From IMG/VR virus record IMGVR_UViG_3300010379_000008, positions 1 to 51,232 of that record: DNA of 51,232 nucleotides; one strand, given 5' to 3'. Below, in pieces: positions 1-51,232 of the stretch (positions within the stretch are counted from its first letter, which is position 1; every line of letters starts with the position of its first letter). The notes under the pieces were generated by a model that ran no database searches, was not told the DNA's origin, and was given only the letters and a program-made list of their open reading frames with translations. A program made the translations under genes and the position numbers. This DNA comes from a virus.

Positions 1-1
1 G

Positions 2-457
2 AATTTCCCGGTCCAGCTTTTCGCCATAAGAACGAAGCGTGTCCACCCGGATCGAAAAACTGCAGCCAATCCATTTAACCTTCCCATCCCGAAAACAGAA
101 GGCCCCGCTGCCGGCGAAGGCCGTTACGTCCACGCGCAAACGGAAGCCCAGGGGCTTTCGAAAGAGGAACGCACCGCCGCCGGCGATGTTGTGAAACGGA
201 ACTATGTCGTCGCCGTCGGCTTCAACGAGCAGATCGACTTTCCATTCACCTTGGCCAAACCCGAGGTCCTTACTGCGACCGCGGAGGCCATGGCGTTGAA
301 ACTGTTCGATCAGATGGGCGTTTTGCCGGCTCGCTCGAAGGGTGACCCGGTAATCGTTGGACGAATTCTTGACCCGCGTGGGCCGAAAGGCCAGTGGTTC
401 GCGGGTCGCTATATCACGTTCATGGTCGCCTGGTTCGTCGATACGCGCGAACTGTAG
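2..457 (+). CDS. hypothetical protein, 5' end beyond the window
   Basis: The frame is open from the first bases of the window to a TAG at 455-457, giving 151 visible codons, so the true start lies upstream. A GTG at 191 could be an internal start but has no purine-rich site in front of it. The C-terminal half alternates short hydrophobic beta-like stretches (YVVAVGF, YITFMVAWFVDT) with charged turns, so a small beta-rich fold is likely. I do not recognise a family. It shares direction with the next four genes and is opposite to the phage late genes. A type A heptamer hairpin follows its stop within 20 bases. Confidence 0.5.
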   Translation, partial: NFPVQLFAIRTKRVHPDRKTAANPFNLPIPKTEGPAAGEGRYVHAQTEAQGLSKEERTAAGDVVKRNYVVAVGFNEQIDFPFTLAKPEVLTATAEAMALKLFDQMGVLPARSKGDPVIVGRILDPRGPKGQWFAGRYITFMVAWFVDTREL

Positions 458-472
458 CGACGCCGGCAGCAA

Positions 473-527
473 AGAGTAGACAGCAAATGCTGAGGTCCTG
501 CTGTCTACTGCCTACTCTCTACTGCTC
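473..527. repeat. type A heptamer inverted repeat
   Basis: Left arm has AGTAGAC units ending in CAGCAAA; right arm is the inverse (CTGTCTACTGCCTACTCTC). It sits right after a stop codon and could fold into an imperfect hairpin. Confidence 0.8.
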
Positions 528-588
528 ACAATTCATCTCGCCCTTTTGGTTACGGTCGCTGCCAGAGAAACAACCCCTGGAGGTGTTT

Positions 589-1056
589 ATGGCAGCGAAG
601 AAAAATGCGGGCGGAGTCAGGAGGCCCTCGCCCAGCGCGAAAAGCAAGATCCCCTGGGCGCTGCTCGTCGCAGCCGTCAAGAGCCGGTTCAAGTCGGACC
701 GGGAAGTCGACGTCGGCGAATATCCGGTACGCGGCAAGCTGACCTTGGCGCTCGATTGCACGGTGCAGCGTTTGCCCAACACGACCGAGACGCCCCCCTA
801 CAAGCCGGACTGGATCGTCCTGCTGGCGATCCTGCTCGAGGAGAAAGAAGTGGACCTCGACGACGTGGCCCTGCTGCTCGATGAGGTCGAGGAGAAAGCC
901 GCCGAGGAGCTGGCCGACGACACGTATGTCGACGCCGTCAAGGCGGCCCTCGAACGCCAGGCGGCGCGCTGGAAGGCGAAGCAGGAAAACTGGCCGAAGA
1001 ATGGCGCCACGAAGGTGGCCGGTAGCGTCGAGGTGATCGACTGGAAACCGGGGTAG
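589..1056 (+). CDS. hypothetical acidic helical protein, 155 aa
   Basis: I chose the ATG at 589 because GGAGG stands at 579-583, six bases upstream; the longer open frame reads through the repeat DNA before it. The N-terminus is basic (MAAKKNAGGVRRPSPSAKSK), followed by a hydrophobic/basic helix near residues 22-38, a beta-like stretch, then a strongly acidic helical segment around 95-120 rich in Glu and Asp. The C-terminus is again basic. No catalytic motif or known family is recognised. Flanked by type A and type B repeat elements, it is probably its own transcription unit. Confidence 0.6.
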   Translation: MAAKKNAGGVRRPSPSAKSKIPWALLVAAVKSRFKSDREVDVGEYPVRGKLTLALDCTVQRLPNTTETPPYKPDWIVLLAILLEEKEVDLDDVALLLDEVEEKAAEELADDTYVDAVKAALERQAARWKAKQENWPKNGATKVAGSVEVIDWKPG

Positions 1057-1068
1057 AGGAGGGATGAG

Positions 1069-1150
1069 AGGATAGGGGCCAGGGGCGAGGGCCATGAGGT
1101 ATGACACCGTCGCAAGCGATGCCCTGGCCCCTAACCCCTAATCCCTGGGC
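1069..1150. repeat. composite type B arms around a J core
   Basis: B heptamers (AGGGGCC, AGGGGCG) on the left and their inverse (GGCCCCTAACCCCTAATCCC) on the right flank the J core sequence CACCGTCGCAAGCGATGCC. Confidence 0.8.
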
Positions 1151-1343
1151 TAGAGGATGGGGAAATGAGAAGGCGGCAGCCGGCGAAGAATCTGACCACT
1201 GCTCACTATGCACTCGCCACTACCGGCGCACGCTCTCGGGCGAGCGCTTCCTGGCCAGCGAAGCAAGGCTGTGGGTCGAGCGCTGGAGCTCGTTTGCGTA
1301 CGACCATGGGCGGACCGAGGCGGTGGTCGTGAAACTGAAGTGA
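1101..1343 (+). pseudogene. possible gene remnant, 3' part only
   Basis: This open frame starts inside repeat DNA and contains repeat-encoded residues up to about 1228. Only the last roughly 38 residues (from RTLSGERFLASEARLW to VVVKLK) look like ordinary protein. No start codon with a ribosome-binding site precedes that part. It may be the 3' end of a gene whose front was overwritten by repeats, or it may be chance. Confidence 0.25.
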
Positions 1344-1344
1344 G

Positions 1345-1406
1345 GCAGTAGGCAGTAGGCAACAAACAACGATGAGCGAGCCCGGTCTACCGTCTACTGT
1401 CTACTT
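1345..1406. repeat. type A heptamer inverted repeat
   Basis: AGTAGGC units and CAACAAAC on the left; GTCTACCGTCTACTGTCTAC on the right. The 315-base gap from 1344 to 1658 holds this element, the 1463-1490 palindrome and a second type A element; I see no gene in it. Confidence 0.8.
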
Positions 1407-1462
1407 CCCCAGGCAGCGGCTGCCACGCCTCGTGGCAACGACCCCAAAAACGGCCGCTCGCC

Positions 1463-1490
1463 ATTGCGCATTTTAATGAAAATGCGCAAT
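1463..1490. promoter_or_regulatory. 12-bp inverted repeat upstream of the recombinase
   Basis: ATTGCGCATTTT and AAAATGCGCAAT form perfect 12-base arms around AATG. A smaller palindrome (CTGCCAGTTTGGCAG) follows immediately at 1491-1505. AT-rich and unlike the surrounding G-rich repeats, it could be a protein-binding site, a terminator for upstream genes or part of an attachment region. No U-run follows it, which argues against a simple terminator. Confidence 0.55.
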
Positions 1491-1509
1491 CTGCCAGTTT
1501 GGCAGGGGG

Positions 1510-1581
1510 AAGTAGACAGTAGACAGCAAACCCTGAGCGACTCCGCCACCTGACTAGTGTCTACTGCCTACTGTCTACTTC
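1510..1581. repeat. type A heptamer inverted repeat
   Basis: Left arm AAGTAGACAGTAGACAGCAA, right arm GTCTACTGCCTACTGTCTAC, spacer about 30 bases. It lies between the palindrome and the recombinase gene. Confidence 0.85.
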
Positions 1582-1658
1582 GCGAGGATCGCCTTATTCG
1601 CGTTCGGAGGGACCCGTGGCTCTCAAGCCCCTGCGTTCAATGCACCAGGATTTAGGCC

Positions 1659-2417
1659 ATGTCTGCACAACCCGATCGAAAGCGGAAACCCAAAAAGCTC
1701 CCTGCCTATCTGCGGGGCGGCGAGGGGGCGCGGCTGATCGCGGCGTGCAAAACGCGCCGGGATCGGTTGATCGTCCGCCTGTACCTTTATCACGGTCTTC
1801 GCCTCCGCGAATTGGCCCGGCTGCGCATTCAGGAGCTCGATTTCCCCGGGCTGCAGATCTTCATCTACCAGGGGAAGGGCGGCCAGGATGGCTACGTGGC
1901 CATGCACCTGAACGTCGTCGAGGAGCTGCACTGGTGGCTCGACTGGGGCCGCAACGCGCGCAAGGGGGGATGGATGCGGGGAGAGGGGTTAGGGACGAGG
2001 GGCCAGGGGCCAGGGGTCAGGGATCAGGGACCAGGGGCGAGGGGCCAGGAGCAATTGTTTCTGCAGTTCCCCGAACCATTGCCAGCGCTCGGCGCGGGTC
2101 TCCCGACCCCGCCGCTCTCTGCCTGGCTATTTCCGTCGCCTCGGGATCCCGACAAGCACCTGAGCGCCCGCGCCATCCAGTGCCTGTTGACTGGCGCAGC
2201 CAAACGCGCCCAGCTCTTTCGGCCCAACGGCAAGCCGATCAGCCCGCACGTGCTGCGGCACACGTTCGCCACGGAGATGCTGCAGGGGGGCGCCGACATC
2301 CGCGAGGTACAGGAGGCCATGCGCCACGCTTCGCTGCAATCGACCAGTATCTACCTGCACTGCTCGGCGGATCGCACGCGGGCGGCCGTGCAGCGACTCG
2401 ATTTTGAAGGGAAGTAG
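1659..2417 (+). CDS. tyrosine recombinase / phage integrase
   Basis: Site-specific recombinase of the XerC/lambda-Int superfamily, 252 aa, expected to integrate or excise the element. The catalytic set is visible: Arg48 in GLRLREL, Lys73 in QGKGGQDG, His197 and Arg200 in HVLRHTF, His223 in MRHASL, and the nucleophile Tyr232. The N-terminal core-binding (SAM-like) domain is very short or missing: only about 20 residues precede the catalytic domain, so this resembles compact integrases. Residues about 107-160 are an inserted low-complexity stretch encoded by type B heptamers (1981-2052) and then a K repeat (about 2091-2119), in frame between beta-strand and helical parts of the catalytic domain. 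Whether the enzyme tolerates this is unknown, but all active-site residues are kept. ATG at 1659 is preceded by an AGG-rich stretch. Confidence 0.9.
   Translation: MSAQPDRKRKPKKLPAYLRGGEGARLIAACKTRRDRLIVRLYLYHGLRLRELARLRIQELDFPGLQIFIYQGKGGQDGYVAMHLNVVEELHWWLDWGRNARKGGWMRGEGLGTRGQGPGVRDQGPGARGQEQLFLQFPEPLPALGAGLPTPPLSAWLFPSPRDPDKHLSARAIQCLLTGAAKRAQLFRPNGKPISPHVLRHTFATEMLQGGADIREVQEAMRHASLQSTSIYLHCSADRTRAAVQRLDFEGK
1981..2052. repeat. type B heptamers in frame inside the integrase
   Basis: About ten consecutive units (AGGGGTT, AGGGACG, AGGGGCC and variants) encode Gly/Arg/Gln-rich heptapeptides such as GLGTRGQ, GPGVRDQ and GPGARGQ. Confidence 0.9.
2091..2119. repeat. K repeat inside the integrase
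   Basis: The stretch around GCGCGGGTCTCCCGACCCCG matches, inverted, the core at about 25066-25092 and directly the one near 27960-27985, so it is a dispersed repeat rather than integrase-specific sequence. Confidence 0.7.
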
Positions 2418-2571
2418 ACAGTAGACAGTAGACAGCAAACCAAGCGGCTACCGTCTACTGCCTACTGTCTACTGCCTACTTAATGAGGCGGCCTCTGGCC
2501 ACTTTAGCATCGTAAATTGGCGGGCGAAGCCCAGCGACCCCTCGTCCCTCGCCCCTATTCCCTCGCCCCTT
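2414..2571. repeat. composite repeat: A hairpin, H core, B heptamers
   Basis: A type A inverted pair (2414-2482) overlaps the integrase stop, followed by the H core (GCGGCCTCTGGCC to GGCGGGCGAAGCCC, 2486-2535) and inverse B heptamers (CCCTCGCCCC) up to the next gene's ribosome-binding site. Confidence 0.85.
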
Positions 2572-2583
2572 TTGGAGTTGCAC

Positions 2584-3105
2584 ATGCCCCGACCGACTGA
2601 CATCAGCCCCGAGCGGGAAGCCGAATGGAGCCAAACATTCGGCCGCTATTTGCATGAGGGCGCCCCGGAGCTGACGCGCTGGGTGGTTGCCCGCGCCTAC
2701 GAAGTCTTTTGCGCCTCAGCCTGGGTCGTGGACGAGCTGGACCGGTTGGGCGTTCCGCAGCTGGAGATCGTCGAGGTGGCAAGGGAGATGCGCGCCATGC
2801 TGGCGCGCACGAGCGATCCCTGGCCGGCCGCCGCCGCCCTGGTCGAGCGCTATTCCGGCCAAAGAGTGGCGAGGGAACAGGGGCTAGGGGCGAGACCGGT
2901 GCCCTTGACGCGCGTGATTAGCGGCTTGCGCTGGCGCCTGCTGATCACCTCGATTCTGCTGGCAATGGTAAGCTTCATGTGGATCTCCAGCTTGAGCAGG
3001 CTCAGCCAGGCCAACGACCCGATCCGTCAACTTGAGGCGACGAAGTCGCCAACCATGCCCTCGCCCCTCGCCCCTGTTCCCTCGCCCCCAGGAGCACAGC
3101 CATGA
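2584..3105 (+). CDS. hypothetical single-pass membrane protein, 173 aa
   Basis: ATG at 2584 is preceded by TTGGAG seven bases upstream; an upstream in-frame ATG-like codon lies within the repeat and is less likely. About 120 mostly helical cytoplasmic residues are followed by one membrane helix (around LLITSILLAMVSFMWISS) and a short C-terminal tail. Two small stretches are repeat-derived: REQGLGARP near residue 100 and the last residues SPLAPVPSPPG, both written in type B heptamers. Its stop overlaps the next ATG (ATGA at 3102). No family recognised. Confidence 0.65.
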   Translation: MPRPTDISPEREAEWSQTFGRYLHEGAPELTRWVVARAYEVFCASAWVVDELDRLGVPQLEIVEVAREMRAMLARTSDPWPAAAALVERYSGQRVAREQGLGARPVPLTRVISGLRWRLLITSILLAMVSFMWISSLSRLSQANDPIRQLEATKSPTMPSPLAPVPSPPGAQP

Positions 3106-3332
3106 GACCCAGCGTCATTGAACGTCCGACCCAGGTCCGCGTAACCCTCGCGAAGGTGATGCGGTAGTTTGTGTTCACTGCGCAGCACTCTTGGTTTAGG
3201 ATCCGGGCATGATGCTCCGCAGGATCACCGAGGAGGATATAGACCGGTACCGGCCAACAGGAAGGCCTTTACGAAGAGCTCTTGCGCGCTAGATTGGCGG
3301 TCGCAATGCTGCTCAGAGCCGAAACGAATTAA
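3102..3332 (+). pseudogene. decayed duplicate of the zinc-ribbon gene at 3753-4037
   Basis: An ATG overlapping the previous stop opens a 21-codon frame (MRPSVIERPTQVRV...). From about 3143 the DNA is clearly homologous to the gene at 3753-4037: VVCVHCAALLV, MLRRIT and RYR are conserved, then a stop (TAG replacing a Phe codon) interrupts. After a +1 frameshift near 3258 the alignment resumes with GLYEELLRARLAVAMLLRAE to the matching stop. The first CxxC pair of the parent is missing. This is a truncated, frameshifted paralogue, so not expected to make a working product. Confidence 0.8.
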
Positions 3333-3339
3333 CGCCGCG

Positions 3340-3378
3340 CAAGCCGGCGAGGGACGAGGGGTGTGGGACTAGGGAAGA
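3340..3378. repeat. type B heptamers
   Basis: Short G-rich run with AGGGACGAGGGG and AGGGAAGAG units between the pseudogene and the next gene. Confidence 0.5.
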
Positions 3379-3399
3379 GTGAGGAGTGGAGCAACGACG

Positions 3400-3738
3400 A
3401 TGCCGAACCCTAGCGAACCGATTCCGCCGCCCTTGTCTGAAACCACGGCTCTTGTGCAAGCCTACTTGCGCGAATACCGCCTGGCCTCGGCGCTCGCCAG
3501 GGACGTCTCGGAGCTGGTCGAACGCGCCAGAAAGAGGATTGCCCTCTTCGATAATTTCCCGGAGATCTGTCCGGGTCCGCTGGCCTTGCGCGAGGAGGAT
3601 TGGCCATCGAACGAGCTTCTCAAAGGAACCCTCGCCGCATATCGGGAAGCCCATGAGCGTATGTCGGTCGCCTGGACGGCGATCCCGGAGTCGGAGCAGG
3701 TGGGTTTGATGCGGCCCAAGTCTTGCAACCTGCATTGA
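3400..3738 (+). CDS. hypothetical helical protein, 112 aa
   Basis: I place the start at ATG 3400, behind GGAG at 3388-3391. The protein (MPNPSEPIPPPLSETT...) is predicted nearly all helical with amphipathic stretches around residues 20-55 and 75-100; no membrane segment, Cys motif or catalytic signature is seen. It ends 14 bases before the next start, so the two are probably co-transcribed. No recognised family. Confidence 0.6.
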   Translation: MPNPSEPIPPPLSETTALVQAYLREYRLASALARDVSELVERARKRIALFDNFPEICPGPLALREEDWPSNELLKGTLAAYREAHERMSVAWTAIPESEQVGLMRPKSCNLH

Positions 3739-3752
3739 ATGGCGAACGAACG

Positions 3753-4037
3753 ATGGCCCACATGAAGATCAACGACTGGAAACACCCGGAGCAGCCTTGT
3801 CCTGCTTGCGGCGAGGAGATTGTAGGCGCCTGGTCGCAAGGCGATCGCGCCCCTCGCGAAGGGGTTCCAGTTGTTTGCGTTCATTGCGCCGCGCTATTGG
3901 TCTTCGGTCCGGCCATGGTCCTCCGAAGAATCACGCAGGCGGATGTAGCCCGCTACCGGACCCAGAAAGGTCTTCTCGACGAACTGCGCCGCGCCCAGCT
4001 TGCGGTGAAAATGTTCTTGCGAGCGAAGAGGAATTAA
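3753..4037 (+). CDS. small zinc-ribbon protein, 94 aa
   Basis: Two Cys pairs, CPACGEE near residue 18 and CVHCAAL near residue 45, form a likely zinc ribbon. A helical basic C-terminus (RRITQADVARYR, LRRAQLAVKMFLRAKRN) follows. Such small ribbons often act in nucleic-acid or protein contacts, but no specific role can be assigned. ATG 3753 gives a natural N-terminus; a longer frame from 3723 overlaps the previous gene. The upstream pseudogene at 3102-3332 is a broken copy of this gene, evidence of local tandem duplication. It is the last rightward gene of the left block and converges on the leftward late genes. Confidence 0.7.
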   Translation: MAHMKINDWKHPEQPCPACGEEIVGAWSQGDRAPREGVPVVCVHCAALLVFGPAMVLRRITQADVARYRTQKGLLDELRRAQLAVKMFLRAKRN

Positions 4038-4060
4038 AACAGGCATCGTGCCGGGAAACC

Positions 4061-4213
4061 CTACGGCCGCCGGTTGCAGTGATAGGAGCAGTTACCCCAG
4101 CGGCATTTCTTGCCGGCCAGCCGGCGTTCGAGGCAGGTGATCAAGCGTTGCAGCCGCTCGCGCTTCTCACGCAGCCGGCACAGCTTTTTGTAGAGCCGGG
4201 CCTCGGTGACCAT
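4061..4213 (-). CDS. small Cys-rich coiled-coil protein, 50 aa
   Basis: Below usual length cut-offs but convincing in composition. It begins MVTEARLYKKLCRLREKRER, a continuous amphipathic basic helix, and ends with a Cys/His cluster (KKCRWGNCSYHCNRRP) holding three Cys and one His spaced like a small metal knuckle. It reads leftward, converges with the zinc-ribbon gene, and may be the last gene of the late transcript. The ribosome-binding site is weak (GAGGG two bases from ATG). Confidence 0.5.
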   Translation of the reverse strand: MVTEARLYKKLCRLREKRERLQRLITCLERRLAGKKCRWGNCSYHCNRRP

Positions 4214-4322
4214 GTCCCTCGCCCCTCGAAGAAGTAGACAGTAGGCAGTATAGAGTAAACGGCCCTGGCTTGCTGTCTGCTCTTGCCTGACCTCTCGCCC
4301 CTAGCCCCTATTCCCTATTCCC
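4214..4322. repeat. composite type B and type A repeat
   Basis: Inverse B heptamers, then an A pair (AGTAGACAGTAGGCAGTATA / GCTTGCTGTCTGCTC), then inverse B heptamers that also encode the last residues and the stop codon of the XRE gene. Confidence 0.85.
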
Positions 4323-4757
4323 TACCTGATTGCCGATCCACAAGATCTCGACGCCGACCTCGAGCACGCCGGCCAGCTTGACGAGCGTGCCGATGTGCGG
4401 GTTCGTGAGCTCGCCGATCTCCAGCCGTTCGAGCGTGCGCCGATGGACCAGCGCTTTCGCCGCCAGCTCGCGCTGGGAGAGGCCCAGGCGCTTGCGCAGC
4501 ACGACCAGCCGCGCCGGGAAACCGAGCGGCAAAATCCCCAGGGGCCGGATCTGCACGGTCTTGCGGCGCAGCAGGCTGCCGTTTTTGCCGCTGATCGTGT
4601 GATCGAGCTGGATGGCGCGGGAATCGTCGTCCTCGATCGGCGGCGACGGGAAGATAGGCGAGCCGCGGCGGGCGCGCTGGGCATACAAACGCCGCGCCTC
4701 CGGAGAGGCCGGCAGCGGCGCCGGAGGTTCGTCGCGAGTAATCACGGTCAAAAGCAT
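4308..4757 (-). CDS. XRE-family helix-turn-helix protein
   Basis: 149 aa. Residues about 80-140 form an XRE/Cro-CI type helix-turn-helix domain: VLRKRLGLSQRELAAKA gives helices 1-2, VHRRTLERLEIGE the recognition helix, and NPHIGTLVKLAGVLEV the fourth helix typical of the family. The N-terminal 70 residues are Pro/Arg-rich and not recognised. The last six residues (QVGNRE) and the stop are supplied by type B heptamers, so the native C-terminus may have been altered. It is the only obvious regulator at the distal end of the late region. Target unknown; toxin-antitoxin or repressor roles are both possible. Confidence 0.75.
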   Translation of the reverse strand: MLLTVITRDEPPAPLPASPEARRLYAQRARRGSPIFPSPPIEDDDSRAIQLDHTISGKNGSLLRRKTVQIRPLGILPLGFPARLVVLRKRLGLSQRELAAKALVHRRTLERLEIGELTNPHIGTLVKLAGVLEVGVEILWIGNQVGNRE

Positions 4758-4769
4758 ACGCGAAAGGAG

Positions 4770-4875
4770 GGGATAGTGGATAGTGGCTGGTGGTGAGTGG
4801 CGAGAGGACCCAGACCCAAAGCCCGGCGTAACGAGCGCCAGCTCTTCTCTCGCCGCTCACCACTAACCATTGCTC
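4770..4875. repeat. type C heptamer inverted repeat
   Basis: AGTGGATAGTGGCTGGTGGT on the left and the inverse (CTCACCACTAACCATTGCTC) on the right; a core of about 40 bases lies between. Confidence 0.8.
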
Positions 4876-4876
4876 G

Positions 4877-5176
4877 CTACACCTTCGTGCTCACGAGCAG
4901 GCTGCGGATCGATTCGAGCATATCGCCGCCGACCGTTTGCACGAGAAACTGCAAGAGGTAAATGGCCCCGTCGGTACCACCGCTCAGGCGGACGGTTACC
5001 TGCGTGCCCACGACCGCGATGGCGCCGATCGTGAGGGCGTTATCGCCCTGGAAGATGGTGACCGTGGGGGCGGGGGATGCGGCCAACTGATCGCCGGCCA
5101 CGATCTGGCTGCGGGCCGCGAAGTCGCAGGCGAAGGTTTCGACCTCGGCGGGTTTCTTTTTGAGCATGTCGGCCAT
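4877..5176 (-). CDS. small beta-rich virion protein, possibly fibre/tail adaptor-like
   Basis: 99 aa. After a short basic N-terminus (MADMLKKKPAEVE) the sequence is a run of beta strands (TVTIFQGDNALTIGAIAVV, TQVTVRLSGGTDGAIYLLQF) ending in a hydrophobic strand. Small beta-sandwich proteins of this length and pattern (GGTDG-x-YLL) occur as phage fibre/tail adaptor proteins near the end of tail modules; the assignment is by resemblance only. It directly follows the 20-repeat protein in the same direction. Confidence 0.5.
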   Translation of the reverse strand: MADMLKKKPAEVETFACDFAARSQIVAGDQLAASPAPTVTIFQGDNALTIGAIAVVGTQVTVRLSGGTDGAIYLLQFLVQTVGGDMLESIRSLLVSTKV

Positions 5177-5193
5177 GCGAACCTCGGCTCGGG

Positions 5194-5252
5194 GGAGTAG
5201 ACAGTAGACAGTAAACGGCCGTTGTTTGCTGCCTACTGTCTACTGTCTAGTT
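5194..5252. repeat. type A heptamer inverted repeat
   Basis: AGTAGACAGTAGACAGTAAA and TTTGCTGCCTACTGTCTACT with a short loop, in the 81-base gap between two late genes. Confidence 0.85.
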
Positions 5253-5257
5253 CCTGC

Positions 5258-7564
5258 TCACACGTTTTCCCACACCAACGGGTAATTGGGCTCCGTCCAC
5301 ACCAGGGGATAGTTTGGATCCACCCAGATCTGCGTGATCTGAATGCCGGGCGTGGCCATGTAGTCGGGCGGCAACAGGCCCACCCAGTACGCGGCCGCCG
5401 GGGCGCGGCGCGCGTAGCGCGGCTGGACTTCCAGGTAGGCCCAGAGCCGCGGGGCGAACTCCTCGTCGAAGCCCTGGACCGTGATCGTGTAGGCCGCCGG
5501 CACACTGCGCGGCGCCGCCGGAGTGCGGGCCGGCAAGCTCTGGGGCGCCGGCAAGAGCAGATCGCCGATCTGCACGCTGACATCGTGCCAGAAGGCCGCG
5601 CCGGCCGGCCGCGGTTTGGCGCGGGTCTGGTCGGGCAGTAGCCGGCCGCTCATCTGCGGCTCGTCGTGGATGGCGAAGGTCGCCAGGATCTGGAACGCCG
5701 CCGCGGCCGGCCGCCGGGGTGCAGGCGCCTGTACCGGCAGACTGATCCAGCCGAAGGGCAGGGGCGGGCCTTCGGGCGTCTGCGTGCGGTTGTCGACCCA
5801 ATAACTCGAGTTGGCAGCCCGCGCCGGCCCCGGGGGCGGTCGCTGCGGCAACTGCAGCACGCCCTGCATCGGCTCCTCGAGCTGACGGGTCACCTCGCGA
5901 GCCCGGTAGGCGCCCTCCGCGGCGCGCGGCTTGGCGGGCGCCCGCTGCGGCAGCATCTGCACCAGGGCGGCCATGGGCTCGTCGTGGATCGGGAACGTGG
6001 CCACGATCTGGAACGCCACCGACCCGGCACGCAGGGACCGCGCCGCTCCCGGCAGGACCTGGGGCGCCGGCAGCAGCAGGTCGCCGATCTGGACGCTGAC
6101 GTCGTGCCAGAAAGCGGTTGCCGCCGGCCGGCTGGCGGGGCGGCCCTTTTCGCTCGAACGGCCGATGCGGATCTCGACGGCCGGCGACTCGCCCAGCAAG
6201 GTGCCCTGCGTGGCATTGCTCACCCAGTAAGCGGCGGAACCCGGACGGCGCGGCGCCGCCGCCTGGCCCGGCAAGGCGGCGCCGGGCAACGGCAGGAATT
6301 CTTCGTCGAGACGGAAGCGGCTGTCGATCCAAAAGACCGAGGCCGCGGGCCGGGGGATTGCCGGCAGCCGTGCCGGCAGCAGCACGCTTTGCGTGTCGTT
6401 TTCATCCTCGATCGAGAGATAGCGCTGGGGAACCCAGTGCACCGCCGTGGCCGGCCGCCGGGCGGCCAGGGCGCGATCGGGAAGGGACGAGCGGTAGGTT
6501 TGCACCTCGTCGCCAATCTCGAACGATTGGCAAACCACGTAGCAGCTCGCCGCGCCGCGCGCGGCAGCCGGCGCCCGTGTTGGATATTGCTGGATGAGGA
6601 CCTGGGGCTCATTGTCGAGGTCGGGCCAGCGGTAATTCACCCAGTAGGCGGAGGCGGCGGAGCGCAGGGCCGAGCGGCCGGGATAGGTCGTATAGGTCTT
6701 ATAGGTCGCATCGGCCGCGAAATTCTCCGGGACGTTGAAAGTGCTGAAGATCCAGTAAGCCTGGCACGCGGCGCGCGCTGGCAGCCGGCCTGGCAGGTTG
6801 GGAACGGCAACGAGCTGCGCCAGGGGTTGCATGTCGTCAGGCACGACGACCCGGCAATAGGTTTCGTAGGCAGAGAAGGCGGCGCGCTGCGGACGCCTGG
6901 CCTGATCGGGCAGCAGTTTGCTGATGAGCAGCTCCGGGGGCTCGCTGATCGCCACGTCCAGCACCACGAAGGTGACCGTGATCCCATAGGCGGTCGCCGC
7001 CGCCCGCGCCGCGGCCGGGGTGCGTTCGGGCAAGAAGCTGGTACGCAGCTCCTCCGCGGTGATATCCGGCACGAGGAACGTCGCCGCGATCTGATAAAGG
7101 ATCGGCGGGCCGCGCAGTGTCTGCGCCGCCGGCAGGGAGACGAAGTGCCTATAGGGCTGCACCTCGTCGGACTCGACGAATTGGGCGCTGGCCTGGTAGG
7201 CCGGGGCGGCGGCCCGAGCGGCAGTCTTGCCGCCCTCGCGACACCCCTGGCCAAGGCGCAGGTTTTCGAACTCGACCGTGATGACGATCTGAAACCAGCA
7301 GGGCACGTCGTATGCCGCCGGCGGCGCCCGTGGGGCAGAGCGCGCCTGATCGGGCAAATAGCGGACGCCCGGCAGGAACTCCTCCTCGATATTGTGAAAA
7401 CGCGGGCCGGCTTCGTACGCCACCGCCGCCGGCCGCATTCCCATGGCACGATCCGGCAGCCGCAGCGTCGAGCCCGGCATCGGCTCATCCTGCACCACGA
7501 ACCCCTGGCTGATGAGCGCCGTGACGCGGGGAGATCCACGGATCGGATTGAGGGAAATGGCCAT
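5258..7564 (-). CDS. large tandem-repeat protein, about 20 units of about 37 aa
   Basis: 768 aa, starting MAISLNPIRG (the frame upstream is repeat DNA). The whole protein is built of about 20 copies of a unit of roughly 35-40 residues: a strand with aromatics (AYW/AFQ/AYE then FxV), an acidic turn (DEE, DEP, IHDEP), a variable loop, then LPxRxPAxxRPAA leading to the next aromatic. Two units share an exact block (FWHDVSVQIGDLLLPAPQ). Such architecture suits an elongated fibre-like or surface-decorating virion protein; this is inference from shape and position downstream of the tail genes. No known repeat family is recognised. One unit carries a type E repeat in frame (about 6681-6712, residues YKTYTTYPG). 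Confidence 0.8.
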   Translation of the reverse strand: MAISLNPIRGSPRVTALISQGFVVQDEPMPGSTLRLPDRAMGMRPAAVAYEAGPRFHNIEEEFLPGVRYLPDQARSAPRAPPAAYDVPCWFQIVITVEFENLRLGQGCREGGKTAARAAAPAYQASAQFVESDEVQPYRHFVSLPAAQTLRGPPILYQIAATFLVPDITAEELRTSFLPERTPAAARAAATAYGITVTFVVLDVAISEPPELLISKLLPDQARRPQRAAFSAYETYCRVVVPDDMQPLAQLVAVPNLPGRLPARAACQAYWIFSTFNVPENFAADATYKTYTTYPGRSALRSAASAYWVNYRWPDLDNEPQVLIQQYPTRAPAAARGAASCYVVCQSFEIGDEVQTYRSSLPDRALAARRPATAVHWVPQRYLSIEDENDTQSVLLPARLPAIPRPAASVFWIDSRFRLDEEFLPLPGAALPGQAAAPRRPGSAAYWVSNATQGTLLGESPAVEIRIGRSSEKGRPASRPAATAFWHDVSVQIGDLLLPAPQVLPGAARSLRAGSVAFQIVATFPIHDEPMAALVQMLPQRAPAKPRAAEGAYRAREVTRQLEEPMQGVLQLPQRPPPGPARAANSSYWVDNRTQTPEGPPLPFGWISLPVQAPAPRRPAAAAFQILATFAIHDEPQMSGRLLPDQTRAKPRPAGAAFWHDVSVQIGDLLLPAPQSLPARTPAAPRSVPAAYTITVQGFDEEFAPRLWAYLEVQPRYARRAPAAAYWVGLLPPDYMATPGIQITQIWVDPNYPLVWTEPNYPLVWENV
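6681..6712. repeat. type E repeat in frame inside the 20-repeat protein
   Basis: GGATAGGTCGTATAGGTCTT and following bases repeat a nine-base GGTCxTATA unit like those at 9768 and 10968. Confidence 0.65.
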
Positions 7565-7567
7565 TGG

Positions 7568-7608
7568 GATAGTGGTTAGGGAATAGTGGCTAGGGGCTAG
7601 GGGGATGA
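7568..7608. repeat. type C and B heptamers
   Basis: AGTGGTTAGGGAATAGTGGC and following AGGGGCTAGGG units directly upstream of the start of the 20-repeat gene, taking the place of a normal ribosome-binding region. Confidence 0.75.
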
Positions 7609-7650
7609 GCTTATCGTACCGTTTCTTGCCCGGAGGGCGCGCGAACGTAG

Positions 7651-7670
7651 CCAGGGGCTTCAGCCCCTGG
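7651..7670. terminator. perfect GC hairpin between late genes
   Basis: CCAGGGGC and GCCCCTGG pair perfectly around TTCA. It lies downstream of the gene at 7692-8186 in its reading direction. There is no U-run, so it may be an attenuator or simply another dispersed palindrome. Confidence 0.45.
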
Positions 7671-7691
7671 GAATGAGGCGACCCGTCCCCC

Positions 7692-8186
7692 CTACGTGAA
7701 TCCTCCAATTTGGATGACGAGGTCGAGCGCGGTGTGCGGTTGGATAGAAAGCACGTGTCCTTCGCCGGGCTTCATGAGGATATCCTTGGTTACGTTCGTG
7801 TCGTACCACAGGCGCTGCTTGGCGGCGATGCGGCGATTGAACTCCACGGGTCCGTAGGTCTCCGGCTTGGAGAGGAAAGTATCGGTCTCGCCGATCCGGG
7901 GTGCATAATCGCCGCGCTTCCAGATCTGCAAGCAATAAGACGCCTGGCGATCGCGAAAACTCTCGCCGCTCGCCCCTGATCCCTCTTCCCTCACATTGCC
8001 CAGGGCGTAGATGAGCATGATCGTTCGCGGCTCGGGCACGTCGATCGGCAAGCTATAGAGCTGATGCACGTCGGGGTCGAACGTCTGCTGCCACATCTGC
8101 AGCCAGTAAGCCGAGCCGCTGCGTTCGAAGTAGTCATGGGCATCGTTAAAGGTATCGCCGCAGTTGCCGAGCTGGATGCCGTTCAT
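7692..8186 (-). CDS. hypothetical late protein, 164 aa
   Basis: ATG at 8186 stands behind a strong AGGAAGGAG; a TTG one codon upstream is less likely. The protein has two aromatic-rich blocks, SGSAYWLQMWQQTF near residues 24-38 and RQASYCLQIWKRGD near 85-98, that echo the A-Y-W motif of the neighbouring repeat protein, and a C-terminus with KPGEGHVLSIQPHTALDLVIQ. About residue 72 type B heptamers appear as NVREEGSGASGE. Probably a structural or accessory virion protein related to its neighbour; no family known. Confidence 0.65.
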   Translation of the reverse strand: MNGIQLGNCGDTFNDAHDYFERSGSAYWLQMWQQTFDPDVHQLYSLPIDVPEPRTIMLIYALGNVREEGSGASGESFRDRQASYCLQIWKRGDYAPRIGETDTFLSKPETYGPVEFNRRIAAKQRLWYDTNVTKDILMKPGEGHVLSIQPHTALDLVIQIGGFT

Positions 8187-8210
8187 CAATGCTCCTTCCT
8201 CTCGTTTCCC

Positions 8211-8558
8211 TCATTTCGACCGCGGACTGTCGGTGCGCCGCTCCACCAGGTCGTGCTGCAGGGGGTCGGCCCCTTTCTCGATCAGTTGCCGCATGAGGCT
8301 GACGAATTGCTGCGCGATCTGGGTGAGCGCCATGGCGTTGGCGTTGTTCGGCACCGTGGGATCGACGGTGCCGGTGCGCTCGAACTTGTGCCGGCGGGCA
8401 TCGTCCATGAGGACTTCGTAGGCTAGCTTCAGCTCGGCAAAGGCCTCGATCGAGCCGCCGGTATCGGGATGGCGCTGGCGCGCGAGCGCGCGATAGGCCT
8501 TGCGGATGGCCTTCTTCGAGGCTGTGCGCGGCAGATTCAAGACCTTGTAGGGATCCAT
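8211..8558 (-). CDS. DnaJ-type J-domain protein
   Basis: 115 aa. Residues 1-62 form a J domain: DPYKVLNLPRTASKKAIRKA (helices I-II), the HPD tripeptide at 30-32 that stimulates Hsp70 ATPase, and helix III AFAELKLAYEVLMDDARRHK. No Gly/Phe region, zinc domain or substrate domain follows, so it is a minimal J protein (class C). The C-terminal helix (LTQIAQQFVSLMRQLIEKGA) may bind a phage partner. A phage J protein probably recruits host DnaK for virion assembly or replication; that role is inference. The late region also encodes a GroES homologue. Confidence 0.88.
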   Translation of the reverse strand: MDPYKVLNLPRTASKKAIRKAYRALARQRHPDTGGSIEAFAELKLAYEVLMDDARRHKFERTGTVDPTVPNNANAMALTQIAQQFVSLMRQLIEKGADPLQHDLVERRTDSPRSK

Positions 8559-8564
8559 CGCGTT

Positions 8565-8760
8565 TTACCCCGAAGGGGTTGCAGCCCATAGCCCAGGGTC
8601 GCGGTACTCCGCGCGCCCTGGGTGACGCCGGCCCTGGATTCTATCTACCCCGAAGGGGTTGCAGCGCCTGCATACTGCCGGTTGCTACAACCCCTTCGGG
8701 GTAAATCGCTGGTGACTGCCGACCTTCCCAGGGTGCGCGGAGTATCGCGACCCTGGGCTG
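8565..8760. repeat. type D palindromic repeat, long inverted arrangement
   Basis: TACCCCGAAGGGGTTGCAG occurs at 8566 and 8646 and inverted as CTACAACCCCTTCGGGGTA at 8685-8703. The outer arms GCCCAGGGTCGCGGTACTCC (8591) and the inverse GGAGTATCGCGACCCTGGG (8740) pair as well. A partial copy is at 20193-20250. The 290-base gap between genes is filled by it; I see no gene. Confidence 0.85.
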
Positions 8761-8848
8761 TGATGTCTAACGCCTACGGCGTAAAAAACCGCTCACTCTC
8801 CGTTTCCACCATTGCCTCCTGTTCATTGAATGTCTCGCCCCTCATCCC

Positions 8849-9175
8849 TCATTTCGGCGGCGGGCCGAACTCGCGTTTATGCTCTTCCATCACGGTATCC
8901 ATCAGGTCGAGGTATTCGCGGACCACCCGGCCGTGCATGGCGCAAAACACGTAGGAGCGCAAGGCCCACGACTGGGCCGGCCGCAGTTCCATGGCCACCT
9001 CACCCGGCTGGCCACAACAGCACTTGCGTGCGAAGATGCCTGCCTCGGCTTGCTGAAACTTCGTCAAGACCAGCTCCGCGAACGAGGCCTCGGCGACCGA
9101 TTGGCCCGAGCCGAACACGGCCAGGCTCTCCAGCCAGCTCTTGAAACCTCGAAAATCGTTGGGCTCTGCACGCAT
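8849..9175 (-). CDS. hypothetical late protein, 108 aa
   Basis: Starts MRAEPNDFRGFKSWLESLAV and stays helical. A Cys cluster (KCCCGQPGE, residues about 51-59) and a later Cys (YVFCAMHG) could bind metal, but the spacing fits no standard finger. The acidic/basic C-terminal helix MDTVMEEHKREFGPPPK ends at the stop. Transcribed with the J-domain gene and the genes around it. No family recognised. Confidence 0.6.
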   Translation of the reverse strand: MRAEPNDFRGFKSWLESLAVFGSGQSVAEASFAELVLTKFQQAEAGIFARKCCCGQPGEVAMELRPAQSWALRSYVFCAMHGRVVREYLDLMDTVMEEHKREFGPPPK

Positions 9176-9178
9176 CTG

Positions 9179-9288
9179 GAGTAGTGGTTAGTGGTTAGTG
9201 AATAGTGGTGAGAGAGAACCATCGCTTGCGACGCTGCCATTGCCCATGCACTCGCCACTAACCACTAGCCACTCGCCACTGCTGCTTC
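9179..9288. repeat. composite type C arms with J core
   Basis: AGTGGTTAGTGGTTAGTGAA on the left, J core (CATCGCTTGCGACGCTGCC), and inverse C units (CACTAACCACTAGCCACTCG) on the right. The right arm overlaps the 3' end of the next gene. Confidence 0.85.
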
Positions 9289-9750
9289 TACCAACTTCTT
9301 CCATTTGGGCGGCAACAGCTCCGTCCGCGGATCGTCGGCGTCGATGAACGGGCTCACCGAGATTACCTCGTCGCCCAGGCGCTTGAGCTGCAACGGATAT
9401 TCCCGGTTGCGCTCCACGTCGCCGTAGTGCTGCATGCGCTCGGCCCACTGGGCCAGGTGCACGCGCGTGACGTAACTGGCGCCGTGTTTGAGGTCGTGGC
9501 CGAGACGCTCGAGCATCTCCAGGTTCTGGATTTCCAGCCGATCGCAGGCCAGCCCGTCGATCTGAAAGTCGGCCTGGTAGGCGTGCGCGTTGAAAACGAT
9601 GATGCCGACGTTGCACCAGCCCTTGACCTCCGAGCCTTGCTGCAAAAGGACATAACGCACCGGCTGCTGCTCGGCGGGAGGCTGCCATTGCTCGGCGTCG
9701 GGATCGTTTTCATACATGCCGACGGCGTTGGAAATTTCGGCGACGCTCAT
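9265..9750 (-). CDS. hypothetical late protein, 161 aa
   Basis: Starts MSVAEISNAVGMYENDPDAE. A beta-rich middle (PVRYVLLQQGSEVKGWCNVG, then IIVFNAHAYQADFQIDGL) is followed by helical segments around residues 76-112 and a C-terminus reading WKKLVEAAVASG whose last residues come from type C heptamers. No catalytic motif or membrane segment. Position suggests an accessory late protein. Confidence 0.6.
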   Translation of the reverse strand: MSVAEISNAVGMYENDPDAEQWQPPAEQQPVRYVLLQQGSEVKGWCNVGIIVFNAHAYQADFQIDGLACDRLEIQNLEMLERLGHDLKHGASYVTRVHLAQWAERMQHYGDVERNREYPLQLKRLGDEVISVSPFIDADDPRTELLPPKWKKLVEAAVASG

Positions 9751-9767
9751 GGTTCGCTCGTCACTCG

Positions 9768-9803
9768 AGGGGCATAGGACTTATAGGTCCTATAGGTCCT
9801 ATG
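9768..9803. repeat. type E nine-base repeat
   Basis: CATAGGACTTATAGGTCCTA and a further TAGGTCCTAT make a palindromic tandem of the GGTCCTATA unit. It overlaps the 3' end of the glycosyltransferase gene's neighbourhood. Confidence 0.75.
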
Positions 9804-10494
9804 AAGTTGCAATGCGCTGTCGTCGCGAAGGTCGACCGAAAAGCATGCTCTGCCAGTGCCCACACCAGCAGTCCCAGTTCACGTACACCGGGATGTCGGG
9901 GCCGCCCAGGTCGGCGGTGAACATGCCATCCTCGCCGCGTTCGATATTGCAGCAGCGCTCGTCCACGTAGCCGAAGCGGAAGTAGGGCGGCGAGAGCTCA
10001 TCGAAGCAGCGCATGTCGATGAGCATCAGGCCCATGCCGCAAGCGGTCACGCGCTCGATCCCTTCCAGATTGGCGCACTCGGCGGCCGTGCGGAGCACGA
10101 GATCGGTCATACCGGTGTCGGCGTCGAACTCTTCCTTGTGCACGTTGACCAGGCCATTGCGCATCTGCACCGGAGCGGAGACCACGCACGGGCCATCGTG
10201 GGCGTAGGCAAAATTGAAGGCGGTTTCCCAGAAGGTGGGGCCCGGTGCAATGTCGGGGTGGCTATCGGCATCGGCGGTGAGGAGGTAATCCGCCTCGGCC
10301 TCGCGGGCAATCTCGACCGCGAAGTTGCGGGCCTCGGGGATGCCCTTCACGTTGAGGGGGACTTCCTGGAAGCCTGCAATGCGCGGGTCCTTGGTCATCG
10401 CCAGCGCCGTGCGGAAGAGCCAACTCCCCAGAGCAGGGCACTCGGAGCCGCCGTAGACGAGGCGTAAGATCAGGACCTTGACCTTGCGATCCAT
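9799..10494 (-). CDS. GT-A fold glycosyltransferase-like protein
   Basis: 231 aa. The signature of family 2-type GT-A enzymes is visible: IPEARNFAVEIAREAEADYL (residues 52-71) followed by LTADADSHPD with a metal-binding DxD at 74-76, then an acidic EDGMFTAD and a WDCWCGHW motif near the C-terminus. Such enzymes move a sugar from a nucleotide donor; in a phage they may modify the host surface, virion proteins or DNA. Substrate cannot be told. ATG at 10494 is followed by MDRKVKVLILRLVYGG, a typical first beta strand. No membrane segment. Confidence 0.75.
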   Translation of the reverse strand: MDRKVKVLILRLVYGGSECPALGSWLFRTALAMTKDPRIAGFQEVPLNVKGIPEARNFAVEIAREAEADYLLTADADSHPDIAPGPTFWETAFNFAYAHDGPCVVSAPVQMRNGLVNVHKEEFDADTGMTDLVLRTAAECANLEGIERVTACGMGLMLIDMRCFDELSPPYFRFGYVDERCCNIERGEDGMFTADLGGPDIPVYVNWDCWCGHWQSMLFGRPSRRQRIATS

Positions 10495-10497
10495 AAC

Positions 10498-10693
10498 AGT
10501 GGCCAGGGGCGAGCGGTTAGGGACCAGGGGTTAGGGGCGAGGGACCAGGGCTCAAGCATCGTATGCAAAAAGAAGAGAGGAGGGGCAAGAGGGCTGGGAA
10601 AAACAACACCGTCGCCAGCGAGGCTCTATGCTTCGCTTGCGACGGTGCCATATTACGTGGCTCTCGCCACTCGCCCCTAGCCACTCGCCCCTA
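10498..10693. repeat. composite type B arms, J core and inverse C/B units
   Basis: B heptamers (AGGGGCGAG...), a J pair (CACCGTCGCCAGCGAGGC / GCTTGCGACGGTG) and inverse units CTCGCCACTCGCCCCTAGCC fill the gap between two genes. Confidence 0.8.
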
Positions 10694-10942
10694 CTTCTTG
10701 GGCGCCGGCTTGTGGTCCGACTTGATCGTTTCGGGCGCCAGCTCGAGGGCGTGGGCCTCGTAGGCTTCGCCCTGCGTTTTCCATTCGCCGTCATGCGATT
10801 CTTGCCAGTCAACGTGCACCAGGTCGCTCCTGGGTTCCCCGCCACCGGGAGAGCCGCCCGCCTTGGGCAGCACGCGCGTGACGGTCTTGAAATGCGTCTG
10901 GTCTCCGTTGGCGATCACTTTTTGGCCGACTTCGAAGATCAT
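10691..10942 (-). CDS. hypothetical small protein, possible SH3-like beta barrel, 83 aa
   Basis: ATG at 10942 (MIFEVGQKVIANGDQ) is chosen; an upstream GTG would add a Gly-Pro-Ile triplet run that is type E repeat. The pattern VGQKVIAN, KTVTRVLP, LVHVDW and WKTQGEAYEAHALEL reads as a small five-stranded barrel with a conserved-looking VDW strand, like proteins of about 70 aa that measure out a KOW/SH3 fold. C-terminus is basic (HKPAPKK). Function unknown. Confidence 0.6.
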   Translation of the reverse strand: MIFEVGQKVIANGDQTHFKTVTRVLPKAGGSPGGGEPRSDLVHVDWQESHDGEWKTQGEAYEAHALELAPETIKSDHKPAPKK

Positions 10943-10967
10943 GGTTCTCTCTCTTTCCAAGTTGCTC

Positions 10968-11040
10968 GGACTTATAGGACCTATGGGACCGATAGGTCCC
11001 ACCTGATCTCTCGCCCCTGGCCCCTATTCCCTCGCCCCTA
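10968..11040. repeat. type E repeat plus inverse B heptamers
   Basis: GGACTTATAGGACCTATGGG and ACCGATAGGTCCCA, then CTCGCCCCTGGCCCCTATTC. Confidence 0.8.
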
Positions 11041-11042
11041 CT

Positions 11043-11501
11043 TTACGGTTCGATCCACGTGACCATGTAGGAGCTCGTTCCCGTGCCGACATCCGCCCGC
11101 AGCTCGAGGGCGCCGCCGGTGGTGTTGGCGTCGTAGCCCATGAACACCTCGACCGGATCCGCCAACATGCGAATCACGCCGCCGTGAGCGTTCCAGCTCG
11201 TGCCCCACAGGGCACCGGCCACGATCGTGGGCAACAGGGTGCCGTAGTTGGTGTTGAAGTAGGTCCCCTGAGACCCGGAGTTGTGCATGTCGCCGCGCTG
11301 GACGTTGCCGGCCGTACGCGTGCCGGTGCCGATGGCGCTGTCGCGCGACAGCCGCGTACGCATGGCGGTCGACGTGGTCAATTCGCCGCCGTAGGTCAAG
11401 TCTTTGACCAGGCAGGAAACCCCCGAGGCGGTTTCCAAAAACCAGTTGCCGACGCCCGTGGTGGGCGTAACGCCGAGCAGTGCGCCTGTGAATTGTGACA
11501 T
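11043..11501 (-). CDS. hypothetical virion-associated protein, 152 aa
   Basis: Start at ATG 11501, behind GGGGAAAGG. Gly/Thr/Ser-rich, beta-type sequence (FTGALLGVTPTTGVGNWFLE, VQRGDMHNSGSQGTYFNTN, GGALELRADVGTGTSS), no Cys pairs or hydrophobic segments, typical of exposed virion beta structures. Residues 60-80 contain several Arg/Thr repeats (TGTRTAGN). No recognised family; expressed with the surrounding late genes. Confidence 0.6.
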   Translation of the reverse strand: MSQFTGALLGVTPTTGVGNWFLETASGVSCLVKDLTYGGELTTSTAMRTRLSRDSAIGTGTRTAGNVQRGDMHNSGSQGTYFNTNYGTLLPTIVAGALWGTSWNAHGGVIRMLADPVEVFMGYDANTTGGALELRADVGTGTSSYMVTWIEP

Positions 11502-11517
11502 GAGCCTTTCCCCTGTT

Positions 11518-11922
11518 TCAGAATCCCGATGCGATGAGACTTTCCCGATAAGCCGCGTCGCGCATGGCCCGTTCCACGCGCTGCTCGAAGGGCCCCAGGC
11601 AGGTGCCGCCGGCCAATTCCATCTCGCGGGCGCAACGCCGGCAGATCTGGGCGTCGCAGTTGCGGCAGTAGTAGGGGGTCCAGAACGTCGTACCGGTCTC
11701 TTGCGCAACAGGGGTAGCGCGGCCGATATCGACGTTGGCCAGGGGGACCGCCGCTTCGCAGGGTGCGCGTTTGAAAAGGGCGATCATCCGGCGGCAATGA
11801 ACGCACCAGCGGATCTTGTACCGTTGGAGGGTTCCCTGCTTGCCGTCGATGCCCTGGCCCTGGCGGTGATCGATGATCAGCTCCCCGGAGAGCTGCTTGG
11901 CAGGCAGGCTGGCAAGATACAT
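11518..11922 (-). CDS. zinc-finger protein with two Cys clusters, 134 aa
   Basis: Cys pairs CVHCRRM (residues about 40-46) and CRNCDAQICRRC (about 86-97) give two likely zinc sites; a further Cys lies at 55 (APCEAA). The C-terminal 30 residues are helical (PFEQRVERAMRDAAYRESLI). Resembles host-type double zinc ribbons in which the second cluster is RING/LIM-like, but no exact family is recognised. It ends 16 bases before the next start, so it is likely co-translated. Role could be protein or nucleic-acid binding. Confidence 0.6.
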   Translation of the reverse strand: MYLASLPAKQLSGELIIDHRQGQGIDGKQGTLQRYKIRWCVHCRRMIALFKRAPCEAAVPLANVDIGRATPVAQETGTTFWTPYYCRNCDAQICRRCAREMELAGGTCLGPFEQRVERAMRDAAYRESLIASGF

Positions 11923-12199
11923 CGAGTAGTGGCGAGGGGTGAGGGGTGAGGGGCGAGAAGGAATTCTCGCAATGGCTCACTACTCACGACGCGCTTTCTC
12001 CCCTGAGGCGACGATCGATCGATCGATATGTTTGCAGGGGAAACGCAACGCGAGATTGAGACTAACAAGGGGCGCGGGATGACACGGGGGAGACCGCGGG
12101 TAGTGGCTAGTGATTAGTGGCTAGTGGTTAGAGCGCGCCGCCTGCGACCGTGCCATTGTGCATTTCTCTCGCCACTGGCCACTATTCCCTGGCCACTAC
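11923..12199. repeat. mixed C/B repeats and J core around an AT-richer stretch
   Basis: C/B units at 11926-11985 and 12105-12199 (with J core CCGCCTGCGACCGTGCC) flank about 110 bases that include GATCGATCGATCGAT at about 12012-12028. The middle shows no gene; it might hold a promoter, but no clear -35/-10 pair is seen. Confidence 0.65.
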
Positions 12200-12861
12200 A
12201 TGCAGATGCGCGACTGCATCATTTCGGACTCGTCATCGGCGGCTGCGAGATTGAGGCTGATCAACTGGCCCTCGTTGATCACGCTGGAAGCGCCCGTGCC
12301 TGTTTGCGTGCCCGTGGCTCCTGCGGCAAATACCTCTTCGCCAGACGCGACTGCACAACTGTCCGTCGAATCGACGGTGGTGGATCCTCGGGAGGTAAAT
12401 CCCGAGGCAACAGTTGGGGCCGTCTTGTAAGCAAGAGCCCAAAATCCTACGACCATGCCACTATTCGCCCCGACCGTGATGGAGGGGGCCACGATCGATG
12501 TGCTCGCCGAATTGGCCTGTCCGCCTGACGTATCGATCGGGGTGGAATTGTTGACTCCGCTATAGGCGTCGATGACGCCTTCGCCGGCACCGTTGCCGCC
12601 GCTGTAGCTCCACGTATAGCTGCCTGGCTCGCTGCCGCCGGCGATCTTGTAATAAGTGGCGAGCGTTTGGGAGGTGCCATTGTCCGTGCGCCGGATCAGA
12701 TTCCAAGCGCTGGGCGGAGTGATGCTGAGGGACGTTCCGCCCTGCATCGCGATGCCTGCCAGCATCACTTTGCCGGAGGCGAGTCCCGATGGCGCGGTGA
12801 TGGCTATGGAGCCCGAGAGCCCAGCTTGACCGGTCGACGACGACTGGAAGGTCACGGACAT
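12196..12861 (-). CDS. secreted-type beta-sandwich protein, likely virion surface
   Basis: 221 aa from ATG 12861 (MSVTFQSSSTGQAGLSG). Ser/Thr/Gly-rich strands (SIAITAPSGLASGKVMLAGI, TLATYYKIAGG, YTWSYSGG) and the motif VIDAYSGVNNSTPID match a beta-sandwich module often found in phage tail or surface proteins and in bacterial exported proteins. No signal peptide in the chosen frame. Probably displayed on the virion and might bind carbohydrate or host surface; that is inference. The longer frame upstream is repeat C sequence. Confidence 0.65.
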   Translation of the reverse strand: MSVTFQSSSTGQAGLSGSIAITAPSGLASGKVMLAGIAMQGGTSLSITPPSAWNLIRRTDNGTSQTLATYYKIAGGSEPGSYTWSYSGGNGAGEGVIDAYSGVNNSTPIDTSGGQANSASTSIVAPSITVGANSGMVVGFWALAYKTAPTVASGFTSRGSTTVDSTDSCAVASGEEVFAAGATGTQTGTGASSVINEGQLISLNLAAADDESEMMQSRICM

Positions 12862-12896
12862 TGCGGGCGCCTCCTCGCCGTCGCCGCCGCCGGCAG

Positions 12897-13024
12897 AAGT
12901 AGTGGTTGGGGAATAGTGGTTAGTGGCTAGCGACACGGGGCGGCCGTTGGCCGCTTAGATGACTCCACTGGCGGGCGAAGCCCACCGACTCACTCACCAC
13001 TAGCCACTGGCCACTAGCCACTAC
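12897..13024. repeat. composite type C arms with H core
   Basis: AGTGGTTGGGGAATAGTGG units, H core (GCGGCCGTTGGCCGCTTAG to GGCGGGCGAAGCCC), then inverse C units CACTAGCCACTGGCCACTAG ending at the next gene's stop. Confidence 0.9.
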
Positions 13025-14391
13025 TCGATTGCAAAGCGGTACAGAATCGGGTTCGCACTTCCCGGACTCAGTTCCTCGGCGCCCTGGGCGATGACTACAA
13101 TGTCGCGCTGGTCGGGGCGGAAGACGGCGCCGGTGATCGTGTGCCAGCAGTTCCATTTGAGGCCTGGATAGTCTGCGCTCAGTGAGAACGTGTAGCGCGG
13201 CTGCACCTGGTCGGCGGTCTGTTGACCGGCGGCTACGGGGACCAGGTCGGCCAGCGAGTAGATGTAGACCATGTCGCGGTAGTACTGGCCGGTTTGGCCC
13301 TTGGCGGCGCCGCAGCCCGCTTTCAGCGTGAGGCCGGTGTTGGTGGTCTCCGTGGCGTTGCCATACCAGACGTTGCCGTAGCTCTGCGACACGAAAAACA
13401 GTATGCCCTGGCAATCGGGCAGATCGACGCAGCAGGCGGCGCGCACGCTATCGGTGGAATTCCAGTGGCCGATGCCATTGACGATCGCGCCGAATTGATC
13501 CGTGCCCTGGGGCGCGGCCACGAAGGAGCGGGCGACGCCAGGTGCGCCTTTCCAGGCCGTATAATCGGCCGGCCGTTGCAGGCGGTTGCTTTGCGGATAG
13601 CTGACGAGTGCCGCCGAGCCCACCACGGCCGGGTTCGTATGGCCAATGCCGGGCGTGTCGACGGCCAGCACGTTGGGACCGAACGAGGCAGCCGCGGCGC
13701 CGCTCGTCACGCCGGCGCCCAGGCAGAGCTGCCTCCCGCCGGTATAGGCCGTGGCGAAGGCCACGGGCAGCCGGTAGGCCCATTCGCGGCCCTGCTGGCT
13801 TGGCTGCGTGAAGGTATACGGCCCGAAAGCGCGCGTGCCGCCGCTAGCCAGGAACTGGACGCCGACGAGGCAAGGATCCTTGATCGGACTGACCGCGTAA
13901 TTGCCGCCGTAGGTGCACCACAGCACAGCGGAACTGCGATCCCAGAACAGGCCTTCGGTGATCGGCTTGCCGTTGTCCGGGCTGCAAATACGCAGGCCGC
14001 CGTAGACGTCGGTGAAGCCACTCGTCGTGGCCGGGTAGGCCTTCACGAGCGCGGCCCGCGGCAACGTCAGCGGATTGCTGCCGGCGGCGATCACGTTACT
14101 GATGCGCAGGATGTTCTGGTTCAGCCGGCCGATCGTGAAGAAGCTCTGCGACACCGGCTCCCAGGCGAGGCCGCCGTAGGGGTTGTTCTCGGTGGCGACG
14201 ATGGGGCAGCGCTGCCCGCCTGCCCAGACCAGTTGGCTTGGGGAAATGACAGGAGGCAAAGTGAGGGTGGAGGGGAGAGGGGTGAGGGACTTGGGAGTTG
14301 GTGACGTGGGCTGCGAGCAGCCGGTGACAAGGGCCAACCAGGCAATCCAGGCGAGCAGAGCCCCAAAGCAGGGGTAGCGTGCAGGTTTCAT
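13021..14391 (-). CDS. exported lipoprotein, 456 aa
   Basis: The N-terminus is a lipoprotein signal: positive start MKPARYPC, hydrophobic stretch LLAWIAWLALV, lipobox LVTGC with Cys25. A Pro/Thr/Ser linker (residues 27-50, partly written in B heptamers) follows. The remaining 400 residues are strand-rich with repeated aromatic/Gly motifs (NPYGGLAWEPVSQSFFTIGR, TDVYGGLRICSPDNGKP, GLFWDRSSAVLWCTYGGNYA) and read like a beta-propeller that would lie outside the inner membrane. Encoded among late accessory genes, it may be a lysogenic-conversion product (a moron) acting at the cell surface. No exact family recognised. Confidence 0.7.
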   Translation of the reverse strand: MKPARYPCFGALLAWIAWLALVTGCSQPTSPTPKSLTPLPSTLTLPPVISPSQLVWAGGQRCPIVATENNPYGGLAWEPVSQSFFTIGRLNQNILRISNVIAAGSNPLTLPRAALVKAYPATTSGFTDVYGGLRICSPDNGKPITEGLFWDRSSAVLWCTYGGNYAVSPIKDPCLVGVQFLASGGTRAFGPYTFTQPSQQGREWAYRLPVAFATAYTGGRQLCLGAGVTSGAAAASFGPNVLAVDTPGIGHTNPAVVGSAALVSYPQSNRLQRPADYTAWKGAPGVARSFVAAPQGTDQFGAIVNGIGHWNSTDSVRAACCVDLPDCQGILFFVSQSYGNVWYGNATETTNTGLTLKAGCGAAKGQTGQYYRDMVYIYSLADLVPVAAGQQTADQVQPRYTFSLSADYPGLKWNCWHTITGAVFRPDQRDIVVIAQGAEELSPGSANPILYRFAIE

Positions 14392-14407
14392 GGGAGCCCC
14401 TTTTGGA

Positions 14408-14460
14408 AGAGTAAACAGTAGACAGCAAACGGTCCCGTTTACTGTCTACTGTCTACTTCC
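14408..14460. repeat. type A heptamer inverted repeat
   Basis: AGTAAACAGTAGACAGCAAA and TTTACTGTCTACTGTCTACT around a short loop between two genes. Confidence 0.85.
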
Positions 14461-14465
14461 CCGTG

Positions 14466-14855
14466 TTAGGTCAGCGACAACGACGGCGTGGCGTCCGAGC
14501 ACATGCCGACGAGCTCGACGGGGTCGGGCGGCGTGCCGGGACGAGCCTCGCGAACCTGGACGGCGATGTTGCCCGAGGCAGGACCGTAGCGCTTGCAGCT
14601 ACCGCCGCAACCTTTGCCCTTGACTTTATAGAAAAAGCCGCGGGCGCGGGCGATGTAATTGCCGTCGGGTCCGACCGGCCAGGAGATCGTGTCCGCCGGG
14701 AAGTCGCAGCTTCCCACCACGACGAAGCTCGAGGTGCCCGGATACTGGATTTCCAGTTGCACGCCCTCGGCCTGCTCGATCGCGCTGCCCTGGCTGTCCT
14801 TCAGCGGATAGCCGATCCTGAACGTGGCCACATTGGTTTCCACTGGACGTGTCAT
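14466..14855 (-). CDS. hypothetical beta-rich protein, 129 aa
   Basis: Starts MTRPVETNVATFRIGYPLKD. Strands alternate with turns and the ending of the central part carries CGGSCKRYGP, a Cys-Gly-Gly-Ser-Cys that could be redox-active or metal-binding (two Cys at about 83 and 87), plus Cys50 and Cys119. The shape (IEYPGTSSFVVVGSC, GPDGNYIARARGFFY) resembles small Ig-like virion modules. No family known. Confidence 0.6.
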   Translation of the reverse strand: MTRPVETNVATFRIGYPLKDSQGSAIEQAEGVQLEIQYPGTSSFVVVGSCDFPADTISWPVGPDGNYIARARGFFYKVKGKGCGGSCKRYGPASGNIAVQVREARPGTPPDPVELVGMCSDATPSLSLT

Positions 14856-14879
14856 GTGCGAGACTCCTTATCGAGAAAA

Positions 14880-14936
14880 GGTACCTTGGCGCTGTGCTTG
14901 AGGGGCGAGGGAATAGGGGCCAGGGACGAGAACTAA
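14880..14936. repeat. type B heptamers
   Basis: GGGGCGAGGGAATAGGGGCC and AGGGACGAG between two genes. Confidence 0.65.
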
Positions 14937-15241
14937 GCGTCGACGAAAACCTCTTTGTCAATGGTGCGGATCTTCATTTCCGCCTCGCCATTGGCTCCTG
15001 CAGTAATGTCGCCGCGCGAACTCACTTCCAAAACGTGATCATCATCGGCCGGGAACAGATCGATCTGCGCGCAGATCACGGCGGCGATCGCTTTCCAACA
15101 GGAGCAATCGGCAGCATAGCGCTTCATCTCCCGGCGCACGCCGCGCTTGAGGCACGCGCGGTTCTTGCCGATCACCATGATGTTCCAAAAGTCCATGGGA
15201 GACTTTTTTGCAGGTGCACTCGTCCAGATTCCTTCAGCCAT
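14933..15241 (-). CDS. hypothetical protein, 102 aa
   Basis: Start ATG 15241 (MAEGIWTSAPAKKSPMDFWN), two bases after the stop of the upstream gene, so translation is probably coupled. Helical part RACLKRGVRREMKRYAADCSCWKAIAAVICA has four Cys, then a strand-rich acidic C-terminus (DLFPADDDHVLEVSSRG). The sequence is not homologous to anything I recognise. Confidence 0.6.
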   Translation of the reverse strand: MAEGIWTSAPAKKSPMDFWNIMVIGKNRACLKRGVRREMKRYAADCSCWKAIAAVICAQIDLFPADDDHVLEVSSRGDITAGANGEAEMKIRTIDKEVFVDA

Positions 15242-15243
15242 GC

Positions 15244-15696
15244 TTAATTCCCGCAGGAGGAACAGCCCCCGCCGCCGCCTCCGTGGCGGCGGGCGCGAAT
15301 GCGCTGGAGCAATCGCCTGATCGGACCCTGCCGGCGGCCGCCCGAGGAATCGTCGCTCGCTGCCTCCTGTCCCTGAGAGGATTGGCAGCCTGTTGCGTAC
15401 GCTGCTTGCTGCCGGCAGGGACAGCTTCCTCCCTGGGCCATGCAGGCGCACGGCGCATCCTCGACGAGGCGGCAAACGCCGTTGGCGCATTCGGTGTGAT
15501 AGGTGGCGGCCGGTGGTGCCGAGACCCCAGCCACGGTGTCCCGCTTGGCAAGGGCCGCGAGGGCCTTTTGCACCGCCTCGTCGACGCGGGTATCGATATA
15601 GCTCTTCAAGCGCTCCTCCGACCACGAGGCCGGCTGCGCCAGCAACAGAGAAGGCAGCAGCAGGGCTGCCAGCAAAGTGGCGATAAACAGTTTCAT
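15244..15696 (-). CDS. secreted Cys-rich protein, 150 aa
   Basis: Start at ATG 15696; the N-terminus is a signal peptide (MKLFIATLLAALLLPSLLLA, cleavage likely after AQP). A helical segment (SWSEERLKSYIDTRVDEAVQ) is followed by Cys clusters (TECANGVCRLVEDAPCACMA, GSCPCRQQAA) and a basic C-terminus ending HGGGGGGCSSCGN. At least nine Cys suggest disulphides after export. Upstream lies the F palindrome. Likely an accessory exported product; function unknown. Confidence 0.65.
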   Translation of the reverse strand: MKLFIATLLAALLLPSLLLAQPASWSEERLKSYIDTRVDEAVQKALAALAKRDTVAGVSAPPAATYHTECANGVCRLVEDAPCACMAQGGSCPCRQQAAYATGCQSSQGQEAASDDSSGGRRQGPIRRLLQRIRARRHGGGGGGCSSCGN

Positions 15697-15718
15697 GCTT
15701 GTATCTCCAAAAAGGTCT

Positions 15719-15810
15719 CGTTTAACCGCGAGCCAGCGGCGAGCGCGTCGCGGCTTGAGGCGACGAATCCGCCTCGGGTTCCGCGCTCCCCGTTGGGTCG
15801 CGGTTAAACG
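15719..15810. repeat. type F palindrome
   Basis: CGTTTAACCGCGA (15719-15731) and TCGCGGTTAAACG (15798-15810) are perfect 13-base arms around a GC-rich core of about 66 bases with internal self-complementarity (GCGAGCGCG...). Confidence 0.85.
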
Positions 15811-15815
15811 ATCGG

Positions 15816-15857
15816 AAAGTAGACAGTGCACGGGTCTTTTGCTGTCTACTGTCTACT
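15816..15857. repeat. type A heptamer inverted repeat
   Basis: AAGTAGACAGTGCAC and inverse TTGCTGTCTACTGTCTACTC close to the stop of the protease gene. Confidence 0.8.
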
Positions 15858-15862
15858 CTTCT

Positions 15863-16816
15863 TCAAATCAGCCAATCCAACACAGACGGCTGCGCCGGGA
15901 ACCAGGTCAAGTGACTCAAGGCATAGACCTCGGCGTCGAGGCGGAAGGCGGCGGTGACACGCTCTTCTTCCACCCAGCAGCCGCACACAGGCCCGCCGGC
16001 CGGGTCGCGGGGGTAGCTCTGCGCCGGCCAGTTGTTTTGTGCCCAGTACAGTGCGCCGAGACTCGGGTGTTCCCAGTAGGCATGGATCGACTGCTGATGG
16101 CCGCCGGGACTATCCCAATGACCGACCAGGGCGGCGTCGGCGCCGCTGCCTAGCACGCTGGCATGCCCGATGTAGTCGTCGCAGGCGAAGGTCACCGGGT
16201 AGCCGTTGAGGATCGCGGCCTTGACGTCGGCCACGCTCTTGCAGACGGCCGCCGAGCCGACAGGATGCACCTTGGCGTCCGGCTCCCATTTGGTCACGAC
16301 GGAGGAATTGCCGTCCGACCACTGCATTTCGAGCCGCTCGGTGAGCACCAGCCCGTCGTTGCTGGTGAAGGCCGGTAGACCCTGACTTGAGGCGTCGATC
16401 ACGCCTTCCTTGACGACGGTGTCGGCAAACGAGCTGCCCATGGCGCCTTCGCCCTGGCCGCGATCGCCTTCGTTGGCGCGGCAGCGTCCGTAATCGAACG
16501 GCCAGAAGGGGATGAACGCCTTCGTCGGAGTGGCCGCTAAACAGCGTTGCACCGCGATGAGCGTGAACAGGGCCTGGCCGCCGCCGGCACCGACGCACGA
16601 ACCCGTCAACTGATGGAAGCGCGGGAACACGAAGCCGACATCGGCGACGACGCGCGGATCTTTCCAGGCATCGAAGAGGCAGACTTTTTGGCCCTTGGCG
16701 AGCACGACCTCGGGAAGGCCGTGCGCCCGGAGCATTTGACCTTCCGCCCAGCTATGCTGATCCAACTGCGCTTGCGTGCGCTCCCGTTTGGGGATGAAGC
16801 CGAGAAGGGGACTCAT
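15863..16816 (-). CDS. papain-like (C1-type) cysteine peptidase homologue
   Basis: 317 aa. The C1 pattern is visible: HQLTGSCVGAGGG around catalytic Cys74 with the oxyanion Gln69, a later GGH (His240) and WAQNNW where Asn261 replaces the Asn of the NSW motif. Between them a helix-rich left domain (FADTVVKEGVID) and SVADVKAAILNGYPVTFA fit C1-type lobes. No signal peptide, so it acts in the cytoplasm or within the virion. It could process a structural protein, cut an anti-phage host protein or the cell wall peptides; position after the tail module does not decide. It is separate from the S49 prohead protease and the C39-like domain in the portal, so the element carries three protease folds. Confidence 0.7.
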   Translation of the reverse strand: MSPLLGFIPKRERTQAQLDQHSWAEGQMLRAHGLPEVVLAKGQKVCLFDAWKDPRVVADVGFVFPRFHQLTGSCVGAGGGQALFTLIAVQRCLAATPTKAFIPFWPFDYGRCRANEGDRGQGEGAMGSSFADTVVKEGVIDASSQGLPAFTSNDGLVLTERLEMQWSDGNSSVVTKWEPDAKVHPVGSAAVCKSVADVKAAILNGYPVTFACDDYIGHASVLGSGADAALVGHWDSPGGHQQSIHAYWEHPSLGALYWAQNNWPAQSYPRDPAGGPVCGCWVEEERVTAAFRLDAEVYALSHLTWFPAQPSVLDWLI

Positions 16817-16828
16817 GGGAACCTCCGG

Positions 16829-16907
16829 GGAAGTAGACAGTAGAAAGTAGACAGTAGGCAGTAGCTGGCGGAGTTTGCTGTCTACTGTTTGCTGTCTACT
16901 GCTCGCA
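16829..16907. repeat. type A heptamer inverted repeat
   Basis: AGTAGACAGTAGAAAGTAGA and AGTAGGCAGTAG with inverse TTGCTGTCTACTGTTTGCTG; the right arm overlaps the end of the next gene. Confidence 0.85.
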
Positions 16908-17694
16908 ATCCTCCCAAAGCCGCGGCGACGTGAGCGAAGGCTTTCCCAGCCGCCGCTCGATCGATGGGGACCGTAGCGTCGCCAGGCAGATCCTTGTCGA
17001 GCTGATCGCCGATCGTCCGCCTGACCTTCACGAGCACGGTATCCGGCATCAGTGCCTTCCTGGCTGTTGCCATGACGGTGAAGAGATCGCCGTAGGTCTT
17101 GATGGCCGGGTCGTTGACGGTGCTCGAGGAGCCCTTCTGGTAGAGGCCGATCAACTGCTGCACCTGAGTCGCCTTGTCGGTCTCGGTTTCCTGGGCGTAT
17201 GCGGCGGCCAGGGCGACCGCCAACGGGTCGGTGGGCGGAGGCGGAGGAGGCACGGGCAAGGGCTGCGCGCCGTTATCCACGTCCAAAGGCCGGCGAATCA
17301 CCTGCCCCGGATCGGCCGCTCCCGCGGGAATGACCAGCAACTCGACCAGGCCGATCCCGGTCGCATCCAGAAAATACACATGCGGCCGCGTGAAGGTGCG
17401 CGTCTCGATCGTCCCAGGCGCACCATCCACGAATTGGCCGCGAACCTTCACGGGCCCCGCTTCCTTGCTCACTTTCACCAGCCCCGGGGGAGAGGTGAGG
17501 ATGATGCACTCCGGGTCGGCCTGGATGACGTAGAGCGTGTTCGCCAGCAGCTTGGCAGGCCTGCGCGGCAAGGGCTCGGGCGCCGGCGGCGACGGCGGCC
17601 CGTCCGGCACCTGGATAACGGGATCCGGAGGCGTTGCGCCATTGACCGCAACACCCCCGGAGGTCAAAGCGAGGACGAGCAACAGTTGCAACAT
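16882..17694 (-). CDS. exported Pro-rich protein, 270 aa
   Basis: A hydrophobic N-terminus (MLQLLLVLALTSGGVAV) is a likely signal peptide. A Pro-rich linker (PDGPPSPPAPEPLPRRP) leads to a beta-rich domain (residues 48-140), a second poly-Pro stretch (PVPPPPPPTDP) and a helical C-terminal domain (LAVALAAAYAQETETDKATQ, then VQQLIGLYQ). The last residues (VDSKQ) come from the adjacent A repeat. It lies near the putative membrane/lysis-type small proteins at 17841-18758, so a spanin-like or envelope role is possible but unproven. Confidence 0.6.
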   Translation of the reverse strand: MLQLLLVLALTSGGVAVNGATPPDPVIQVPDGPPSPPAPEPLPRRPAKLLANTLYVIQADPECIILTSPPGLVKVSKEAGPVKVRGQFVDGAPGTIETRTFTRPHVYFLDATGIGLVELLVIPAGAADPGQVIRRPLDVDNGAQPLPVPPPPPPTDPLAVALAAAYAQETETDKATQVQQLIGLYQKGSSSTVNDPAIKTYGDLFTVMATARKALMPDTVLVKVRRTIGDQLDKDLPGDATVPIDRAAAGKAFAHVAAALGGLRAVDSKQ

Positions 17695-17710
17695 GGTGAC
17701 CTCCCTTGAG

Positions 17711-17845
17711 AGGGATTAGGGGATAGGGGTTAGGGGCGAGTGCCATGAGGCATGGCACCGTCGCAAGCGGCGCCCTCGAGCGCCGCCTGCGACGGTGCTC
17801 ATCCCCGACTCACTCGTCCCTCGTCCCTGTTCCCTAGCCCCTACT
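17711..17845. repeat. composite type B arms with J core
   Basis: AGGGGATAGGGGTTAGGGGC on the left, J pair CACCGTCGCAAGCGGCGC / GCGCCGCCTGCGACGGTG in the centre (17757-17799), inverse B units on the right. A clear three-layer palindrome. Confidence 0.9.
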
Positions 17846-18140
17846 TCTGCAGCGCCATGGGCAAGAGCGAATCGATGATCTTGTTGGCTTCGCGGGCCAG
17901 GGCCAGCAGCACGGGCCGCCCGGCAAGTTTGGTTTCGAGCGCGGCGAACAGGGCATCGACGGCGTCTGTCGGGCTGAGGTCCAAGAAATCGGCCGGCAAC
18001 AGTCCGATCAGCTCGGGCAGCAGGGCGTCGATGACCGCATTCAAGGCCTTTAGCGCCAGGCCCTCGAACGGATTGGTAACGGCCGCCTCGACGGCGGTGA
18101 ACAGGCCGTCGATCCATTGCTTCAGTTGATCGGTGCTCAT
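17841..18140 (-). CDS. hypothetical helical protein, 99 aa
   Basis: Starts MSTDQLKQWIDGLFTAVEAA; the rest is one long amphipathic/hydrophobic helical run (GLALKALNAVIDALLPELIG, DAVDALFAALETKLAG). Leucine/alanine-rich without a clear membrane segment. It precedes the membrane protein gene at 18504-18758. No family recognised. Confidence 0.6.
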   Translation of the reverse strand: MSTDQLKQWIDGLFTAVEAAVTNPFEGLALKALNAVIDALLPELIGLLPADFLDLSPTDAVDALFAALETKLAGRPVLLALAREANKIIDSLLPMALQK

Positions 18141-18503
18141 GATGGCCCTTTCGTAACGGATAAAGGCAAATGGCGCATGCCCAGACTCGTCCCTCGCCCC
18201 TCTTCCCTAGCGCCTATTCACGCCGCCGCCGGCGTGGGCGATGGCGCCGGCGACGGCGAAACGCTCAGATTCTCGCCGGCAGGGCTGCCGGCAAAGTAGT
18301 GGCCAGTGGCCAGTGCCTAGTGGCTGATCTCACCACTAACCACTATTCACTTCTTCTCATTGGGCGGTGGGCTGATGCTGGCATAAACGGCGAGATGACA
18401 GAGGAGGAACTAGGGGACAGGGCCGAGGGCCAGGATGGCGGCCTTGCCGCCCTTATTCATCGCGATGAGCGGGCGAAGCCCTCCAATCCCTCGCCCCTGG
18501 CCC
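18141..18503. repeat. 363-base repeat-filled gap: B, C and H elements
   Basis: B units at 18187-18215, a C pair at 18296-18352 (AGTGGCCAGTGGCCAGTGCC / CACTAACCACTATTCAC), then B plus an H-like core (GCGGCCTTGCCGCCC ... GCGGGCGAAGCCC) at 18410-18500. A short leftward frame reading LLCHLAVYASISPPPNEKK near 18357-18415 lacks a start codon and could be a gene remnant; otherwise nothing is seen. Confidence 0.7.
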
Positions 18504-18758
18504 CTATTCCCTCTTCCCTCCATCGAGGCGTCGTTCGATGCGGTCGAGGTGCTTGTCGATCGACTGCAGGGTCTGGCCGACGTGCTCGTGCTCGTCGTGG
18601 AGCTGGGTTTCGATGGTGCCCAGGCGCGCGGTGTTGTCGGCGGTCTTCGAGATCGTGAAGCCGCCCAGGGCGGCCAGGATCGCCGTCAGCGTGGAGACCA
18701 GCCACCAGAGGACCTTCAGGAGCAGAGCGCTGCTATTGGTGGGAATTTCGTTGGACAT
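18504..18758 (-). CDS. small membrane protein with C-terminal coiled coil (holin-like candidate)
   Basis: 84 aa from ATG 18758 (MSNEIPTNSSALLL). One membrane helix (VLWWLVSTLTAILAALGGFT) is followed by a charged heptad-patterned coil (LGTIETQLHDEHEHVGQTLQ, then SIDKHLDRIERRLD). Small phage membrane proteins of this size and layout include holins and related lysis or injection factors, but the topology alone is not decisive. No endolysin is recognised next to it. The stop lies at the edge of B heptamers. Confidence 0.6.
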   Translation of the reverse strand: MSNEIPTNSSALLLKVLWWLVSTLTAILAALGGFTISKTADNTARLGTIETQLHDEHEHVGQTLQSIDKHLDRIERRLDGGKRE

Positions 18759-18776
18759 GAGCTTCTCACCCCCATC

Positions 18777-18857
18777 CAGTAGTGAATAGTGGTTAGTGGT
18801 TAGTGGTGAGAGAAGCCAGTTTTCTGGCCACTCGCCACTATTCACTCGCCACTACAT
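18777..18857. repeat. type C heptamer inverted repeat
   Basis: AGTAGTGAATAGTGGTTAGT and inverse CACTCGCCACTATTCACTCG. Confidence 0.85.
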
Positions 18858-18870
18858 CGAGGGGGGAAAA

Positions 18871-18892
18871 CCCGCGGCTACGTCGCCGCGGG
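18871..18892. terminator. perfect GC hairpin after the distal tail gene
   Basis: CCCGCGGC and GCCGCGGG pair around TACGTC. In the leftward direction it follows the gene at 18981-19874 and is followed by a T-rich run (the complement of GGGGAAAA at 18863-18870), which suits a rho-independent terminator. Confidence 0.55.
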
Positions 18893-18980
18893 CACTAAGG
18901 AAGCCAACTCGCTTGTCGCAAGTTGTGCGTGCATTTTCGCTGAAAGGGCGGGATGTGGCACCAGCTTCAATTTCTGGGGA

Positions 18981-19874
18981 TTACGAAGCTCTGTCGGAGA
19001 GTCGAACAAGCGTCAGTCGAGCAGCGAGAAAAGTGCAATTCACCGGAAACGTCGAAGAAAATGACATCGGGCCGACGTTGTCCCCGGCTGAAAGATTCGC
19101 GTTTGCTACCGCGCGCAAAGCCTGAGAGGATGTGCCGGTGACTCCACCGATCCCTCCAATTGTGGACGCTCCAAGAGCATCGTGGATCAGAAGGCTGCCC
19201 ACATCTGGGCTTCCTGTGCCATAGGAGACGTCCATCGACAGACCGCCCAAGGGGGAAAGCGCAAAACTGCCTTCGCTTGGTATGATGGTGAGCGCCGGAA
19301 AAATGATGTCGGCCCGGGCTATGATCAGGTAGTGACCATCATAGCCTGGAGGAACCACAAGGACCGTTCCACTCACCGGATTCGGCTGGAATCCTTGTCC
19401 GCCTCCCAGGGCAGCACTATCTGTGATTTTGTTAATAAGGCCAGGTCTGAAGATGCTGGAAGGCAGTATCGTTACAGCCCCGCCCTGAGACGTATAGTCA
19501 GCTCCAAGCCAAGGGCTCACTTGCATAGGGACAAACACAGGCAGACCATCAGTATCATTGTCGCCGTAGCGGCGACAATGATACTCTGTTGCTGCCAGGG
19601 GCTCGCCATTCAAGCCACGCACCCAACAATTGCCCAAACCATCCGGGGTCCACGGTAGAGTCTGAGTGCCGATCGACAGGACGATGCCTGGCTGATAACC
19701 GTTCGCGTTTTTAGTCGCGGAGGTGATCAGCACCGGATGTACTTCCGGCGAGCTTACGTCCGGCGGCGGGGCATATTGATCGTGCGGCGCGGTCAGCGGC
19801 GCATCGCCAATCTGGCGGACTGCTTCCTGCAGAATGCGGGCGGCCTTGCTGCCGAAGACGACGGGTTGATCCAT
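18981..19874 (-). CDS. putative distal tail / receptor-region protein, 297 aa
   Basis: Encoded two genes after the tape measure and the 417-aa tail protein, in the position of tail-tip or fibre proteins. Start MDQPVVFGSKAARIL; the body is beta-rich with Gly/Ser loops (YLIIARADIIFPALTIIPSE, SLLIHDALGASTIGGIGGVT). A Cys pair (CWVRGLNG, YHCRRYG) is present at about 83 and 99. Codons around residues 96-108 contain the 35-base hairpin at 19551-19585. No clear family; assignment rests on position and composition. Confidence 0.5.
   Translation of the reverse strand: MDQPVVFGSKAARILQEAVRQIGDAPLTAPHDQYAPPPDVSSPEVHPVLITSATKNANGYQPGIVLSIGTQTLPWTPDGLGNCWVRGLNGEPLAATEYHCRRYGDNDTDGLPVFVPMQVSPWLGADYTSQGGAVTILPSSIFRPGLINKITDSAALGGGQGFQPNPVSGTVLVVPPGYDGHYLIIARADIIFPALTIIPSEGSFALSPLGGLSMDVSYGTGSPDVGSLLIHDALGASTIGGIGGVTGTSSQALRAVANANLSAGDNVGPMSFSSTFPVNCTFLAARLTLVRLSDRAS
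19551..19585. repeat. perfect 16-bp hairpin inside a coding sequence
   Basis: AGTATCATTGTCGCCG and CGGCGACAATGATACT pair perfectly around TAG. In the leftward gene it spells parts of EYHCRRYGDNDT. It does not belong to any other repeat family in the window. Confidence 0.9.
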
Positions 19875-19886
19875 AGGATTTACTCA

Positions 19887-20183
19887 TTACAAGGAAGGAT
19901 GGCCCGGGGCTCGCGCCCGCCGAGGCAATCGCCGCGAGGGGGCCGGCGCTGGCGCCGGCGGCCCATTGGTTGGCGTCAGCTCGAGCAGGAAGTGATCGCC
20001 GAGCTTGGCGGTCAAGAGCAGCGGGTGATCGGAGCCAAGCTTGAGGATTCCCCAGGCCCTCTGCTGTGCGAGCCGCTCCGCTGGCTCGAGCGTGTCATCC
20101 TGGATCAGCCGCAGCGAGGCTTCTTGCACGGTCTGGCCGGCGATGGGACGCAGGGCGACGAGTTTCACTTTGATCTTTGCCAT
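19887..20183 (-). CDS. hypothetical protein, 98 aa
   Basis: Starts MAKIKVKLVALRPIAGQTVQ, 12 bases upstream of the next gene's start. A compact beta/helix core (EASLRLIQDDTLEPAERLAQ, GDHFLLELTPT) is followed by a Pro/Ala/Arg-rich tail (PPAPAPAPSRRLPRRARAPG). Small tail-module protein by position; no family. Confidence 0.55.
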   Translation of the reverse strand: MAKIKVKLVALRPIAGQTVQEASLRLIQDDTLEPAERLAQQRAWGILKLGSDHPLLLTAKLGDHFLLELTPTNGPPAPAPAPSRRLPRRARAPGHPSL

Positions 20184-20192
20184 CGATGCTTC

Positions 20193-20286
20193 CTACCCCG
20201 AAGGAGTTATAGATCACAGCCCAGGGTCGCAGTACTCCGCGACGCTGCCATTCCCCATGCACTAGCCACTTTCCCCTCGTCACTAG
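20193..20286. repeat. partial type D element plus inverse C units
   Basis: TACCCCGAAGGAGTTATAG and GCCCAGGGTCGCAGTACTCC match the long D element at 8565; C-like units (CACTAGCCACTTTCCCCTCG) follow. Confidence 0.75.
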
Positions 20287-21536
20287 ACCAAGATCACGCT
20301 GGCCAGCAGGTCCGCGGCATAGTTGCGGTTGGCGAAGTAGTAGTGCAAAAAATAATACTGCTGCGGTTTCCCGCCGCCCGAGTTCACCAGCACCTGGCCG
20401 GAACCGTTCAGCGGATAAGGGCCGCCAGGGTTCAGGCCCGTCGGGTCGACGTATTTCCTGGGTCCGCCCGTCGTGGCGTTGAGCACGTACCAACCTGTGT
20501 CCGGGACATATTCATCGATCTCCCAGCCGACGATCGTTTGCGTGCCGCCGGCATCGTCCACCAGGTCGATCGTGTCGAAACGGAAGCTGAAATGGGCAGT
20601 CACTGGCTGGAAATAGATCCCTTCCTCGTAACGGGTCTCCCCGGGATCGATGGTCTTGAGCTTGACTGTGCTGGGAGCACAGGTCAGGAACGTATCGAGG
20701 AAAAGGGAGTTCTGGTACTGCAGCAAGCCGCCCAGGTTGCGCAGAGACGTGCCGCCGTCCGACTGGGAGAGCAGCGGCGCGGGAATGTTCCAGGTGAGCG
20801 CCAGCGTAGGCCGCGGGTCCTCGATCTCGGGTGCGGGCGTGAAGCGCTGGCCGGTCGAGTTGGTGATGGCCTGCGGTTTGACGATGTCGCCGTACAGACT
20901 GGCGTAGGCACCTTGCAGCTCGGGGATCACCTGGCTCCAGTTGGTTACTCCCGCCGTAACGGCGGCGATCAGGGCCGCGAGCGCGGCGCCGGTGATGGGC
21001 GGCATGGCCGCAATCGCGGCGGCCTCGATGGCCGCAATTGCGGCGGCCTGGCTGATGGAGCCGCTTTGCGGCAAGCCGTTGATCAAATTGTTGACCGGGA
21101 TGCCGTGCGGATCCTGGAAGCCCAGATCGAACGTGGCCACGCGCCGCGCATCCTCCCGGCCCCAGCGTGGGATGGCCGGGCGGAGCAGGGGATTGGGCTC
21201 GACGTAGCCGATCTGGGCCATCTCGGGGGAGCCTTCGACGAAATTACTGTAACGGCAAGTCACCAGCCATTCGGTGGGGTCGCGTTGCAGTTGCGGATCG
21301 ACCGCGCCGCAAATGCAGGTGCTATCGGGGTTGCCATTGGGATCGACATACGAGCTGAAGATGTAGGGGATCGTCAGGCCGGAGATTGGGTCTACGGCGC
21401 TGGAGACGATGACTTTGCCATCCGCCTTGGAGGTGGTACGCACGCGGAACGTGAGGACAGCGGTCAGCATGCCGCGTTGATCGGCGCTGCCCTGGATACC
21501 GCTATTCCAGATGCATTGCACGGATTTGACAGCCAC
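20283..21536 (-). CDS. putative tail / baseplate hub protein, 417 aa
   Basis: First gene after the tape measure, the usual place of distal tail proteins. GTG start (MAVKSVQCIWNSGIQ). N-terminal 135 residues are beta-rich (AVLTFRVRTTSKADGKVIVS); residues about 155-205 are a hydrophobic Ala/Ile-rich helical hairpin (AAAIAAIEAAAIAAMPPITG, AALAALIAAVTAGV) that could contact membrane or form a coil; the C-terminal half is again beta-rich (FSFRFDTIDLVDD, GWEIDEYVPDTGWYVLN). The chain of Ala/Ile is unusual. No direct family match. Confidence 0.6.
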   Translation of the reverse strand: MAVKSVQCIWNSGIQGSADQRGMLTAVLTFRVRTTSKADGKVIVSSAVDPISGLTIPYIFSSYVDPNGNPDSTCICGAVDPQLQRDPTEWLVTCRYSNFVEGSPEMAQIGYVEPNPLLRPAIPRWGREDARRVATFDLGFQDPHGIPVNNLINGLPQSGSISQAAAIAAIEAAAIAAMPPITGAALAALIAAVTAGVTNWSQVIPELQGAYASLYGDIVKPQAITNSTGQRFTPAPEIEDPRPTLALTWNIPAPLLSQSDGGTSLRNLGGLLQYQNSLFLDTFLTCAPSTVKLKTIDPGETRYEEGIYFQPVTAHFSFRFDTIDLVDDAGGTQTIVGWEIDEYVPDTGWYVLNATTGGPRKYVDPTGLNPGGPYPLNGSGQVLVNSGGGKPQQYYFLHYYFANRNYAADLLASVILV

Positions 21537-21548
21537 TTCTTCAGCCCC

Positions 21549-21582
21549 TCGTTCCTCGTCCCTCGCCCCTAATCTCTAACGT
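21549..21582. repeat. inverse type B heptamers
   Basis: CTCGTTCCTCGTCCCTCGCC and CCTAATCTC between tape measure and the next tail gene. Confidence 0.7.
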
Positions 21583-23377
21583 CTGCTTGCTTGATCTCGA
21601 TCGGTTTCTGCCGGCGCTGCACTTCCTCGACCTGGCGGCCGACCTCGGCATCGCGTTCCATGAGCCGGTTCTGATACTCGATGGCCGCCAGCAAACGGTC
21701 TTGCCAGCTACCACCTGCGGCCTGGGCTTCCATGCGGGCCTGCATGTTCGCGAAATCCGCGGAGCCCAACGTCATAAACTGCGGCAACTGCGGCTCGCCC
21801 ATGCCGCTTTGATTGATCAGGTCCTGGGCGGATTTGCCCTTGGCCGCCAGGGCCTGCTGGCGACTGATGCCATTGGGGCCGGTCGCTTTGTCGAGTTGCT
21901 CGAAGGTATCCTGGATTTGCTTGGCGGGATCCCGGATGCCGAGCGTTTGCACGAAAGCGTCTTTGAGCTGCTTAGTGCGGGCTGTGACGATCTCGGCGCT
22001 GCCGGCGACGCCGTCGTAGGTATGGCGCAAATGTTCGAGCTGGTCGTTGAGCTTCTCCAGCGGCGTTTTCGTTTCTTCGAGAATGGCAACCTGTTCGAGC
22101 CCTTTGGCCTTGCCGAGGTCCTTTTGAATCTTGGTGATGGCATCGGCGCCCGTCTCTTTGCCGAGTTTGCCGGTTCCGACCAGATCGCTGATGGCCTTGG
22201 TCTTGCGCTCTGCCTCAGCGAAGATGTCGAGCCCACGGGCGGAGCTGCCTAGCACTTCGCTGAGGCGTTCCTGTTGCTCGGCTAGCTCGCGGATGGGCTT
22301 GACCATGTCCGCGGCCTTGCTTTCGCTGATGCCAGCTTCGACCAGTTGCAATTGCGCCCCATAGACATGCGCCGCGGCGGTGCCCTGGGTCAACGCAGCT
22401 ATCTGCTTCTCGATTGCCCTGACGGCGCCTTCGGTGATCAGCCCGCCCTCTTGCAGTGCCTCGCTGCTGCCGCCCTGGGCCTTCTCCTTCTGCTCGGCTT
22501 CCCAGATTTCCTTCTGGGTGGGCGCAGCTTTCTTGATCATGGCCCAAAATGTGGCCGGGTTATAACCCTTGTTGAGAAAGCCACCGATATTGCCGTGACC
22601 CAGATCGCTCAGCGAGCCCATCGTGGTATTGAGCATGTCAGCGCCCAGGCCAATCACCGGGGCAAAAAAGCTGGCCGCTTGCCGGCCAGTACCCTTCATC
22701 GCCAGTTTGGATTCGCTGAGCGTGCGCATGCTCAGACGCATCTGGGCGGCGTCGGCATCGGAGACAGCCAGACCATAACGATCAACTTTCGCGGCCGCAT
22801 CCGCAAAACCGGCGGCGCCGCCATTGATCACGTTCGACAGATTCTGGGCGCCGCGGCCGAAAATCTCGCGGGTGGCATTGGCCCTGTCGAACGCATTGCC
22901 CATGCCGGCGATGCGCTGGCTGATGAGACTGTAGGCTTCTGCAGTGCTTTTGCCGGCCAGATCGCCGCCGCTGAGTCCCAGGCCGCGCAGGGCCTTCGTG
23001 AAATCGTCGCCGCCGCCAGCGCGGACGGCGCCGATGCCGTGGCTCATGTGCTCGAGGGCCTTGTTCATCCCTTCGGCGTTATCCCCGGCCAGGAGCTCGA
23101 ACGTGGCCGCCTCGCGCATGTTGAGGCCGTAGCGTTTGGCTTGATTCGAGAGCTCGACTAGGTCCTTGGCGCTCTTGTCGATCCAGGCGGCGCCGCCGGC
23201 CATGCTGAGGGGCAGGCCGAGATTGGCGATGGCGCCGCCCAGCACGGGGATGGAGGAAAGCTTCGTCTTCACATTGCCGGCGAAACGTTCGAAGCCTTTG
23301 AGAGCGCCGTCCAGGCCATTGACCCAGTCGACGGCATTTACGACCAGCTTCAGAGCGACTGGGCCGATATTTGGCAT
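21569..23377 (-). CDS. tail tape measure protein
   Basis: 602 aa, the longest tail gene, directly after the tail assembly chaperone pair. Begins MPNIGPVALKLVVNAVDWVN, an Ala/Leu-rich helical protein with hydrophobic stretches (GGAIANLGLPLSMAGGAAWI) and extended coiled-coil C-terminal half (LDIFAEAERKTKAISDLVG, LEKLNDQLEHLRHTYDG). In siphoviruses this protein fixes tail length (about 0.15 nm per residue, so a short tail of roughly 90 nm if the rule holds) and is ejected with DNA. No peptidase domain is seen in it. Confidence 0.9.
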   Translation of the reverse strand: MPNIGPVALKLVVNAVDWVNGLDGALKGFERFAGNVKTKLSSIPVLGGAIANLGLPLSMAGGAAWIDKSAKDLVELSNQAKRYGLNMREAATFELLAGDNAEGMNKALEHMSHGIGAVRAGGGDDFTKALRGLGLSGGDLAGKSTAEAYSLISQRIAGMGNAFDRANATREIFGRGAQNLSNVINGGAAGFADAAAKVDRYGLAVSDADAAQMRLSMRTLSESKLAMKGTGRQAASFFAPVIGLGADMLNTTMGSLSDLGHGNIGGFLNKGYNPATFWAMIKKAAPTQKEIWEAEQKEKAQGGSSEALQEGGLITEGAVRAIEKQIAALTQGTAAAHVYGAQLQLVEAGISESKAADMVKPIRELAEQQERLSEVLGSSARGLDIFAEAERKTKAISDLVGTGKLGKETGADAITKIQKDLGKAKGLEQVAILEETKTPLEKLNDQLEHLRHTYDGVAGSAEIVTARTKQLKDAFVQTLGIRDPAKQIQDTFEQLDKATGPNGISRQQALAAKGKSAQDLINQSGMGEPQLPQFMTLGSADFANMQARMEAQAAGGSWQDRLLAAIEYQNRLMERDAEVGRQVEEVQRRQKPIEIKQADVRD

Positions 23378-23380
23378 GAT

Positions 23381-23677
23381 TCACGGGCCGCTTCGTTTTC
23401 CCAAGGCGGTGAGCAGCTTGTCCACGAAAGCCCCACGCTCCCGGAGGACGCGCCGATCCGTTGTGTTCTTCGCCCTCGGCCTGCCTCCGCCTACGCTGCG
23501 CAAGGTGCTGAAGATATCCCGCGGATCGACCGTTTGACCGCTCATCCAGCTTTCCAGGAGGGCGATCAAGAGGCCGAAGCGATAATCGTCACGGATGGGA
23601 CCCCAGGGTTCGATCTCGAAATAGCGGCGCCAGTTTCGGAGCTGGCTGGCACTCATGCTTGCCAGCATGGCGTCCAC
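23381..23677 (-). CDS. tail assembly chaperone, frameshift extension (GT-like second part)
   Basis: Just upstream of the tape measure gene. The sequence MLASMSASQLRNWRRYFEIE with PWGPIRDDYRFGLL matches the short DUF4035-like helical proteins typical of the second half of tail assembly chaperones. The frame continues open upstream, through LALLQGWLDVDA, to the A AAA AAC site at 23743-23749 in the preceding gene, with no good ribosome-binding site at its own GTG. It is therefore most likely made as a -1 frameshift fusion to the upstream gene. Such fusions chaperone the tape measure during tail assembly. Confidence 0.8.
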   Translation of the reverse strand: MDAMLASMSASQLRNWRRYFEIEPWGPIRDDYRFGLLIALLESWMSGQTVDPRDIFSTLRSVGGGRPRAKNTTDRRVLRERGAFVDKLLTALGKRSGP

Positions 23678-23718
23678 ATCGAGCCAGCCCTGCAGAAGCG
23701 CCAGGCGGTGGCCAAAGA

Positions 23719-24132
23719 TCAGTCCTGGCCGCCTTCGGAGAGGTTTTTTTCCGGGTCCTCGTCCTCGCCCTCATCGAGGCCATGGACGCGGCGGAAGGCC
23801 GCATAGAGCCTGATAAGCACGGCTCCGCCTTCGCGCGCCAGGCGCTTGATATCGTCGCGCTCGAAGATCTTCTCTCCGGGAGGTGGTCCTTCTTTGGGGC
23901 CTTCGGCAGGGACATAGGCCGCCTCGACGATGGCCGCGGCCCGGAAATGGATGGCCTGGGCGCCTTTCTTGGTGCCGCGCGCCAAGCGCGTTTCCCAGAG
24001 TTCGAGCTGGTCGCCACGGATCTCGCGGATTTCGACGCGTGGCACCTTGGGGCCCCATTCGGGCGTGGGCACGATTTCCTTGGGGGGAGCCTTGGGTTGG
24101 CGGCCGAAAATGGCCTTGCTGGCTTCGCTCAT
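23719..24132 (-). CDS. tail assembly chaperone, first part (G-like)
   Basis: 137 aa ending EDEDPEKNLSEGGQD. Acidic/basic, helix-rich, between tail tube (with one gene between) and tape measure, exactly where siphovirus tail chaperones lie. Near its 3' end, CCG GAA AAA AAC CTC holds the slippery heptamer A AAA AAC in the right phase. Without slippage translation stops at 23719; with a -1 slip it continues into the frame of 23381-23677. The body (VEIREIRGDQLELWETRLAR, FERDDIKRLAREGGAVLIRL) has no enzymatic motif. Confidence 0.8.
   Translation of the reverse strand: MSEASKAIFGRQPKAPPKEIVPTPEWGPKVPRVEIREIRGDQLELWETRLARGTKKGAQAIHFRAAAIVEAAYVPAEGPKEGPPPGEKIFERDDIKRLAREGGAVLIRLYAAFRRVHGLDEGEDEDPEKNLSEGGQD
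23743..23749 (-). promoter_or_regulatory. A AAA AAC slippery site for programmed -1 frameshifting
   Basis: Read leftward the codons are GAA AAA AAC; a -1 slip at AAA-AAC leads into CCT CTC CGA and stays open through the next frame. The position, 24 bases before the zero-frame stop and between G-like and T-like tail chaperone frames, matches the lambda G/GT arrangement. Confidence 0.85.
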
Positions 24133-24203
24133 CAGGGAGTCTCTCTTCTAAGTCCTGCAAAACTGGGTCTATAGCGCACGTTGAAAGCGTGCCCCACGAA
24201 GGG

Positions 24204-24506
24204 CTAACACAGCGTGCGCCGCGGCCTTTTCGAACGCCGCGGTTTGAACGCCAGCCGGCGAGCGGTGACGGAATCGAGAATCAACTTGTCGCCATCCGCC
24301 TGAAATTCGACGTGCACCGGATCGCCGAGGGCCAGGACGCTCAGCTCATTGGGGCCGCCGTAGACCTGCAGGTCTGTGCAATCGTCGAAGAGATAGCTCG
24401 TCTCTTTGCCGTCCGGCGCGATGATGACGATCGTGAAGGCGCCCGGTTCGTCGGCCACGGGCGTGACGCTTTTGAGCTTGTGGTCGAGCAGATTCATGGT
24501 TGGCAT
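24204..24506 (-). CDS. hypothetical tail-module protein, 100 aa
   Basis: Starts MPTMNLLDHKLKSV behind AAGGAG. Beta-rich core (AFTIVIIAPDGKETSYLFDD, LALGDPVHVEFQADGDKLIL) and a basic C-terminus (FKPRRSKRPRRTLC). Lies between tail tube and tail chaperone; small proteins here are often tail accessory factors. No family recognised. Confidence 0.6.
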   Translation of the reverse strand: MPTMNLLDHKLKSVTPVADEPGAFTIVIIAPDGKETSYLFDDCTDLQVYGGPNELSVLALGDPVHVEFQADGDKLILDSVTARRLAFKPRRSKRPRRTLC

Positions 24507-24536
24507 TTCTCCTTGGGACGCGCTGCCGGCCAGCGT

Positions 24537-24962
24537 TCAGGCGGCGGGCACGATGCTGATCGGCCCGCTGACTTTTATCGTTACCGGCAGCAAAATCCCT
24601 TCCTTGATCTGGATCTTATTGCCCATCGGTTTCTTGACATAGCCCAGGAAGTTGAGCTCGGTGCCGCGGCTGCTGATCTTGTTGGGGAAGATGAACAGGA
24701 ATTCGCTGTCCTCGATCATGTACCAGGTGGTGAGCAGGTTGATGAGCGTCGCCTCGTTGAAAATGATGGTCTCCTGGAACTCGCCGGGATCGACCATGCC
24801 CGGGCGGAAGAAGGTCTCGATACCGCTCTGCTGGGAGTACGACTTTTCGATATCGTTGCCCATGGGCCCCGGAATGTCGAAGTCAGTACAGAAGCCCATC
24901 GAGGTGTACGAGCCGCCGCCGTTGATCGAAATCTGGATGTCGCAGCCGAGGCCGATGTACAT
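24537..24962 (-). CDS. major tail tube protein
   Basis: 141 aa. A beta-sandwich signature with ISINGGGSYTSMGFCTDFDI, then SYSQQSGIETFFRPG and a C-terminal strand IKEGILLPVTIKVSGPISI fits phage tail tube proteins of the lambda gpV type. It follows the tail terminator and precedes the chaperone genes, the usual order. Starts ATG 24962; upstream is a composite C repeat. The protein would polymerise in hexameric rings around the tape measure. Confidence 0.8.
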   Translation of the reverse strand: MYIGLGCDIQISINGGGSYTSMGFCTDFDIPGPMGNDIEKSYSQQSGIETFFRPGMVDPGEFQETIIFNEATLINLLTTWYMIEDSEFLFIFPNKISSRGTELNFLGYVKKPMGNKIQIKEGILLPVTIKVSGPISIVPAA

Positions 24963-25134
24963 GGTAGTGGCTAGTGGCTAGTGGTGAGTGATGCGCCCAG
25001 AGGGGAGTACAGGCATCTGCACTGCACGGATCAGCAGAGCAAAAAGGGGAAGATGAGGAGAACGGCGGGGTCAGGAGACCCGCGCCGAGCGCACTATCTA
25101 ATCACTCGCCACTACCCACTGGCCACTACGCGGG
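24963..25134. repeat. composite type C arms with K core
   Basis: AGTGGCTAGTGGCTAGTGGT units at 24966, K core (GGGTCAGGAGACCCGCGCCG) at 25068-25090, inverse C units (CACTCGCCACTACCCACTGG) to the next gene's stop. The middle contains no gene. Confidence 0.8.
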
Positions 25135-25542
25135 CTGGTGCCACATGTACAGCAGCTTGTGTGGGTTGGGGTCGCCGATCTGGTCGCCGTGGATGGGCGG
25201 GTCGAACTCGGTTTCCTCGTCCTCGATGAAGATGCCGAGGATCTGGTATTTCACATTGTTCACCGTGACGTAGCCGCTCTCGCAGTTGATGATGTCGCCG
25301 ATTTGCTCCAGGATCGTATCCGCCTGATCGGCACTGACAGCATGGCAGATCAGCAGAAACCAGGTTTCGCGCGAGCCTTCGGCGCCGAATTGGTGCACTG
25401 TGTGGTGGCCGCGGAGCTGCTGCACGATCAGGAAGGGCGGCCGCACATCCTGATCTTGGGCCAGCGGCTGAATGTTCGTACCGGTGGGGAGGGCCACGAT
25501 TTCGGCGTCGCTCAGCAAGAACTGGATGAGGATCTTTTCCAT
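25126..25542 (-). CDS. tail terminator / completion protein
   Basis: 138 aa (MEKILIQFLLSDAEIVALPT). Position between the HK97 gp10-like protein and tail tube, plus the compact alpha/beta pattern (PPFLIVQQLRGHHTV, ETWFLLICHAVSADQADTIL, YQILGIFIEDEETEFDPPIH), matches minor tail proteins of the tail-terminator family that cap the tube and join it to the head. No enzymatic motif. The stop is at the edge of C heptamers. Confidence 0.75.
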   Translation of the reverse strand: MEKILIQFLLSDAEIVALPTGTNIQPLAQDQDVRPPFLIVQQLRGHHTVHQFGAEGSRETWFLLICHAVSADQADTILEQIGDIINCESGYVTVNNVKYQILGIFIEDEETEFDPPIHGDQIGDPNPHKLLYMWHQPA

Positions 25543-25544
25543 GA

Positions 25545-26138
25545 CTACACTTTGGCTACCGCCTCCTGCAGCTTGGCGATGGCCGCCGCTTCGGCCGCAG
25601 GAATCGAGTTTTCCGCTACGGTCATGAATTCTTGGTGGCGGCCGGGGCCAGCCAAGTGGACGTAATTGGCGGGGACCTGGTAGCCCTTCGCGTCCGACAG
25701 GATGCGTTTCTTGCGTTTCTGACCGAGCAGGCCGAGGATGCCCTTCTTGGCTACCTGGATGGTCAGCCGTTCACGTTTATATTGTCGCAGATCGCGCACC
25801 AAGCCGTTGCCCATCATGAAGCGCGCCCGTAGCTCGTACCTACCCATCGGCTTTTTGAAGGCGCGTTTGGCGCCGCTGATGCCGACCACGATCAGGCTTT
25901 GGCGGTAGGCTTTGACCTTGGAGTCCATCGACTTCTTGAGCAGCCCGGATTCTAGCTGCGGTTCCCGTTGCGGGTCCGACACCGGAGCGGCCGCGGCTTC
26001 GGCCTCTGCCAGAATCTTGACGCCGGCATCGATGGCCTCGCGAATTACCTTGAGGCGCACATTGTCTTCAAGCCCGCGCAAACGGCGTAACGTGGCGTCG
26101 TCGCTCCCCTGAAAATCCGCTTTGAATGCCAGCGCCAT
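25545..26138 (-). CDS. HK97 gp10-like head-tail joining protein
   Basis: 197 aa. Begins MALAFKADFQGSDDATLRRL; an N-terminal helix (DNVRLKVIREAIDAGVKILA), basic middle with GRYELRARFMMG, and the signature YVHLAGPGRHQEFMT near residue 165, which is characteristic of the HK97 gp10 family. Its stop is two bases before the tail terminator start. Acts at the head-tail interface of siphoviruses. Confidence 0.85.
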   Translation of the reverse strand: MALAFKADFQGSDDATLRRLRGLEDNVRLKVIREAIDAGVKILAEAEAAAAPVSDPQREPQLESGLLKKSMDSKVKAYRQSLIVVGISGAKRAFKKPMGRYELRARFMMGNGLVRDLRQYKRERLTIQVAKKGILGLLGQKRKKRILSDAKGYQVPANYVHLAGPGRHQEFMTVAENSIPAAEAAAIAKLQEAVAKV

Positions 26139-26156
26139 GCCGATGCTCCAGCCAAA

Positions 26157-26549
26157 CTACGTCGCCACTGTGGCTCCCGTTTCCTTGCAGAAGCATAGAT
26201 GCTTGACGTGCGCCTCGTTCACGTCGACCACGGCGACGATCTGGAAAATGCGGTTGCCCTGATTCGGGTCCTGGTAGAGCCAGCGGTTGGCCGTGGTCAG
26301 GCCGGGGGTGTAGCGCAGCGTGAGCACGAGCGTCCAGTCGCCCTGCACCTGCTGGGCGAAGAACAGTTTCTTGCCGCCTTTTTCGTCGATCGCCACCGAA
26401 CGCGGCAGATTGCCGACATTCTGCCAGTCGGGGATGCGTTTGTTTTGACTGTCCTTGGCGGTGCCGACGTCTTTCTGCAGCCAGCACTTGCGGTCGAGCC
26501 TTCCTGCTTCCAGGATTTCCGCCTCGCGCGTAGCCACTTGCAACTCCAA
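26157..26549 (-). CDS. head-tail adaptor (H-T joining family)
   Basis: 130 aa with an unclear start: TTG at 26549 opens the frame, but GTG codons a few residues later are equally possible. Typical pattern AGRLDRKCWLQKDVGTAKDS with W, GDWTLVLTLRYTPGLTTANR (an R-Y strand) and NRIFQIVAVVDVNEAHVKHL matches head-tail joining proteins of the Phage_H_T_join type. It bridges portal ring and tail completion proteins. Confidence 0.82.
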   Translation of the reverse strand: MELQVATREAEILEAGRLDRKCWLQKDVGTAKDSQNKRIPDWQNVGNLPRSVAIDEKGGKKLFFAQQVQGDWTLVLTLRYTPGLTTANRWLYQDPNQGNRIFQIVAVVDVNEAHVKHLCFCKETGATVAT

Positions 26550-26550
26550 G

Positions 26551-26676
26551 AGGGGCGAGGGAATAGGGGCTAGGGGCTAGGGATCGGGGGGCTTCGCCCG
26601 CCAATTTGCGACATGAAAGCGGCCAAAGGCCGCACCAGCCCACTCGCCCCTAGTCCCTACTCCCTAATCCCTACTA
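26551..26676. repeat. composite type B arms with H core
   Basis: AGAGGGGCGAGGGAATAGGG units, H core (GGGCTTCGCCCGCCAATTTG ... GCGGCCAAAGGCCGC, inverted relative to 2486), then inverse B units CTCGCCCCTAGTCCCTACTC. Confidence 0.9.
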
Positions 26677-27318
26677 CGCATACGATCCCCAATCCTCGCC
26701 GTCGAGGAGGTCCTGGATCGCCTTGGGCATGGGCATGTCGAGCTCGCCGCGGTTGGCGTACTGCCAGCGGACGTGCAGGCGCATGGCCTGGCGGAGCGTC
26801 GCCGGGATCTGCGTGGCCAGGCCGTAACCGCACGTGAAGGTCACCAGGATCGGATACTGGCGGTCGGGTTCGAAGGGCGGCCAGATGATGAACGGGGCGC
26901 GCTGGATAAAGCCTGCGCCACGCCAGGGGGTGCCAAACAGATATTCGGACGGGTCGAGGACCTGCAGCGTGCCGTTGTAGTCGTAGTACTGAATCTGAGT
27001 CACCGCCTGCAGGGGCGGCCAGGGCAGCATGAGCCGGCGGCTATCGATCCAGGCCTCGACTGGCACTTGATAGGTGGCGGTCAGCAACTGGCGGTGGCCG
27101 GGGATGTTCTCTTCGCAGTAGAGCGCCGCCACGCGGATATATTCTTCGACCAGGTCGTTGTCGTAGTCATCCTCGATGCGACAATGCTTCTTGGTGAGCT
27201 CGACGTCGAGATAGGGGCCATCCGTGGCGGGCGTGACGATCGACAGAGGGCCCAGCATCGTCGGCCGAAACCGCGGCTGCCGGGGCTCCATGTAAGGCGT
27301 GAGACCGTTTCCCCACAT
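26674..27318 (-). CDS. gp6-like head-tail connector
   Basis: 214 aa. MLGPLSIVTPATDGPYLDVE leads to helices LVEEYIRVAALYCEENIPG and the pattern YQVPVEAWIDSRRLMLPWPP with VTQIQYYDYNG, the hallmark of the phiE125 gp8/HK97 gp6 connector family (a helix bundle then a strand-rich part). The start could be MWGNG (27318) or a downstream Met; the C-terminal part has RQAMRLHVRWQYANRG. Forms the connector ring under the portal. Confidence 0.85.
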   Translation of the reverse strand: MWGNGLTPYMEPRQPRFRPTMLGPLSIVTPATDGPYLDVELTKKHCRIEDDYDNDLVEEYIRVAALYCEENIPGHRQLLTATYQVPVEAWIDSRRLMLPWPPLQAVTQIQYYDYNGTLQVLDPSEYLFGTPWRGAGFIQRAPFIIWPPFEPDRQYPILVTFTCGYGLATQIPATLRQAMRLHVRWQYANRGELDMPMPKAIQDLLDGEDWGSYA

Positions 27319-27330
27319 TGCGCACCGGGA

Positions 27331-27398
27331 AAAGTAGACAGTAGATGGTAGACAGTAGACGGTAAACGGGCTTGGTTTGCTGTCTACTGCCTACTTCC
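27331..27398. repeat. type A heptamer inverted repeat
   Basis: AGTAGACAGTAGATGGTAGA, AGTAGACGGTAAAC and inverse TTTGCTGTCTACTGCCTACT. Confidence 0.85.
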
Positions 27399-27401
27399 CC
27401 G

Positions 27402-27482
27402 CCGAGCGCACCTCGAGGCTCCGATCTCAGTTCGGATCCCCCCTGCGAATCCGAACCGATTTCGGAGTCTCGAGCTGCGCTC
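27402..27482. terminator. long hairpin downstream of the gene at 27481-27906
   Basis: GAGCGCACCTCGAGGCTCCG with CTCAGTTCGGAT, and ATCCGAACCGATTTCGGAGT with CTCGAGCTGCGCTC, pair across a roughly 80-base imperfect stem. It starts exactly at the end of the leftward gene, so it may terminate or attenuate transcription; it could also be another dispersed repeat family. Confidence 0.5.
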
Positions 27483-27906
27483 AGCGCAAATACAGCACCA
27501 CGCTGCCCTGCTTGGCGTTGCCGGCGCTGGAGACCACCAGCGTGAGCTGATCGTCGAGGGCGATGGGGCGTTCGCTGGCAGTGGTGCCGTCGTAGACTTT
27601 CACGCCGGGGCAAATGTGGCTGGGCCCACCGCTGGAAACGCTGGCGCCTTGCCCCGCCAGAACATCCATGCCGTTCTGGTCGGTGAGCTGCACGCCATAG
27701 CCGGTTGTCGGTGTCGGCGTGCCCTGGACGAAAACCACGCGGAGCAATTCGCCGGAGACATACAGGACATTGCCGTTGCCATCGACGGCGACCTGGCTGA
27801 CGGCGCCGCCGGCAGTCGACGTCCAGTTCAGCGTGATCTTGGTGATCGGCCGCATGGGGCCTTTGCCCAGGCTTTGCACGATGCCGGTGAGTATTCCGGA
27901 CGCCAC
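27481..27906 (-). CDS. hypothetical head-module protein, 141 aa
   Basis: GTG start (MASGILTGIVQSLG). Beta-rich with repeated Val/Gly strands (NVLYVSGELLRVVFVQGTPT, YGVQLTDQNGMDVLAGQGAS, DQLTLVVSSAGNAKQGSVVL). Two Cys-free; one Cys in SHICPG. It sits between connector and beta-helix genes and is probably a head decoration or fibre protein. No family. Confidence 0.6.
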   Translation of the reverse strand: MASGILTGIVQSLGKGPMRPITKITLNWTSTAGGAVSQVAVDGNGNVLYVSGELLRVVFVQGTPTPTTGYGVQLTDQNGMDVLAGQGASVSSGGPSHICPGVKVYDGTTASERPIALDDQLTLVVSSAGNAKQGSVVLYLR

Positions 27907-27917
27907 GGCATGCCCTC

Positions 27918-27985
27918 AAAGTAGACAGTAGACAGTAGGCGGCCTGGCCTTCTGCGCTGGGCGTGGGTCTCCTGGCCCCGCCCGA
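27918..27985. repeat. type A unit plus K repeat
   Basis: AAGTAGACAGTAGACAGTAG then GTGGGTCTCCTGGCCCCGCC, the same K motif as at 2091 and 25068. Confidence 0.7.
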
Positions 27986-28888
27986 CTAAATCAACGTCCC
28001 GGCAGTTGCGATCGCGGCCGCGTAGTAGTTGCAGCCGACCCAGCTCGCGGCGGCTGCCGTGAAGGGCGCCGTGCCGGACAGGATCTGGCAGCAGTTGTCG
28101 CTGATCTGACCCGTGCTCGTGCTCACCAGCACCACCGACTTCGTGTTCGAGGCGGTCAGGTTCTGGATGTAATTGTTGACGATGGCGATATTCGTGCATG
28201 CCGTGGTCTGGTTGAGGAGCACGCCGGCCGAAACGTTGTAGGCGCCCGAGAAACGGCAATTGCTGATGCGGATGGCGTCGCCGCCCACAAGGATGATCGC
28301 GCTGCTGGTGCCGGCGTTGTTGGAGCCGTGGAACGAGCAAGAATCGACGATCAGGCGATTGGCCGCGGCCGTGGTGGTGATGACCGCGGCGGCCTGGTTG
28401 GTCCCATTGGCATGCTCGAACTCGCAGCCCAGGATCGAGCAGTCCGCGGCACTGATGTTCACCATGGAGGTGACCGAGGCCACGCCCATGCCGGTAAAGG
28501 TCAGGTTCTGCACGGTGCAGCCGGCGGCGGTGATGATGAACGAGGCGGCGGCGGCGGTCGTGTAATTGACCGTGCCGCGCTGGCGACCGGTGCCGATGCC
28601 GCGGACCGTGACGCCGGCCACATTGACGTTGACCGTGCCGGCGGCGATGACGGTCTCGGTGTGGTTGGCCATCACGAGGATCAGGTCGTTATTGTTCGCC
28701 GTGCACTTGCCGATGGCGTAGGCGATCGAGGCGAACGGATCCTCGGGGGAGAGGCCGGTAGCGGTGGTATTGTTCCCGGTGGCGCTATTGACCCAGTAGA
28801 CGTTGCCATGGGCGCGCAGTTCGTCGTAGAAGGACGCCAGGGCGTTCCACTTGTTGCCGCCGACGGGGCTGAAATGCGTTTTGGGCAT
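27986..28888 (-). CDS. right-handed beta-helix protein in the head module
   Basis: 300 aa from ATG 28888 (MPKTHFSPVGGNKWN). An N-terminal cap (YVNSATGNNTTATGLSPEDP) leads to repeating coils of about 22-26 residues: VIAAGTVNVNVAGVTVRGIG, NLTFTGMGVASVTSMVNISA, DCSILGCEFEHANGT, RLIVDSCSFHGSN, IRISNCRFSGAYN, NIAIVNNYIQNLT. This is the stacked strand/turn pattern of pectate-lyase-type beta-helices. No active-site residues of polysaccharide lyases are evident, so a trimeric fibre or capsid decoration role is more likely than enzymatic. Its place amid head genes is unusual for a tailspike. Confidence 0.8.
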   Translation of the reverse strand: MPKTHFSPVGGNKWNALASFYDELRAHGNVYWVNSATGNNTTATGLSPEDPFASIAYAIGKCTANNNDLILVMANHTETVIAAGTVNVNVAGVTVRGIGTGRQRGTVNYTTAAAASFIITAAGCTVQNLTFTGMGVASVTSMVNISAADCSILGCEFEHANGTNQAAAVITTTAAANRLIVDSCSFHGSNNAGTSSAIILVGGDAIRISNCRFSGAYNVSAGVLLNQTTACTNIAIVNNYIQNLTASNTKSVVLVSTSTGQISDNCCQILSGTAPFTAAAASWVGCNYYAAAIATAGTLI

Positions 28889-28898
28889 GTGGGGCTCC

Positions 28899-28985
28899 AA
28901 AAGTAGACAGTAGACAGTAGGCAGTAGACAGCAGGCCAATGGGGCCGGTCTTCTGCCACCTGCTATTTACTGTCCCCTGTCCACT
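28899..28985. repeat. type A heptamer inverted repeat
   Basis: AAGTAGACAGTAGACAGTAG and AGTAGACAGCAGGCC with inverse TTCTGCCACCTGCTATTTAC. Confidence 0.8.
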
Positions 28986-29158
28986 CCGTACTTATCCTCG
29001 AAGAAGGCCCGCGCCTTGCTCCAGGCGTCTTCGGCCAAGCTCTCAAGCGTTTTGTGGGCAGCACTGGGAGAAACCACCAGGGCGCAATAGATCTCCCTGG
29101 CCAGGCTTTCAATACGCTCCGCCCGGCTCGGGCTGTCGGCTTTCTTGGCTTCGGCCAT
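28967..29158 (-). CDS. small helical protein, 63 aa
   Basis: Starts MAEAKKADSPSRAERIESLA, then REIYCALVVSPSAAHKTLE and WSKARAFFEDKYGVDRGQ. Entirely helical, charged, with no Cys pair. Encoded between the beta-helix gene and a head gene; perhaps a head completion or regulatory peptide. Too short for confident family assignment. Confidence 0.6.
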   Translation of the reverse strand: MAEAKKADSPSRAERIESLAREIYCALVVSPSAAHKTLESLAEDAWSKARAFFEDKYGVDRGQ

Positions 29159-29179
29159 GTCGCTAAATCCTCTCCTGGT

Positions 29180-29216
29180 TTTCCCTCGCCCCTGGCCCCT
29201 ATTCCCTCGTCCCTAG
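29180..29216. repeat. inverse type B heptamers
   Basis: CCCTCGCCCCTGGCCCCTAT and CCCTCGTCCC at the edge of the next gene's stop. Confidence 0.7.
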
Positions 29217-29686
29217 AAGGTCAAGGGCGAGAGATTCAGGAAGGGCCGCTTGGCGCCGGAGCGCAAATAGGTCACGGACATCACGTCCGAGGCATTGTTC
29301 ATCGTGATACGGCCGGCGACCCAGAGGAGCGGCAGCGTCAGGCCGGCCGAGGCACGGATTTCTTCGAGCTGGCCGGCTTCGATTTCCAGCGAGGCGCCGT
29401 TGAGCACCAAGCTGCCGGTGAGGGCGCCCGAGCTGACGATCTGCTGAATGTTCGTTCCGGAGCTATCGGTGGCGGCGACGATTTCCAGGAGCGTCAGGCC
29501 GGTACCGGTGAGCACGGCGTTGCAGGCGGACAGGAAGAAGTACTCGTAATTCTCCATGCTCACCCACTGCGGCGTGGGCGTGCTGTTGGGGGTGACCACG
29601 GTGGCCGTGGCGGCGCCGGGGACGTGCACCAGCGTCTGCACCAGGTTGCGTGAGCCCACATGTTGGGCGGTGAGTTGGGATGCCAT
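29213..29686 (-). CDS. hypothetical head protein, 157 aa
   Basis: Starts MASQLTAQHVGSRNLVQTLV. Beta-rich, hydroxyl-rich sequence (TATVVTPNSTPTPQWVSMEN, SGALTGSLVLNGASLEIEAG, GLTLPLLWVAGRITMNN). No Cys clusters or membrane segment. Immediately upstream in the head cluster of the capsid gene, so a head decoration or stabilising protein is likely. Confidence 0.65.
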   Translation of the reverse strand: MASQLTAQHVGSRNLVQTLVHVPGAATATVVTPNSTPTPQWVSMENYEYFFLSACNAVLTGTGLTLLEIVAATDSSGTNIQQIVSSGALTGSLVLNGASLEIEAGQLEEIRASAGLTLPLLWVAGRITMNNASDVMSVTYLRSGAKRPFLNLSPLTF

Positions 29687-29695
29687 TTCGACTCC

Positions 29696-29810
29696 TAGTG
29701 GCGAGTGGGTAGTCGCGAGTGGCGAGCGAATGCCAGAGCCTTACCGGATCCCGCCCTCTTCTGAATGTCGTTACTCCTGATCACCAGCCACTATTCCCTA
29801 GCCACTACTA
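29696..29810. repeat. type C heptamer inverted repeat
   Basis: AGTGGCGAGTGGGTAGTCGC units and inverse CACTATTCCCTAGCCACTAC with a core of about 50 bases; the right arm ends at the capsid stop. Confidence 0.8.
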
Positions 29811-31181
29811 GCGCCCCGCCAGCACCACGAACGGGCTCAGGGTGCTGGTGCTGTTGACAGGCGTCAACGGGCTTCGCCACCAACATATCGCCGCATTGCG
29901 AATCCAGAATTTGAACGCGCGTTCGTGATTCACGAAGCGGACGTGCACGCTTTCCGCGCTTTCCAGAGGTGCATACGTTCCTTCGAGATACTCACTCCAT
30001 GTGCCCAGGAGGAGATCGCCGGCTGTGCCCAACGTTTGGGCATATTCCGAGAACATGAGCGGTCGCCCCAGGAGGCGGTTGGGGATAGGCCCTTCGACAT
30101 TCGTCTCCCAGATCATGCCCGTACCGGCCACGCCCACGGATTGGTTGAGCAATCCGAGCTGCGGCAGTGTGTCGTGGTTGGCGATCCACATCGCGCGGCC
30201 ATAACCCCAGGAGCGCGACATCATCGTCAGGATGTTTGTCAGCGTGATCGTTTTGGTGGCTTGGCCGTTCTCGGCGGGGGCGGTGACCAAGTATGGATTG
30301 CCGGTGTTGAGGACCCCCTCGAACTCGCCGGCACCGCTGCCGGTCAAACGCTCCTTGATCAGCGCATACTGGAACTGCTCCTTGAAGCCGCGTTCGAGAA
30401 TGGCAATGAACGTGGTCGGACTATCGACCAGCAATTCCTCGGTGGCGTAAGCCAGGCCAAAGAGGGTATGGGCGGCGAGCAGGAGTTGCTCGAGCTGCGT
30501 ACGGCTGGCGGTACCGGCTACGGTTTCCGGGCGGCGCGTGACAGTCAGACCGCCGGCCACGCTGGTCGTGTGGTTTTTGTCGGTGCGTGCGGGGATTGTC
30601 ACCGAAGGCGTGGTCATCGGCACGCGCGTGATCATCGACCCCATGGGATCGTCTTCGGGTGTCAGCGCCAGGAAATCCGGGCTGAAGCCCATGGGGATGA
30701 GGAATGACCCGTAAGCATCGCTGGCCCCGGACGCTTCATCACTGCCGACAGTCAGCAAGGGCTTGAGGCGCGGATCGGCACGATCGGAGTGGAGACCGGC
30801 CTGCATGACGCAACCGAGGAATTCGCGCGGAGTTCTGAAGCCGCGACGCTTTTCCGCTTCATGGTCGATGGGCTGAGCCGCAACCACAAGCTGCGTGCCG
30901 GCAGGAGGGTCGGCATCGGTCCTACGAGGAAGTGGCGTGCGCTCCGCCTCGGCGATGCGGCGGCGGTTGGCGTCCATGTCGGCCTTGAGGCGCTGCCGTT
31001 CTTCGGCGCGGGTGATCTTGTCGTTTTCCCGGTCGATGGCGGCCAGCACGGCCTTGCGGCTGGTCTGCAGCCTGTCGTGTTCGGCGAGCTGCTCGGCGGT
31101 GAGCTCCGGGTTGAGCAGGAGCTTGTCGATTGTGGCGTCGATCTCTTCGAGGCGGGTATACAGCTTCTCGAGGGTTTCCAT
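29808..31181 (-). CDS. major capsid protein, HK97 fold
   Basis: 457 aa from ATG 31181 (METLEKLYTRLEE), behind GGAGACGAG. The N-terminal 120 residues are a coiled-coil delta/scaffold domain (KAVLAAIDRENDKITRAEER, RLKADMDANRRRIAEAE) that is normally cut off by the prohead protease. The HK97 domain follows, with DAYGSFLIPMGFSPDFLALT, VPMTTPSVTIPARTDKNHTT, FKEQFQYALIKERLTGSGAG and LGRPLMFSEYAQTLGTAGDL, matching E-loop, A-domain and P-domain signatures of HK97-type capsids. Positioned after the protease and GroES genes. Confidence 0.92.
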   Translation of the reverse strand: METLEKLYTRLEEIDATIDKLLLNPELTAEQLAEHDRLQTSRKAVLAAIDRENDKITRAEERQRLKADMDANRRRIAEAERTPLPRRTDADPPAGTQLVVAAQPIDHEAEKRRGFRTPREFLGCVMQAGLHSDRADPRLKPLLTVGSDEASGASDAYGSFLIPMGFSPDFLALTPEDDPMGSMITRVPMTTPSVTIPARTDKNHTTSVAGGLTVTRRPETVAGTASRTQLEQLLLAAHTLFGLAYATEELLVDSPTTFIAILERGFKEQFQYALIKERLTGSGAGEFEGVLNTGNPYLVTAPAENGQATKTITLTNILTMMSRSWGYGRAMWIANHDTLPQLGLLNQSVGVAGTGMIWETNVEGPIPNRLLGRPLMFSEYAQTLGTAGDLLLGTWSEYLEGTYAPLESAESVHVRFVNHERAFKFWIRNAAICWWRSPLTPVNSTSTLSPFVVLAGR

Positions 31182-31511
31182 CGGCTCGTCTCCGCGGCCG
31201 ATGGACAGGAAGGGGGCATGTGCCATCGGCCAGCTCATGAAGAAGTGGCCAGTGGCTAGTGGTCAGTGGCGAGACAACTTCTCAGCACTACGCACTATTC
31301 ACTATCCACTACGAGTGGTCCGAGCAGCCACGCCGAAAGCTGAAGGCAGTCGGGCAGGTCTACTGTGCCGCGCGAGCTGAAGGCTCGAACGTCGAGATCG
31401 AGTGTACAGGGGACGGACGGGAGTGATTTGGAGTGCGGCGCTTTGTCGCCGCTTTTGTTTTTGGTTCAGAGAAACAAAAGCGGCGGTATAGCCGCCGCAC
31501 TCCAAAGAAGT
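31182..31511. repeat. 330-base gap: type C element and M palindrome
   Basis: C units at 31243-31316, then unlabelled DNA to 31426, then the M palindrome. No gene is seen; the upstream part of the open frame (MSWPMAHAPFLS...) belongs to the C element's flank. Confidence 0.7.
31427..31506. repeat. type M three-hairpin palindrome
   Basis: TTTGGAGTGCGGCG and CGCCGCACTCCAAA are perfect outer arms of 14 bases. Inner pairs CGCCGCTTTTGTTT / AAACAAAAGCGGCG and two small GC hairpins (GCGGCGCTTTGTCGCCGC, GCGGCGGTATAGCCGCCGC) make a cruciform-like fold of 80 bases. Confidence 0.9.
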
Positions 31512-31904
31512 TCAGCCGTGCTTGCTCGCCGTCGGCGCTGCCGGCAGGCGGTTGGCTTCCATGATCTTCCGCCACGCGGTGCTGACGACGCTCGCGCGCG
31601 CGTGGAAGCGCTTCTCCAGGATCGTCCGGCAGCGGGGTGTGTCACCCTGGCCGCAGAGGCTGCGATCGCGACCGCTGCCTATGTCCGCGCTGGCGAGCAC
31701 CACCCAGGCCTGCAGGGTGAGATCGTCCTCGGCGACGATGTGGGCGGGGAGGCGGACCGAGTTGGCGATGTAATCGATGCCTTGCTGATCGAGGCGCTGC
31801 TGGACGGCCGGCCAGTCGAAGGGCTCCAGGATGGCGGCGTGCACCTGGGGGAGGGCTTCGAGGTGCTCGGCCAGGAGATCGAAGGGACTTTTGGTCTTGG
31901 CCAC
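31512..31904 (-). CDS. hypothetical protein, 130 aa
   Basis: Starts MAKTKSPFDLLAEHLEALPQ. Alpha/beta with acidic N-terminal half (DWPAVQQRLDQQGIDYIANS, LPAHIVAEDDLTLQAWVV) and a basic C-terminus (CRTILEKRFHARASVVSTAW). Two Cys (LCGQGDTPRCR). Between GroES-side small genes and the capsid gene. It reads like a small head-assembly or accessory protein; no family is recognised. Confidence 0.6.
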   Translation of the reverse strand: MAKTKSPFDLLAEHLEALPQVHAAILEPFDWPAVQQRLDQQGIDYIANSVRLPAHIVAEDDLTLQAWVVLASADIGSGRDRSLCGQGDTPRCRTILEKRFHARASVVSTAWRKIMEANRLPAAPTASKHG

Positions 31905-31915
31905 GGACCACTTCC

Positions 31916-31945
31916 TCTGCTGTCTACTGTCTACCGTTTACTTCG
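31916..31945. repeat. type A half element
   Basis: Inverse units GCTGTCTACTGTCTACCGTT; no matching left arm is close by. It lies at the edge of the stop of the gene at 31938. Confidence 0.6.
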
Positions 31946-32231
31946 TGCTGCCGAACAGGAGGGAGCATAGCAAACGGAGAACGCTTGGACGCCGCTTTTT
32001 TGGCGGCCCGGTTGTGAGCCATCGACTGCCGTGGCCTTGGAGGCGGCGCAGACGGTAGATCTCCGCAATGAGGCGGGGAACGTCCTCGAGGTAGCGGACG
32101 GCGAGCTCATGCGTCATGATCGACCGGCCAGCCAGCCAACGGGATTGGAAGCCGGGAGGGATCAGGGCGCGGAGCTCGGCGAGCTCGGCGTCGGTGATCG
32201 GCGGCGCGGGGCGTTGCAGTTGGCTGGTCAA
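31938..32231 (-). CDS. small hypothetical protein, 97 aa, TTG start
   Basis: TTG at 32231 (LTSQLQRPAPPITDAELAEL), with GCGAGG about nine bases upstream. The N-terminal part is helical (ELAELRALIPPGFQSRWLAG, HELAVRYLEDVPRLIAEIYR), the C-terminus is basic (RLRRLQGHGSRW, PPKKRRPSVLRLL). The longer frame upstream is the N-type hairpin DNA. A DNA- or RNA-contacting role would fit its charge, but no family is known. Confidence 0.5.
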   Translation of the reverse strand: MTSQLQRPAPPITDAELAELRALIPPGFQSRWLAGRSIMTHELAVRYLEDVPRLIAEIYRLRRLQGHGSRWLTTGPPKKRRPSVLRLLCSLLFGSTK

Positions 32232-32249
32232 GGGTAAGGCCTCGCTTGG

Positions 32250-32295
32250 TAGGTCAGGTTTCCAACCTGATCGGACAGGTTGGAAACCTGTCCTA
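32250..32295. repeat. type N hairpin (CAGGTTGGAAACCTG)
   Basis: TAGGTCAGGTTTCCAACCTG and CAGGTTGGAAACCTGTCCTA form nearly perfect 20-base arms around a 6-base loop between two leftward genes. Confidence 0.85.
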
Positions 32296-32631
32296 CTGAT
32301 CCATGCGTTCCCGGATGCTGATGGCGTGGCACAGCCCCGAGGTCCCATCGGGCTCGATGTGCACACCGTGTGCATCGTCGTAGGGAAGACGTTTGCTGCA
32401 GCCTCCACAGATGGCGGCGGCACAGGCCATGCGTTCCTGTTGCACAGCAGTGGGCAGCTCGCTGCGGCGGCGCAGCAGACAGAGCACGGTGGGTTTCATC
32501 GGCACGCAGGCGACGCGGCTCATTTCGGCGCCGGGGAAGCCTTGCACGTATTCCCAGCCGTCCGCCTCCCAGGCGTTGAGCCTGGGGATCATCGTGACGG
32601 GGTCGAGGTCGATCTTTTCGAAGCGGTGCAT
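32293..32631 (-). CDS. hypothetical zinc-binding protein, 112 aa
   Basis: Begins MHRFEKIDLDPVTMIPRLNA. Middle strand VACVPMKPTVLCLLRRRSEL is followed by a Cys-rich part (ACAAAICGGCSKRLPYDDAHG) with CxxxxxCGGC and His, and a further Cys (GLCHAISIRERM). Resembles a small treble-clef-type finger; specific role unknown. Starts right at the downstream edge of the A repeat at 32646. Confidence 0.6.
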   Translation of the reverse strand: MHRFEKIDLDPVTMIPRLNAWEADGWEYVQGFPGAEMSRVACVPMKPTVLCLLRRRSELPTAVQQERMACAAAICGGCSKRLPYDDAHGVHIEPDGTSGLCHAISIRERMDQ

Positions 32632-32645
32632 GCTCGGGGCCGAAA

Positions 32646-32708
32646 AAGTAGACAGTAGACAGTAGACGGCGGATCGGGCCCGTTTGCTGTCTACTGTCTA
32701 CTCTCTAC
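32646..32708. repeat. type A heptamer inverted repeat
   Basis: AAGTAGACAGTAGACAGTAG and inverse TTTGCTGTCTACTGTCTACT; the right arm meets the groES stop. Confidence 0.88.
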
Positions 32709-32946
32709 TTTTGGGCAGGTAGCGGAAGCCGCCTTCCTTGTCGAACACGACCTGGGCGTCGTCGTCGTGCAGGGAGCGGCAAACGGCCTTGATATCGTCG
32801 ATGGTGACTTCGTCGCCGACGGCGAGCACCTCGCCGCGTTTGGGCTTTTCCTTGGCCTTGTCCGGCAGCAGGATGCCGCCGGGGGTTTTCTCCTGAGATT
32901 CCGAACGTCGGACCAGCACGCGATCGGACAGGGGTCGAATCTTCAT
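32698..32946 (-). CDS. groES: phage-encoded GroES-type co-chaperonin, shortened
   Basis: 82 aa; GroES is normally about 95. The N-terminal half is a textbook match: [20 protein letters not shown], the mobile-loop [17 protein letters not shown] and VLAVGDEV. The C-terminal half diverges ([20 protein letters not shown]) and the usual final strands are missing. In T4 a phage GroES (gp31) lets GroEL fold the capsid protein. Here the gene lies between the S49 prohead protease and the capsid gene, which supports that role; the truncated C-terminus is odd. Start overlaps the previous stop (ATGA). Confidence 0.85.
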
Positions 32947-33221
32947 GGACTTATCTCCTTGAGCGGCGAAACAGATGCCAGAGGCTGCGGGATGACGCCC
33001 AGTTTTACGCCTGGCGGGAGGATGATTAAAGGTACCGATGCCAGTGCCGTGCCCCGATGGATCGCATTCCATTCTGCGCGGAGATTTGCCTTCTCCTCAC
33101 GAGTCATGCGACGCTCAAGCTGCAGGACCAGCCCGACCGGCGGTTTATCGGGCAACTCATGCAGAGTACCCAAGACAGCCGTCAAGCCAAGAGCCGCTTT
33201 GATGGCCTCACGGCGGTTCAT
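32943..33221 (-). CDS. small exported-type protein with RAEW motif, 92 aa
   Basis: N-terminus [18 protein letters not shown] resembles a twin-arginine-type signal with a hydrophobic stretch; a short mature part follows. The sequence [14 protein letters not shown] is shared, as RAEW plus HG/RG, with the portal (residues 239-252) and with the gene at 37881-38291, so the segment recurs in three proteins of this element. C-terminal ends overlap the groES ATG by four bases. Function unknown. Confidence 0.55.
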
Positions 33222-33264
33222 TGTTCGATCCTCCGGGGAGCGGCGTACATGCTGTCAGCTTGTG

Positions 33265-34179
33265 CTACAGGCTACGGCACTTTCTATCTTTTGCGACTTG
33301 ATGCCGTAAGCGGAGAACCTCGACGCTAGCCCCCTTCGCACTCGCCCCGCGCCCCTCGCCCCTATTCCCTCCCGTGAGGCGTTCCATCAGATCGCCCATG
33401 GTCATGATCTTGTCAATCATGCCGGCGGACAGGGCCTCGTCCCCTTTGAGCAGGCGGCCGTTGCCATATTTGCTGCGTACGTCGGACGGAGGCACGCCGC
33501 GGTTGCGGGCGACGGCCTTGACGAATTTCTCGTAAACGCCTTTGACGACCTCCTGGAGGCGCTCGTCGTCGTCGTCGGAGAGGGGCTCCAGGTCGTTGAA
33601 CTCGGCCTTGTTCTTGGGGACCTTGGCGATCGTGCATTTGACGCCGGCCTCGGCGTAGGCGCTGGACCAATCTTCATGCACGGCGTAGACGCCGACCGAG
33701 CCGACGTCGGCACTGGGGCTGGCGCAGACCTGGGAGGCGCAGGAGCCGAGCCAGTAAGCGGCCGAGGCCATGCAACTATTGGCGATGGCGTGCACGGGCT
33801 TGACGCTGCGGGCCGCGAAGATTTGGTCGCCCAGCTCCTGGACGCCGTAGACCTCGCCGCCGGGGGAATCGACGTCGAGCACGATGGCGCCGCAGTCCTT
33901 GCTGGCGAGGGCCATATGCAGGGCCTGAGCGGTGTCCTCGGTGGAGCAACCGCCGAACAGCCAGCCCCAGAGGGACATGCGCTGTTCGATCACGCCGCAG
34001 ATCGGGATGACGGCAACCTTGCCGGAGGCGAGGCGGAGCTGCTTGGCGGCGGCCTCCACGCGGGCCTTGTCGATGTCGGCCTGGCAGGGGACCGGGTTCA
34101 TGTTGCGCAGGCGCAAGGCGGCGCCGGCCAGGAACTGGTGATCGGCTAGCCAGAGTTTGGTGGTCGTTGCCAGGGACAT
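33265..34179 (-). CDS. S49-family prohead protease (SppA/lambda gpC-like)
   Basis: 304 aa from ATG 34179 (MSLATTTKLWLADHQFLAGA); the longer frame upstream is G-element DNA. S49 features: VAVIPICGVIEQRM, IVLDVDSPGGEVYGVQELGD and the nucleophile region ANSCMASAAYWLGSCASQVC, followed by ADVGSVGVYAVHEDWSSAY. The catalytic Ser is expected in MASAAYW and the Lys in the IAKVPKNK region, as in signal peptide peptidase A. Phage S49 proteases mature the capsid by removing the scaffold domain of the capsid protein. Adjacent portal and capsid genes support this. Confidence 0.9.
   Translation of the reverse strand: MSLATTTKLWLADHQFLAGAALRLRNMNPVPCQADIDKARVEAAAKQLRLASGKVAVIPICGVIEQRMSLWGWLFGGCSTEDTAQALHMALASKDCGAIVLDVDSPGGEVYGVQELGDQIFAARSVKPVHAIANSCMASAAYWLGSCASQVCASPSADVGSVGVYAVHEDWSSAYAEAGVKCTIAKVPKNKAEFNDLEPLSDDDDERLQEVVKGVYEKFVKAVARNRGVPPSDVRSKYGNGRLLKGDEALSAGMIDKIMTMGDLMERLTGGNRGEGRGASAKGASVEVLRLRHQVAKDRKCRSL
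33337..33374. repeat. type B heptamers in the C-terminal codons of the prohead protease
   Basis: CTCGCCCCGCGCCCCTCGCC and following CCTATTCCCTCC; in frame they encode GGNRGEGRGASAKG. Confidence 0.7.
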
Positions 34180-34196
34180 GAGCGGCTCCTTTTTCC

Positions 34197-34346
34197 CTCG
34201 TTCCAAGGCTCTGCCTTGGAACGCACTGCCTTGCAGGCTCTGCCTGCCATTCATGAACGCCGTTGCCCGACAATGCACCCACCTTGGGAAAACGAGGCGG
34301 AGCCTCGCATGCATTGCGTTCCCAGGCAGAGCCTGGGAACGAGGGG
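34197..34346. repeat. type G palindromes, four in a row
   Basis: CGTTCCAAGGCTCTGCCTTG (34199-), GCAGGCTCTGCCTGC, CGAGGCGGAGCCTCG (34294-34308) and CGTTCCCAGGCAGAGCCTGG (34317-34341): each is a perfect or near-perfect hairpin with AGA/TCT-type loops. They fill the gap between portal and protease genes. Confidence 0.88.
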
Positions 34347-34351
34347 CTGTG

Positions 34352-36796
34352 CTAGCACTGCCCTTCCAAGATTTTCTCCGCCCACTCGGCGGCCCGTTGC
34401 GTGGGCCAGCTTTCCAGTTTGGCGGCGAATTGGGCGGGGGTGTCTCGATTGTACATGTCTCGCAGGAGCCTCATCGACTCACCGGTGATCGCCGCGGCAA
34501 TGCCCTGCGTGTCGACCACCTGGAAATACTGGCGCAGCAGCAGGGCGGGCGCCTCCAGGGCGGTAAACAGGTTGGCCCGGTGGCCCGGATAGAAGCCGGC
34601 TATCCAGGCTTCGAGGTCCTTCCCCTTAGCTGCCGCCGCCCGCGCTGCCTGTTTTGCTTCTTTCCCGAACATGCGGCCCAGCACATCTCCAAGGACCGCC
34701 TGAACTGCCTGACGTTGAGCGTCGGTAGTGGTGAGTGGCGAGTGGCGAGTGGCGAGAGCTGCATTGGGGGCTGGCTTGCCATCATTATCTCCGCCGCTAC
34801 TATTGTCACCGCTGTTTCCATTGCTTTTGCCATTCCTCTCTCCGTTTGCTCCTGTTCCTTTTTTGCTCCCATCGCCTGCGTCATCATCCTCATCGTCGTC
34901 GTCTTCGGGATCCACGGCGCGGCGGCCGATCATGATCGCGAAGTGCTTGTACTGCTTCTTCCGCCAATCCTCGTCGTGCCAGCCCTCGTTCCATCTCTTG
35001 TAGTCAATCACCATCTGGCCGGGGGCCTGGTCGGCGCCCTCGCCTTCGAGCACGTTGTCGATCGAGGGATCCTGGACCTGCACGAACCCAGGCCAGACCG
35101 CTGCCACGGCGACGTAATGCCCGTAGTTAAAGGAGGCCTGTTTCGAGGGCACGCCGTATTCCTGGATGGGGCAGATGCAGGCCTTCCCTTGCCGCCAGGC
35201 TGCCCGCAGATCGTCGATGGTGAGATCGTGGCAGGCGGTCACAGCCAGGCCGAGCTCGGTGAAGTACTCCACGATGCGCATCGGCTCGGTGCTGTGCTCG
35301 ACGGTGGTGCCGAGGACGGTTTTCCATTCTTCCAAGGTTTTCGGGCCGACCTTGAAGAGACCGCCGACCGACATGGAGGCGGCGGCGCCGCAACTGTAAT
35401 TGTCCTTCTGGCGGACGTCGGAGTAGGGGAGGGCCTGGTCGTTGTCCTTGAGATCGCCCCATGCGAGGGATAGGACCGATGGGTCCGATGGGACCGATGC
35501 GCCGGCCGGCGCGGGGAGAAGGTTCTGGCCCTGGCCACTCACCACTATTCCCTGGCCACTACCCTGCACCATGCGCTCGACGGTGGTCCAGTTGCCGGGG
35601 ACGAAGTGCACATCGCCGAGCTCGGCGGGGAGGACCTCGCGGTTTTCCAGGCGGCGGACCTCGTTGATCGACAGGATGCCGATGCCCAGGGCGATCTGGT
35701 AGCCCTTCATTCTGGTTTCGAAATCGCCGCGGAGCAGGCCGGTGAGCTCGTGCTCGAAGAAATAAGTCTCGCGTTCCTTGGGCGTGAGCAGCTTCCAGTT
35801 GCAATGCTGCTCCTTGCGGATGAGCCAGGGCATGAGGCCGTAGACGACGAACTCGAGGCTCTGCATCTCGATCGAGGCGTAGCTGGCCTTGTCGAGCAAT
35901 CCAGCAAAATGAGCTGGAAGTTTGTAAAAACGGCAGAAGATTTCCTCGACGTTGAGCTTGCGCGATTGCAGATATTGGGCGGCTTCGTTGGGAACTGAGA
36001 TCGGTGTATACTCGGCTTCTGGCGGGAGAAGGATGACCTCGCCAGAATCAGGACTTCCATGGACTTCGCGCCACTCTGCCCGAAAGCTTGCTCTGGCATC
36101 TCGATCCTTCATCCCGGGAATCTTCAACACACCGCGGCTGGTGGCTCCGGAACTGAAGAATGTGGCGGCGTGCCGGGCCATGCCCAACCCGGTGCCGATG
36201 TCTTCGCGGGCATAGGGGATGCAGCCCTTGCCCCACATGCCCTCTTCGCTGATGCAGCCGGGGATGTGCAGGATCTCGTCGGCGCGCATCGGCGTTTCCG
36301 ACCCATCGTTGTTACGGATGAGGTAGGGAAATTCGGCCGAAACCTCCGTGTCGCCTTGCTTGCGCGGCTTGACGCGGCTGGGGTGGATGGGGTGCAATTC
36401 CGCTAATTGGCCTCGTCTATCTCTCACAATTTCCGCGAATCCGTTGCCCCAATTCACCGTATGTGCGGCCCTACTTTCCCAGAACGGCATCGCCGTCATC
36501 GACTGGTTGGGCTGGCAGCTCACCACGTGATGAGTCTGGTGATCCATGGCGATGCGCTTGCCGCCGTCGGGCAGCCGCTCGTAAAGGTTGAAAGGCAGCA
36601 TCGAGGGGATTTCGGACAGGATGCGCGTGGCGCACCAGACGGCGGCATAGGTCAATGCCAGGCCATGATCGACGACGACGCCGGCCTGGGTGCGCATCTG
36701 GCCGCCCCACCAGTAGCGCGAGAAGCCCGAGCCCATGGGCTGCCAGTCGGCGTAGAAGGCTTTGGGGCGTGGCCGGCCGTAGATCAGATCGAGCAT
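34352..36796 (-). CDS. portal protein with an internal C39-type peptidase domain
   Basis: 814 aa, roughly twice a normal HK97-type portal. Residues 1-410 are the portal domain: VCATRILSEIPSMLPFNLYE type helix region, FRAEWREVHGSPDSGEVILL, QYLQSRKLNVEEIFCRFYKL and KASYASIEMQSLEFVVYGLM. At 412-445 come type C and E repeats in frame. Residues 460-630 look like a C39-family papain-fold domain: Q463, Cys469 in NYSCGAAAS, His560 in NYGHYVAVA and Asp576 in VQDPS. An acidic linker (DPEDDDDEDDD) with I and C repeats follows (about 631-690), then a helical C-terminus (LGDVLGRMFGKEAKQA) typical of portal ends. The C39 insertion in a portal is not something I know; it may cut the scaffold or act during DNA entry. 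That is inference. Confidence 0.88.
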   Translation of the reverse strand: MLDLIYGRPRPKAFYADWQPMGSGFSRYWWGGQMRTQAGVVVDHGLALTYAAVWCATRILSEIPSMLPFNLYERLPDGGKRIAMDHQTHHVVSCQPNQSMTAMPFWESRAAHTVNWGNGFAEIVRDRRGQLAELHPIHPSRVKPRKQGDTEVSAEFPYLIRNNDGSETPMRADEILHIPGCISEEGMWGKGCIPYAREDIGTGLGMARHAATFFSSGATSRGVLKIPGMKDRDARASFRAEWREVHGSPDSGEVILLPPEAEYTPISVPNEAAQYLQSRKLNVEEIFCRFYKLPAHFAGLLDKASYASIEMQSLEFVVYGLMPWLIRKEQHCNWKLLTPKERETYFFEHELTGLLRGDFETRMKGYQIALGIGILSINEVRRLENREVLPAELGDVHFVPGNWTTVERMVQGSGQGIVVSGQGQNLLPAPAGASVPSDPSVLSLAWGDLKDNDQALPYSDVRQKDNYSCGAAASMSVGGLFKVGPKTLEEWKTVLGTTVEHSTEPMRIVEYFTELGLAVTACHDLTIDDLRAAWRQGKACICPIQEYGVPSKQASFNYGHYVAVAAVWPGFVQVQDPSIDNVLEGEGADQAPGQMVIDYKRWNEGWHDEDWRKKQYKHFAIMIGRRAVDPEDDDDEDDDAGDGSKKGTGANGERNGKSNGNSGDNSSGGDNDGKPAPNAALATRHSPLTTTDAQRQAVQAVLGDVLGRMFGKEAKQAARAAAAKGKDLEAWIAGFYPGHRANLFTALEAPALLLRQYFQVVDTQGIAAAITGESMRLLRDMYNRDTPAQFAAKLESWPTQRAAEWAEKILEGQC
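34724..34762. repeat. type C heptamers in frame inside the portal
   Basis: AGTGGTGAGTGGCGAGTGGC units encode ALATRHSPLTTT. Confidence 0.85.
34838..34868. repeat. type I repeat in frame inside the portal
   Basis: CTCTCCGTTTGCTCCTGTTC encodes part of the GTGANGER stretch; same motif at 37311, 37852 and 38290. Confidence 0.7.
35464..35568. repeat. type E and C repeats in frame at the portal/C39 junction
   Basis: GGACCGATGGGTCCGATGGG (E-like, encodes ASVPSDPSV) and CACTCACCACTATTCCCTGG (C inverse, encodes QGIVVSGQG), separating portal and C39 domains. Confidence 0.85.
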
Positions 36797-36800
36797 CGTG

Positions 36801-36925
36801 GTAGGGGCGAGGCAATAGGGGCTAGGGGCGAGTGAGCTGGGGCGGCCCTTGGCCGCTTTTATGAAAGAACTGGCGGGCGCAGCCCTCCAATCCCTCGCCC
36901 CTAATCCCGATCCCCTCTTCCCTCC
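36801..36925. repeat. composite type B arms with H core
   Basis: TAGGGGCGAGGCAATAGGGG units, H core (GCGGCCCTTGGCCGCTTTTA to GGCGGGCGCAGCCC), inverse B units CCCTCGCCCCTAATCCCGAT. Confidence 0.9.
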
Positions 36926-37161
36926 TCCCGAAGGCGACTATGGGTCAGTAACGCGAACAGGATCGTGCAGGGGAGGATCAAACCGAGGGGAGGCCAGGCC
37001 ATCCACCAGCCGGCAATCATGCCGGCAAAGGAGCCGATGCCTAGCCAATCGCGGAGCGTGAAGAGCTGGGAAGCAAACAGGAGGAAGCGACGGGTGGGAG
37101 GCCAACGCCGGCGACAGATGTCTCGGGCGCGCGCAAGCAGCTTGGCGACAAGGGCTCTCAT
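36901..37161 (-). CDS. small membrane protein, 86 aa
   Basis: Starts MRALVAKLLARARDICRRRW with a positive N-terminus, then one or two membrane segments (LGIGSFAGMIAGWWMAWPP and LGLILPCTILFALL). The C-terminal residues REEGRGDRD are B-heptamer encoded. Located between large terminase-side genes and the portal, unusual for a late structural protein; could be a host-envelope or superinfection factor. No family. Confidence 0.6.
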   Translation of the reverse strand: MRALVAKLLARARDICRRRWPPTRRFLLFASQLFTLRDWLGIGSFAGMIAGWWMAWPPLGLILPCTILFALLTHSRLREEGRGDRD

Positions 37162-37166
37162 GGGGT

Positions 37167-37224
37167 ACTAGACAGTAGACAGTAGACGACGGGGCATCTC
37201 TGGCTGCTGTCTACTGTCTACTCC
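37167..37224. repeat. type A heptamer inverted repeat
   Basis: TAGACAGTAGACAGTAGACG and inverse GCTGCTGTCTACTGTCTACT. Confidence 0.88.
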
Positions 37225-37310
37225 TCAGGCACTCTACCTCGTTCCCTTTCCGGCATGCGGTCACGCGCGGGGGCGACGCTCTCGCGTCCGGGAATCAGTA
37301 GAGCAGATTG

Positions 37311-37345
37311 CACAGGAGGAAACGGAGAGAACGGAGCCGGTGCAG
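37311..37345. repeat. type I nine-base repeat
   Basis: ACAGGAGGAAACGGAGAGAA and CGGAGCC upstream of the rightward gene; inverse copies at 37852-37955 and 38290-38325. Confidence 0.65.
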
Positions 37346-37375
37346 GCCGATGCAGTTGTCGCGTACAATCAAGGC

Positions 37376-37840
37376 ATGTGGAAAATCCTTTTCAAATCCG
37401 AAGCCCATCAATATTTCCCTTTGCTGAGCGTGGCCATCGAGCCTAACGTCAAGGCGCGCGAGCTAAGCGATCCTTTGTCGCCTTGGCGGCAATTCGTGGC
37501 CATCGAGCCGGCCTTTACAGGCACGATGGTGAGCGAGTCGCTGATCGAGCCCGATTCGCTGGGAGTGATCCTCGCAACCGATTCGATATGCCGCCGCAGA
37601 ATAAGGGCACTGATTCGCGTCAAATCCGCTAGGGTGCGTTTGGCGACGGAGGAGGAGTGCGAACAGATTCCACAAAGCAGGCGCGCGCTGCCCTGGAAAT
37701 CGTTTGTCTTCGAGATGCAGGTGGAGGGGGCTTTCGGACCAAACTCCGCTGCGGTCGATGTCTTGCCCTTCAGGGTCTTGCCCATCAGGGATGTGAAGAT
37801 TGTAGAGGCCGACGCGCCGATCATCGTGGAAGCAGAATAG
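37376..37840 (+). CDS. lone rightward hypothetical protein, 154 aa
   Basis: The only rightward gene amid the late cluster. I start it at ATG 37376 (MWKILFKSEAHQYFPLLSVA). Strands and helices alternate: YFPLLSVAIEPNVKARELSD, GTMVSESLIEPDSLGVILAT, RALIRVKSARVRLATEEECE. Its C-terminus ends IVEADAPIIVEAE, nearly the same as the end of the gene at 49596-49823 (LEADTPIIVET). A long leftward frame (37408-37998) overlaps but has no ribosome-binding site and I reject it. Flanked by I repeats at both ends, it may be a transferred moron cassette. Confidence 0.55.
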   Translation: MWKILFKSEAHQYFPLLSVAIEPNVKARELSDPLSPWRQFVAIEPAFTGTMVSESLIEPDSLGVILATDSICRRRIRALIRVKSARVRLATEEECEQIPQSRRALPWKSFVFEMQVEGAFGPNSAAVDVLPFRVLPIRDVKIVEADAPIIVEAE

Positions 37841-37851
37841 GGGCAGTTCTC

Positions 37852-37955
37852 CGTTTCCTCCGTTTCAATCAGGGAGTCGCTTATACGCTGGGCCTGTTCG
37901 GGAGCGACCGTGATGATGCCGACGCGCATGTCTCCGTTTGCTCCGGTTTGACAAC
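37852..37955. repeat. type I inverse repeats
   Basis: CTCCGTTTCCTCCGTTTCAA at 37852 and TGTCTCCGTTTGCTCCGGTT at 37928; they also encode the C-terminal residues of the leftward gene at 37881. Confidence 0.65.
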
Positions 37956-38291
37956 GATGATCTGGCCGCTGTCCGGACCACGCTGAAGCGCTTCCCATTC
38001 GGCGCGAAACTTCGCCTCGGCCTTTGCATCGGACGTTCGGACGAAGGGCCTCAGTTCGCTCGGCCAGAGGATGCGGATCCGGAATCGACCTACCTTGAGG
38101 AATTTCAGGTAGCCATAGCGCTCAGAGAAGCAGGGCGGATTTCGCCGTCCATCCGTGAAGTGCAGCCCAAGGCCAAGGATGCGGAACCAAAAGAAGCCGT
38201 GGCCGGCCATGGCAGACAGAAACGGGAGCTGCAGCATGATGCTGCCATTGCGGCGACTGAGTCCCCAAGAAATAAAGTCCAGCATCTTCAC
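37881..38291 (-). CDS. hypothetical protein with portal-like RAEW segment, 136 aa
   Basis: Starts MKMLDFISWGLSRRNGSIML. A hydrophobic/aromatic N-terminal part (LPFLSAMAGHGFFWFRILG) may be membrane-associated. The middle is basic (FLKVGRFRIRILWPSELRP). Residues EAKFRAEWEALQRGPDSGQI closely match the portal segment SFRAEWREVHGSPDSGEVI, so part of the protein is a portal-derived or shared module. The C-terminal residues (TETCASASSRS) overlap an I repeat. Function unknown. Confidence 0.55.
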   Translation of the reverse strand: MKMLDFISWGLSRRNGSIMLQLPFLSAMAGHGFFWFRILGLGLHFTDGRRNPPCFSERYGYLKFLKVGRFRIRILWPSELRPFVRTSDAKAEAKFRAEWEALQRGPDSGQIIVVKPEQTETCASASSRSLPNRPSV

Positions 38292-38325
38292 GTCTCCGCT
38301 CCCTCCGTTTGCTCCTGTTCTACCT
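38290..38325. repeat. type I repeat
   Basis: CGTCTCCGCTCCCTCCGTTT and GCTCCTGTTC between two leftward genes. Confidence 0.65.
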
Positions 38326-38925
38326 CTTCACCTCGCCCGCCAAGCAAGTGCCGATGTCGCGTGCCACATGTTCCGGCGGTGTGCCAAAGGGCCAGGCGAT
38401 CGTAACGCCCAGGGGCAACTGGCCGTCGTGATCTTCGGCGGCCAGCAGCCCGACCAGGGTCGAGGGCGCGCGTTCGTGGAGATAGGAACCGACCAGGGCG
38501 ATGTTTTCCCGGCCGAAGAGGCAGTCGAGGATCGCGGCGTGAAAATGCCTGTGGGCCAGGCTGATGCCGCATTGCAGAATGTTGGGCGCGATGGTTATTT
38601 CGATCTTGTTGCAGGCGAGTGCATGGCTTAAGGGGGCGTTGGCGGAGACCAGCAGGGCACGGGGGCAAAGCGGCAAATAGCCCGCGGCCTGGGCATGGTC
38701 GATCAGCGGCTCCATCTCCAGGTGATGCTTGGCGGCGAAAGCCAGGGCATCGCGCATGGCAACGCGGCGATCGTTGGTGCCGGGCAGCCTGTGAGCCAGC
38801 AGCATTCCGGAGTCGATCCATTTCACGACGGTCTTGTCGGCGACACCGAAAAGGCGGGCTAGCCGGCCGGTTCGCAGCGATCCGGAGTTGCCGTTTTTGT
38901 GGGTGATCGTGCTCTCCGTGTTCAC
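38320..38925 (-). CDS. helix-turn-helix regulator with a C-terminal receiver-like domain
   Basis: 201 aa, GTG start. Residues about 18-62 form a MerR/excisionase-type HTH: RTGRLARLFGVADKTVVKWI, SGMLLAHRLPGTNDRRVAMR. The C-terminal domain is a three-layer alpha/beta pattern (PLCPRALLVSANAPLSHALA, IEITIAPNI, IALVGSYLHERAPSTLVGLL) resembling a degenerate response-regulator/CheY-like fold without an obvious phosphoacceptor Asp cluster. Encoded next to the large terminase, it is a likely transcriptional regulator of packaging or late genes; its binding site is not visible. Confidence 0.65.
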   Translation of the reverse strand: MNTESTITHKNGNSGSLRTGRLARLFGVADKTVVKWIDSGMLLAHRLPGTNDRRVAMRDALAFAAKHHLEMEPLIDHAQAAGYLPLCPRALLVSANAPLSHALACNKIEITIAPNILQCGISLAHRHFHAAILDCLFGRENIALVGSYLHERAPSTLVGLLAAEDHDGQLPLGVTIAWPFGTPPEHVARDIGTCLAGEVKR

Positions 38926-38952
38926 TGTCCGCGCCGCCCTGAGGGCCTGCGG

Positions 38953-38992
38953 CTAACCACTCGCCACTACCCACTAGCCACTACCCACTACT
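38953..38992. repeat. inverse type C heptamers
   Basis: CTAACCACTCGCCACTACCC and ACTAGCCACTACCCAC up to the terminase stop. Confidence 0.85.
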
Positions 38993-40614
38993 CAGTCCCG
39001 CAGCATGCCCGGCTCGTACCACTCGTCGCGGCGCGTCTTGCCGATGGCCTGGCCGATGGCCATGGCTTCGGCAACGATGCCGTCGATCTTGTCGGCGCTC
39101 TTTTTGCGGGCGGGCATCACGCAGCCTAGCCCATCGGAGCGGACGACGGTGTTGCCGGCCATCCAGCGGTTGACCGGATTGCCGCCGTGGCGGAGCTGGC
39201 CGGTCTTGAGGAGCCGGCTCATCATCACCAGCGGCTCGTTGAAGTTGGCGATGGATTGGAGGACCTTCTCCATCGTGAAGCCATCGGACTGCAGCTCCTG
39301 GGCGATCTGGCCGGCGTTCCACGGGTCGTAGCCGACCGACTTGACGTTGAAGCGGTCGCCGATGGCGCGGACGTCGCGGCGGACCTGGGCATAGTCGAGC
39401 TCGTCGCCTTCGGTCTTCTTGATCAGGCCTTGCTGAATCCAGTCGTAATAGGTGCGGCGATTGGTGCGTTCGCGCTCCTGGTTGACGTCCTCGGGGACCC
39501 AGCACCAGAGCAGCAAGGTATAGCCGCCGTCTTCATCGGGGAAGGCGAGCGCGAAGCACGTCATGTCGAGCGTATTGGCGAGGTCGAGGCCGCCATAGCA
39601 GTCGCGGTCGTATAGAGTGTCGACAACAACGACGAAATGGCTACAGGCGTCCCATTGCTGCATGTCGAAGTAACCGACGATCGCATCTTGCCAGAGATTC
39701 AGGCGGAGCTGCCGGAAGGCGGCCCGGTCGCTGGGCGTGCCGTTCTTGGCCTCTTTGAAGTCGGCCCGGAACTTGTCCAGAGAGATCGTGTGGCCGAGCG
39801 AAGGATTGGCCTTCCGCCATTGCTTCTCGTCTTCCCAGAGATCGTTGCCATCAGCTTCGGCAATGTAGACGAGGAGGCGGGTGTCGTCGGTGTTGCTGCC
39901 GTCGCGCACGCCCTTGGCGTAGAGGTAGCGCTCGTAACCGAGGCTGGTCTTGTCGTTGCCGGCGGTCGAGATCTCGAAGAAGATCGACTGACGGCGGGCG
40001 GCGCCGGAATAGCGCAGCGTGTCATACAGTTCGTGGCTACAGCAATGCAGCTCGTCGATCACGGCGAAATGAGCATTGATGCCGTGGCCGGTCTTGCGGG
40101 CCTCGGCCGAGAGAACCGTATAGAAACTGGCTTTCTGCTCGAAGACGATCCGCTTGACGCTGGCGATGACCTGCAGATACTTGAGAAGGGCGGGCGATTG
40201 GTTGACCATGTTCCGGACGGCCCGGAAGACGATGCCGGCCTGGTTGCGGTCGCGGGCGGCGCCGTAGATTTCCGCGGCCGCCTCGCCGTCGGCCAGGAGC
40301 ATGTACAGGATGAGCATGGCCGCGAGCGTGCTCTTGCCGTTTTTCTTCGGGATCCAGATCGATGCTTTGGAAAAGCGGCGGCTGCCGGCGGCATCTTTCC
40401 AGCCATAGAGCGGGCCGACGACGTGCTGCCATTCCCAGTCGAGCAGCTCGAATGGCTTTCCCGCAAAGTCGCCTTCGGCGTGGCGGCAGAATTTGGCGGA
40501 GAACTGGCGGACGCGGTCGGCAGCTTGGAGATCGAAGCGGCAGCCGGCATCGACGGCGCGCTCGTCGGCGGCGGAGCGGATCCATTGCTTGGTGATCTTG
40601 TCGATGCGGCTCAT
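38992..40614 (-). CDS. terminase large subunit
   Basis: 540 aa, HK97/Terminase_1 type. The ATPase half shows a Walker A of the terminase variety (WIPKKNGKSTLAAM, residues about 87-100), Walker B FAVIDELH (182-189), and the nuclease half the acidic triad candidates GGLDLANTLDMT, GYDPWNAG and KKSADKIDGIVAEA. Cuts and translocates genome concatemers into proheads through the portal. Small-subunit and portal genes flank it with one or more small genes between. Order and length are typical. Confidence 0.93.
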   Translation of the reverse strand: MSRIDKITKQWIRSAADERAVDAGCRFDLQAADRVRQFSAKFCRHAEGDFAGKPFELLDWEWQHVVGPLYGWKDAAGSRRFSKASIWIPKKNGKSTLAAMLILYMLLADGEAAAEIYGAARDRNQAGIVFRAVRNMVNQSPALLKYLQVIASVKRIVFEQKASFYTVLSAEARKTGHGINAHFAVIDELHCCSHELYDTLRYSGAARRQSIFFEISTAGNDKTSLGYERYLYAKGVRDGSNTDDTRLLVYIAEADGNDLWEDEKQWRKANPSLGHTISLDKFRADFKEAKNGTPSDRAAFRQLRLNLWQDAIVGYFDMQQWDACSHFVVVVDTLYDRDCYGGLDLANTLDMTCFALAFPDEDGGYTLLLWCWVPEDVNQERERTNRRTYYDWIQQGLIKKTEGDELDYAQVRRDVRAIGDRFNVKSVGYDPWNAGQIAQELQSDGFTMEKVLQSIANFNEPLVMMSRLLKTGQLRHGGNPVNRWMAGNTVVRSDGLGCVMPARKKSADKIDGIVAEAMAIGQAIGKTRRDEWYEPGMLRD

Positions 40615-40626
40615 GGAGGCCGGGGC

Positions 40627-40920
40627 TCACAGGAGAGGCGGTCGATCGCGCCAGGTCGATTCGGCGGCTTGCCCCGGCAGGCCGACCCAGCGATCGAAAT
40701 AAACCCTGCCGTCCTCGCCGAGGTGCAACGCCGCCTGATATTCGGAAATGACGTCCCCGTCGGCCACGTCGGGGAAATCGAGGCAGGCGATCTTGAGCGC
40801 GACCAGATCTTGACCGAAGAAGAGGTGAGGGGAGCGGTCTACCACCTTAGCATTCGTGGGCAAGGCCTCGATGATTTCATCGACGCAAGCGCGGTTGACT
40901 TTGAGGATGCCCAGTCGCAT
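40627..40920 (-). CDS. hypothetical protein between terminase genes, 97 aa
   Basis: Starts MRLGILKVNRACVDEIIEAL. Alpha/beta (KVVDRSPHLFFGQDLVALKI, ACLDFPDVADGDVISEYQAA, GEDGRVYFDRWVGL). It lies 12 bases from the large-terminase start and 14 from the small-terminase stop, so it is part of the packaging transcript. No known family. Confidence 0.7.
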   Translation of the reverse strand: MRLGILKVNRACVDEIIEALPTNAKVVDRSPHLFFGQDLVALKIACLDFPDVADGDVISEYQAALHLGEDGRVYFDRWVGLPGQAAESTWRDRPPLL

Positions 40921-40934
40921 GTGCTAGCCTCCGT

Positions 40935-41432
40935 TTACGAACCGACGAACAGCTTGAGCTCGTCTTCTTCCCCTCCGGAGCCACCTTCGAGGTGCAGGCG
41001 AGCGCGACTCGCCGCGGACATGCCGAACTCGGAGTAGAACGTGTGCATTTGCTTCAAGGCACGGTTGAGAGCGCCGAGGTAGGGGTTGGGTTTGAATTGC
41101 CGATCGTCCTTCACGACCTTGCCCTCCTTGTCGCGCTCGACGGTGCCTGTCTGGATTACCTCGCCGGTGGTCTGGACGATGCCCTCGAGTTTGGCCCAGC
41201 GGCTATAGGACTGGCAGGCGGCGGCGAGCATGGCGCGGTCGACGCGCTTGAGGAGGCCGGCCGCGTGCAGATCCTTGACCAGGCGCCGCCATTCGGCCTT
41301 GGCCTGGGCGTCGAGGTGATCGGGGCAGGTGGGCAGCCCGGGCGGCAGCTTCGGCTCGGCGGCGCGTTTGCGCTTGCCGGGGTTGCCGTGCAGGTCGTGG
41401 ATGGCGTTCGGGATGGGTTTACGGCCACGCAT
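40935..41432 (-). CDS. terminase small subunit, P27 family
   Basis: 165 aa from ATG 41432 (MRGRKPIPNAIHDLHGNPGK), a hallmark start of P27-type small terminases. A TTG 18 bases upstream could add six residues. The helical core (LDAQAKAEWRRLVKDLHAAG, DRAMLAAACQSYSRWAKLEG) and a C-terminal helix fit DNA-binding packaging subunits. It recognises the packaging site and recruits the large subunit. Immediately upstream is a composite B repeat and then the type IV-B cassette. Confidence 0.9.
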   Translation of the reverse strand: MRGRKPIPNAIHDLHGNPGKRKRAAEPKLPPGLPTCPDHLDAQAKAEWRRLVKDLHAAGLLKRVDRAMLAAACQSYSRWAKLEGIVQTTGEVIQTGTVERDKEGKVVKDDRQFKPNPYLGALNRALKQMHTFYSEFGMSAASRARLHLEGGSGGEEDELKLFVGS

Positions 41433-41457
41433 GGATCCGAGCGTAGCCAAAAGGCAG

Positions 41458-41588
41458 GGATGAGGGAGAAGGGGCGAGGGGGTGCAGACGTGTGTACTAG
41501 GCAGGGCTCGGCCTGGTAGCCTCTTGGGCGCGGGCCGGCGCCTTCCGTCTCTTCTCGCCCCTAGCCCCTGGCCCCTCGGCCCTCGGTT
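41458..41588. repeat. composite type B arms
   Basis: AGGGATGAGGGAGAAGGGGC units on the left and inverse CGCCCCTAGCCCCTGGCCCC on the right with a GC-rich core between. It lies between the terminase genes and the CRISPR cassette and is the last such element before a roughly 6.3-kb stretch free of them. Confidence 0.85.
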
Positions 41589-41653
41589 TCAATGGTAATT
41601 ACATACTTCGCTCATCATGGCCTCCAGTTCACACCTGCGAAATATTGCCGTCC

Positions 41654-42364
41654 CTACCTCTGCACCTTCAGCCTGCGCAGCACGTCACCATAATACTCCT
41701 TTTCCCACTCGTTGCGGCCACTTCCATCGCCCCCGCGCCCCTCCAGTCGACAGGTGCGGATTTGGTTTCGTTCCCAGCGCCCGCAGCCCAACATAGCGTA
41801 GACGGGATGCACCGGCAGATCGTTCGCAGCCAAATAGCCAAACACATCCGCCTCGGTCCACCAACCCAACGGCGCGCACGCATTCGGGCTCGCGAGTCCG
41901 TATTTGCGCATGCGGATCTTACGGCCCCCAGATTCCTGCGCTCGGATACCGCTGACATATCGAGGGCCAAACTCATCTGCTGCCTGGGCGAATCCAGCCT
42001 CCAGGCTTCCCGTGGCGTGCCAGGCATAATGCCCCTCGCGCAGATGCATGATAATTTCCCGATACGTCATTGGCCATCGGGAAAGGAAGGCGTCCCGGAC
42101 CGATTTACAGTCCGGGTTGTACAGTGGGATTTGCTTGACCCAGACCAACGGAATCACCAGTCCTGACTGGTATATCAAGTGAGCCAGAGCAACCGAGTCT
42201 TTTCCCCAGCTCACGCTGGCATAGTTCGGGTTGAATTCTCGGATCGCGGCCAATGCCTTGGATGGCTTGTCGCCGAGCATCTTGCCGCGAGCGAGGTCGG
42301 CCCCTTCAAGCTCCAGCCATAGTTCTAAATCTTCTGGTCGGTGTCTCTGCGATGCAATCAGCAT
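41654..42364 (-). CDS. cysH: CysH-like PAPS-reductase-family protein of the type IV-B cassette
   Basis: 236 aa. The PP-loop ATP-binding motif SWGKDSVALAHL is at residues 52-63, followed by IPLVWVKQIPLYNPDCKSVR and a Cys/Arg-rich C-terminus (LGCGRWERNQIRTC). This matches the CysH/PAPS-reductase family, adenylate-transfer enzymes that normally act on sulphate assimilation. Type IV-B loci are known to carry a cysH-like gene whose job in them is unsettled; nothing here suggests sulphate metabolism nearby. Its start overlaps the csf3 stop (ATGCTGA), so it is translated as part of the cassette. Confidence 0.88.
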   Translation of the reverse strand: MLIASQRHRPEDLELWLELEGADLARGKMLGDKPSKALAAIREFNPNYASVSWGKDSVALAHLIYQSGLVIPLVWVKQIPLYNPDCKSVRDAFLSRWPMTYREIIMHLREGHYAWHATGSLEAGFAQAADEFGPRYVSGIRAQESGGRKIRMRKYGLASPNACAPLGWWTEADVFGYLAANDLPVHPVYAMLGCGRWERNQIRTCRLEGRGGDGSGRNEWEKEYYGDVLRRLKVQR

Positions 42365-43065
42365 GGCGTCACTATTTCACACCATCTTTGAGGGTGCCAA
42401 TAAGGAGGACAGCAAGCGCCGTGATCGGAACGGAAACCGATCAGGCTCTTCGGCAGCCACTTCCCCGCCGGCAGCGTCCTCATCAGCAGCGTGCCATTGG
42501 GATGTGGCGCAAACCACGAATAATCCTCGCTCGCGTCCTCGATTTCCCACTCTCGAATCCGACCATAGCCATCCGCTACTTTTTTGCCGAGCGACGGAAC
42601 GTCGCGTAATGCCTTGGCGACATTGCGGCGATTGCCCACGCATGCCCATCGCACGCAACTAATGATTCTGATTCGTAACGGCAGCCGGTAGCTTTTGGTC
42701 CAAGCGTTCGTCGTGGCCACGATTCTGCGCTCGCCTGGCGCAAGCAGAGTCGCATACTCGGCGGCGATTTTCTTGCAGATGTGCTCGACTGTCTCCTGCT
42801 CAGGAACCGGCATGACCGGATTGCTGCACTTGGCGACTGGCCACGGGCCCAAGTTTTGCCGTAAAATCGGAATGTTTATGGCCGCCAATGGCGGCGCGGG
42901 CAGAGAACGATCAATGTGATAATGCGGCAGCCCCGCATTCTGCTTCGCGCGAAAACTTGCTTCAAAAGGCGATAGCGCCCATTCCAGCAGAGCGTCCAAT
43001 TGTGGAGGATCGCCTGCAAGAGCTGAGGCGAGGCGTGCTGTCACAAGCAACGGCCCGGTACTCAT
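42358..43065 (-). CDS. csf3: Csf3 (Cas5-type) subunit of type IV-B complex
   Basis: 235 aa from ATG 43065. RAMP-type features: N-terminal strand LLVTARLASALAGDPPQLDA, a long middle with INIPILRQNLGPWPVAKCSN, then the Gly-rich loop SLGKKVADGYGRIREWEIED that is the standard motif of Csf3/Cas5 and the C-terminal PPYWHPQRW. It would cap the 5' end of the guide in the effector complex. Start overlaps the csf2 stop (ATGA). No Cas6-like ribonuclease residues are evident. Its C-terminus overlaps the cysH-like start by seven bases. Confidence 0.87.
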   Translation of the reverse strand: MSTGPLLVTARLASALAGDPPQLDALLEWALSPFEASFRAKQNAGLPHYHIDRSLPAPPLAAINIPILRQNLGPWPVAKCSNPVMPVPEQETVEHICKKIAAEYATLLAPGERRIVATTNAWTKSYRLPLRIRIISCVRWACVGNRRNVAKALRDVPSLGKKVADGYGRIREWEIEDASEDYSWFAPHPNGTLLMRTLPAGKWLPKSLIGFRSDHGACCPPYWHPQRWCEIVTPC

Positions 43066-43994
43066 GCAAGTCCCTCTTTTGTCTTTTTGCTCTTCTTCTC
43101 GGTGCGCGCCGCAAAGGCTTCGTTCAGCCATGCCGCCGCATCGTCTCGGACGGCCAGTGCGTGCTCTTGGTAAGCCCCGACCAATGCGTCTTGGTCACCC
43201 TCCAGATGCACGGCCATGGTTAACCGCCCATGCCCCCGCGCGCCATGGCCGCCGATGGTTCCGCTTTGCTGCTGCCACATTTGCAACGAGTGCAGCAGCG
43301 CTCCTGCCTCCAGCTCGCTCCCGTGCTGAATTGTGAAACCATGCACGAACAGGCTCCCGCGCATGACTGCCTGGCCGGCAAAAATCATCTGATTGCTTTT
43401 GCCGTCTCGGTTCTCGCCGCACGGAATTTCACCATCCTGCTCTGGCAACAAATCGAGTGCTGTCCGCTCCGCATCCATGCGCGTATATTGATACCCCGAG
43501 ACAAACGTCTCGGCCGTCCGCAAGGCGTGATCTGGCAGTAGCCAGTCCTCCGGCAACATCGATGCGATTGTTTCGCGGTTCTCCTGGCAAACCAGACATC
43601 CGCGCCACACCAACAGCGACCCGGCGAGTATCTGATCGGGCAGTGTCCCTCCCAGCATGCGCAGCAACGGGAAGATCCGCTGCATATCGGCGATGCGCCG
43701 GAGATTTTCCCGTCCTCCTCCCTCGGTAAGATTGCCGCCATGCAGCAGGAAATTGAGCTGTGGCAACGTAAGCTTGCCGCGTAGGTCGTAGGCGTCGATC
43801 AGCCAACGGGCTCCCGGCTCGCGCACGCACCGATGCCGGATCGCGTTGCCAGAGAGCATCGGCACCCACATTACCCCGCGATCGGTGATCACAGGCTCGC
43901 GGGCCACGATGGACTCATTGCCTTCCGATCGCGACATGTGCGTGATCGGGGCAGCCGCTTCGGAGAGGCAAAAGATGTCGTAGTTCGCGCTCAC
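43062..43994 (-). CDS. csf2: Csf2 (Cas7-type backbone) of type IV-B complex
   Basis: 310 aa, GTG start overlapping the cas11 stop (GTGA). The Cas7/RAMP pattern is clear: VMWVPMLSGNAIRHRCVREP, corresponding to the vPxxSGNsLRG strand-helix, preceded by an ITH.SRSEGNESI and followed by LPQLNFLLHGGN. Later regions include MIFAGQAVMRGSLFVHGFTI and the motif GTIGGHGARGHGRLTMAVHL. Multiple copies would form the filament along the guide RNA. The C-terminal lysine-rich tail (TEKKSKKTKEGLA) is unusual but mild. Confidence 0.88.
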   Translation of the reverse strand: MSANYDIFCLSEAAAPITHMSRSEGNESIVAREPVITDRGVMWVPMLSGNAIRHRCVREPGARWLIDAYDLRGKLTLPQLNFLLHGGNLTEGGGRENLRRIADMQRIFPLLRMLGGTLPDQILAGSLLVWRGCLVCQENRETIASMLPEDWLLPDHALRTAETFVSGYQYTRMDAERTALDLLPEQDGEIPCGENRDGKSNQMIFAGQAVMRGSLFVHGFTIQHGSELEAGALLHSLQMWQQQSGTIGGHGARGHGRLTMAVHLEGDQDALVGAYQEHALAVRDDAAAWLNEAFAARTEKKSKKTKEGLA

Positions 43995-44440
43995 AGCTCT
44001 ACCTCCTTGGTTTTTACCTGCTCCCAGCGAGCCCGGCCATGCGTCAGCACCGCATATTGATGGGTGCTAATGTAATGGAGCAGCACCAGCCGCCATTCGG
44101 CTGTACGCACGGCCCATGTCAGCCGGAGCTGCGTCAGTGCATCACAAGCAGCCGCCTTGCCGGGATCGGCCTGGACGTGCTCCAGGCACAGATCCGTGAA
44201 ACGATCCAAGTCGTCATCAGAGACCTTCGCGCACGAGGTGCTAAAAGCGCTCCCGATACGGCCCCAAAGTGTCAGACGGTCCAGGCTGTCCCCGAATAGG
44301 TGAGCCAAGATCGAACAGAGGCGTATCGCGGTCTGCTTTACTTCGACCTTTTCGATTTCTCCCGGATGTTGCTCCGGGTCCTGGAGCTTCAACAACTTGC
44401 GGCGAAACTCCTGATGATCCAATGTTTTCAGGGAATCCAA
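43991..44440 (-). CDS. cas11: Cas11-type small subunit of type IV-B complex
   Basis: 149 aa, all helical (TLDHQEFRRKLLKLQDPEQH, DALTQLRLTWAVRTAEWRLV). The position between csf1 and csf2 and the size are those of the IV-B small subunit, a helical-bundle protein that supports the complex interior. TTG start at 44440 has a strong AAGGAGG nine bases upstream. About 200 bases at its 5' end lie within the frame of csf1's C-terminal tail in another frame. Sequence alone would not identify it; context does. Confidence 0.75.
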   Translation of the reverse strand: MDSLKTLDHQEFRRKLLKLQDPEQHPGEIEKVEVKQTAIRLCSILAHLFGDSLDRLTLWGRIGSAFSTSCAKVSDDDLDRFTDLCLEHVQADPGKAAACDALTQLRLTWAVRTAEWRLVLLHYISTHQYAVLTHGRARWEQVKTKEVEL

Positions 44441-45146
44441 GAGAGCAATCCTCCTTATTAGGGCTCAGCCAAACAGCGAGCCGGGACAGGGGTTGGTCGC
44501 GGACGGTTATCCACGAGCCCAGTAGCTCTTCTCCATTGGAATATCGTTCTATGACTGCCATGCCGAATCGAGGCGTGATTGGTATAGCAAGAGCAGGCTT
44601 GCCGGTGGCGGCGATGAGCCGCCCGCACAATTGCAGCCGGTCATCCAATTCTGTGTGGTAATAGGTAATGCGCTCGCCCTCAAGTGTCACCGTCCAGGGC
44701 TCAGGTGCACCAGGATTCACGACGCCGCGATAGAGCAAGTGTCGCTGGCCAGAATCGGAGAGTACGATGGCCCACGGTCCGCTTGTTGCCGGACCATTCA
44801 GACAAGCGAAGCGCAGCTCCTGGAGATGGGCTTTCGTGGCTGCTTTTGCTTCATGCTCGGTGATGATCCAGCTGTAACAGCGCATTTTCTGTTTATCCCG
44901 CTGGCTGCCGTCGATCAAAGTAACGGTAGCATCTTCCCGCAGGCACAGAGAGCAACCAGCACAGACCCATGCCGATCCAGGGCAGCATACATCGTTGCGG
45001 CCGGTGAATGAACCCTTGACGTAGCGCGAAGCGGGGAAGCTTTCATCGGCGGCAGCGGCGCAATAGAAACACTGGAAGTGACCAGTGCAGCACTTCCTGT
45101 GCGCCAAGGCAAAAATCTGAGGTGTCGAGAAACAATTCGCGGTCAT
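44241..45146 (-). CDS. csf1: Csf1 (Cas8-like large subunit) of type IV-B complex
   Basis: 301 aa from ATG 45146 (MTANCFSTPQIFALAHRKCC). The Csf1 zinc site is present: Cys26 and Cys29 in FQCFYCAAAA and Cys62, Cys65 and Cys68 in VCAGCSLC. The core continues with CYSWIITEHEAKAATKAHLQ, PWTVTLEGERITYYHTELDD, and ends normally around GSWITVRDQPLSRLAVWLSP. After NKED the remaining about 66 residues (Pro/Gly/Arg-rich) are read from the frame that overlaps cas11. A tandem TAATAA sits in another frame right at the boundary (about 44454-44459), so a lost stop or frameshift is possible. Recognises target or stabilises the complex in type IV; role inferred from family. Confidence 0.85.
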   Translation of the reverse strand: MTANCFSTPQIFALAHRKCCTGHFQCFYCAAAADESFPASRYVKGSFTGRNDVCCPGSAWVCAGCSLCLREDATVTLIDGSQRDKQKMRCYSWIITEHEAKAATKAHLQELRFACLNGPATSGPWAIVLSDSGQRHLLYRGVVNPGAPEPWTVTLEGERITYYHTELDDRLQLCGRLIAATGKPALAIPITPRFGMAVIERYSNGEELLGSWITVRDQPLSRLAVWLSPNKEDCSLGFPENIGSSGVSPQVVEAPGPGATSGRNRKGRSKADRDTPLFDLGSPIRGQPGPSDTLGPYRERF

Positions 45147-45183
45147 GAATGATTCACAATCGGTCCAAAGGGGCCGTGATGAG

Positions 45184-45200
45184 CTAACTATATAATTGCC
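45184..45200 (-). promoter_or_regulatory. AT-rich likely promoter region of the csf operon
   Basis: Read leftward, TTTAGGCAATTATATAGTTA precedes csf1 by about 45 bases; TATATA is a plausible -10 but no good -35 is seen. The area is conspicuously AT-rich in a GC-rich window. Confidence 0.3.
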
Positions 45201-45379
45201 TAAAGTAGGGTGCCGGCCCAACCGACCTGGTCGATGACGTCGCGGAGGGCGGAGAGTTGTTTGGCGGGATGGGTCCGCCAATTGGCCGGGTTGGCGCCCA
45301 GATCGGCTGGGTCCAAATACTCCAGCCGCAGAGGCGGCTTGGCAGGGGCAGACGGAGCGGCTTGGCGTCGTTTTGTCAT
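45200..45379 (-). pseudogene. truncated ParB-like nuclease-domain gene
   Basis: 59 codons from ATG 45379 (MTKRRQAAPSAPAKPPLRLE), the start and first half of a ParB/sulfiredoxin-type nuclease domain: LEYLDPADLGANPANWRTHP, KQLSALRDVIDQVGWAGTLL, then a stop where full-length relatives continue toward the GH(R/G) motif. The rest is missing and the csf promoter region begins immediately. The full domain is common near terminase genes of phages. I infer that the CRISPR cassette replaced or displaced its 3' half. Confidence 0.7.
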
Positions 45380-45414
45380 GGTGCCAGGGTAGCACCCTGG
45401 CCAAGACGAATCGC

Positions 45415-45549
45415 TTACCAGCGTCCGCGAATGATCAGGGTGCCGATGGCCCAAAGCCCTTGCGCCACGGTCGCCAGGATCCAGCCAAGGCCGAGGCCTC
45501 CGACCAGCACGATCACCGCTGCCACAGTTGCTACGATTTCGGTCTGCAT
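45415..45549 (-). CDS. small membrane protein, 44 aa
   Basis: MQTEIVATVAAVIVLVGGLG with LGWILATVAQGLWAIGTLI: essentially one long hydrophobic helix with a basic end (RGRW). ATG 45549 has AGGAGA eight bases upstream. It shares a 126-base divergent intergenic region with the RHH gene (45676), where two copies of CTACCGGGAG lie. Short inner-membrane peptides in phages include superinfection or lysis-inhibition factors; no family assigned. Confidence 0.65.
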   Translation of the reverse strand: MQTEIVATVAAVIVLVGGLGLGWILATVAQGLWAIGTLIIRGRW

Positions 45550-45580
45550 GTCTGTCTCCTTTACTATTCTCTTCGTAATT

Positions 45581-45590
45581 CTACCGGGAG
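45581..45590. promoter_or_regulatory. operator-like site, first copy
   Basis: CTACCGGGAG, the inverse of the copy at 45633-45642. Flanks match as ATTCTACCGGGAGTATT versus TTGCTACCGGGAGAATT (rev. comp.). Confidence 0.6.
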
Positions 45591-45632
45591 TATTGCAGCT
45601 CGCAAGTCGATTTTGCAAGAAAGTCTGGAATT

Positions 45633-45642
45633 CTCCCGGTAG
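45633..45642. promoter_or_regulatory. operator-like site, second copy (inverted)
   Basis: CTCCCGGTAG, 52 bases from the first copy, 34 bases before the RHH start codon. Confidence 0.6.
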
Positions 45643-45675
45643 CAATGGTACAGTTTTCCCCAGGAGGCGAGATAT

Positions 45676-45879
45676 ATGCCATCAACCCCAAATGAACAGC
45701 GCCTGGAACTCCGCATGCAACGCGAACTCCGCCGCCGACTTACGGCCGTAGCCGCCAAGACCGGCGATTCCCTGAACGACACCGCCGTGAAACTGCTCTG
45801 CAAAGCCCTCAAGCTCCCCCCAACCCGAGGCCTGGTCGAACCGGGCCGCCGCGGCCCCAAGCCCAAGCCGCCCCCATGA
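45676..45879 (+). CDS. ribbon-helix-helix (Arc/CopG-type) DNA-binding protein
   Basis: 67 aa, ATG 45676 behind GGAGG (45663-45667). The RHH pattern is visible: strand RLELRMQRELRRRLTAVAA then helix GDSLNDTAVKLLCKAL; a Pro/Arg-rich tail (RGLVEPGRRGPKPKPPP) follows. Such dimers bind operator repeats; paired CTACCGGGAG sites in the region between it and the divergent membrane-protein gene suggest autoregulation of both. Confidence 0.78.
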   Translation: MPSTPNEQRLELRMQRELRRRLTAVAAKTGDSLNDTAVKLLCKALKLPPTRGLVEPGRRGPKPKPPP

Positions 45880-45954
45880 TTCCAATTTCGCGGGCGCACG
45901 TGCGCGCTTTGCGTACACGGTCCGCCAGGCGCGCGGCCGTAGATTTTCGGGGGG

Positions 45955-46281
45955 TTAGGGGGTGGGGGTCTGGTCGGGCGGGGCCGGGGGTGGGGGTGGG
46001 TGGTTCTCGCGGGCGGTCTTGGCGTTGTGGCAATTGATACATAGGGACTGCCAGTTGTCTTGATCCCAGAATAGAACCGGATCTCCCTTGTGCGGAATGA
46101 TATGGTCGGTGACCTCGACTGCGGTGATGATGCCCTTGGCCTCGCACTCGACGCAGAGAGGATGATCACGGCGGTGGGCGCGGCTGGCTTTCTCCCAGGC
46201 GCGGGTGTAGCAGCGGCGGTGGGCCGAGGGTCGGGTGTCGCGCGGGCGGGGGCGGCGGCGAGTGGGGATGCGGCGGGGCAT
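45955..46281 (-). CDS. HNH endonuclease
   Basis: 108 aa. HNH motif: CVECEAKGIITAVEVTDHII with PHKGDPVLFWDQDNWQSLCI and NCHNAKTA, including the Cys pairs for zinc and His/Asn/His residues. The N-terminus is basic and Pro-rich, the C-terminus Pro-rich (PPPPPAPPDQTPTP). Phage HNH proteins next to terminases assist genome packaging or homing; here it lies upstream of the packaging genes, now separated by the csf cassette. Confidence 0.88.
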   Translation of the reverse strand: MPRRIPTRRRPRPRDTRPSAHRRCYTRAWEKASRAHRRDHPLCVECEAKGIITAVEVTDHIIPHKGDPVLFWDQDNWQSLCINCHNAKTARENHPPPPPAPPDQTPTP

Positions 46282-46302
46282 GTGCTACTAAGGATGTCTG
46301 TT

Positions 46303-46569
46303 ATGAGTGGCTACAAGAAACCGTTCGAGTTTGCCTGGCTTGATGGCAGGGCAGGCATCGTCGATGCACAGGGCACGCGCGTGTGCATCTTCTCCCAGAA
46401 CGATAATGGGTTGGCGTTGTTGGTGCTCGACTTCCTGAACAAACAGGAGGAGCTACCCGATCCCGTCGTCGGGAAACGTCAGTTGACGCAACTCCTGGAT
46501 CAGCAGCATCGCGGTCTCTTGCACTGCTTTGCGCGTGCGTGCGGCCGTCCATTGCGGGCGGCGGACTGA
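46303..46569 (+). CDS. hypothetical protein, 88 aa
   Basis: Rightward gene with ATG 46303 behind AAGGA. N-terminal 50 residues read well (FEFAWLDGRAGIVDAQGTRV, CIFSQNDNGLALLVLDFLN) and resemble the short phage proteins with a VDA-x-G-x-V strand. The C-terminal part overlaps by 117 bases the end of a leftward gene. It may end earlier in function; evidence is moderate. Confidence 0.5.
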   Translation: MSGYKKPFEFAWLDGRAGIVDAQGTRVCIFSQNDNGLALLVLDFLNKQEELPDPVVGKRQLTQLLDQQHRGLLHCFARACGRPLRAAD

Positions 46570-46758
46570 TGGCCTGTGCAACATCTCCAGGAAGTTGAGG
46601 CGCCGCGCTATGGCCGCATGCGTGCCGTCGCGGGCCACTTCGACGGCTAACTGGATGGCGGCTTCGTCGGCGGGCGTGAGATCCGGCGCGCTGCTTTGGC
46701 GAGCCAACAGGCGCCGAACTTGGACTGGCTTGCAGGACGCTTGCAACACTTCAGGCAT
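46453..46758 (-). CDS. hypothetical helical protein, 101 aa
   Basis: ATG 46758 behind GGAGG spaced six bases, the best start signal locally. Helix-rich, basic (VQVRRLLARQSSAPDLTPAD, AAIQLAVEVARDGTHAAIAR). Ends LTFPDDGIG. Overlaps the start of the upstream gene's end by 112 bases and the 3' end of the rightward gene at 46303. Early region by position; no family. Confidence 0.5.
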   Translation of the reverse strand: MPEVLQASCKPVQVRRLLARQSSAPDLTPADEAAIQLAVEVARDGTHAAIARRLNFLEMLHRPSVRRPQWTAARTRKAVQETAMLLIQELRQLTFPDDGIG

Positions 46759-47021
46759 CGATCCTCCGCGATATTCTCCTCACATAGTTCCCAGCAGCCA
46801 TGCCAGGTTAATCGATAGCGGCCATTGACGGTGCGGCGCAGCGAGCCGCGGCGGATGAGCGTACGCAGCATGCGCAGGACGCGGCGCTTGTCGGGCAACG
46901 GATACTCGCGCAAGCCAAACGATGCGGGCGCCGCCTGCCAGGCGGCAACCGTCAACTCTTCCACCGTGAAGGGCTCGCGCAGCCTCCTTGCCGCGTGCAG
47001 GATCAATGTCCGCGCGCGCAT
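46647..47021 (-). CDS. hypothetical winged-helix-like protein, 124 aa
   Basis: Residues about 8-68 look like a small winged helix (ILHAARRLREPFTVEELTVA, EYPLPDKRRVLRMLRTLIRR, SLRRTVNGRYRLTWHG), with the last strand ending in a wing. A Cys-containing middle (CLKCCKRPASQSK) follows and then a basic tail that overlaps the next gene by 112 bases. Likely DNA-binding. The overlap suggests the true end may be earlier. Confidence 0.5.
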   Translation of the reverse strand: MRARTLILHAARRLREPFTVEELTVAAWQAAPASFGLREYPLPDKRRVLRMLRTLIRRGSLRRTVNGRYRLTWHGCWELCEENIAEDRCLKCCKRPASQSKFGACWLAKAARRISRPPTKPPSS

Positions 47022-47061
47022 GGAGAGAATTGTACAGTCTGAGCTGAACGGCCAGAAAAGG

Positions 47062-47976
47062 CTAGCCGGCCAGGCGCGCTTCGGCGATCGCCTGGGCCTG
47101 GCGAAGGGCTTGTAAAACGTCCGCGCTACTGGCAGCGCACTTTGAAAAAGCGATGGTGACCGTTGCCCCGAGCTCGTCGACGCGGATCGTCTCGCGGTAG
47201 GCGCGGCTGCTTGCCGGCCGACCGCGGCTTTTAGGGTTCGAGGCTCGGGCCCGGGCGGCGATGCGCCGGACGTCGCTGCGGGTCAGATGATCGGTTTCAA
47301 GCCGCTCGACCAGCTCCGCCTGGCCGGCCGCCGGCATCAGGGCGACCTCATAAAGCACGTCGATCGAGGCGCTGGCGGCGCCGGGCTGCTGCCGTGCTGC
47401 GGAGTCCAGGCCGCGGGCAACGGTCAGAGCCTTGCTGACAAACGTCGGGCTTTTGCACAGCAGCCGCGCGATTGCATCGACGGACTCGCCAGCGGCTTCC
47501 ATTTCCGCAAGGGCCAGCGCCAGCTCGAGCGCCGGCAGATCGGCGCGGTGCACGTTTTCGATGAGCTGCAACCGCCGGGCCTGGGCGGCGTCGGCGTCGA
47601 CGATCTTGACAGGCACCTCCTGGAGGCCGGCAGCGATGCCGGCCGTTAGACGCCGTTCGCCAGCGATGACCTCGTAGAGGTCCTCGGCGGCGAGGTAGCG
47701 CACGGTCAGCGGCTCCAGGATGCCGACCTCGCGGATGGTGGCGGCGAGCTCCTGCACCTCGACCTCTGTAGCGCTCTTGTTGCTACGCCGGACCTGGTTG
47801 CTGTCCGGCCGGATCCGCTGGACCGACAGGAGGAACTGACTGCGGTCGGGCCGCCTTCCTTCCAATGGGCCCTGAGGAGAGACGAGGGTTGAGGGGTGAG
47901 GGGCGAGAAGCTTGGATGGCCCCTGAAGGGCTTCCTGGAACGCTTGGCGAAGCCGTGCGTCGGCTGGTTTGGTCAT
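47062..47976 (-). CDS. parB: ParB-family centromere-binding protein
   Basis: 304 aa from ATG 47976, behind GGAAGG. The ParB domain lies at about 50-140: ELAATIREVGILEPLTVRYL, the nuclease/CTPase-type motif IAGERRLTAG and LIENVHRADLPALELALAL, then a helix-turn-helix (VDAIARLLCKSPTFVSKALT). A type B heptamer stretch encodes residues about 23-35 (LLAPHPSTLVS) in the N-terminal linker. With ParA it would segregate the element; parS sites are not identified. Confidence 0.9.
   Translation of the reverse strand: MTKPADARLRQAFQEALQGPSKLLAPHPSTLVSPQGPLEGRRPDRSQFLLSVQRIRPDSNQVRRSNKSATEVEVQELAATIREVGILEPLTVRYLAAEDLYEVIAGERRLTAGIAAGLQEVPVKIVDADAAQARRLQLIENVHRADLPALELALALAEMEAAGESVDAIARLLCKSPTFVSKALTVARGLDSAARQQPGAASASIDVLYEVALMPAAGQAELVERLETDHLTRSDVRRIAARARASNPKSRGRPASSRAYRETIRVDELGATVTIAFSKCAASSADVLQALRQAQAIAEARLAG
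47880..47911. repeat. type B heptamers in frame inside parB
   Basis: GAGGGTTGAGGGGTGAGGGG and CGAGAAG; encodes part of KLLAPHPSTLVS. Confidence 0.85.
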
Positions 47977-47998
47977 GACTACCTTCCTTGGCAATCGT

Positions 47999-48385
47999 TC
48001 AGGCTGAGCGAATTTTCTCTCCGCATTTTGGGCAATTTATGTACCACTCGTTATGGCCAGCGGTCGTTTCGTGCTCGTGCGTGAATCGTAGCACTTCGAA
48101 ACATCCTGGGCACGAAGTCAGACGGTGGGCCGGATCGGCCCAGGGGTTCGTAAGGAGATTCTGTGCCGCCAGAATGGAGACATGGAACTGCAACTGCTTC
48201 ACAGCGCCGATCACCTGGCCGACCGCACTGCAAAGGAGCCCGAGATGCTCATGGAGTTGCGTAGTGTCCACACTCGGGCCCGCAGCCAATCGAGCGAATG
48301 TCTCGCGGAGACCGGTCAAAGTCTCCTGGGCCAGCTTCACGCCGAGATGCTCCACAATTTCAGGCTGCGACTTCTCCTCTGCCAT
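47999..48385 (-). CDS. zinc-ribbon protein between parA and parB, 128 aa
   Basis: Starts MAEEKSQPEIVEHLGVKLAQ with coiled-coil helix, then LHEHLGLLCSAVGQVIGAVK. C-terminal zinc ribbon: SCPGCFEVLRFTHEHE and INCPKCGEKIR, CxxC pairs with His between. Overlaps the parA stop by 26 bases, so it is co-expressed with the partition genes. Perhaps an adaptor of the partition machinery; function unknown. Confidence 0.65.
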   Translation of the reverse strand: MAEEKSQPEIVEHLGVKLAQETLTGLRETFARLAAGPSVDTTQLHEHLGLLCSAVGQVIGAVKQLQFHVSILAAQNLLTNPWADPAHRLTSCPGCFEVLRFTHEHETTAGHNEWYINCPKCGEKIRSA

Positions 48386-49142
48386 TGGCTCTCTCCAAAA
48401 CCTCTGTTGCCAGCTCGCGGATGATCGCCGCCGCTTTCGAACGCGGCCGGTACACGGTCACCGGCAGCCGCAGGTTGATCGCCGCTTCGTAGGTCGCCAG
48501 TTGAGGCACCGCGGTGCGTAGCACCATGTTCGCCCCGAACGCTTCGGCCAGCATGTCACGATACGCTGCCTGCGTCCGCGAGCGGCCACTGACGCGCGAC
48601 AGGAAATAGCCCAGGAGGACAAGCCCCGGGTTGTGCTGTCTGGCCTTGTCGATCTCAGCCAGCAAGTGCTGCATGCCGCGGACGCTGAACTGGTTCGGCT
48701 CGCAAGGGATCAGCACGTGCGTCGCGGCGACCAGCGCGGCGAACGCCGTCAGATGCGGCCGCGGCGGGCAATCGAACAGGGCGAGGGAATAGGGGTTAGG
48801 GGCGAGGGAATCGAGGGCCCGGCGCAGACACAGGGCGGCCGGCTCGTTTTCATAGCCGCTTGACATGTCGGCAGCATTGAGCGTGCCGTTGGCGGACCAG
48901 CAGTCGATGCGCGGATAGCGCGTCATGCTTTCAACGGGCGTAGGCAAGAAGGTTGGCAGGCTAAGCAACCGGGTCATAAAGTCCGAGTTCCCAAGCCAGT
49001 AGATGGCGGACGCGTCCCCCTGGCTGTCACAATCGCAGACGAGCACCTGCAGCCCCGCCTCCGCAAACGCCGCCGCCAGATGTACGACGGTCGACGTCTT
49101 GCCCACACCCCCTTTTTGGTTGGCAACTGCTATCCGGAGCAT
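48360..49142 (-). CDS. parA: ParA-family partition ATPase
   Basis: 260 aa. Deviant Walker A KGGVGKTST at residues 10-18, Walker A' VLVCDCDSQGDAS (33-46) and the LFDCPP element at 122-127 that ends the switch region. Residues about 112-121 (SLAPNPYSLA) are encoded by type B heptamers inserted in frame just before LFDCPP. Pairs with the parB gene at 47062-47976 for plasmid-like segregation. Start overlaps the upstream gene's end by 13 bases. Confidence 0.92.
   Translation of the reverse strand: MLRIAVANQKGGVGKTSTVVHLAAAFAEAGLQVLVCDCDSQGDASAIYWLGNSDFMTRLLSLPTFLPTPVESMTRYPRIDCWSANGTLNAADMSSGYENEPAALCLRRALDSLAPNPYSLALFDCPPRPHLTAFAALVAATHVLIPCEPNQFSVRGMQHLLAEIDKARQHNPGLVLLGYFLSRVSGRSRTQAAYRDMLAEAFGANMVLRTAVPQLATYEAAINLRLPVTVYRPRSKAAAIIRELATEVLERANGRGEVAA
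48778..48812. repeat. type B heptamers in frame inside parA
   Basis: GGGCGAGGGAATAGGGGTTA and GGGGCGAGGG; encodes SLAPNPYSLA next to the switch motif. Confidence 0.9.
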
Positions 49143-49588
49143 CTTCGTTTCCTTCCTTTTGCCATCGGCAGAATCGCCTTTTTGCCAAGCTTGAAACGTC
49201 CGATGGCCGCGCGCAACTCAAGTTCGTACTCAGCGTCGCTCGTGGGATGCTGCGTGTGCAGCTCGACGGCTTCTTCCCAGGAATGGGCAAAGACATTGCC
49301 GCAATCCTGGTCAATCCGTTGACTCGCGAGGTGTTCCCGGCTCCGCTCCACGGATTTTTCGTAGGCGTCTTTGGCCCATTCCTCGACGAGCTGCTCGTCG
49401 GTGTAATCGAAGCCCTCGATGCGTTCGGAGACCGTGGAGAAAATGCCGTCTGGCCACTTGAGGCCGACCATGTAATCGTGGCAGACTTGCAGGTCGGAAA
49501 AGTGACGGACGGCTTCGATGAGTGTTGTGGGAGGTGCCGAGAAAATCGCCCATCGCCCGTTGGGTTGTAAGATTGCTTGTTTGGCCAT
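49130..49588 (-). CDS. hypothetical protein upstream of parA, 152 aa
   Basis: ATG 49588 (MAKQAILQPNGRWAIFSAPP). N-terminal strand-rich part (QPNGRWAIFSAPPTTLIEAV) is followed by charged helices (EGFDYTDEQLVEEWAKDAYE, LASQRIDQDCGNVFAHSWEE). No motif known. Its end overlaps parA by 13 bases, so it is in the same operon. Confidence 0.65.
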   Translation of the reverse strand: MAKQAILQPNGRWAIFSAPPTTLIEAVRHFSDLQVCHDYMVGLKWPDGIFSTVSERIEGFDYTDEQLVEEWAKDAYEKSVERSREHLASQRIDQDCGNVFAHSWEEAVELHTQHPTSDAEYELELRAAIGRFKLGKKAILPMAKGRKRRCSG

Positions 49589-49595
49589 GTGTATC

Positions 49596-49823
49596 TCAAG
49601 TCTCAACAATGATCGGCGTATCGGCCTCGAGAGGGCGCACGCTTGTGGCCGGAACATGTTTCAAGGTCACCGCATCCACGTACATGTGCCCGTAAAGATG
49701 AGCATCCAACAGCATGGCTCTCAGCTCCGCCTGACTCTCTTTCGGATCTGGCTTCAGGGCGGCCGCTATGCGCGGGTCGACGCCGAACCAGTCGCAGATT
49801 GTTTCCCAGGAAAGGTCCTTCAT
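49596..49823 (-). CDS. hypothetical protein, 75 aa, with EADTPIIVE end
   Basis: Starts MKDLSWETICDWFGVDPRIA with a helical N-terminus and ends VRPLEADTPIIVET. The final 9-10 residues are nearly the same as the end of the lone rightward gene at 37376-37840, a repeat of an unusual motif in two unrelated proteins. Eight bases upstream of the next gene; same operon. No family. Confidence 0.6.
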   Translation of the reverse strand: MKDLSWETICDWFGVDPRIAAALKPDPKESQAELRAMLLDAHLYGHMYVDAVTLKHVPATSVRPLEADTPIIVET

Positions 49824-49872
49824 TTTTGCCTCTACCGATTTTCGCCCGCGAAAATCGCCCGGTCCCTTTGTT

Positions 49873-50784
49873 TCAAGGCTTTTGCTCGCCGTCCTTCAAA
49901 AAGCTACGCGGAAAGCGGAAAGCCAACATGTGCTTTCGGTGCACTGCCTGCATGGGCAGCTCCAAAATGAACGACTTGGCAGCGCCCACCGGACTTTCAA
50001 AAACGAGCGAATCATCCGCGTACTTGCCAGGGTAGATGGCTTGATCGTGCGTCTGACCCGGGACCGTGTTTCCGAACCCAAAATCGATCTGCCGATATTT
50101 GTTGCCGACGCCATCTCTCAGCCTCGCCAGGTGGCCGAGAGCAGACCAGCCTGGGAAATCCACCTTGGCGGCTTCGGTCTCATTATTCACGCGGACGCGC
50201 AGGAGGATGTGTCGCTCCGAAGTGTGCCTGACATCCATGCCGGGTGTAAAATAAGCAACTTTGGCTAGCCAGCCGCCGACAACGCAAACAACGATTCCAT
50301 GATCCTCGCCGGCCTCTTTCTTTTCGGCATCGAGTTCCGCGTCGCCGTTCGAAATGTCGAGGATGGTATAGCCATCGGCCGTTTTGTCGATGACCGCAGG
50401 CGCGTGGCTCTCTAAAATTGCAGGCTGCGGACGTGATTCATTGCGACCCTGACTGTCTCTGTTCAGGAGAGCGGCCAACGCACCAAAGCCGAAGCACCCG
50501 CCGCAGACCAAGAACGCCCCTCCCATTAACGCGAGGCATACGGCAGTAACTACGCCCAAAGTCACCCCAAGCCCTTTCACGAATGATGACTCCCCAGAGG
50601 CCGGAGAACTGTCAGCGGCATATTCACGCCGCGGCAGCTTGGGAGGGGCGGCAATGGTCGATCCGTTTGGATCGGCTACCTCGAAACTTGCTCGGCAACC
50701 TCCGCAGGTGACCTTTTCACCTATCTGACTGCTCCCGGTTGTGCAGCGCGCGCCGCAAGCTGGACAGCGAACGGTGATGCCCAT
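49873..50784 (-). CDS. membrane protein with MJ0042-type zinc ribbon, 303 aa
   Basis: N-terminal zinc ribbon CPACGARCTTG with CGGCRASFEV (residues about 8-35) resembles the MJ0042-type finger common in Planctomycetota membrane proteins. A Pro/Ser linker and a membrane helix (GVVTAVCLALMGGAFLVCGG) follow, then a C-terminal extracytoplasmic domain with strands (SLVFESPVGAAKSFILELP, QAVHRKHMLAFRFPRSFL). Not a phage structural protein; may be of host type carried on the element. Confidence 0.7.
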   Translation of the reverse strand: MGITVRCPACGARCTTGSSQIGEKVTCGGCRASFEVADPNGSTIAAPPKLPRREYAADSSPASGESSFVKGLGVTLGVVTAVCLALMGGAFLVCGGCFGFGALAALLNRDSQGRNESRPQPAILESHAPAVIDKTADGYTILDISNGDAELDAEKKEAGEDHGIVVCVVGGWLAKVAYFTPGMDVRHTSERHILLRVRVNNETEAAKVDFPGWSALGHLARLRDGVGNKYRQIDFGFGNTVPGQTHDQAIYPGKYADDSLVFESPVGAAKSFILELPMQAVHRKHMLAFRFPRSFLKDGEQKP

Positions 50785-50882
50785 TAGGCGACCTCCGAAT
50801 CAGGATGGAAAAAGGAGAAATGGGGCGTGAACGATCACGCCCCGCTAGTTGCGAAGTTGCTGGACTGGGCTGGGTCACAGGT

Positions 50883-51086
50883 TCAACGTCTGGAGCCGGC
50901 CGGCCCCTTTTCAGCCTTCACCTCTTCAAGCCACTCGCGCATCAGTCTGGCCGCCGGGCCGCTAGGAGGCGCACGGTCGATCAGCCAGCGGCGCACAGCA
51001 TGCTCCGTGAGACCCAGCTCGGCGGCCAGTCTGGTTTTCGACCAACCCTTCAAGTCCATGAGTTCCTGAATTTCCTCAGGTGTCAT
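50883..51086 (-). CDS. helix-turn-helix protein, Cro/repressor-like, 67 aa
   Basis: ATG 51086 behind AAGGAG. HTH visible as GWSKTRLAAELGLTEHAVRR with recognition helix WLIDRAPPSG, then an amphipathic helix. It is divergent from the rightward gene at 51187 across about 100 bases, the arrangement of phage repressor/Cro switches. No operator repeats were clear by eye. Confidence 0.75.
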   Translation of the reverse strand: MTPEEIQELMDLKGWSKTRLAAELGLTEHAVRRWLIDRAPPSGPAARLMREWLEEVKAEKGPAGSRR

Positions 51087-51149
51087 GCGGAATTTCTCCT
51101 TCTGGAAACCCACGATAACCTACTCCTTGGAAAAAGTCTAGAGAAACTC

Positions 51150-51178
51150 TTGCAAATGTGGGCGCGGGCATTTATAGT
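51150..51178 (+). promoter_or_regulatory. sigma-70-type promoter for the rightward gene
   Basis: TTGCAA (51150-51155), 17-base spacer, TATAGT (51173-51178). Transcription would start near 51185, about at the ATG (51187), suggesting a leaderless mRNA. Confidence 0.65.
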
Positions 51179-51186
51179 GGTCCCCC

Positions 51187-51232
51187 ATGCGAACCCTACG
51201 GCGCGACGAGCGCGGTCTCAGTCTTGAGCAGC
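51187..51232 (+). CDS. start of a gene cut by the window edge
   Basis: ATG then MRTLRRDERGLSLEQ, 15 codons visible, possibly the N-terminus of a repressor/CI-type protein given its divergence from the HTH gene. Too short to identify. Confidence 0.4.
   Translation, partial: MRTLRRDERGLSLEQ

Follow-up and report, generated by a model that had tools for sequence, protein, structure and literature searches.

The portal gene of the window, i.e., the whole 51,232-nucleotide stretch of viral DNA analysed here, encodes an 814-aa protein in which an HK97-type portal core is followed by what is confidently predicted to be a C39-subtype papain-like domain (residues ~451-630). Similar domains were found on portals, MuF proteins and other head proteins of uncultured viruses. 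On balance it is rather probable that they form a mobile C39 family of phage heads that has not been described before, attaches to proteins of the inner portal vertex and supplies a second proteolytic activity of the head, used in assembly or released at infection. All conclusions are based on sequence and prediction.

The Portal Core and Its Surroundings

The open reading frame is exactly as originally given with respect to coordinates and length, and it lies in a head gene module with the following features.

34352..36796 (-), portal-C39 fusion gene, 814 aa, ATG start (ORF, family matches and full-length homologue)
35582..36796 (-), HK97-type portal core, residues 1-405 (PF04860 at residues 52-385, E=2.5e-83; end-to-end alignment with phage portals of 408-457 aa)
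33265..34314 (-), S49-type head maturation protease, separate gene (PF01343, E=4.5e-28; phrog_53, E=1.5e-73)
32698-33072 (-), GroES-like co-chaperonin, between the head protease and capsid genes (phrog_3188, E=5e-13)
29808..31238 (-), major capsid protein, HK97 fold family (PF05065, E=2e-25)
38992..40614 (-), terminase large subunit (PF20441, E=1.4e-43; PF03354, E=1.1e-28)
41654-42364 (-), PAPS-reductase-like gene beside the terminase (phrog_2302, E=4e-21)

The protein is identified as an HK97-type portal by profile cut-offs (PF04860, 280 bits against a curated cut-off of 39; the equivalog TIGR01537 portal_HK97, 197.3 bits against 112) and by the terminase-portal-protease-capsid arrangement, the gene order being TerS, TerL, portal, S49 head protease, GroES-like protein and major capsid protein. 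The alignment with ordinary portals stops near residue 405, and these relatives end soon after. HK97-type portals (TIGR01537/PF04860) such as that of Streptococcus phage Javan159 are homologous to the core and 36-37% identical to it, but at 408-457 aa they are without a counterpart of residues 406-814, which comprise a linker, the C39 domain, an acidic linker and a C-terminal helical bundle. The C39 domain had been described as lying inside the portal. The fusion stands, but the domain is appended after the core and does not interrupt the portal fold. A full-length homologue, 85% identical overall, is encoded at L003:5001-7409.

Elsewhere in the window, the small ORF 37881-38291 (-) contains a 48-aa segment with 40% identity to portal residues 231-273 (pairwise E=9e-8) and is possibly a portal fragment, as judged from its sequence. 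A similar-looking portal motif at 32943-33221 was checked and found no support.

Predicted Fold and Active Site of the C39 Domain

The part of the protein beyond the core contains the following features.

34907..35446 (-), predicted C39/papain-fold peptidase domain, residues ~451-630 (profile, structure model, Foldseek, tetrad, dN/dS)
35408..35410 (-), Q463, predicted oxyanion-hole Gln, invariant (33/33)
35390..35392 (-), C469, predicted catalytic Cys, invariant (33/33), with an intein directly before the equivalent Cys in L118
35117..35119 (-), H560, predicted catalytic His, invariant (33/33)
35069..35071 (-), D576, predicted catalytic Asp, invariant (33/33)
34727..34906 (-), acidic, low-complexity linker, residues 631-690 (14 D/E against 6 K/R; pLDDT <50 over most of it)
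34355..34726 (-), C-terminal helical bundle, residues 691-814 (predicted long helices, pLDDT ~84-96)

When the whole window protein was searched, its sole C39-type Pfam match was DUF3335 'Peptidase_C39 like' (PF11814, E=4.6e-4), at 20.2 bits and thus under the cut-off of 25, whereas the C39 domain searched alone reached 25.6 bits. The PF13529 cut-off (24 bits) is exceeded by the relatives L105, L115, L116, L117, L130, L131, L133, L135, and L136. No ABC-transporter match was found in the window protein by Pfam/TIGR profile search, the partner of the C39 domain being the portal. A first structure model built from 3 sequences had a pLDDT of 53, and its best PDB matches were already PeiR and ComA. 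In the model that replaced it (residues 406-814, 18 sequences) pLDDT exceeds 90 for the greater part of the C39 core; here a helix begins with the Cys and a strand bears the His, which is the arrangement of papain folds. The top Foldseek match of the modelled domain is the PCAT double-glycine protease 6mpz (E=1.9e-6, TM(target) 0.83, rmsd 2.4), followed by PeiR 8z4h and ComA 3k8u. Structure prediction, which had been proposed as a check, hence gave the C39 fold and no different one. The four residues first named as its signature (Q463, C469, H560, and D576) are located precisely, and the Gln-Cys-His-Asp tetrad is kept in this order throughout the family, at identities down to ~22%, so that no homologue has lost the catalytic Cys or His. 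All 33 sequences also share a Trp-x-Asp motif close to where the domain ends.

The linkers on both sides of the C39 domain are predicted to be disordered. Linker 631-690 is 66% identical to that of L003, compared to 85% for the full protein. No conserved cleavage motif was found in the linkers, and GG dipeptides near the C39 domain are inconsistent among relatives, for which reason self-cleavage of the linker at a double glycine was dropped as a candidate. The C-terminal bundle aligns in L105 and L116; as sole query it matched neither viral contigs nor phages. Scattered across the window are dozens of repeats built of 7-base units (CTCGCCCCTAGCCCCT.. and AGTAGACAGTAGACAG..), mostly in apparently intergenic positions. 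The copies at 35531-35562 and 34723-34759 are within the portal gene, in the linkers flanking the C39 domain, where the L003 protein differs.

A Family of Head-Associated C39 Domains in Uncultured Viruses

Iterative searches of viral contigs resulted in 26 head-associated members on separate contigs (the window and 25 contigs of uncultured viruses) and 7 standalone C39 proteins. The initial impression that no standard portal has this architecture is correct for sequenced phages, where the family is absent, but the architecture recurs in uncultured viruses, and the suggested search for other portals with the domain found it in three portal families. Classed by Pfam or PHROG profiles unless stated otherwise, the carriers are distributed as follows.

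PF04860 portals: window, L003, L099, L105, L115, L116, L117, L129, L147
PF05136 lambda-type portals: L122, L135
PF06074 Mu-type portal: L134
PF04233 MuF proteins: L130, L131, L133, L136, L144; L138 with a match below cut-off
MuF-type proteins, read by eye only: L118, L140, L145
Portal-C39-MuF fusion: L129
C39 at the N-terminus, the other half matching head-maturation/head-protein profiles at marginal to moderate E-values: L113
Ferritin-like domain on the C39 carrier: L123
Large multi-domain C39 proteins: L119, L142
C39 as a separate gene adjoining a putative MuF gene: L120

From its sequence the L113 carrier is likely a prohead protease. In a tree of the 33 C39 sequences (midpoint root, L113 being a long branch) the 26 head-associated domains are split from the 7 standalone ones by a branch with 100/98 support. 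The carrier types are interleaved along the tree, with 13 changes where the least possible is 9; the C39 module has repeatedly changed its carrier, which may be a portal, a MuF protein, a large multi-domain head protein or, in one case, a likely prohead protease. Some relatives share a polypeptide with HNH, kinase-like or ParB-like domains, and many MuF carriers hold effector-like HNH and kinase domains. The window protein has matches to portal and C39 only, plus the predicted helical bundle, and no recognisable effector passenger. A hydrophobic stretch common to different head proteins, GVPxPLPGASLxTAxPVIAxAE, was noticed by eye in L115, L120 (portal), and L130 and is possibly a membrane-interacting module.

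Huge phages (LR756511, 595 kb; an IMG/VR virus of 430 kb) encode standalone C39 proteins of a related branch with the same tetrad and W-x-D motif, but these are single-domain proteins of ~170-200 aa without fusion to head proteins. Two of them (L005:5929-6516 and L095:3917-4519) begin with a short stretch, F-x-x-W-[LF]-E, which may be somewhat like the capsid-targeting leaders of T4; the standalone proteins of huge phages may also be head proteins.

The head-associated family was found in none of 50,697 phage genome records and in none of 72,556 plasmids. When 84,980 species genomes were searched with the C39 domain alone, no relative was obtained. Scanning the same genomes with a portal alignment gave 80 loci, nearly all in Firmicutes, and C39 motifs were present in 0/77 of the portals read out. 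A C39 domain profile found two weak partial matches only in 399 genomes of one further phylum. A match in L091 that seemed to reach into the C39 domain was rejected, as this ORF encodes an ordinary portal of 418 aa. Among viral structure models, endolysins and solo peptidases were matched, and no portal was significantly matched through C39. In the open-access literature no description of a portal-C39 fusion was found, and one may exist elsewhere. The family is passed over at Pfam thresholds. The Thermoanaerobacter thermocopriae contig L054 encodes a 662-aa HK97-type portal ORF joined to an apparent Clp-type head protease, which is possibly another portal-protease fusion and possibly an effect of a frameshift or of assembly.

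Conservation and Selection

The C39 domain is under purifying selection. Ratios computed from dN and dS of the nucleotide comparison with L003 are ~0.12 in the C39 domain and ~0.10 in the portal core, and higher in the linkers and the C-terminal bundle. When portals are compared in pairs, identity in C39 exceeds that in the core by at least 9 percentage points in 14 of 15 cases, e.g., 71% against 32% for L099/L115 and 50% against 30% for window/L105; the exception is the near-identical pair window/L003 (93% in C39, 92% in the core). This would reflect exchange of the domain between phages, a stronger constraint than on the core, or both. In one comparison the C39 domains of relatives were 40-92% identical to that of the window.

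At L118:3957-4805 an intein of ~272 aa (PF14890, E=2.5e-4) interrupts the C39 domain of a MuF-type protein directly ahead of its catalytic Cys, and this Cys would serve as the +1 residue of the intein. Inteins tend to insert at conserved active sites, so the position is evidence, though not proof, that the site is functional. Intein-like insertions were also seen inside MuF domains, beside the C-x-C loop, in L133 (ORF 3933-7481), where the insertion matches PF14890, and in L145 (ORF 4047-7649), where it was recognised by eye only.

Possible Roles of the Predicted Peptidase

A separate head protease adjoins the portal in every genome checked, S49 in the window and L099 and S78 in L105. Because this gene is encoded alongside, the C39 domain was rejected as the capsid-maturation protease, and the trimming of scaffold originally proposed is, like that of the coat, unlikely in the sense of a maturation protease. 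The other roles then suggested, on further internal proteins or on the host, may still apply. It is conceivable, with the chances about evenly balanced, that the capsid-facing end of the portal carries a competent C39 peptidase which acts inside the procapsid during assembly or maturation, beside the S49/S78 protease. The C-terminal end of the portal would then bear the peptidase together with the helical bundle, and up to twelve copies would surround the inner face of the vertex if the ring is dodecameric, as homology suggests. In SPP1 the MuF protein gp7 enters the procapsid through its binding to the portal (PMC6316719), and the portal C-termini of P22 extend inwards (PMC4992974). The procapsid interior at the portal vertex is the one compartment that the portal C-terminus, MuF proteins and the prohead protease would have in common, and from this we infer that the C39 domain works there. 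As a second protease next to the canonical S49/S78 enzyme it would cut protein, its targets presumably being proteins of the portal vertex or cargo borne in the head, during assembly or maturation.

A role in assembly or cargo processing is our first choice, and we would put its chances at about one half. On the other hand, the MuF carriers with HNH and kinase domains also fit delivery to the host. The peptidase could be an injected effector that is packaged with the head, freed by cleavage of its disordered linkers, and carried along with the DNA into the host, where it would cut, e.g., defence or cell-control factors. MuF-linked enzymes have been proposed to be delivered at infection (PMC3482391, PMC5512222, PMC6316719), and both the disordered flanking linkers predicted here and the joining of the domain, in some relatives, to HNH, kinase-like and ParB-like domains would agree with this. 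The domain is however also carried by portals and prohead proteases, which are not known to be ejected, it is uniform and more conserved than its carriers, unlike polymorphic toxins, and its linkers are without a conserved cleavage motif. Release as an effector is consequently placed second, as a somewhat doubtful possibility.

The proposed assembly role is also weakened by the inconsistency of the archetypal double-glycine sites and by fold neighbours that include cell-wall enzymes (PeiR and LysA). A cell-wall endopeptidase aiding DNA entry or lysis, like C39-type endolysins and the archaeal-virus PeiR, would explain why PeiR is among the best structural matches, why some relatives weakly match the endolysin phrog_10051, and why the LysA C39 domain of a Gordonia phage is distantly related to the standalone branch. 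As portals, MuF proteins and head proteases do not meet peptidoglycan, and the head-associated domains form their own clade with none seen in a lysis gene, this is unlikely. C39-like folds elsewhere also act as non-cleaving binding domains, and those of some transporters bind without cutting, so the domain could instead recruit scaffold or cargo to the portal as a peptide- or protein-binding module; the tetrad, not required for binding alone, is nevertheless invariant, and this explanation is a little less likely still. The weak Pfam score in the full protein might point to chance resemblance, a decayed domain or an assembly artefact, an explanation that was rejected as hardly credible given 26 separate contigs, a confident C39 fold, purifying selection and the invariant tetrad.

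Portals are usually treated as passive gateways and motors. As an apparently intact cysteine protease is attached again and again, in many uncultured phages, to portals or to proteins that bind them, it is probable that either proteolysis takes place at the portal vertex or the portal bears an effector. This would have been overlooked because the domain falls under the usual thresholds and does not occur in sequenced phages. The common location across unrelated carriers makes the function testable.

Comparison with Known C39 and MuF-Linked Systems

The C39 domains of PCAT/ComA/NHLM transporters (PF03412; 6mpz and 3k8u) have the same fold (TM(target) 0.83 and 0.78, respectively) and the same Gln-Cys-His-Asp pattern. 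The window domain differs from these in being on a portal and not on an ABC transporter, in an identity of ~13-17% in the structural alignments, and in that no consistent double-glycine site is found near the domains of its family. The pseudomurein endoisopeptidase PeiR (8z4h/8z4n) and the C39-type LysA/endolysin domains are likewise C39-like folds in viral proteins, but these are lysis enzymes, whereas the family described here is carried by proteins of head assembly and is separated in the tree from standalone viral C39 domains.

A parallel in gene organisation is found among enzymes linked to MuF. A papain-like Tox-PL1 domain with an NC-H-DxQ signature, fused to MuF and not to portals, was described by Zhang and colleagues (PMC3482391), and Iyer and colleagues defined 'polyvalent proteins' in which enzymes are fused to portal or MuF, with four peptidase superfamilies (zincin, assemblin-like, DD, and LonC), none of which is papain-like (PMC5512222). 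Both have an enzyme on a portal or MuF protein within the head gene cluster of portal-terminase phages, as do the window and L129, L130, L131, L133, L136, and L144. The several or variable effector domains of polymorphic toxins were not found in the window protein. Judged by sequence, the C39 family appears to fit the polyvalent concept, to which it would add a new peptidase class and three portal families as the main carriers.
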